A DNA stretch of 5,434 nt, taken from NCBI GenBank assembly GCA_019694835.1, contig JAIBBE010000113.1, forward strand, positions 1 through 5,434, in the 5' to 3' direction. This DNA comes from Fimbriimonadaceae bacterium. GTDB lineage: Bacteria > Armatimonadota > Fimbriimonadia > Fimbriimonadales > Fimbriimonadaceae. The first letter of the stretch is position 1. The number at the start of each line of letters is the position of its first letter. Below the pieces are notes generated by a model, which was given only the letters and a program-made list of their open reading frames with translations, was not told the DNA's origin and made no database searches. Positions 1-5,434 of the stretch are shown piece by piece. Position numbers and translations under genes: made by a program.

Positions 1-108
1 ATTGCCCACCCAGATCTGCTGTCTTCACTCGGCAACGTCTGGCGTTCCATCAGTCGCATACGACAGCAGGTCACCGACTCAATCAGGCTTGCCTCTTACA
101 CCTCTTAA
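1..108 (+). CDS. Possible C-terminal end of a plus-strand protein (partial, family unknown)
   Basis: Frame 1 of the plus strand is open from the window edge to a TAA at 106-108. It encodes about 35 residues (IAHPDLLSSLGNVWRS, then a basic stretch SRIRQQV, ending LASYTS). The mixed hydrophobic/basic composition looks like the tail of a real protein, possibly a transposase or DNA-binding protein, but I do not recognise the family. If real, it is the only gene on the plus strand and would mark the distal boundary of the minus-strand cassette array. The fragment is too short for a reliable coding call, and chance openness over 35 codons is quite possible. Confidence 0.35.
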   Translation: MAHPDLLSSLGNVWRSISRIRQQVTDSIRLASYTS

Positions 109-344
109 TTCGTGGGGAAACCTCAGGGCCCGACCCCGACGGCCTCGCGGAGAGGATGCCGCTCCCGCACCCGCGCGACGGGCATGGCGCTCCCCGTCGC
201 CGGGGTGCCGACGCCGCGCGGACAGGCGACAGGGGGCCGGAAGGCGGGGGAAGCGTTGCGGCGACTTCCGGAGCGGTCAATACGTCGGGCGGCGTCCTGC
301 GAGCGGAGCGCGCGCGGTTGGGCGCCAGGCAGGAAGCCGGACAC
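109..344. other. GC-rich intergenic stretch, no convincing gene
   Basis: This stretch lies between the possible plus-strand gene end and the stop of the HNH-like gene. Several reading frames are open here, but their translations are low-complexity runs of R, P, A and G, as expected of high-GC non-coding DNA. A minus-strand GCCCAAC (317-323) at the position expected for the HNH cassette's attC R'' core is the only integron-like signal. No matching GTTRRRY R' core was found, so any attC here is partial or decayed. There is a GC-rich hairpin at 192-205 (CCCCG, loop TCGC, CGGGG), with GGCG/CGCC further out, but no T-run that would make it a classical terminator. Confidence 0.5.
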
Positions 345-863
345 CTATATCGCATAGGTGACCTTGTTCTCCGACACTGCGACTTTGCCCAAGGACTGCA
401 ACCGCTGCAGCAGAGCCTCCAATTCGGGCTCGGAAATGCCTTTCGGGAAAAGGGATGCGACCGTGCCCTTCAGCGTTTTGAGGGTACGAGGCTTCGCATT
501 TCCGCGCTGCTTCAAGTTGGCGATGACGAGATTGATCTTGTCTTCCCCGGATTGTGCGGCGGCTCGAGTTATCGGCTTGGCCTTCGGCTGCGGATCGGCT
601 TTGGCAGCGCCGGTTCCGTCGGGGCACTTGAACTGACCTTTCTGATTGAGGACGACCTAGAGTTTCTCTTTCAGCGACATGCTGCCGAGCAGCGCGTTGA
701 TCGCCTTGCAGCAGGCGACGCAGTTGTCGTCGGCGTTGCTTCCGCCATTGGTACTGGCGACGAGGTGTTCAACGCTGGCCTCGCTCCGGGGTAAAGGCTG
801 CCTGCAGAAGAAGCAGAGTCCTCCTTGGGCAAACGTCAAGCGATCGATTGGCTTGGCAGACAT
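345..863 (-). pseudogene. HNH endonuclease-like cassette gene interrupted by an in-frame amber codon
   Basis: Reading from ATG at 861-863 gives 68 residues, then TAG at 657-659. The same frame then continues open for 103 clearly coding codons to a second TAG at 345-347. The N-terminal part has an HNH/McrA-like zinc-finger nuclease look: CFFC at residues 17-20, VEH at 31-33, NGG at 39-41, and a DDNCVACCKAIN block at 45-56. The usual second CxxC is not intact (CCKAI). The part beyond the stop has a GQFKCP motif, a K/P/A-rich linker, and a C-terminal helical domain (KPRTLKTLKGTVASLF to KVTYAI) resembling a small winged-helix or LOTUS-like fold. The frame is preserved with no indel, so a single substitution (GAG, AAG or CAG to TAG) at codon 69 is the simplest explanation. 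The 68-aa product keeps the HNH region but loses the C-terminal domain. No clear Shine-Dalgarno sequence precedes the ATG. It starts 25 nt after the preceding attC, as expected for a cassette. Function as a nuclease is inferred from motifs only. Confidence 0.75.
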
Positions 864-888
864 GGGCGCTACCGGTGAAAGCAACCGG

Positions 889-957
889 CGCCCGAGCGTT
901 GCGCGGGGAACCCGGAAGCGCAGCCTTCGGGCATCCGGTTGACCGACTGGTCGGGCG
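889..957 (-). other. attC site downstream of the lipoprotein gene (degenerate cores)
   Basis: This is a 69-bp imperfect inverted repeat beginning 3 bases past the stop codon of the 961-1464 gene. On the cassette strand it opens with CGCCCGA (951-957) and closes with its exact complement TCGGGCG (889-895). Inside are CCCGAAG and CTTCCGGG arms around GCTGCG. The position, length and nested stems fit an attC site. The cores, GCCCGAC and a GCTCGGGC-type R', depart from the consensus RYYYAAC/GTTRRRY exactly at the invariant AAC/GTT, so the site may be poorly active or inactive. Confidence 0.6.
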
Positions 958-960
958 TTC

Positions 961-1464
961 TCACTTGACTTCGATTCCCGCCATCCGGGCAAAGGCAACG
1001 AAATCAAGCGCCGTATTTTGATCGTGCACGATACGCCACTGACCATCCTGCACCTGAAAAACGTACGTAAGCCACGTGACGATAGGCTTGTCGTCAGGCT
1101 TGGCCCGATACTGGTATTTCACGAGGGCCATGGCTACATCTTCGCCCACGACCTTGTGAACAACCGAGCCTTCCCAAACCCATTGCGGGTCCTTGAACCA
1201 TTGTTCATGGATTGCGATCGTTTCAGACGGGGTCGTGAAGGCATGACCGTTCTGCACGATCGTGTATAGGGTTTCGCCTTTGGTCAGATGCGACTTGAAT
1301 GCCTCTATATCTCTATTGGCGATGGCTGCGAAATGCTCTTGCAGGGCGATGTCGAAATCCGGTTTCACGGGGGAACCTCCGGCACAGGCAGTAAGCGCAA
1401 GGAAGAGAAGTGTGAGTGCGGTCGATGGCATTGAGTTCTTGATGCAGCCGTTTCGCGGGTTCAT
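961..1464 (-). CDS. Lipoprotein with NTF2/SnoaL-like (DUF4440-type) domain
   Basis: The 167-aa product starts with a short basic n-region, a hydrophobic core and a lipobox L-T-A-C at residues 24-27, so it is predicted to be lipidated on C27 and membrane anchored. Residues about 36-155 have the pattern of an NTF2-like/SnoaL-like cone fold: helix DIALQEHFAAIANRDIEAF, then beta strands with YTIVQNG, WEGSVVHKVV and MALVKYQYR, ending with WLTYVFQVQDGQWRIVHDQNTA. That last block is the usual W-R-I-x-H hallmark of the superfamily. The superfamily includes enzymes and non-catalytic binding proteins, so no substrate can be named. The ATG at 1462-1464 is preferred: GAGGAG lies 13 nt upstream and it gives the signal peptide a positive n-region. 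ATG at 1429-1431 (156 aa) and 1492-1494 are alternatives. It lies between attC-like sites at 1510-1564 and 889-957, as a single-gene cassette. Confidence 0.8.
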   Translation of the reverse strand: MNPRNGCIKNSMPSTALTLLFLALTACAGGSPVKPDFDIALQEHFAAIANRDIEAFKSHLTKGETLYTIVQNGHAFTTPSETIAIHEQWFKDPQWVWEGSVVHKVVGEDVAMALVKYQYRAKPDDKPIVTWLTYVFQVQDGQWRIVHDQNTALDFVAFARMAGIEVK

Positions 1465-1509
1465 TGGTTTCGCAGCGCTCCTCGCGTTTTCCATGAGATG
1501 GGCCTTGAC

Positions 1510-1564
1510 GCCTGACGCCTGAATTTGGCCGCGCCACGAAGCGGCGTCGGCTTGAATGACCGGC
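1510..1564 (-). other. attC site downstream of the DHFR-like gene
   Basis: On the cassette strand this contains ATTCAAGCC followed by GACGCCGCTTCGTGGCG and CGGCC, a GC stem closed by TTCG. This closely resembles the stem of the attC of aadA-type cassettes as I remember it. The R' side reads GGCGTCAGGC, so the crossover core is GTCAGGC instead of GTTAGGC (1510-1516). The R'' side (1558-1564, GCCGGTC) no longer matches RYYYAAC. The architecture is convincing, but both cores are mutated. Confidence 0.7.
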
Positions 1565-1588
1565 CAGGCGACATGAACCATTTCCGAG

Positions 1589-2146
1589 TCAGGGGGCGCG
1601 CCGGTAGTGCATGGCGACCGCGCCGTTGCGGAGTGGCGTTGTCGAGATCAACGCGAGCCGTCGCGTGCTCGGCAGTCCGTTCTCGAAGAGGGTCGGGCCA
1701 TGGCCGGCAATCCTGGGGTGGACGAGCAACTTGTATTCGTCGATCAGATCCAGCCTATCCAGCTCAGTCGCCAGCTTGCCGCTGCCGAGGAGGACGCCGT
1801 CCGGGGCCGCGTCCTTGAGCTTCCGTACGCCTGTGCGAAGGTCGCCGGCGATGTGGTGGCTATTGGTCCACGGGAAGTCCCTTCGCGTCGAGGACACCAC
1901 GTACTTCGGCTTGGCCTCCAGCTTGACCGCCCAATCGCGCATCGCCGCCGGTGCCTCCGTGTCGCCGCGGGCGACCGCCGGCCAGTAGCTTTCCATCATC
2001 TCGTAGGTGACACGGCCCCACAACATCGCCCCGACCTCGTCCATGAGGTGGGTGAAAAAGGTGTGTGTTTCGTCGTCGGCGATACCTTCCCGGTGGTCGA
2101 CGCAGCCGTCCAAAGTGACGTTGATGCCGAAGGTCAAGAGTCCCAT
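1589..2146 (-). CDS. RibD C-terminal / dihydrofolate-reductase-like family protein
   Basis: This is a 185-aa cytoplasmic protein of the RibD_C/DHFR-like superfamily (YyaP/YwjB-like), the usual length for stand-alone members. Visible motifs are the N-terminal strand and turn GINVTLDGCVD (7-17), the helix-strand GRVTYEMMESYW (44-55), KYVVSSTRRDFPW (81-93), the nucleotide-binding-like loop VLLGSGKLATEL (118-129) after the LK..PDG turn, and LIDEYKLLVHPRIAGHGPTLFENG (134-157). The last of these is typical of the family. Members are presumed NAD(P)H-dependent reductases, but most have no known substrate; homology does not make this a trimethoprim-resistance dfr gene. The ATG at 2144-2146 is chosen because GGAGG sits 5 nt upstream and the homologous region begins there. 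The reading frame runs 55 codons further up, across the attC site, and that part does not look like protein. It is bracketed by attC sites at 2235-2303 and 1510-1564. Confidence 0.9.
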   Translation of the reverse strand: MGLLTFGINVTLDGCVDHREGIADDETHTFFTHLMDEVGAMLWGRVTYEMMESYWPAVARGDTEAPAAMRDWAVKLEAKPKYVVSSTRRDFPWTNSHHIAGDLRTGVRKLKDAAPDGVLLGSGKLATELDRLDLIDEYKLLVHPRIAGHGPTLFENGLPSTRRLALISTTPLRNGAVAMHYRRAP

Positions 2147-2234
2147 GGCGTCCTCCATTCGAGATGCACGACAAGTCGCGCGCGGTCTGATTCCAAGGAC
2201 GCGAGTGCAAATTGCAAGGTGCTCACCGTGTATC

Positions 2235-2303
2235 GCCTCACGTGGTTGAGGGGCGCGGCAACGGCTTGCCGGTACGGCGGCCCTCTTGAACGAAATATTG
2301 GGC
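2235..2303 (-). other. attC site downstream of the DUF3859 gene
   Basis: This 69-bp site starts 4 bases beyond the stop of the 2308-2820 gene. On the cassette strand R'' is GCCCAAT (2297-2303), L'' is TTTCGTTCAAG, L' is CCCCTCAAC, and R' is GTGAGGC (2235-2241). TTCGTTCAAG and CCTCAAC are typical attC spacer elements. Both invariant triplets carry one change (AAC to AAT, GTT to GTG), which may reduce recombination at the crossover. Its R'-side half (GCGCCCCTCAACC, then CGT) nearly matches that of the site at 2856-2920, so the two belong to one attC subtype. Confidence 0.8.
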
Positions 2304-2307
2304 CACC

Positions 2308-2820
2308 TCATTTAAGGATGAACTCCTGAGAGATGACCACCCTGCCTTTGTATAGAAGCTGGATATGCCAGGGACCCGGAACCACCTCGAATGGCTCTGA
2401 CAGCGTATAGACGATGAACCCGTAAGCTCCCCCGCTTTGTCCATAGGCATACTCCGGCGCAGTGCTTCTATCTCTCGTCGTACCGTCGAGGCCTTTCATC
2501 ACAGGATGAATTGCTCGCATTTCGAGCTCATCAATGTCCCCGCTCGGTACGCCCTCCAGTCGATAGCGAAAGCCGAACGTAATGCCAAGTTCGGCTTTCG
2601 GGTCGTGAGCGGCCTCAATCAGCCTTATCTCATCGACGATGCTCGTCTTGCCGGCGGCGGTGTCGGGAGCCGCCGAGTCTATGCGCGCCCCAACAACTTC
2701 AAATGTTCCAGCCTCTTCAACCACGCCGCGAAAAGGTGCCGGAGCCGAGCTGACGGCGGCTGCGGACAAAGAAAACAGCACTAGGAAGGCGAAAAGAAGG
2801 GAACGCATCTCCTGGGCCAT
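2308..2820 (-). CDS. Exported DUF3859 domain protein
   Basis: This is a 170-aa protein with an N-terminal signal peptide (hydrophobic LLFAFLVLFSLSAAAV at 8-23, cleavage probably near SSAPA). The mature part matches the DUF3859 pattern: a V-x-x-A-G-T-F strand near residue 35, T-A-A-G-K-T-S-I-V-D-E-I-R-L-I-E (54-69), A-E-L-G-I-T-F-G-F-R-Y-R-L-E-G-V-P-S-G (76-94), R-A-I-H-P (102-106), and a final F-E-V-V-P-G-P-W-H-I-Q-L-L-Y segment (144-157). The fold is probably a beta-sandwich, but no biochemical role is established for the family as far as I know. ATG at 2818-2820 has no good Shine-Dalgarno; ATG at 2806-2808 has AGGAG directly abutting it, too close to work well. Either start gives a usable signal peptide. 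It is flanked by attC sites on both sides, so it forms a cassette. Confidence 0.82.
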   Translation of the reverse strand: MAQEMRSLLFAFLVLFSLSAAAVSSAPAPFRGVVEEAGTFEVVGARIDSAAPDTAAGKTSIVDEIRLIEAAHDPKAELGITFGFRYRLEGVPSGDIDELEMRAIHPVMKGLDGTTRDRSTAPEYAYGQSGGAYGFIVYTLSEPFEVVPGPWHIQLLYKGRVVISQEFILK

Positions 2821-2855
2821 GTTGTTACTCGATCGAATTCATCGCAATGTTGGGG

Positions 2856-2920
2856 GCCCAACGAGGTTGAGGGGCGCGCCGCCGATGGGCGTTAGCGTCC
2901 CTTCGAACGAAAGGTCATGC
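2856..2920 (-). other. attC site downstream of the OXA gene
   Basis: This is a 65-bp site directly after the beta-lactamase stop (2922-2924). On the cassette strand R' is GTTGGGC (2856-2862), a perfect GTTRRRY. L' is CCTCAAC and L'' is TTTCGTTCGAAGGG. R'' is GCATGAC (2914-2920), a degenerate RYYYAAC. The GTTcGAaGGGaCGC arm pairs with GCGCCCCTCAAC and leaves unpaired bases on one side, the usual sign of an attC. An internal CGCTAAC (2891-2897) could be read as an alternative R'', but that would leave an unusually short 42-bp site. Confidence 0.8.
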
Positions 2921-2921
2921 G

Positions 2922-3710
2922 TCATTGGATGATTCCTTTCGCATGTAGCGCATCTCGCGTGATCTTCTGGCGCAATGGCAACTCGCTTTGAGTTCTGACA
3001 TCGAGGTTCAAGGCGAAGAACCAGTTTCCTTTGGTAGTCTCGACATACCCGACATACCAGCCAATTTGCGGATATGTGCTGGTTGCCCATCCGGTCTTGG
3101 CTCGAATCGAGTATTGCGCGGTTTGCTCAACAAGCATGATGCGACGAAGGGTTTCGTAAGACGAGTTCCGGAAAGGCAGAGAACGGTGATATATCTGCTT
3201 GAGAAGAGTGACCTGCTCAGCCGCGCTCGCCTTCAACGAACCGTCCAACCAAAATCTGGTTTCTTCGAACGGCCTCTTGAGCTCGCCATATGCCACGGCC
3301 GACAAATAGCTCTCGTACTTTGTGGCGCCTACTTTCCGAGCAAGGTCCTGGAAACACCAAACGCATGAAGTTCTAAATGCGCTTTCTAACGTTTGATTGT
3401 GATTCCAGTCAGCGATTTCTCTCGAAATGCCATCCCACCTAAGTTCATCGCCGTCGGAGATCGCTCCTTCCTCAAGCGCAATGAGCGTGTTCAGTATCTT
3501 GAAAGTCGAAGCGACCGGAAATCTTTGTCTGGATCGTTGTTCATCGTGGACGAAGACGCCAGCCCCCTGTAGCGGGGCAATAATGATCGTGCCTTTAACG
3601 CCCACTTGGGAAAAGAGACCCGCAAGTTCCTGGTCTTCAGCTGACGCGATGACCGGCACCAACAGCAGGCAATGGAGGACGGACAAATGGAACCGGAACC
3701 TATGACGCAT
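2922..3710 (-). CDS. blaOXA: Class D (OXA-type) serine beta-lactamase
   Basis: This is a 262-aa protein of normal class D length, exported to the periplasm where it would hydrolyse beta-lactams by acylation of the active-site serine. A basic n-region (RHRFRF) and hydrophobic stretch end in a V-I-A-S-A cleavage site after A24. Family motifs are in order and correctly spaced: STFK at 68-71 (nucleophile S68, K71 the lysine that is carboxylated in the family), SCV at 115-117 (the SxV motif), YGE at 141-143 where most enzymes have YGN, FWLDG at 153-157 containing the conserved W154, and KTG at 205-207, followed by GWYVGYVE. The YGE variant is the one deviation. I cannot assign an OXA number or spectrum; it does not read as a close copy of OXA-2 or OXA-10 as remembered. 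The ATG (3708-3710) lies inside the attC R' core GTTATGC at the cassette boundary and has no Shine-Dalgarno. The frame remains open upstream through the repeat element to a TTG at 3780-3782. The signal peptide supports the ATG. Confidence 0.93.
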   Translation of the reverse strand: MRHRFRFHLSVLHCLLLVPVIASAEDQELAGLFSQVGVKGTIIIAPLQGAGVFVHDEQRSRQRFPVASTFKILNTLIALEEGAISDGDELRWDGISREIADWNHNQTLESAFRTSCVWCFQDLARKVGATKYESYLSAVAYGELKRPFEETRFWLDGSLKASAAEQVTLLKQIYHRSLPFRNSSYETLRRIMLVEQTAQYSIRAKTGWATSTYPQIGWYVGYVETTKGNWFFALNLDVRTQSELPLRQKITRDALHAKGIIQ

Positions 3711-3935
3711 AACGAGGCTGTAGGAAGATTCGGAAAGGGATGGCGCTACCCGAGTTTCGGGGGTCGGTTGGCCCTTCGCCAACTGGCGATCGGCCCGTAG
3801 AGTGCTTTCTACGAGGTCGACTTTTTTCGATCACCACGGGGAAGTCTCCGGAAGGGGTTTTTCTACAGATTCAACGTGGAAGTGTGCGGCCTGCGCGGCT
3901 TTTCGCGCAAGGTCCGCTCGACTGCAGGGTTAGAG
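3707..3935 (-). other. attC site downstream of the DUF2059 gene, split by the 159-bp element
   Basis: On the cassette strand the site begins with R''-like CTCTAAC (3929-3935), 9 bases after the DUF2059 stop. It continues through a stem GCGGaCCTtGCGCG, loop AAAAGC, CGCGCAGGCCGC with two unpaired bases, and reaches CCACGTT (3873-3875 is the GTT). The 159-bp element follows, then GTTATGC (3707-3713). Removing the element and one GTT restores CCACGTTATGC, a normal R' end, for a site of about 67 bp. The insertion point is at the recombination triplet itself. Confidence 0.75.
3714..3872. mobile_element. MITE-like 159-bp element, copy A
   Basis: The ends are imperfect inverted repeats: GAGGCTGTAGGAA at the left and, on the other strand from the right, GAATCTGTAGAAA. 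AAC flanks both sides on the plus strand (GTT on the cassette strand), consistent with a 3-bp target duplication. No transposase is encoded. Internal hairpins include CGTAGA/TCTACG, CGCCA/TGGCG and GGGTC/GGCCC. It differs from copy B at about nine positions by eye. It lies immediately upstream of the beta-lactamase start codon. Confidence 0.75.
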
Positions 3936-3944
3936 CGTATTCGC

Positions 3945-4424
3945 TCACATTCCATGCTTCTTAACCAGCACATTGAACTGCTCTTCCACTTTTGGAGAAA
4001 GGCGGCGTGCTTCATTGTTTAGAGCAGGAAATAGCTCAACAAGTACTTCATCTCTCTGCTGAATGAACTTGCGGCCAGCATCAGACCGAAAGAAAATCGC
4101 GATTTCGTGTGCCTCGGTTTCTGTTAGTCGACGCCGATAACTATGCGTCATCATGTCAAAAAATCCATTAGGCGCGCTGAACTCCGACAACACGAAGTCT
4201 CGTAGTTCGGCGGTTATCAACGCCCACTTGGCATTGTCGATGTTTGTATAGCGAGGCCGAATGCGGTTAATGAATGGGGTAAGTAAGGTATCGGCGGCTT
4301 TTTGAGACGGAAGCGTAGTCTCTACGATCTGTCGAACGTCTTCGCTAACCTGTGGGGACTGCGCATTTGCCGAAGCATAGAGCATCGCCAGTAACGGCAA
4401 CATCAAGAACGGCTTCCGCTTCAT
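3945..4424 (-). CDS. Exported DUF2059-type protein
   Basis: This is a 159-aa protein with a clear signal peptide: KRK n-region, hydrophobic FLMLPLLAMLYA, and a probable S-A-N-A cleavage after A21. The mature region is alpha-helical and fits DUF2059: two helices around residues 28-58, a conserved W67 region, and then the diagnostic block LTETEAHEIAIFFRSDAGRKF (100-120), corresponding to the 'L-x-x-x-E-L-x-x-L-x-x-F-Y-x-S-p-x-G-k-k' signature. These proteins are periplasmic or secreted; no enzymatic role is established to my knowledge. ATG at 4422-4424 is preceded by GGAG with 7 nt spacing, a good start; the open frame further upstream to a TTG is not needed. The gene starts 16 bases after the GTTATGC boundary of the preceding attC/element and ends 9 bases before its own attC. 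Confidence 0.8.
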   Translation of the reverse strand: MKRKPFLMLPLLAMLYASANAQSPQVSEDVRQIVETTLPSQKAADTLLTPFINRIRPRYTNIDNAKWALITAELRDFVLSEFSAPNGFFDMMTHSYRRRLTETEAHEIAIFFRSDAGRKFIQQRDEVLVELFPALNNEARRLSPKVEEQFNVLVKKHGM

Positions 4425-4439
4425 TGAGTTCTCCAAGAT

Positions 4440-4671
4440 GCATAACGAGGCTGTAGGAAAATTCGGAAAGGGATGGCGCTACCTGAGTTTCGGGGGTCGG
4501 TTGACCCTCCGCCAACTGGCGATCGGCCCGTAGAGTGCTTTCTACGAGGTCGACTTTCTTCGATCACCATGGGGAAGTCTCCGAAAGGGGTTTTTCTGCA
4601 GCTTCAACGTGGAGGCAACCGGCGCTGCGCGGCTTTATCGCGCAGCGTCCGTGTTGACCGAAAGGTTAGAG
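4440..4671 (-). other. attC site downstream of the 143-aa gene, split by the 159-bp element
   Basis: On the cassette strand CTCTAAC (4665-4671) begins 2 bases after the TAG of the 4674-5105 gene. A strong stem spans about 4614-4659: GGtCAACaCGGaCGCTGCGCG pairs with CGCGCAGCGCCGGTTGCC, leaving three unpaired bases on one arm. This is the classical attC signature and the clearest attC in the window. CACGTT follows, then the 159-bp element, then GTTATGC (4440-4446). Without the element the site would be about 70 bp and end in CACGTTATGC. Confidence 0.82.
4447..4605. mobile_element. MITE-like 159-bp element, copy B
   Basis: This is exactly the same length as copies A and C. The terminal inverted repeats are GAGGCTGTAGGAAAA (left) and, from the right on the other strand, GAAGCTGCAGAAAAA. 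Plus-strand AAC flanks each end. Three internal hairpins are perfect here: GGGTC/GACCC (4494-4507), CGCCA/TGGCG (4510-4521) and CGTAGA/TCTACG (4529-4546). No open frame resembling a transposase is present. Confidence 0.78.
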
Positions 4672-4673
4672 GT

Positions 4674-5105
4674 CTAGGGAGTGACTTCACGACGAATGAA
4701 AATCGGCGTAGGACGGCCCGTCACAAGAGCAACGACGATATACCCCTCCTTCGTTTGGTCGTTCGCCGCGCTATAACGGCAAAACGCTTGGGCCATGTTT
4801 CGGATGCATGAAAACTCCATGTTGGCTTGCCAGTCCGCGGGGAATAGTGATCGCGCTTCAGATTCGCTTAGCTGACGATACTCGCAGCCGACCTCGCAAC
4901 TGATGTTTTCCCAGTTTGCAGCGGTGGGCCTTTTACCTTCCATAACCCACTTACCGTCCACCTTTGAAAGGCGGTAGTAAAAGCCGTTGGGCGCGCGATT
5001 CTTGTCGAGAACCGCATAGGTGCCAACCGCAGCTTCCGGCAGTTCGCCCGCGGTGGCGAAAAGTGGGAGGGATGCTGCCGTGACAAGGACGAGTAGCTTC
5101 TTCAT
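4674..5105 (-). CDS. Exported hypothetical protein with four cysteines
   Basis: I do not recognise the family. The 143-aa product has a standard signal peptide (MKK, then hydrophobic LLVLVTAASLPLFA, cleavage probably near T-A-G at 18-20), so the mature protein of about 123 residues is periplasmic or secreted. Four cysteines in the mature part (C70, C74, C100, C109) could form two disulfides. The middle has a strand-turn-strand GFYYRLSKVDGKWVMEGKRP (41-60), and the C-terminus an alternating strand GYIVVALVTGRPTPIFIRR. The ATG at 5103-5105 has AAGGA 7 nt upstream, a good ribosome-binding site. The frame extends upstream into the repeat element, but that part looks non-coding. An attC follows 2 bases after the stop, so it is a complete cassette. 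Confidence 0.75.
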   Translation of the reverse strand: MKKLLVLVTAASLPLFATAGELPEAAVGTYAVLDKNRAPNGFYYRLSKVDGKWVMEGKRPTAANWENISCEVGCEYRQLSESEARSLFPADWQANMEFSCIRNMAQAFCRYSAANDQTKEGYIVVALVTGRPTPIFIRREVTP

Positions 5106-5135
5106 AGGCGATTCCTTTGGAATGAGACCCCTAAC

Positions 5136-5294
5136 GAGGCTGTAGGAAAATTCAGAAAGGGGTGGCGCTACCTGATTTTCGGGGGTCAGTTGACCCTTCC
5201 CCAAGTGGCGATCGGCCCGTGGAGGGCTTTCTACGAGGTCGACTTTCTTCGATCATCATGGGGAAATCTCCGAAAGGGGTTTTTCTACAGCTTC
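5136..5294. mobile_element. MITE-like 159-bp element, copy C
   Basis: This is the third 159-bp copy, differing from B at about twelve positions by eye. The ends are GAGGCTGTAGGAAAA and, from the right on the other strand, GAAGCTGTAGAAAAA. It is flanked by plus-strand AAC on both sides. On the cassette strand the distal flank is GTTAGGG (5129-5135) and the proximal flank CACGTT, as in the other copies. The GGGTC/GACCC hairpin is kept; CGTGGA/TCTACG keeps pairing through a wobble. It precedes the 143-aa gene. Confidence 0.75.
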
Positions 5295-5354
5295 AACGTG
5301 CGTCTACGGACTCCCCCAGTTTTGCAAGTTGAACGAATTGCTGGTCTGTTGGAC
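5295..5354 (-). other. Possible attC (or attI end) upstream of copy C
   Basis: On the cassette strand a perfect RYYYAAC core, GTCCAAC (5348-5354), is followed by AATTCGTTCAAC, a typical attC spacer, and by CACGTT at the junction with copy C. The stem between is weak (CCAGCAA with TTGC and CTGG). It may be a poorly structured attC of a cassette beyond the edge or part of an attI region. Confidence 0.4.
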
Positions 5355-5434
5355 AAGCCTGCAGGAATCTATCCGGCCTACTGGGGTGCCCGTCGGCACC
5401 GGCCCTGATGACATGCGCTCCGCGGAAGCCTCAT
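5355..5434 (-). other. Unresolved right edge
   Basis: Two minus-strand frames run through this edge without a start codon that can be trusted. One, open to the window end, stops at 5304-5306. The other stops at 5293-5295, within the end of copy C. Either could be the tail of a preceding cassette gene, but codon usage is not decisive. A perfect hairpin GGTGCC/GGCACC with loop CGTC lies at 5385-5400, without a following T-run. No integrase sequence was recognised. Confidence 0.35.

Follow-up and report, generated by a model that had tools for sequence, protein, structure and literature searches.

The window, which is the whole stretch of 5,434 nucleotides analysed here, contains an array of gene cassettes that is read on the minus strand. 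Three repeats of 159 bp lie in this array upstream of three cassette genes, in one common orientation. The features are listed below.

2856..2896, minus strand: uninterrupted attC-like site behind the beta-lactamase cassette, CTAAC..CGTTGGGC, recognised by eye
2922..3710, minus strand: gene for a class D beta-lactamase, with an OXA-198-like model as the best in NCBIfam
3711..3713, minus strand: right-hand GTT of copy A, start of GTTATGC
3714..3872, minus strand: candidate MITE (copy A) of 159 bp, lying immediately upstream of the beta-lactamase cassette gene
3873..3875, minus strand: left-hand GTT of copy A, in CACGTT
3873..3935, minus strand: attC left half beside copy A, with R'' TAAC at 3929-3932, hairpin and CACGTT
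3945..4424, minus strand: DUF2059 cassette gene
4444..4446, minus strand: right-hand GTT of copy B, in GTTATGC
4447..4605, minus strand: candidate MITE (copy B) of 159 bp, lying upstream of the gene for the DUF2059 protein
4606..4608, minus strand: left-hand GTT of copy B, in CACGTT
4606..4671, minus strand: attC left half beside copy B, with R'' TAAC at 4665-4668, hairpin and CACGTT; related sites are uninterrupted elsewhere
4674..5105, minus strand: cassette gene without a Pfam or NCBIfam match
5133..5135, minus strand: right-hand GTT of copy C, in GTTAGGG
5136..5294, minus strand: candidate MITE (copy C) of 159 bp, lying upstream of the cassette gene without a Pfam match
5295..5297, minus strand: left-hand GTT of copy C, in CACGTT

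The three repeats of the window and the sites that they interrupt

The three repeats have been described in an earlier note as copies of equal length that are 92-94% alike. The length of 159 bp is common to all three, while the range of identity is wider (89-94%), with 150 of 159 positions identical between copies A and B (94%), 142 between A and C (89%) and 147 between B and C (92%). On the cassette strand the element starts with GAAKCTGYAGAAAAAC and its opposite end, when inverted, reads GAGGCTGTAGGAARATTC; its 3' end is CTTCCTACAGCCTC or TTTCCTACAGCCTC. Inverted ends of the GARGCTGTAG type, a GTT on either side and a single orientation, as reported in the note, are seen at all three copies, and CAC precedes the left GTT at each of them. 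An 18-base end motif, allowing up to three mismatches, is matched three times in the window, against a mean of 0.02 in 200 shuffles. A full-length IS is not found within the 5,434 nucleotides.

The clear attC halves noted at copies A and B are confirmed by their left-half hairpins. When the bottom strand is folded, a structure of equal stability is formed by only two of 300 shuffles for the left half of copy A and by none of 300 for that of copy B. At the left flank of copy C this fold gives no hairpin, as 176 of 300 shuffles are equally stable.

The score of the class D beta-lactamase is below the cut-off of the OXA-198-like model and above the general class D cut-off, and its gene has its first ATG immediately after the right-hand GTT of copy A. 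Another class D-like frame, recognised by eye only, lies behind an IS remnant in another locus (L061). An attC-like site at 1510-1561 of the window, also found by eye, has GTCAGGC as its R' box in place of GTTRRRY. In the region 3600-5434, a promoter scan gives one promoter-like site versus 0.9 in shuffles, and a terminator scan gives one terminator-like site versus 2.3.

A query of 67 bases, the left half of the copy B attC, is matched in 79 of 300 genomes. For the count of empty sites 30 loci were listed, and duplicates and hits ending before base 50 of the query were dropped. The earlier note had proposed a search for uninterrupted versions of the same cassettes, and for the copy B attC type uninterrupted sites are found at 35 of the 42 places that were read, where the sequence goes on as CGTT followed by A or G without the element. 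One place is occupied by an IS with ends of the window type (in genome G493), and six are ambiguous. The empty places belong to related attC sites that differ in how closely they match the query; among those listed, the closest is 98% identical over 63 bases. Because 35 related attC sites are empty, the element is an insertion and no part of the copy B attC. The situation in which homologous sequences always carry the element, or in which it occurs mostly outside attC sites, is not encountered. The copy B attC type also suggests that the host of the window is Burkholderiales-like.

Full-length relatives and the target site

The note had also advised a search for a full-length IS with GARGCTGTAG ends and 3-bp duplications. 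An IS with these ends, flanked by GTT on either side, is present in other genomes, and its transposase is IS1182-like. One such IS of 1779 bp (locus L060, in the genome that also contains locus L016) has the ends of the window repeats and is flanked by a left attC half ending in TACGTT and by GTTGGGC on the right. It encodes a transposase of 508 residues (P0001) with the domains DUF772 and DDE_Tnp_1_6, which scores 266.2 bits against the IS1182 model NF033551, for which the curated cut-off is 270. The transposases of L196 (274.3 bits) and L195 (282.7 bits) exceed this cut-off, and both elements have GTT on both sides. The full-length relatives are 1.5-1.8 kb long, encode a DDE transposase and are placed between CGTT and GTT beside attC halves. 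In this size, in a single gene of about 500 amino acids and in ends of the kind GAGGCTGT.GAAAA they are like members of the IS1182 family, as is P0001 in combining DUF772 and DDE_Tnp_1_6. As judged from these sequences, the parent of the window repeats is IS1182-like, which corrects the earlier note.

Of 27 genomes searched, 14 have matches to P0001 at an E value of 0.001 or better, some of which are fragments and a few of which are distant IS1182-like proteins; many of these loci have window-type ends with CGTT and GTTR flanks. The transposase family is large, as 7999 of 8000 candidates scored reach 1e-30. In the plasmid collection, P0001 at 1e-60 matches two Pseudoalteromonas replicons and nothing else. 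These are large plasmids of Pseudoalteromonas sp. NC201 and P. piscicida 2515 with a related IS (L302 and L303); both ends are seen in L303, with CGTT and GTTA flanks, and the right end only in L302. The 1779-bp IS has no match in E. coli genomes.

For a phylogenetic tree, transposases were labelled attC-type when they score above 290 bits against P0001, regardless of the flanks, and L200 was left out for its length of less than 400 residues. Thirteen of the 21 attC-type transposases belong to elements whose recognised ends are both flanked by GTT, two (L216 and L289) have GTT and GTC as flanks, and for six (L071, L078, L087, L164, L178 and L302) a single end is visible in the locus. The 21 are separated from nine other IS1182-like transposases with a support of 100/100, in a tree in which four groups of rows are identical or near-copies. 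Seven of these nine have recognisable ends, which unlike those of the attC-type elements are GAGGCTGTGTGAAAAC-like, with flanks such as GGCC or GGTC and in no case GTT/GTT. The split marks off a distant group, but because the label follows similarity and long branches meet, it is partly circular and is not in itself proof that attC targeting arose once.

The triplet GTT recurs at the ends in scans that depend little on the flanks. In a nearly flank-free scan, in which three flanking bases are open and only the first is barred from being C, GTT or AAC lies outside 68 of 88 end motifs in the order of a Burkholderiales MAG (349 genomes) and outside 11 of 29 in the phylum of a Deferrisomatales MAG (198 genomes), where about 4% is expected. 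The right end with AAC outside is matched in 40 of 274 genomes of one class, some of these being by appearance chance matches in genes, and the reversed control pattern is matched in 18 genomes. When ends are paired without regard to their flanks, 49 of 58 strict pairs and 7 of 27 loose pairs are GTT/GTT; the pairing set includes loci that were fetched by a pattern requiring AAC, and the fractions 68/88 and 11/29 are less biased.

GTT is missing on one or both sides in 9 of the 58 strict and 20 of the 27 loose pairs, several of which are chance pairings. Among the nine strict ones, L027, L040 and L106 are chance pairings by appearance, and the other six (L120, L166, L216, L230, L244 and L289) are flanked by GTT on a single side. 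None of the nine repeats another triplet on both sides. The pairs in L216 (2401-4167) and L289 (2071-3837) are near-identical IS copies of one genome (G733). In both, the left flank is GTT and the right one GTC, which suggests that the element itself may bring along part of the triplet.

Among 55 GTT/GTT elements, the left flank ends in CGTT in 53, the right flank is GTT followed by A or G in all 55 and GTTRRRY in 28, and every left position beyond CGTT holds at most 0.7 bits. The left 60 bases fold with a mean of -12.3 kcal/mol versus -7.2 kcal/mol for mononucleotide shuffles, and 50 of 54 sites lie below their shuffles. Other CGTT[AG] sites of the same loci have a mean of -6.6 kcal/mol (p about 1e-9, with base composition unmatched). 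The target thus has little sequence outside CGTT/GTTAG, but a hairpin. Because few letters of the target are conserved and a hairpin is present at it, the transposase likely recognises the folded attC.

The 159-bp family elsewhere

A scan of GTDB contigs with both ends and a free middle gives 46 loci, of which four are taken as real relatives and the other 42 were set aside as chance matches by appearance. The four are from a Proteobacteria MAG (L016), a Candidatus Auribacterota MAG (L017), Terasakiispira papahanaumokuakeensis (L018) and a Deferrisomatales MAG (L019); their elements are 152-161 bp long, with window-type ends and GTT outside on both sides. In the Auribacterota locus, one array contains two full copies together with two truncated ends, and attC-like sequence is recognised there by eye. 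In a Terasakiispira array (L154, 137-2500) several such elements follow one another, and two of these retain remnants of a transposase. No match to a 165-bp stretch of copy A is found in the plasmid and phage collections, and three matches of a 17-base core word in IMG/VR were judged to be due to chance.

Eighteen MITEs of 152-219 bp were aligned, and the twelve with a common core were kept, namely the three of the window and nine others of 152-159 bp; two in L017 and those in L019, L069, L162 and L222 were left out. The twelve align nearly without gaps, with a mean column identity of 70%. A covariance model of the family has matches in 30 of 349 genomes, sibling MITEs counted. A profile without flanks gives 46 distinct hits in the collected loci, 19 of them partial and 27 with both ends. 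Of the latter, 21 have GTT on both sides, four on one side and two on neither, and none has AAC/AAC, which indicates that in the sampled loci the 159-bp family has a single, fixed orientation with respect to attC. In the 22 elements that retain transposase sequence, this sequence has the direction of the cassettes in 17 and the opposite one in five.

Fourteen of 25 elements shorter than 600 bp measure 156-159 bp, and four elements of 414-606 bp hold transposase remnants. Over 91 bp, a 134-bp MITE matches the end of a 1762-bp IS with 87% identity. The 159-bp core, compared with 18 elements longer than 1.4 kb, gives no alignment of more than 35 bp at 1e-3. For this reason no exact parent of the window MITEs is to be named among the 18 sampled full-length elements.

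Part of the window core also occurs in sibling MITEs that are about 140 bp long and have other ends, such as GGCTGTGTAAAAACGC (L267, L272, L273, L274, L275, L279, L284, L292, L294, L295 and L297); the clearest of them, L272 and L292, have GGCC on both sides. With RNA parameters, the plus strand of the window copies folds with about -70 kcal/mol and the minus strand with about -50 kcal/mol, and the bottom strand also folds better in several relatives. By eye, differences between the two ends turn into G-U pairs on the plus strand. The consensus fold comprises two short stems in addition to the terminal repeats. No conserved RNA structure is claimed for the core, as covariation is weak outside the terminal repeats, and a reading frame through the core was dropped after inspection by eye, a stop being present in L275.

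Origin of the repeats and likely recognition of attC

The 159-bp repeats are short, have terminal inverted repeats and no transposase gene, share their ends with an autonomous element, and occur in many copies at varied sites bounded by a short direct repeat, with GTT/GTT in 49 of 58 strict pairs; these are the marks of a MITE. We therefore consider it very probable that they are MITEs mobilised by the transposase of an IS lineage near IS1182 that inserts specifically into integron attC sites. The non-autonomous, attC-targeting MITE proposed in the earlier note is supported by the ends, the position, the full-length IS relatives and the empty sites.

Cassette boundaries likewise read GTT...GTT. 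The 159-bp sequence would accordingly be a gene-less cassette or an unusually long attC moved by the integrase, with GTT/GTT as the cassette boundary G/TT, and the constant orientation of the 159-bp family relative to attC and the strong fold of the bottom strand of the window copies (about -70 kcal/mol) are consistent with such an origin. It is nevertheless very unlikely, because the same ends at the same position bound elements of 1.5-1.8 kb with a DDE transposase, these ends are inverted repeats, and the copy B attC half is complete through CGTT, with related sites that lack the element. No R''/L''/L' architecture is seen by eye inside the element, nor an attC of its own (R''/L'' and L'/R' boxes) at its 3' end, and the weak covariation past the terminal repeats also speaks against this origin. 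The MITE and its IS1182-like parent may, on the other hand, be real while the preference is merely for a loose CGTTR, with copies piling up where insertion is harmless. That only CGTT/GTTAG is strongly conserved in the target and that copy C has no visible attC hairpin fit this explanation, which is unlikely, though less so than the former one. CGTT occurs 32 times on the minus strand of the window, the 54 target flanks fold well below both their shuffles and other CGTT[AG] sites (composition unmatched), and the orientation of the 159-bp family to attC is fixed. A loose preference differs from specific insertion into attC in the recognition step only, and the confidences in the two overlap.

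attC is already known as a target of IS1111 elements and group IIC introns. Group IIC-attC introns target attC and have a reverse transcriptase and a ribozyme, and their existence makes a shrunken intron conceivable. The relatives described here share the attC target with them and encode a DDE transposase, with neither a reverse transcriptase nor a ribozyme. IS1111 elements that target attC are on record, as stated in the available parts of two papers (PMC11187229, PMC12444791), and a shrunken IS1111-attC element is conceivable on the same ground. The IS1111-attC group is described in the available part of the former as having a DEDD transposase, a guide RNA (seekRNA) and subterminal repeats. 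The present elements resemble this group of the IS110/IS1111 family in inserting at a fixed attC position, and are alike in working but not members of it, as they have terminal repeats, GTT on both sides and a transposase with DUF772 and DDE_Tnp_1_6 that matches IS1182 and is not a DEDD transposase of the IS110/IS1111 type. The only Rfam match of the window is weak and lies at 519-544, with none at the 159-bp element. Derivation from an IS1111-attC element or a group IIC-attC intron is thus exceedingly improbable; the type of transposase refutes it, provided that the window MITEs do not stem from a different parent.

MITEs around class 1 integrons were reportedly described by Gillings in 2009. 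A 439-bp transposase-less MITE has been found with a class 1 integron (PMC3934969); the class 1 integron MITEs are also transposase-less inverted-repeat elements, but flank the integron, and insertion into attC is not described in the available part of this source. An IS1182-type element targeting attC is not found among the titles and opening lines of abstracts listed from the open-licence literature, and may be described elsewhere. Two papers that mention IS1182 (PMC9137128, PMC9908598) are, in the parts available, not on attC targeting, and no IS1182-type attC targeting is described in the available part of PMC8618304.

The element is placed directly behind the CGTT of the R' box on the cassette strand with one GTT added, perhaps by a 3-bp target duplication, and the IS1182-like transposase would act in trans. 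The element thus lies between two GTTs and separates the hairpin half of the attC from its RRRY part. According to the available part of PMC2727003, the sequences of attC sites are highly variable, and the integrase acts on their folded bottom strand to recombine them; the transposase would similarly recognise the attC hairpin, beyond sequence alone. Because the hairpin half and one GTT stay in place, the upstream attC may still be a substrate of the integron integrase; in that case the element could be moved together with the downstream cassette, as its leading portion. It is tentatively proposed, as a possibility that we hold with less than even confidence, that an IS1182-like DDE lineage has evolved to read the folded attC hairpin as integron integrases do and to insert between the crossover GTT and the remainder of R', sparing integron function, and that its elements and MITEs ride on cassettes.

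The same landing spot in several bacterial groups looks like that of a transposon lineage specialised on integrons. If the proposal is true, this DDE transposon lineage would be a second protein solution to the recognition of folded attC and a handle for testing structure-guided DNA transposition. Riding on cassettes through integron recombination would explain the presence of the elements in arrays of several bacterial groups. Environmental integron arrays would then carry a class of parasite that splits attC sites directly ahead of cassette genes, and attC sites split in this manner may escape annotation tools.
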